A stretch of DNA of 9,564 nucleotides from Methanobacteriota archaeon (GTDB lineage Archaea; Thermoplasmatota; Thermoplasmata; RBG-16-68-12): NCBI GenBank assembly GCA_005878995.1, contig VBME01000103.1, positions 1 to 9,564 of the forward strand, in the 5' to 3' direction. A program made the position numbers and the translations under genes. This document shows, piece after piece, positions 1 to 9,564 of this stretch. A model generated the notes under the pieces. It saw only the letters and a list, made by a program, of their open reading frames with translations. It ran no database searches and was not told where the DNA came from. How positions within the stretch are numbered: position 1 is the stretch's first letter; every line of letters starts with the position of its first letter.

Positions 1-319
1 TCGTCCGATAGGGGAGCCGTTCCCCGTTCACCATCGTCGTCGCGCGCCCCACAAGGAGGATGTACGCCGGCTCGAGGAACACGCCGCCGCCGAACTTCGG
101 CGCGCTCTGTCCGCCGACGACCTCGACCTGATCCGTGTTGTGGTGGAGGATCCGTCCGAATCGGTTCACGTACATCTTGCTCAGGGCCCGCGAGACGATT
201 TCCGCCAAGCCGTCCGCGATGCTGTCCGGATGGCCGACCCCCTTGCGTTCGACGATTTCCGTCCCCTGTTGCTCGATCGGCGTGTGGACGAGTTCCTCCA
301 CGTAGATGCTCCGTGCCAC
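1..319 (-). CDS. mat: S-adenosylmethionine synthetase, archaeal type (partial, N-terminal part)
   Basis: Makes S-adenosylmethionine from methionine and ATP in the cytosol; this is the methyl donor of the cell. Translating the minus strand from a GTG at 319 gives 106 residues without a stop before the left edge. Motifs typical of archaeal methionine adenosyltransferase (PF01941 family) are visible: TPIEQQ near residue 14, [14 protein letters not shown] at 24-37, [15 protein letters not shown] at 56-70 and SAPKFGGG at 72-79. The family is usually about 400 residues, so roughly the first quarter is present. GTG at 319 is chosen because the protein then begins as family members do (ARSIYVEEL) and no other start codon lies in the few codons upstream. 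A weak purine run (GGGGGA) lies six bases before it. It is divergent from the HTH-CBS gene. Family call is confident; it is clearly not the bacterial MetK type. Confidence 0.93.
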
Positions 320-359
320 GAAAGTCCCCCGACAGCGGTGCCGCGTGGATGCCTAGGTG

Positions 360-367
360 CATATATG
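360..367 (-). promoter_or_regulatory. TATA box for the SAM synthetase gene
   Basis: CATATATG, an isolated AT-rich octamer in GC-rich DNA. Its centre is about 45 bases before the GTG at 319. With the usual archaeal spacing of about 26 bases, transcription would begin near 337 and leave a leader of about 18 bases. Position and composition are seen; the start site is inferred. Confidence 0.55.
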
Positions 368-446
368 GCTTTTGTCGCAACCCCGAGCCGCGGGCAACCG
401 GAGTGGCGACGAACCGCCCATCCGGACTCCGTCAGCGGCCTGGGTC

Positions 447-455
447 AATAATATA
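447..455 (+). promoter_or_regulatory. TATA box for the HTH-CBS regulator
   Basis: AATAATATA, the most AT-rich stretch of the 164-base divergent intergenic region. Its centre is about 33 bases before the ATG at 484, so predicted transcription starts near 477-480. That makes the message nearly leaderless if 484 is the true start. The start site is inferred from spacing. Confidence 0.6.
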
Positions 456-474
456 CCATTGAACCAAAAATTCC

Positions 475-497
475 GGCAGGAATATGTACCTCCTGCC
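475..497. promoter_or_regulatory. Perfect 7-bp dyad over the start of the HTH-CBS gene (candidate operator)
   Basis: GGCAGGA (475-481) and its exact reverse complement TCCTGCC (491-497) flank a 9-base centre that contains the ATG at 484. It covers the predicted transcription start and start codon. An HTH dimer bound here would block transcription, and an RNA hairpin would place the ATG in the loop. The symmetry is seen; the operator role is inference. Confidence 0.35.
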
Positions 498-1071
498 CGT
501 TCCGCCTCCGATGATGCCGGACCTGGAGGAGATCCCACGTTTGCGGAAAGCCCTCGGCCTCACGCAGACGTCGCTCGCCCGCCTCTCGAACGTGAGCCAG
601 TCGACGATCGTGAAGATCGAGAAGAAGCAGATGAATCCGTCGTACGATGTCGTGCGACGCGTCTACGGTTCCCTCCAGACCGAACTGAAACGGCAGGAGA
701 AGCGAGCCCTTGTGGACCAGATCCAGACGCGAAAGGTCCAGTACGTGGAAGCGAGGCTGCCGCTCGAGAGTGCGGTGGCCGAGATGCGGCACTGGAAGTT
801 CTCGCAAATGCCCGTCATGCACAACGCCCATCCGGTCGGTTCGATCTCGGAAAAGGTGATCAACGATCTGATCTTATCGGGCAAAGACCCGAGAGACCTC
901 GCCCGGATCCGTGTGGACGAGGTCATGGAGCCCGCGTTCCCGCAGGTCGACGCGAAAACCCCCGTCGAGCTCGCGGCGAACCTGCTCCGACACTACAATG
1001 CGGTCCTCGTGACGTCGAAAGGCGAGGTCACGGGAATCCTGACGAAATCGGACCTGATGAAGCTCCTGTAG
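484..1071 (+). CDS. HTH (Xre-type) transcriptional regulator with two CBS domains
   Basis: A 195-residue soluble predicted transcription factor. Residues 14-66 form a Cro/C1-type helix-turn-helix: LRKALGLTQTSLARLS (20-35), then SQSTIVKIEKKQMNPS (38-53), the usual Q-(x)n-S-x-I-x-K-x-E pattern. After a linker rich in charged residues come two CBS units, about 85-135 (QMPVMHNAHPVGSIS) and 143-195 (VDEVMEPAFPQVDAKTP, then NAVLVTSKGEVTGILTKSDL). This order matches the predicted archaeal regulators of COG3620. A CBS pair generally binds an adenosyl ligand such as AMP, ATP or SAM; which one binds here is unknown. The TATA box at 447-455 favours the ATG at 484. Starts at 511 or 514 would remove a proline-rich N-terminus (VPPPMM) and match the family better, but need a longer leader without a Shine-Dalgarno. 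It is divergent from mat, and the dyad over its start suggests autoregulation. Confidence 0.88.
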   Translation: MYLLPVPPPMMPDLEEIPRLRKALGLTQTSLARLSNVSQSTIVKIEKKQMNPSYDVVRRVYGSLQTELKRQEKRALVDQIQTRKVQYVEARLPLESAVAEMRHWKFSQMPVMHNAHPVGSISEKVINDLILSGKDPRDLARIRVDEVMEPAFPQVDAKTPVELAANLLRHYNAVLVTSKGEVTGILTKSDLMKLL

Positions 1072-1125
1072 TTCTGTCACTACGAGCCACGGGGTGGGCA
1101 TCGACCTAGGCGGAGGCTTCCCGGC

Positions 1126-2034
1126 CTATTCCGGGTACGGCACGTCGATCTCGAGGAAGTCCTCGGCGACTCGCACGGTGGGGAAGACCTTCTCCGCGTC
1201 TTCAAGGATCGACTTCGGGTCCTCGTATCTCGGGCTCAGATGGGTCAGGACCAGCTGGCCGACTCGCGCCTCCTTCGCGATTTCCGCGGCTTGTCGAGAA
1301 GAGGAGTGGCCGTAGCGGTTCGCCTTCTCCTCGAGCGCCGCGTCCGAGGTCGCGTCGTGGATCAGGACATCCGCGCGCCGAGCCATCTCGACGAGCGCTT
1401 CGTGCGGCATCGTGTCGCCCGTGTACACGATCTTGCGTCCCCGCCGAGGCGGACCCAGGACATCCTCCGGCCGGATCGTACGGCCGCCGATCGTGACGGG
1501 TTCGCCCTCCTGCAGTCGGCTGTACAGCGGCCCGCTCGGGACGCCGAGCGCCTCGGCGCGATCGACGCTGAACCGCCCCGGCCGCGGCTTCTCCTCGAGG
1601 ACGTAGCTCACGCACGGGACCGTGTGCACCGCCTCGAAGGCTCGGACGACGTACTCCCCGCAATCGATCGCCCCGCCCGGCGTGAGCTCCTTCGCGTGGA
1701 CCGGGAAGCCGGGCGTGAAGTAGCCGAGCGACAAGAGGTCTCCCACGAGTCGCTCGATCCCGCGGGGCCCGTACACCTCGAGCGGCGTCTCCCGTCCGTT
1801 CATCGACATGCTCTGCACCATCCCGGGCAACCCGAGGAAATGGTCGCCGTGGAAATGGGACACGAAGACGCGGGAGACCTGCATGAAGCTCAGCTTGCTC
1901 TGCATGAACTGACGTTGCGTGCCTTCCCCGCAATCGAACAGGATGACCTCGGGACCCCGTTTGATCGCCACGGCGCTCACATTCCGCTTCGGCGTGGGCC
2001 ACGAACCGGAGGTGCCGAGGAACACGATTTGCAT
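1126..2034 (-). CDS. rnz: Ribonuclease Z (tRNA 3' processing endonuclease), short form
   Basis: Cuts the 3' trailer from precursor tRNAs so that CCA can be present or added. This is a metallo-beta-lactamase-fold zinc enzyme of 302 residues, the usual length of the short form, which acts as a dimer. Zinc and catalytic residues are visible: HFHGDH at 60-65, His137 in AVHTVPC, Asp207 in YTGDTMP, His243 in RYGHSSS, and His265 in LTHLSPRY. The N-terminus (FLGTSGSWPTPKRN) and the region GRFSVDRAEALGVPSGPLY (153-171), with the following EG, are typical of tRNase Z. Between zinc motifs I and II lies a glycine/proline-rich stretch (GYFTPGF, 104-110), where the family carries its tRNA-binding flexible arm, here short. 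The ATG at 2034 has a good Shine-Dalgarno and opens directly into the conserved beta strand. It converges on the HTH-CBS gene with a 54-base gap and diverges from hutH. Confidence 0.95.
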   Translation of the reverse strand: MQIVFLGTSGSWPTPKRNVSAVAIKRGPEVILFDCGEGTQRQFMQSKLSFMQVSRVFVSHFHGDHFLGLPGMVQSMSMNGRETPLEVYGPRGIERLVGDLLSLGYFTPGFPVHAKELTPGGAIDCGEYVVRAFEAVHTVPCVSYVLEEKPRPGRFSVDRAEALGVPSGPLYSRLQEGEPVTIGGRTIRPEDVLGPPRRGRKIVYTGDTMPHEALVEMARRADVLIHDATSDAALEEKANRYGHSSSRQAAEIAKEARVGQLVLTHLSPRYEDPKSILEDAEKVFPTVRVAEDFLEIDVPYPE

Positions 2035-2037
2035 GGA

Positions 2038-2045
2038 CCCCTCCC
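2038..2045 (-). promoter_or_regulatory. Shine-Dalgarno of rnz
   Basis: The minus strand reads GGGAGGGG just before TCC-ATG. The GGAG core lies six bases from the ATG at 2034, so rnz has a leadered message. This fits a transcription start about 30 bases upstream from the TATA element at 2086-2096. Confidence 0.6.
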
Positions 2046-2085
2046 GAACGCCCGCGGGGGTTTAACGCCTTTGGACCTCCGCGCC

Positions 2086-2096
2086 AAAACTATATC
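2086..2096. promoter_or_regulatory. Shared, bidirectional TATA element between rnz and hutH
   Basis: AAAACTATATC on the plus strand and GATATAGTTTT on the minus strand. It is the strongest AT-rich element in the 92-base gap. Read forward it predicts a start near 2117-2119, about 8-10 bases before the hutH ATG. Read in reverse it predicts a start near 2066, leaving a 31-base rnz leader with a Shine-Dalgarno. A second, weaker AT patch (TTTAA, 2061-2065) could serve rnz instead, giving a leaderless message. Confidence 0.45.
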
Positions 2097-2126
2097 GCGG
2101 TAGCGGAATGCCGCGGCGGTCCGCGC

Positions 2127-3647
2127 ATGATTTCCCTCGACGGACGCTCGTTGGACTTGGACGATGTCGCCGCCGTCGCCCGCCGGGGGGAGCGCGTCCG
2201 GCTCATGGCCGCGGCGGCCCGTCGCGTCGAGGCGAACCGACGGGCGCTGGAGAGATCGATCTCGGAGGGCGCGGTCGCGTACGGAATCACGACGGGATTC
2301 GGGGAACTCGCGAACGTCGCGATCCCGGAAGCCGACGTCCGGAAGCTGCAGCTGAATCTCCTTCGGAGTCACGCGGTCGGCCAAGGCGAACCGGTTCGGA
2401 CGGATGAGGCGCGTGCCTCGATCTTGCTGCGCGCGAACACGCTGGCCCTCGGCCGTTCCGGCGTCCGAAAGGTCCTCGTGGCGCGCCTGCTTGATCTCCT
2501 GAATCGCCGCGTGCATCCCGTGATTCCGTCCCGCGGGTCCCTTGGAGCCAGTGGAGACTTGGCGCCGCTCGCCCATCTCGGGCTCGTCCTCGTCGGAGAA
2601 GGCCGAGCCGAATATCGAGGTCGCACCTTCGCCGGGAGGGAGGCGCTGCGACGGGCCGGGGTCGCGCCGCTGGTCCTCGAGTCGAAGGAGGGTCTGGCGA
2701 TCATCAACGGGACCTCGGTCATGGCCGGCGTCGGGGCGCTCGCGGTGCACGACGGCTTGCGGTTGCTCAAGGACGCGCAGGTCGCCGCGTCGATCGCGTT
2801 CGAGGCGCTCCGCGGCTCTCCGAAGCCGTACGACGACCGACTCGTCGTCTTGAAACCGCAGGCCGGCGTCCGGGACGTCGCTGCGAACATGCGACGCCTC
2901 CTTCGGCGCAGCGAGATCATCCCGTCGCATCGAGGGCCGCACAAGGTCCAGGATCCGTATACGCTCCGGTGCATCCCACAGGTCCTCGGAGCGTGCCGCG
3001 CTGCGTTGGACACCGCGGCCACCGTGGTCCGAATCGAGATGAACTCGGCCACGGACAATCCACTCATCCTCCCGGACGGCCGGAGCGTGAGCGGCGGGAA
3101 CTTTCATGGGCAGGCGGTCGCCATGGCCCTGGACCACGTGGCGCTCGCCATGGCCGTCCTCGCGGGGTTCACGGAGCGCCGGATCGCGCGGCTCGTCGAC
3201 TCGCGCCTGAGTGAGCTCCCGCCGTTCCTCACGGAGAAGTCGGGCCTGAACTCCGGGATGATGATCCTCCAGTACGTCGCCGCGGGCTATGCGAGCGACA
3301 ACAAGGTCCTCGCCCACCCCGCGTCCGCGGACTCGATCCCGACGTCGGCGAACCAGGAGGACTTCGTGCCGATGGGCATGTCGGCCGCGTGCAAGGCCCG
3401 CGAGGCGATCGAGAACGCGGCACATGTCGTCGCGATGGAGTACCTCGCGGCGGCCCAGGGACTCGAGTTTCTCCAGCCGCTGAGGCCGGGCGTCGGTCCG
3501 CGGGCAGCCTACGCGCGGATTCGCGGATCGATTCCCCGCCTCGTCGACGACCGGTCGCTCGCGGGGGACGTCGACCGGATCCTTGGATGGATGAAGGACG
3601 GGGCCCTCGTGGCCGCCGCCGAAGCCGCTTCGGGCGGACTCGCCTAG
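2127..3647 (+). CDS. hutH: Histidine ammonia-lyase
   Basis: Removes ammonia from L-histidine to give trans-urocanate, the first step of histidine breakdown; cytosolic homotetramer. At 506 residues it has normal full length. The GSLGASGDLAPL motif (137-148) supplies Ala141-Ser142-Gly143, which cyclise to the MIO cofactor. Active-site residues known from Pseudomonas HutH line up: Tyr52, Ser81-His82 (the histidine-specific pair, against His-Leu or Phe-Leu in tyrosine and phenylalanine lyases), Asn194, Gln275/Tyr278/Arg281 in QDPYTLR, Phe326 in GNFHGQ, and Glu411 in NQEDF. These make histidine the likely substrate. One departure is F-V-P after QED (413-415), where many HutH enzymes have H-V-S. 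The ATG at 2127 lies just after the shared TATA element, with no clear Shine-Dalgarno, so near-leaderless expression is likely. No hutU, hutI or transporter is adjacent, so the rest of the pathway must lie elsewhere or be absent. Confidence 0.95.
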   Translation: MISLDGRSLDLDDVAAVARRGERVRLMAAAARRVEANRRALERSISEGAVAYGITTGFGELANVAIPEADVRKLQLNLLRSHAVGQGEPVRTDEARASILLRANTLALGRSGVRKVLVARLLDLLNRRVHPVIPSRGSLGASGDLAPLAHLGLVLVGEGRAEYRGRTFAGREALRRAGVAPLVLESKEGLAIINGTSVMAGVGALAVHDGLRLLKDAQVAASIAFEALRGSPKPYDDRLVVLKPQAGVRDVAANMRRLLRRSEIIPSHRGPHKVQDPYTLRCIPQVLGACRAALDTAATVVRIEMNSATDNPLILPDGRSVSGGNFHGQAVAMALDHVALAMAVLAGFTERRIARLVDSRLSELPPFLTEKSGLNSGMMILQYVAAGYASDNKVLAHPASADSIPTSANQEDFVPMGMSAACKAREAIENAAHVVAMEYLAAAQGLEFLQPLRPGVGPRAAYARIRGSIPRLVDDRSLAGDVDRILGWMKDGALVAAAEAASGGLA

Positions 3648-6600
3648 TCCCTCGCCCCTTGGAGGGAGCGGAAACAGGCGGGACAGCGACCGACCCGAGT
3701 GGCACAGAGTTCGTGGAAGTCGCGACCGCAGCCGCAGCGGGTGACCTTGAAGCCTCTCTTGATGAGGCCCTTGCAGATCGGGCAACGGCTCTCGAGGTCC
3801 GCGACGATGCGTTTCGCCTTCTCCTGCACGAGCTCGGAGACGTCGACCTGGGCGATCATCTCCTGCGTGTACTCTTTGCCGTCGAAGGCGCGGTGGGAGA
3901 TGACCTGGATCGCGAGGGGCACGGACCCGGAGGCGGTCATCTTGAGCCGCAGCTTGACGGCTTCCGAGCCGTTGGCCGGCACGGCGGCGACATCCGTCAG
4001 ACCCTCGGTCTCTGCGTCGCCGACAATCCGAACCCGGACATCCTTCGCGAGTCCCTTCCCGATGTTCTCGATGGTCAGGGTCGCATCGGCCCACTCATTC
4101 ACGCGCGTCGGACCGACATCGATGTACGCCCTCATGCTCGGCGCGAACGCCTCGTTCGCCTCCCAGGCGGTCCGATAGGCTTCCTCCGCCGCCTTGATCG
4201 CCTCGGGGAAATCGGACTTCCGGAGTTGCATCGCCTGCCCGAGCTTCCCCTCGGCGGCTTTCATGTCGATCCCGAATTTGCGTCCGTTTCGAATCGTGGT
4301 TTCCACCTTGAACGTGAGATCGATGAATCGCTTCTCGACGACCTTCGCGGATTCGACGCGCTCTAACGCGCCCTCAACGACGGAGACCGCCTTCTCGAAT
4401 TCCCCCTGTTGCATCTGCTCGTTCGCCTGTCGCAAGAGGGCCTCGGCATCCCGAGCATCGGAGCCGAGCTTCTTCGCGTGGGCGACGTTCGCCGCGGCCT
4501 CCTGAATCGCGCGGTTCAGCTTGGCGCCCAACGCCTTCTCGGCCGAATCCCGCCCGTCGCGGATGCTCGCCCACGCTTCCGGGAAGTTCTCGGCTTCGAC
4601 CTGAGCCCGTGCCTCGGAGAACCGGTTCAGCAAGGGGGTCGGGTCGACGTCCATCTTCCGACAGGTCGCAACGAGCGTCTCTCCCTTCGCGAGTTCCTCT
4701 TGGAGGCGGGACCGGAGGACTCCGAGACCCCAATCAAGACTGCCCGCGAAAGCCGATCGCGCGCGTCCGACCTCGCCGGCTTCAAGGGCTGTCTCCCCTT
4801 CTTGGAAGAATTTCTCGAACTTGGCTGCGTCCGCGCGGACCTCGTACGCCGTCTGGAGGAGTTTCTGCGCACGGTCTCGGACCTCCTGCGTCTCTTCGAG
4901 CAGAATCCGGAGATCCGCGATCGCATCCGATGCGCGGACCGCCGTGTCGAGCGCCCGCACAAAGTCGGCTTCGTCAAACATCTTGCGGGCGTCCGAAACG
5001 AGCCGGGTTACTTCCGTCGACCCGTTCCCCATTGATCGGAGCTTGCGCTCGACGGTCTCGACGGCCTGCCGGGCCATCGCCTGCTGGAGACCGACCCGCT
5101 CCGCCTCGGCCTCGCTCTGCTGCGCGGTCGCGATTGCTTGGCGGTACTTCTTGGCTCGGAAGAAATCGCGGGCCCGTTCAAAGAGCCGCTCCGCGGAGCG
5201 CGTGTCGGTCCCTTCGATCCGCGCCCGCATGAGGTTCTCCTCGAACCCTCGCATCATCGAGGAGATCTCCCGGTCCCGTTCCTTCGTCGCCTCGGCTTCC
5301 GCCTGGGCCGCGTCGTCGAGGGCCTCGTCGAACTGACCCATCTTGTATGCCCGGTCCGCCTTCTCGAGCCATCCGGTGGTCGTTGGCATTGACAGGTTCA
5401 TCGCATCCGCATCGGCGACGATTTCCTTCAAGCGACGGAGGGCCGTCGTGGCCTCGTCTCCCTGTCGTTTCAGGAGATCCAGCTGCTCCCTCAGTTTGAT
5501 TGTGAGGTCAGCGGCTCGGTCGAGTTCCCCCGCGGCGAGATGTTGACGCGCGCGGATAATCGCGTCGCTCGACTGGGCGAGGTTTACACCATCGACCGAA
5601 CCGAGGATCCGCTCCGCCGAAGCGAGGGACGACGTGAGCTTTTCTTGGATGAGGGCGGTGAACTCGTCTTCCGTCCGTTGTGCGAGGGCGAGCGCCTTCT
5701 CGTAGTCCTTTCCTTTCATCGCCTCTTTGGCGTCGCCGAAGACCTCGCGGAGATGCGGGGCATCGATCCCAACTTTCGCCGCCAATTCGAGCCTTCCCCG
5801 GGAGGAAAGGATCTTCTGAGCCGAGGAATAGAGGACCGTGAGCTTGTCTGTCTCCGCCCGGGCCACGGAGGCGAGCTGGAGGGCCCGCTCGTAGTCAAGC
5901 CGCTCGAACGCCTTCTTCGCGTCGACGAGCATCTCGACGACCTTCGACACATCGACGTTGCGCTTCTTCGCCTCCGCGACGAACGCCGCGGCGCTCGCAA
6001 TCGCGTTGAAGGCCTGTCGGTGCAGCGCCGTCGCCTTGCTCGCCCGGTCGTTCCCCTCGTTCAGGAGGCGAAGGCCCTCGTGATAGTTCTGTACCCCGAA
6101 CGCGAGCCGAGCCCGCCGGACGAGGTCCGACATCTCATCCACGTCGATCCTGAGTCCCTGAGCCGTGGCGATGCGGCCCCGCACAAGTCCGCTGAGTTCC
6201 TCGACACATCCCGCGAGCGCCCCTGTCGCCTTCTCCCGGGCCGTGATGATTTCCCCTGCACGGCCTCCCGCGAGGAATCCGTTCAGCTGGCGGTGGACGA
6301 TTTCGAGCGAAGCGACGTTCGCCCCGAGGTCTACCCCCATCCGAACGGCGACCGCAAGGTCCCCGACGATTTCTTCCGCATTGGTCCGGATGCGTCCCTC
6401 GATGAATTTCTCGCCTTCGCCGATTGCCTTGAACGCGCCTTCGAAGTCCCGCGAGCCGCTCGACGCATCGGCGCGGTTCACGAGGGCCTTCAGGCTCGAG
6501 CCGTCGTCCCCGAGGTGAGGGATCGAACTCCGGAGGATTGCGAGCCGTGCGGTCGCGTGATCGGCAAGGAGTCTCTCGGTCTCCGTCTCGACGTCGGCCG

Positions 6601-8131
6601 CGAGACGAAGGGCCTTCCGGTGCTCGTTGGCCTTCGTGGCGACGATCGCGTCTTGGAGGAGCTTCGACGGGCCCGACACGTCCACCCCGTTCTGCTCCGC
6701 AAGGGTGAGGACGAACTCCCCGCGTTCCAGGGACTGCATGACCCGCTCTCGCTCGGTCTTCCGTAGCTCGTCCATCGCGCCGTCCACGGCCTGCTCGACG
6801 TCGACGAGATTTCGATCCTGGTATGCCTGCCGGGCCGTCTCCGCGAGCTTCCGGGCGCGCGTGGTCTGAACGCCAAACGCCTCGGCTTCGGCGAACGAAC
6901 GGTGGACCTCTTTGAGTCGGCCCTCGACTTTTCGATAGCTTTCGAGGATCTGGTCGACCCCTGTGTCCGCACGTTTCGCCGAGTCAATCGCTTCTCGAAA
7001 GGCGCCTCGTTTGACCGCCTCCCGGGCGTTGTTCAGGTCCTCCATCGGACCCTTGAGGTCGATGTCCATGTTCGCCGCGGCCATGAACTTCTCGCGGGAC
7101 GCGCCGATCACCGCGACGACCCGGCGGAACTGGGCCTGTTGAATCGCCTGGAATCCCTGTTTCGCAAGGGCCGCGCCATCGCGGTAGTTCCCTTTCTTAA
7201 TCTCGGCCTCCGCCCGGTCGAAGGACTCCTGGGCGGCCGATGGATCCGCGCCCATGGCGCGGGCTTCTTGGGTGAATTTCGAGAAGTCGCCGGCTTTGCC
7301 ATCCAGCGACCGCTGAAGGGCCTTCTCCGATTCTGCACGGCTTTGGCGAACCGCGTTTTTCGCCTTCTCGAATTCGAGGTTTCCGATGTCGCCGCGGGCC
7401 CGTTCGATCAGGGCCAAGGCTTTCGTCGTGTCGGCGCCGAGCTCCGCCGCGGTCCGAACGAGGTCCTCCGCGTCCCGGATCTCCCGGTTCACCGCGGAGG
7501 TCATGTCGTCCTTGATCGACTCGAACCCTTCATTGGTGAAATCGAGTGCACTCTGGAAGTCGTTGTTCTCCATGGCGGTCCGAGCCCGGGAGAGCAGGTC
7601 TTCAATCGGCCCGACTTCCCGACTGAGATTCTTTGCGGAGAGGATGAGCGACTGTACCTTTGAGAACGAGGACGACAGGTGCTCTTGGAGGGCCTTTTCG
7701 CTCCGTTTCCACGCTTTCTTCGCCAGATCGATCGCGGTTCCGAGGTCCTCGGACGCGAGTGCGCCCTCCGCTTTGGCGAGCGCCGTCTCCATTTCCGCGA
7801 CATCTGCCCCCACGCTCTTGGCCAGTCGTCCAAGCGCCGCGCTCGAATCGACGATCGCACGGGCTCGATCCCGATAGATTCGCTTCCCGCGCTCGAGCGC
7901 TTCGCCGGCCTTGTCAACGGCCACCTTGTAATCCTTTGCCGCGAGGGCGCCGTTCGCTTCCGCGAGGGGCTTCTCCGCGTCGACGACAGTCGCGTCCATC
8001 CGACGCGCTTGGTCGATGATGTCTTGAGCCGCCTTGATGCCTTCCTCGGCTGCCTGGCGTGTCCGAGCGGTCTCCTTGACCCTCTCCTCAAGCTGCCTGC
8101 GCAGCTGACTGTCCCGCAAGTATCCGCTCAA
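3644..8131 (-). CDS. Giant helical-repeat protein with beta-sandwich-like domain and C-terminal RING/PHD-like zinc finger
   Basis: I do not recognise this 1495-residue protein as a named family. Residues 1 to about 1330 are almost entirely alpha-helical, rich in Ala, Glu, Arg, Lys and Asp, and consist of about 21 diverged copies of a 62-residue unit resembling paired TPR helices. Residues about 1333-1432 look like a CARDB/Ig-type beta-sandwich (TLTIENIGKGLAKDVRVRIVGD). Residues 1450-1486 are an eight-ligand zinc finger. There is no signal peptide or membrane segment, so it should be cytosolic: a long scaffold with a binding or ubiquitin-ligase-like tip. The start is uncertain: TTG at 8131 is the most upstream start I can see and fits the promoter at 8210-8218. 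Another TTG lies at residue 5, and the first ATG is at residue 45, within repeat 1. It follows scpAB on the same strand after 177 bases, apparently with its own promoter, and its stop overlaps that of hutH. Gene reality is near certain from repeat periodicity; function is unknown. Confidence 0.9.
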   Translation of the reverse strand: MSGYLRDSQLRRQLEERVKETARTRQAAEEGIKAAQDIIDQARRMDATVVDAEKPLAEANGALAAKDYKVAVDKAGEALERGKRIYRDRARAIVDSSAALGRLAKSVGADVAEMETALAKAEGALASEDLGTAIDLAKKAWKRSEKALQEHLSSSFSKVQSLILSAKNLSREVGPIEDLLSRARTAMENNDFQSALDFTNEGFESIKDDMTSAVNREIRDAEDLVRTAAELGADTTKALALIERARGDIGNLEFEKAKNAVRQSRAESEKALQRSLDGKAGDFSKFTQEARAMGADPSAAQESFDRAEAEIKKGNYRDGAALAKQGFQAIQQAQFRRVVAVIGASREKFMAAANMDIDLKGPMEDLNNAREAVKRGAFREAIDSAKRADTGVDQILESYRKVEGRLKEVHRSFAEAEAFGVQTTRARKLAETARQAYQDRNLVDVEQAVDGAMDELRKTERERVMQSLERGEFVLTLAEQNGVDVSGPSKLLQDAIVATKANEHRKALRLAADVETETERLLADHATARLAILRSSIPHLGDDGSSLKALVNRADASSGSRDFEGAFKAIGEGEKFIEGRIRTNAEEIVGDLAVAVRMGVDLGANVASLEIVHRQLNGFLAGGRAGEIITAREKATGALAGCVEELSGLVRGRIATAQGLRIDVDEMSDLVRRARLAFGVQNYHEGLRLLNEGNDRASKATALHRQAFNAIASAAAFVAEAKKRNVDVSKVVEMLVDAKKAFERLDYERALQLASVARAETDKLTVLYSSAQKILSSRGRLELAAKVGIDAPHLREVFGDAKEAMKGKDYEKALALAQRTEDEFTALIQEKLTSSLASAERILGSVDGVNLAQSSDAIIRARQHLAAGELDRAADLTIKLREQLDLLKRQGDEATTALRRLKEIVADADAMNLSMPTTTGWLEKADRAYKMGQFDEALDDAAQAEAEATKERDREISSMMRGFEENLMRARIEGTDTRSAERLFERARDFFRAKKYRQAIATAQQSEAEAERVGLQQAMARQAVETVERKLRSMGNGSTEVTRLVSDARKMFDEADFVRALDTAVRASDAIADLRILLEETQEVRDRAQKLLQTAYEVRADAAKFEKFFQEGETALEAGEVGRARSAFAGSLDWGLGVLRSRLQEELAKGETLVATCRKMDVDPTPLLNRFSEARAQVEAENFPEAWASIRDGRDSAEKALGAKLNRAIQEAAANVAHAKKLGSDARDAEALLRQANEQMQQGEFEKAVSVVEGALERVESAKVVEKRFIDLTFKVETTIRNGRKFGIDMKAAEGKLGQAMQLRKSDFPEAIKAAEEAYRTAWEANEAFAPSMRAYIDVGPTRVNEWADATLTIENIGKGLAKDVRVRIVGDAETEGLTDVAAVPANGSEAVKLRLKMTASGSVPLAIQVISHRAFDGKEYTQEMIAQVDVSELVQEKAKRIVADLESRCPICKGLIKRGFKVTRCGCGRDFHELCATRVGRCPACFRSLQGARD
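3674..3784 (-). other. C4HC3 RING/PHD-like zinc-finger domain of the giant protein
   Basis: Ligands are Cys1450, Cys1453, Cys1466, Cys1468, His1473, Cys1476, Cys1483 and Cys1486, giving C-x2-C-x12-C-x1-C-x4-H-x2-C-x6-C-x2-C. Eight ligands in four pairs suggest cross-braced binding of two zincs. The order Cys4-His-Cys3 is that of PHD and RING-variant fingers. The local segment CGRDFHELC and the closing CPAC resemble RING fingers. The spacing between pairs three and four (6) is short. Only two other cysteines stand out in the rest of the chain, so the cluster is deliberate. Zinc binding is well supported; ligase activity is only a possibility. Confidence 0.75.
3836..4135 (-). other. CARDB/Ig-like beta-sandwich domain of the giant protein
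   Basis: Residues about 1333-1432 break from the helical pattern. Alternating hydrophobics suggest beta strands: RAYIDVG, ATLTIENIG, DVRVRIVGD, AVKLRLKMT, PLAIQVIS and EMIAQVDVS. The N-I-G-K-G-x-A-x-D-V step is typical of CARDB-type adhesion/binding domains, which in archaea mostly sit on secreted or surface proteins. Here it is in a chain with no export signal, between the helical rod and the zinc finger. Fold assignment is by pattern only. Confidence 0.5.
4136..8131 (-). repeat. About 21 tandem 62-residue (186-base) helical repeats encoded in the giant protein
   Basis: Each unit has a helix, a short loop often with G-[AVI]-D, a helix ending A-x-x-A, then an acidic-aromatic corner ([DEN]-[FYL]-x-x-A) and a long helix into the next unit. 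The corner's first residue falls at 67, 129, 191, 253, 315, 377, 441, 503, 562, 624, 682, 746, 809, 869, 933, 995, 1056, 1120, 1182, 1244 and 1307. The first five intervals are exactly 62, all lie between 58 and 64, and the mean is 62.0. Copies are strongly diverged (for example KDYKVAVDKAGEAL against GEFEKAVSVVEGAL), so no long nucleotide repeats remain. This is the spacing I counted; helix boundaries are inferred. Confidence 0.85.
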
Positions 8132-8141
8132 GTTTCGTGGG

Positions 8142-8192
8142 CTCCGCTGCCTCGGAGAAGGCTTCGAGCTCGTGCTCCGAGGAATCGCAGCG
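8142..8192 (-). promoter_or_regulatory. Strong dyad / leader hairpin upstream of the giant gene
   Basis: CCTCGGAG (8150-8157) and CTCCGAGG (8175-8182) are a perfect 8-bp inverted repeat with a 17-base loop. CGCTG (8145-8149) and CAGCG (8188-8192) add five more pairs across a one-sided 5-base bulge. It lies between the predicted transcription start (about 8188) and the TTG at 8131, so the message would carry it as a stem-loop. A second, competing pairing (8142-8146 with 8153-8157) would hide the only Shine-Dalgarno-like GGAG (8142-8145, minus strand). Complementarity is seen; a regulatory role is inferred. Confidence 0.4.
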
Positions 8193-8209
8193 AATCGACG
8201 GGAACCGAG

Positions 8210-8218
8210 CTTATAAAC
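8210..8218 (-). promoter_or_regulatory. TATA box for the giant repeat-protein gene
   Basis: The minus strand reads GTTTATAAG, an isolated match to an archaeal TATA element. It predicts transcription from about 8188, giving a leader of about 57 bases to the TTG at 8131. It suggests the gene is transcribed apart from scpAB, though read-through cannot be excluded because I see no U-rich terminator after scpB. Confidence 0.55.
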
Positions 8219-8308
8219 GGCTTAGCCCGTGGTTATCAGAGATGATTCGCGTCTCCTGAAACGGGGCCCACCGGACAACCGCTGGGCAACTCCGTTGAGC
8301 GGACCAGG

Positions 8309-8926
8309 TCACTCGGTCGCCGCGGGCGTCGGCGGGGCGGGAAGGCCCGGGACCACCGTTTCGACGGGACTCGGCAGGGACGCTTCGCGAGCCTCATCGG
8401 ACGACGTCGGGTCCGAGTGCTCCTTGTAGGGCACGCCCGCCTTCTGCGCCATGAGCTTCCGGATCCCTTCCCGGTCCGTCGACTTGAGCCCGAAGAACTC
8501 CGCGAAGTATCGGGTGGTCGCGAGGGAGAGCGATCGTCCCGACGGCTTGCGCGAGATGAGCCCGAGCTCCTCGAGGGCTTTCGTGTGCTCGTAGACCTTC
8601 GCCCCGATCATGTCGAAGAGGTCGCTCTGGAGGATCGGCTGGTGGTATGCGATGAGCGCGGCCGTCTTCAACACGTCCCGGTCGATTTCCGGCGGCGCGA
8701 ACGAACGGGCACGTTCCGCGTACTCGGACCGAATCTGCATCGTCCACTTCGTGCCGATCTGAGTGACTTCGATCGCACTGTCCCGCTGCGTGTATTCTCG
8801 GGCGATGGCTCGGAGGTGGTCCCGAATCCTCTCGGGATCCACTCGCGTGGTCCGGGCGAGTTCGTCCACGGTCAGGGGCCGGCCCGCGCTGTACAAGGCG
8901 GCCTCCACGATGGCGCGCTCGTTCAT
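8309..8926 (-). CDS. scpB: Segregation and condensation protein B
   Basis: A 205-residue subunit of the SMC-ScpA-ScpB condensin, which organises and helps separate replicated chromosomes; ScpB dimers bind the middle of ScpA. Two winged-helix units are visible, about 1-68 (MNERAIVEAALYSAGRPLTVDELA) and 80-150. The second carries the family signature AALIAYHQPILQSDLFDMIG (89-108), followed by a recognition-helix region EHTKALEELGLI and RSLSLATTRYFAEFFGL (131-147). The last 35 residues are rich in Pro, Ser, Glu and Ala and are probably disordered. The ATG at 8926 is chosen because it overlaps the scpA stop as ATGA and has GGGGAGG seven bases upstream. An upstream extension in the same frame has no family similarity. 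It is translationally coupled to scpA and was probably transcribed from a promoter beyond the right edge. Confidence 0.93.
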   Translation of the reverse strand: MNERAIVEAALYSAGRPLTVDELARTTRVDPERIRDHLRAIAREYTQRDSAIEVTQIGTKWTMQIRSEYAERARSFAPPEIDRDVLKTAALIAYHQPILQSDLFDMIGAKVYEHTKALEELGLISRKPSGRSLSLATTRYFAEFFGLKSTDREGIRKLMAQKAGVPYKEHSDPTSSDEAREASLPSPVETVVPGLPAPPTPAATE

Positions 8927-9564
8927 TCGCTCGCCTCCCCAGAGGCCTCGGGCCTCGGTCCGAGCGCCGGGATCGCCAAGAGCTCCTCCAACGGCAGGTC
9001 CGTCTTCATCGACAACCGCTTCACGAGGTCTTCTCCATGGACCTTTTGATGGAAATTCGGCGCGAACTTCCGAATCGCCTGTTCCCGGAGGGCGTTCAGT
9101 TGGAGCTGGATTTCCGCCTCCCGACGGGCTTCGTCGAATGCATCCATCAGTTCCATGAGGGTCACGGCGCGTCGGCCCTCCCGGCGAATCGCCTCGGTCA
9201 GGGGCGTCGCGGTGCCCGCGAGGACCACCTGGTTGTAGTCCAAGTCCGCCGGATCCCGGAACATGTCGAGGTCCCAGCCATCGACCTCGGGCTCCGGCTG
9301 CGGCGGCATCGCGTCGAGGAGGACCTTGTCGCTTTGCATCTTCAGGATCGACCAGGCGAGGAAGACGAGCTTCCCCGCCGTGACGAAGTTCACCGCGCCG
9401 TCCTTCTTCACCTTGTCCATGAAGAGCTTCGTGAACTGGACGAGGTTGATTTCCCACGGGTCCAGGTGCCGCTCGAGGACGAGCTCGAACGCCGCGACGA
9501 TCGATTTCTCAAAGGGATCCCGGACCGCGACGTGCATCCCCTGGTCGATCTCGTTCAGCATCCC
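8923..9564 (-). CDS. scpA: Segregation and condensation protein A (partial or complete; reaches the right edge)
   Basis: The kleisin of the SMC complex, bridging the SMC heads and binding ScpB. Counting from an ATG at 9561, 212 residues are seen. The N-terminal kleisin signature is RDPFEKSIVAAFELVLERHLDPWEINLVQFT, where the family has its DPWxI motif, followed by GKLVFLAWSILKMQSDKVLL, the usual hydrophobic helix. The middle (TLMELMDAFDEARREAE) fits the ScpB-binding region. The chain then ends in a helical stretch (KVHGEDLVKRLSMK) and a Pro/Glu-rich tail, without the C-terminal winged-helix signature (FLALLEL and a Q-x-x-x-F near the end) normally used to touch the SMC head. The ATG at 9561 may be the real start, because the conserved region begins about 15 residues later, but the frame is still open at the edge, so the gene may extend further. 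Confidence 0.85.
   Translation of the reverse strand, partial: GMLNEIDQGMHVAVRDPFEKSIVAAFELVLERHLDPWEINLVQFTKLFMDKVKKDGAVNFVTAGKLVFLAWSILKMQSDKVLLDAMPPQPEPEVDGWDLDMFRDPADLDYNQVVLAGTATPLTEAIRREGRRAVTLMELMDAFDEARREAEIQLQLNALREQAIRKFAPNFHQKVHGEDLVKRLSMKTDLPLEELLAIPALGPRPEASGEASE
8934..8940 (-). promoter_or_regulatory. Shine-Dalgarno of scpB, inside the scpA end
   Basis: The minus strand reads GGGGAGG, seven bases before the ATG at 8926. It lies within the last codons of scpA and fixes the scpB start. Together with the ATGA overlap it indicates translational coupling. Confidence 0.65.

What the first reader, a model, noticed from the sequence alone, without database searches (positions are those of the whole stretch)
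3644..8131. A 1495-residue archaeal protein made of about 21 near-perfectly spaced 62-residue helical repeats, ending in a RING-like finger
The [DEN]-[FYL]-x-x-A corner recurs 21 times with a mean spacing of 62.0 residues, the first five intervals being exactly 62. Such regularity over 1300 residues, with heavily diverged copies, implies an old, structurally constrained solenoid or rod rather than recent duplication or a simple coiled coil. I know of no named family with this order (repeat rod, beta-sandwich, C4HC3 finger). If real, it would be a scaffold of great length with a zinc-binding tip, in the cytosol of an archaeon. Function is unknown.
Basis: partly seen in the sequence, partly recalled or inferred. 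Interest (0 to 1): 0.8.

Follow-up and report, generated by a model that had tools for sequence, protein, structure and literature searches.

The report
Giant fixed-length archaeal rod protein
Some archaea carry an unnamed giant rod-shaped protein of about 21 repeated helical units whose length has hardly changed in evolution, and its gene sits beside chromosome-segregation or cell-division genes in several lineages, so it may be a molecular spacer for these processes.

Summary
The repeat protein is real. A profile built from the first five units finds 15 more in register; I read 21 units, starting at residues 27 to 1268, mean pitch 62.05. AlphaFold2 gives each unit as a 15-residue helix, a short turn and a 39-residue helix shared with the next unit. 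That is the shared-helix rod plan of EzrA, spectrin and Embp, not a TPR superhelix. A CARDB-like beta-sandwich and a C4HC3 finger, its ligands invariant in 34 of 34 aligned sequences, end the chain.

Rod length is nearly locked: no indel in residues 27-1330 in 100 of 102 listed homologues of 1400 aa or more. Collinear relatives occur in other archaeal lineages, some without the finger.

Gene neighbours are the best clue to function. The gene follows smc-scpA-scpB here (scpB within 180 bp in 13 of 16 loci), faces scpB in 4 of 66 genomes of another order, and follows ftsZ in 15 of 17 Aciduliprofundum-like loci.

My reading: a roughly 60-nm cytosolic spacer serving chromosome segregation and division. 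Architecture well supported; role inferred. An undescribed family of a known structural kind.

The parts
3644..8131 (-). Giant rod protein, 1495 aa (called ROD here)
   Evidence: ORF; 176 homologues, 120 listed; of these 102 have 1400 aa or more and 72 have exactly 1495; no Pfam or NCBIfam family over its cut-off
8054..8131 (-). Conserved N-terminal leader, residues 1-26 (MSGYLRDSQLRRQLEE...)
   Evidence: Mean weighted conservation 0.84, the highest segment mean; a similar start in the Methanomassiliicoccales-type and Aciduliprofundum-type relatives
4139..8053 (-). Rod: 21 units of about 62 residues (residues 27-1331)
   Evidence: Profile search, alignment of 17 units, AlphaFold2 models
7559..7684 (-). 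Strongly conserved patch (residues 150-191, unit 3), candidate binding face
   Evidence: Conservation profile over 34 sequences
3836..4135 (-). CARDB-like beta-sandwich (residues 1333-1432)
3674..3784 (-). RING/PHD-like C4HC3 finger, presumed to bind zinc (residues 1450-1486)
   Evidence: All eight ligands invariant in 34 of 34 rows; sub-threshold RING and Prok-RING_1 hits; Prok-RING_1 over cut-off in the Aciduliprofundum-type relative L100
8211..8217 (-). TTTATAA, 86 bp before the start codon, read as a TATA box (promoter reading from general knowledge)
   Evidence: TTTATA at -82 to -87 in 14 of 17 loci including the window; TTTAAA or TTAAAT at that place in 2 more; none in L017
8309..8926 (-). 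ScpB, condensin kite subunit (start approximate)
   Evidence: PF04079 117.4 bits and TIGR00281 90.7 bits, both over cut-off
8923..9564 (-). ScpA, condensin kleisin subunit (cut by the window edge)
   Evidence: No hit for the cut piece itself; its full-length counterpart in L019 (97% identical) matches PF02616 below cut-off, E 0.0014; of five ScpA candidates scanned, L010 and L082 are over the PF02616 cut-off. SMC lies upstream in homologous loci
2127..3647 (+). Histidine ammonia-lyase (hutH), convergent neighbour; context, not part of the proposed system
   Evidence: TIGR01225 618.7 bits, over cut-off; convergent with the rod gene in 21 of 21 loci of the window clade and in L072

Best explanation
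SHOWN: the gene encodes a member of a family of giant rods found in several lineages of one archaeal phylum (Thermoplasmatota, a name I infer from the record titles). In this clade each chain is about 21 tandem 62-residue units, a short helix plus a long helix shared with the next unit, followed by a CARDB-like beta-sandwich and a RING/PHD-like finger. Rod length is almost free of indels.

INFERRED: the rod is a stiff cytosolic spacer about 60 nm long (21 units x about 2.9 nm, scaled from Embp FG-repeats), of the same order as the 47-49 nm SMC arm. Its conserved ends and patches hold partners a set distance apart. In this lineage the likely partner is the SMC-ScpA(B) condensin; in Aciduliprofundum-type archaea it is FtsZ. 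It would work much as EzrA or spectrin does: a scaffold bridging a filament or motor to another cellular structure. The beta-sandwich and finger would be docking modules, not catalysts.
For: Architecture. Length: no indel in residues 27-1330 in 100 of 102 listed homologues of 1400 aa or more (the 34-row alignment agrees). Indels per 1000 aa in pairs under 65% identity: ROD 0.93 (mean identity 48%), SMC 1.22 (61%), HutH 2.33 (64%), ScpB 14.3 (59%).

Neighbours, window clade: of 21 loci, 16 hold the ROD 5' end; scpB lies upstream on the same strand within 180 bp in 13, at 721 bp in L007, at 1872 bp in L014, and was not found in L013. smc is upstream of scpB in 13 of these 15; in L006 and L007 the contig starts in scpA.

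Neighbours, second lineage: smc-scpA-scpB converging on ROD in G044, G105 and G293, and scpB converging on it in G360.

Neighbours, third lineage: ftsZ directly upstream on the same strand in 15 of 17 loci with a detectable ROD N-terminus and flank. Four tested are TIGR00065 over cut-off.

Homology of these rods: hhalign E 4.3e-91, 4.9e-63 and 1.3e-48 over 1332-1412 columns.

Scale: an Embp FG-repeat (126 aa) is about 70 A long and six span 34.8 nm (PMC7587433, passages); SMC arm about 47 or 49 nm (abstracts of PMC5344682 and PMC5526789 in the listing).
Against: The smc link is not general: scpB is next to the ROD gene in only 4 of 66 genomes with a rod match in the order of G044, and rods of other lineages sit by CGI-121, Hel308, thiolase and other genes. 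hutH, an amino-acid enzyme, is as constant a neighbour in the window clade (21 of 21), so constant adjacency alone proves little. The gene has its own conserved TATA-like box, so it need not share the smc transcript. The Aciduliprofundum-type FtsZ is the fifth-scoring of seven FtsZ/tubulin-family matches in G038. Two rods with a detectable N-terminus, L154 and L158 (25% identity), lack ftsZ upstream, and seven further fetched loci showed neither. Two homologues do have internal deletions: P0050 (38 residues) and P0053 (19 residues). Tested archaeal ScpA-ScpB pairs did not bind each other (PMC7055376, passages), so scpB may not mark the condensin itself. No interaction of the rod was tested. 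Rod length is scaled by analogy, not measured. Repeat proteins can align collinearly without strict orthology.
Confidence: 0.5

Rival explanations
1. A general cytosolic scaffold or cytoskeletal strut with no special tie to condensin or FtsZ. The neighbours are lineage-specific accidents kept by slow gene-order change.
For: Neighbours differ among lineages; own TATA-like box; hutH is a neighbour just as constant in the window clade, 21 of 21 loci.
Against: Segregation or division genes recur as neighbours in three lineages and in two orientations. My rough, uncomputed estimate is about 1% per lineage for a chance neighbour from about ten such genes in about 1900.
Confidence: 0.3
2. A TPR-type receptor or co-chaperone: units bind peptides in grooves, the finger recruits partners.
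For: The unit profile matches TPR hairpins over unit positions of about 14-53, mostly designed TPR proteins but also chains named PP5 at E 1.6e-5 and 1.1e-4; one relative is named a TPR protein (P0162).
Against: The second helix is 39 residues and shared with the next unit in the regular units, so a TPR-like groove is not expected; the pitch is 62, not 34; of 17 single units scanned, each of three TPR models matches one at E <= 0.01.
Confidence: 0.1
3. A giant RING-type ubiquitin-like ligase, with the rod as substrate platform.
For: Eight-ligand C4HC3 finger, invariant in 34 of 34; RING E3 domains are the closest finger sequences in the PDB; three genomes with finger-bearing rods (G255, G257, G260) do hold an E2-like PF00179 match.
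Against: No PF00179 match in the 4 genomes of the window clade or the 5 of the Aciduliprofundum type (several are incomplete MAGs). E2 presence does not follow the finger: it is also found in G269 and G172, whose rods lack it, and not in G044, G105, G293, which also lack it. The same finger sits on membrane-type proteins with zinc ribbons.
Confidence: 0.07

Closest known systems
EzrA, the bacterial spectrin-like FtsZ regulator (PMC4243239; abstract and two Results sections read)
   Same: Linear array of helical units whose junctions are continuous helices shared by neighbouring repeats; linked to FtsZ (here by gene adjacency in relatives only).
   Different: EzrA has 5 repeats of about 100 aa and a membrane anchor; here about 21 units of 62 aa and no membrane-like helix. 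PF06160 scores 15.5 bits on the repeat consensus against a cut-off of 39.6.
Ebh/Embp FG-repeat rods of staphylococci (PMC7587433; passages read)
   Different: Those are cell-surface proteins; this is predicted cytosolic, and they were not among the sequence matches seen.
TPR repeats
   Same: Short helix, turn and first half of the long helix resemble a TPR hairpin.
   Different: 62-residue pitch with an extended shared helix instead of 34 residues and a superhelix.
CARDB (PF07705) and Prok-RING_1 (PF14446)
   Same: The C-terminal beta-sandwich and finger resemble these; CARDB is over cut-off in relative L068 and Prok-RING_1 in L100.
   Different: Sub-threshold in the window protein itself; I know of no established role for them in this setting.

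Membership tests
Spectrin/EzrA-type shared-helix rods | Tandem units joined by continuous helices | tested here: met
   39-residue helices shared between neighbouring units in the 1-400 model, pLDDT 90; two later long helices are broken once each. Prediction only
Spectrin/EzrA-type shared-helix rods | Three-helix bundle packing and its handedness | not testable with these tools
Spectrin/EzrA-type shared-helix rods | Repeat of about 100 residues | tested here: not met
   62-residue pitch
EzrA family (PF06160) | Profile match over cut-off | tested here: not met
   Not among hits to the protein; repeat consensus 15.5 of 39.6 bits
EzrA family (PF06160) | N-terminal transmembrane helix | tested here: not met
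   Maximum 19-residue hydropathy 1.27, at residue 588
EzrA family (PF06160) | Direct binding to FtsZ | not testable with these tools
   Only gene adjacency to ftsZ in relatives
Ebh/Embp FG-repeat rods | Fold match of the rod | tested here: inconclusive
TPR | 34-residue two-helix repeat | tested here: not met
   15 + 39 residue helices at 62-residue pitch
Prok-RING_1 (PF14446) | Profile over cut-off | tested here: not met
   11.7 of 29.1 bits in the window protein; 54.9 bits in relative L100
RING/PHD-type fingers | Eight zinc ligands in conserved order | tested here: met
   C4HC3 order, invariant in 34 of 34
RING E3 ligase | E2 partner in the genome | tested here: inconclusive
   0 of 4 genomes of the window clade and 0 of 5 Aciduliprofundum-type, several incomplete; but 3 of 3 other genomes with finger-bearing rods (G255, G257, G260) have a PF00179 match
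CARDB (PF07705) | Profile over cut-off | tested here: not met
   17.5 of 22.7 bits; 27.7 bits in relative L068
SMC-ScpAB complex | Physical subunit of the complex | not testable with these tools
   Only conserved adjacency

The most novel reading that the evidence does not exclude
An archaeal molecular ruler: a length-locked rod of about 60 nm, somewhat longer than the condensin arm, that bridges SMC-ScpA(B) on the nucleoid to the division machinery and so measures or transmits force between chromosome and division site. It would be a spectrin-like cytoskeletal element specific to these archaea.
Probability: 0.15. Interest if true: 0.88.

Novelty: new variant of a known kind. Interest (0 to 1): 0.7.

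Why it matters
I saw no accessory protein of archaeal condensin and no spectrin-like protein of archaea in the listings of the paper searches made (an open-licence library, most papers seen only as listing lines). A giant protein kept at almost one exact length while half its residues change points to a mechanical or measuring role, and the gene neighbours make that testable. If the link holds, it joins chromosome segregation and division in archaea where little is known of either.

Tried and rejected
Simple coiled coil: rejected. The lag-62 signal and the models show helix-turn-helix units, not a heptad rod.

Recent duplication: rejected. The 16 other units aligned are 13-29% identical to the first, and unit number hardly varies in the clade.

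SoxAX-binding protein (NF052674): matched at E 1.2e-5, 25.6 bits against a cut-off of 95; taken as shared helical pattern, not membership.

Leader hairpin before the start codon: suspected by eye, not supported. The consensus fold has 3 pairs and -1.36 kcal/mol.

PDB sequence searches: mainly designed helical or TPR proteins, PP5 and other TPR chains, and RING domains. Fold search of the 1200-residue model returned mostly the beta-sandwich; residues 1-400 alone gave nothing at E <= 0.001. No EzrA or spectrin-repeat chain stood out; 6m3p (AnkG/beta2-spectrin) appears at E 2.3 only.

Distribution: with a combined profile, 96 of 292 sampled genomes of the phylum have some match. By my count of the listing, 32 have one at E <= 5.5e-74 that spans at least 1065 of 1561 profile positions. 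The family is not phylum-wide.

Changes after the self-check: the length claim was first made on 33 homologues that I had picked. One search tested all 102 listed ones of 1400 aa or more and found two internal deletions. The E2 result was first told only for the genomes without a match; G255, G257 and G260 do have one, so the ligase rival was raised from 0.05 to 0.07.

Full report
WHAT IS THERE. The window is archaeal. On the minus strand, scpA (cut by the edge) and scpB are followed, 177 bp later, by a 1495-residue ORF at 3644-8131 that starts with TTG. Convergent to it lies hutH (2127-3647). Then come RNase Z, an HTH-CBS gene and the start of a methionine adenosyltransferase gene; that last name is my own recognition and comes from no call.

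THE REPEATS. A profile seeded with five N-terminal units of 34 homologues finds 15 further segments in register on its first pass, with one double-length step. The iterated set shows 17 good units and 4 weak or partial segments, which I read as 21 units with mean pitch 62.05. Consensus: RAEEALARAEELIAEAKKLGADVTEAEKLLERAREALKAGDFEEALDLAKQAREEAEKALRE. The units are highly diverged.

THE FOLD. AlphaFold2 on residues 1-400 (pLDDT 90, pTM 0.65, 35 sequences) gives short helices of 15 residues at exact 62-residue spacing. Each is followed by a long helix that runs into the next unit: 39 residues in three units, broken once in the next two. The model of residues 296-1495 (pLDDT 83, pTM 0.35) shows the same alternation, with one irregular stretch near 500-607 and a beta-sandwich at 1333-1432. 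The low pTM means that the global curve of the rod is not known. I had no coordinates, so bundle packing and handedness were not checked. A solved Embp FG-repeat (126 aa) of this plan is about 70 A long and six span 34.8 nm (PMC7587433, passages). By analogy 21 units would span about 60 nm.

LENGTH. Of the 120 homologues listed, 102 have 1400 aa or more, and 72 have exactly 1495. Compared one by one with the window protein, 96 of 102 have no indel in residues 1-1330. Four of the six exceptions are 1-2 residues at positions 2-5. Two are internal: P0050 lacks 38 residues near 1085 and P0053 lacks 19 near 734. So 100 of 102 have no indel in residues 27-1330, at identities down to about 46%. As a control on genes of the same loci, pairs under 65% identity have 0.93 indels per 1000 residues for the rod gene, 1.22 for SMC, 2.33 for HutH and 14.3 for ScpB, although the rod pairs are the most diverged. 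SMC arms are known to be length-tuned (PMC5344682, passages).

THE WIDER FAMILY. A1-profile search of 292 genomes of the phylum found matches in 74. I fetched regions for 40 of these genomes; many hold ORFs of about 1350-1625 aa with lag 62 or 126. Profile-profile alignments with three such groups run nearly end to end. One group contains proteins that sources name as Methanomassiliicoccales, and 29 of the 44 proteins found with it have 1441-1445 aa. A second has nearly single-contig genomes, one contig of 1,486,778 bp, a size that I recall as that of Aciduliprofundum boonei; 'Aciduliprofundum-type' rests on that recall. Locus L068 links the window clade and the Methanomassiliicoccales-type group: it has hutH convergent with the rod gene (2.8 kb apart) and also CGI-121, Hel308 and thiolase neighbours. 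The finger is present in the window clade, L068-L070, L088-L091 and the Aciduliprofundum-type loci, and not seen in the 10 Methanomassiliicoccales-type and 9 A5-type ORFs examined.

NEIGHBOURS. In the window clade 16 of 21 loci hold the 5' end of the gene. In 13, scpB ends within 180 bp upstream. It lies at 721 bp in L007 and at 1872 bp in L014 (a Tat-type gene intervenes on the other strand), and was not found within 1993 bp in L013. hutH converges on the gene in 21 of 21, which warns that constant adjacency alone does not show function. In the order of G044 the arrangement with scpB is convergent in 4 of the 66 genomes with a rod match. In the order of G038, 25 loci were examined (20 fetched plus 5 earlier). 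Of these, 17 show a ROD N-terminus with flank and 15 have ftsZ directly upstream on the same strand. The two without, L154 and L158, are the most diverged. L096 is cut at its 5' end; seven loci showed neither gene. Four of the ftsZ genes were tested and are over the TIGR00065 cut-off. A TATA-like box stands at -82 to -87 in 14 of 17 loci, so in the window clade the gene is probably transcribed from its own promoter.

THE FINGER. Eight ligands in C4HC3 order are invariant. The closest PDB sequences are RING domains. An E2 (PF00179) match was absent from 4 of 4 genomes of the window clade and 5 of 5 of the Aciduliprofundum type, but present in G255, G257 and G260, which have finger-bearing rods, and in G269 and G172, whose rods lack the finger. 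So E2 presence does not track the finger. The same finger sits on membrane-type proteins, some directly next to ftsZ. I read it as a docking module favoured in this phylum.

MECHANISM. Shown: the repeats, the near-absence of indels, the C-terminal domains and the neighbours; the rod fold is a confident prediction. Inferred: a stiff cytosolic spacer whose N-terminus and C-terminal modules hold partners apart, serving condensin here and FtsZ in a relative. Not tested: any interaction, localisation or phenotype.

NOVELTY. Scans of Pfam and NCBIfam gave no family over cut-off for the window protein, and sources call it a hypothetical protein where they name it. In the paper searches I saw no description, in an open-licence library and mostly from listing lines. 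The structural kind, shared-helix rods of helical units, is known from EzrA and Embp, so I call it a new variant of a known kind.

Noticed in passing
L108, L110, L111, L112, L114 (and L109, facing): A small protein with the same RING-like finger sits directly beside an ftsZ-like gene (two tested, L108 and L114, are TIGR00065 over cut-off). In L108 it has zinc ribbons after the finger. In L112 the next genes include proteasome alpha, SBDS, Rrp4 and Rrp41, and similar genes follow in other loci.
   Followed up: partly
window 8211-8217 and homologous loci: A TATA-like box at nearly the same distance (-82 to -87) before the rod gene in 14 of 17 loci; in most, the stretch GAGGCAGCGGAGCC recurs before the start codon.
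   Followed up: partly
L088, L089, L090, L091: Even larger relatives (ORFs of 1888-3183 aa, two of them open-ended) with a dominant 126-residue period and the same C-terminal finger.
   Followed up: no
L102-L107: ORFs of about 1750 aa (L107 open-ended at 1353) with a 66-residue instead of 62-residue period.
   Followed up: no
L002, L014 and L015: The rod reading frame appears as two overlapping ORFs in different frames, so it is broken there or misassembled. Described only.
   Followed up: no
L013 and L014: A 545-579 aa gene with a Tat-like signal (SRREFL/SRRDFL, recognised by eye) lies on the opposite strand just upstream of the rod gene; in L014 it separates it from scpB.
   Followed up: no
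L016 (VAYX01000188.1): The contig is binned as Actinobacteria but carries the archaeal rod gene and hutH: probably a binning error.
   Followed up: no
L140 1939-9093 and L142: Further giant ORFs (about 2385 aa) in the same genomes match parts of the rod family; L140's has a borderline CARDB hit, 22.6 of 22.7 bits.
   Followed up: no
21 genomes, G001-G004, G038, G072 and others: Three to eight FtsZ/tubulin-family matches per genome in all 21 genomes searched.
   Followed up: no
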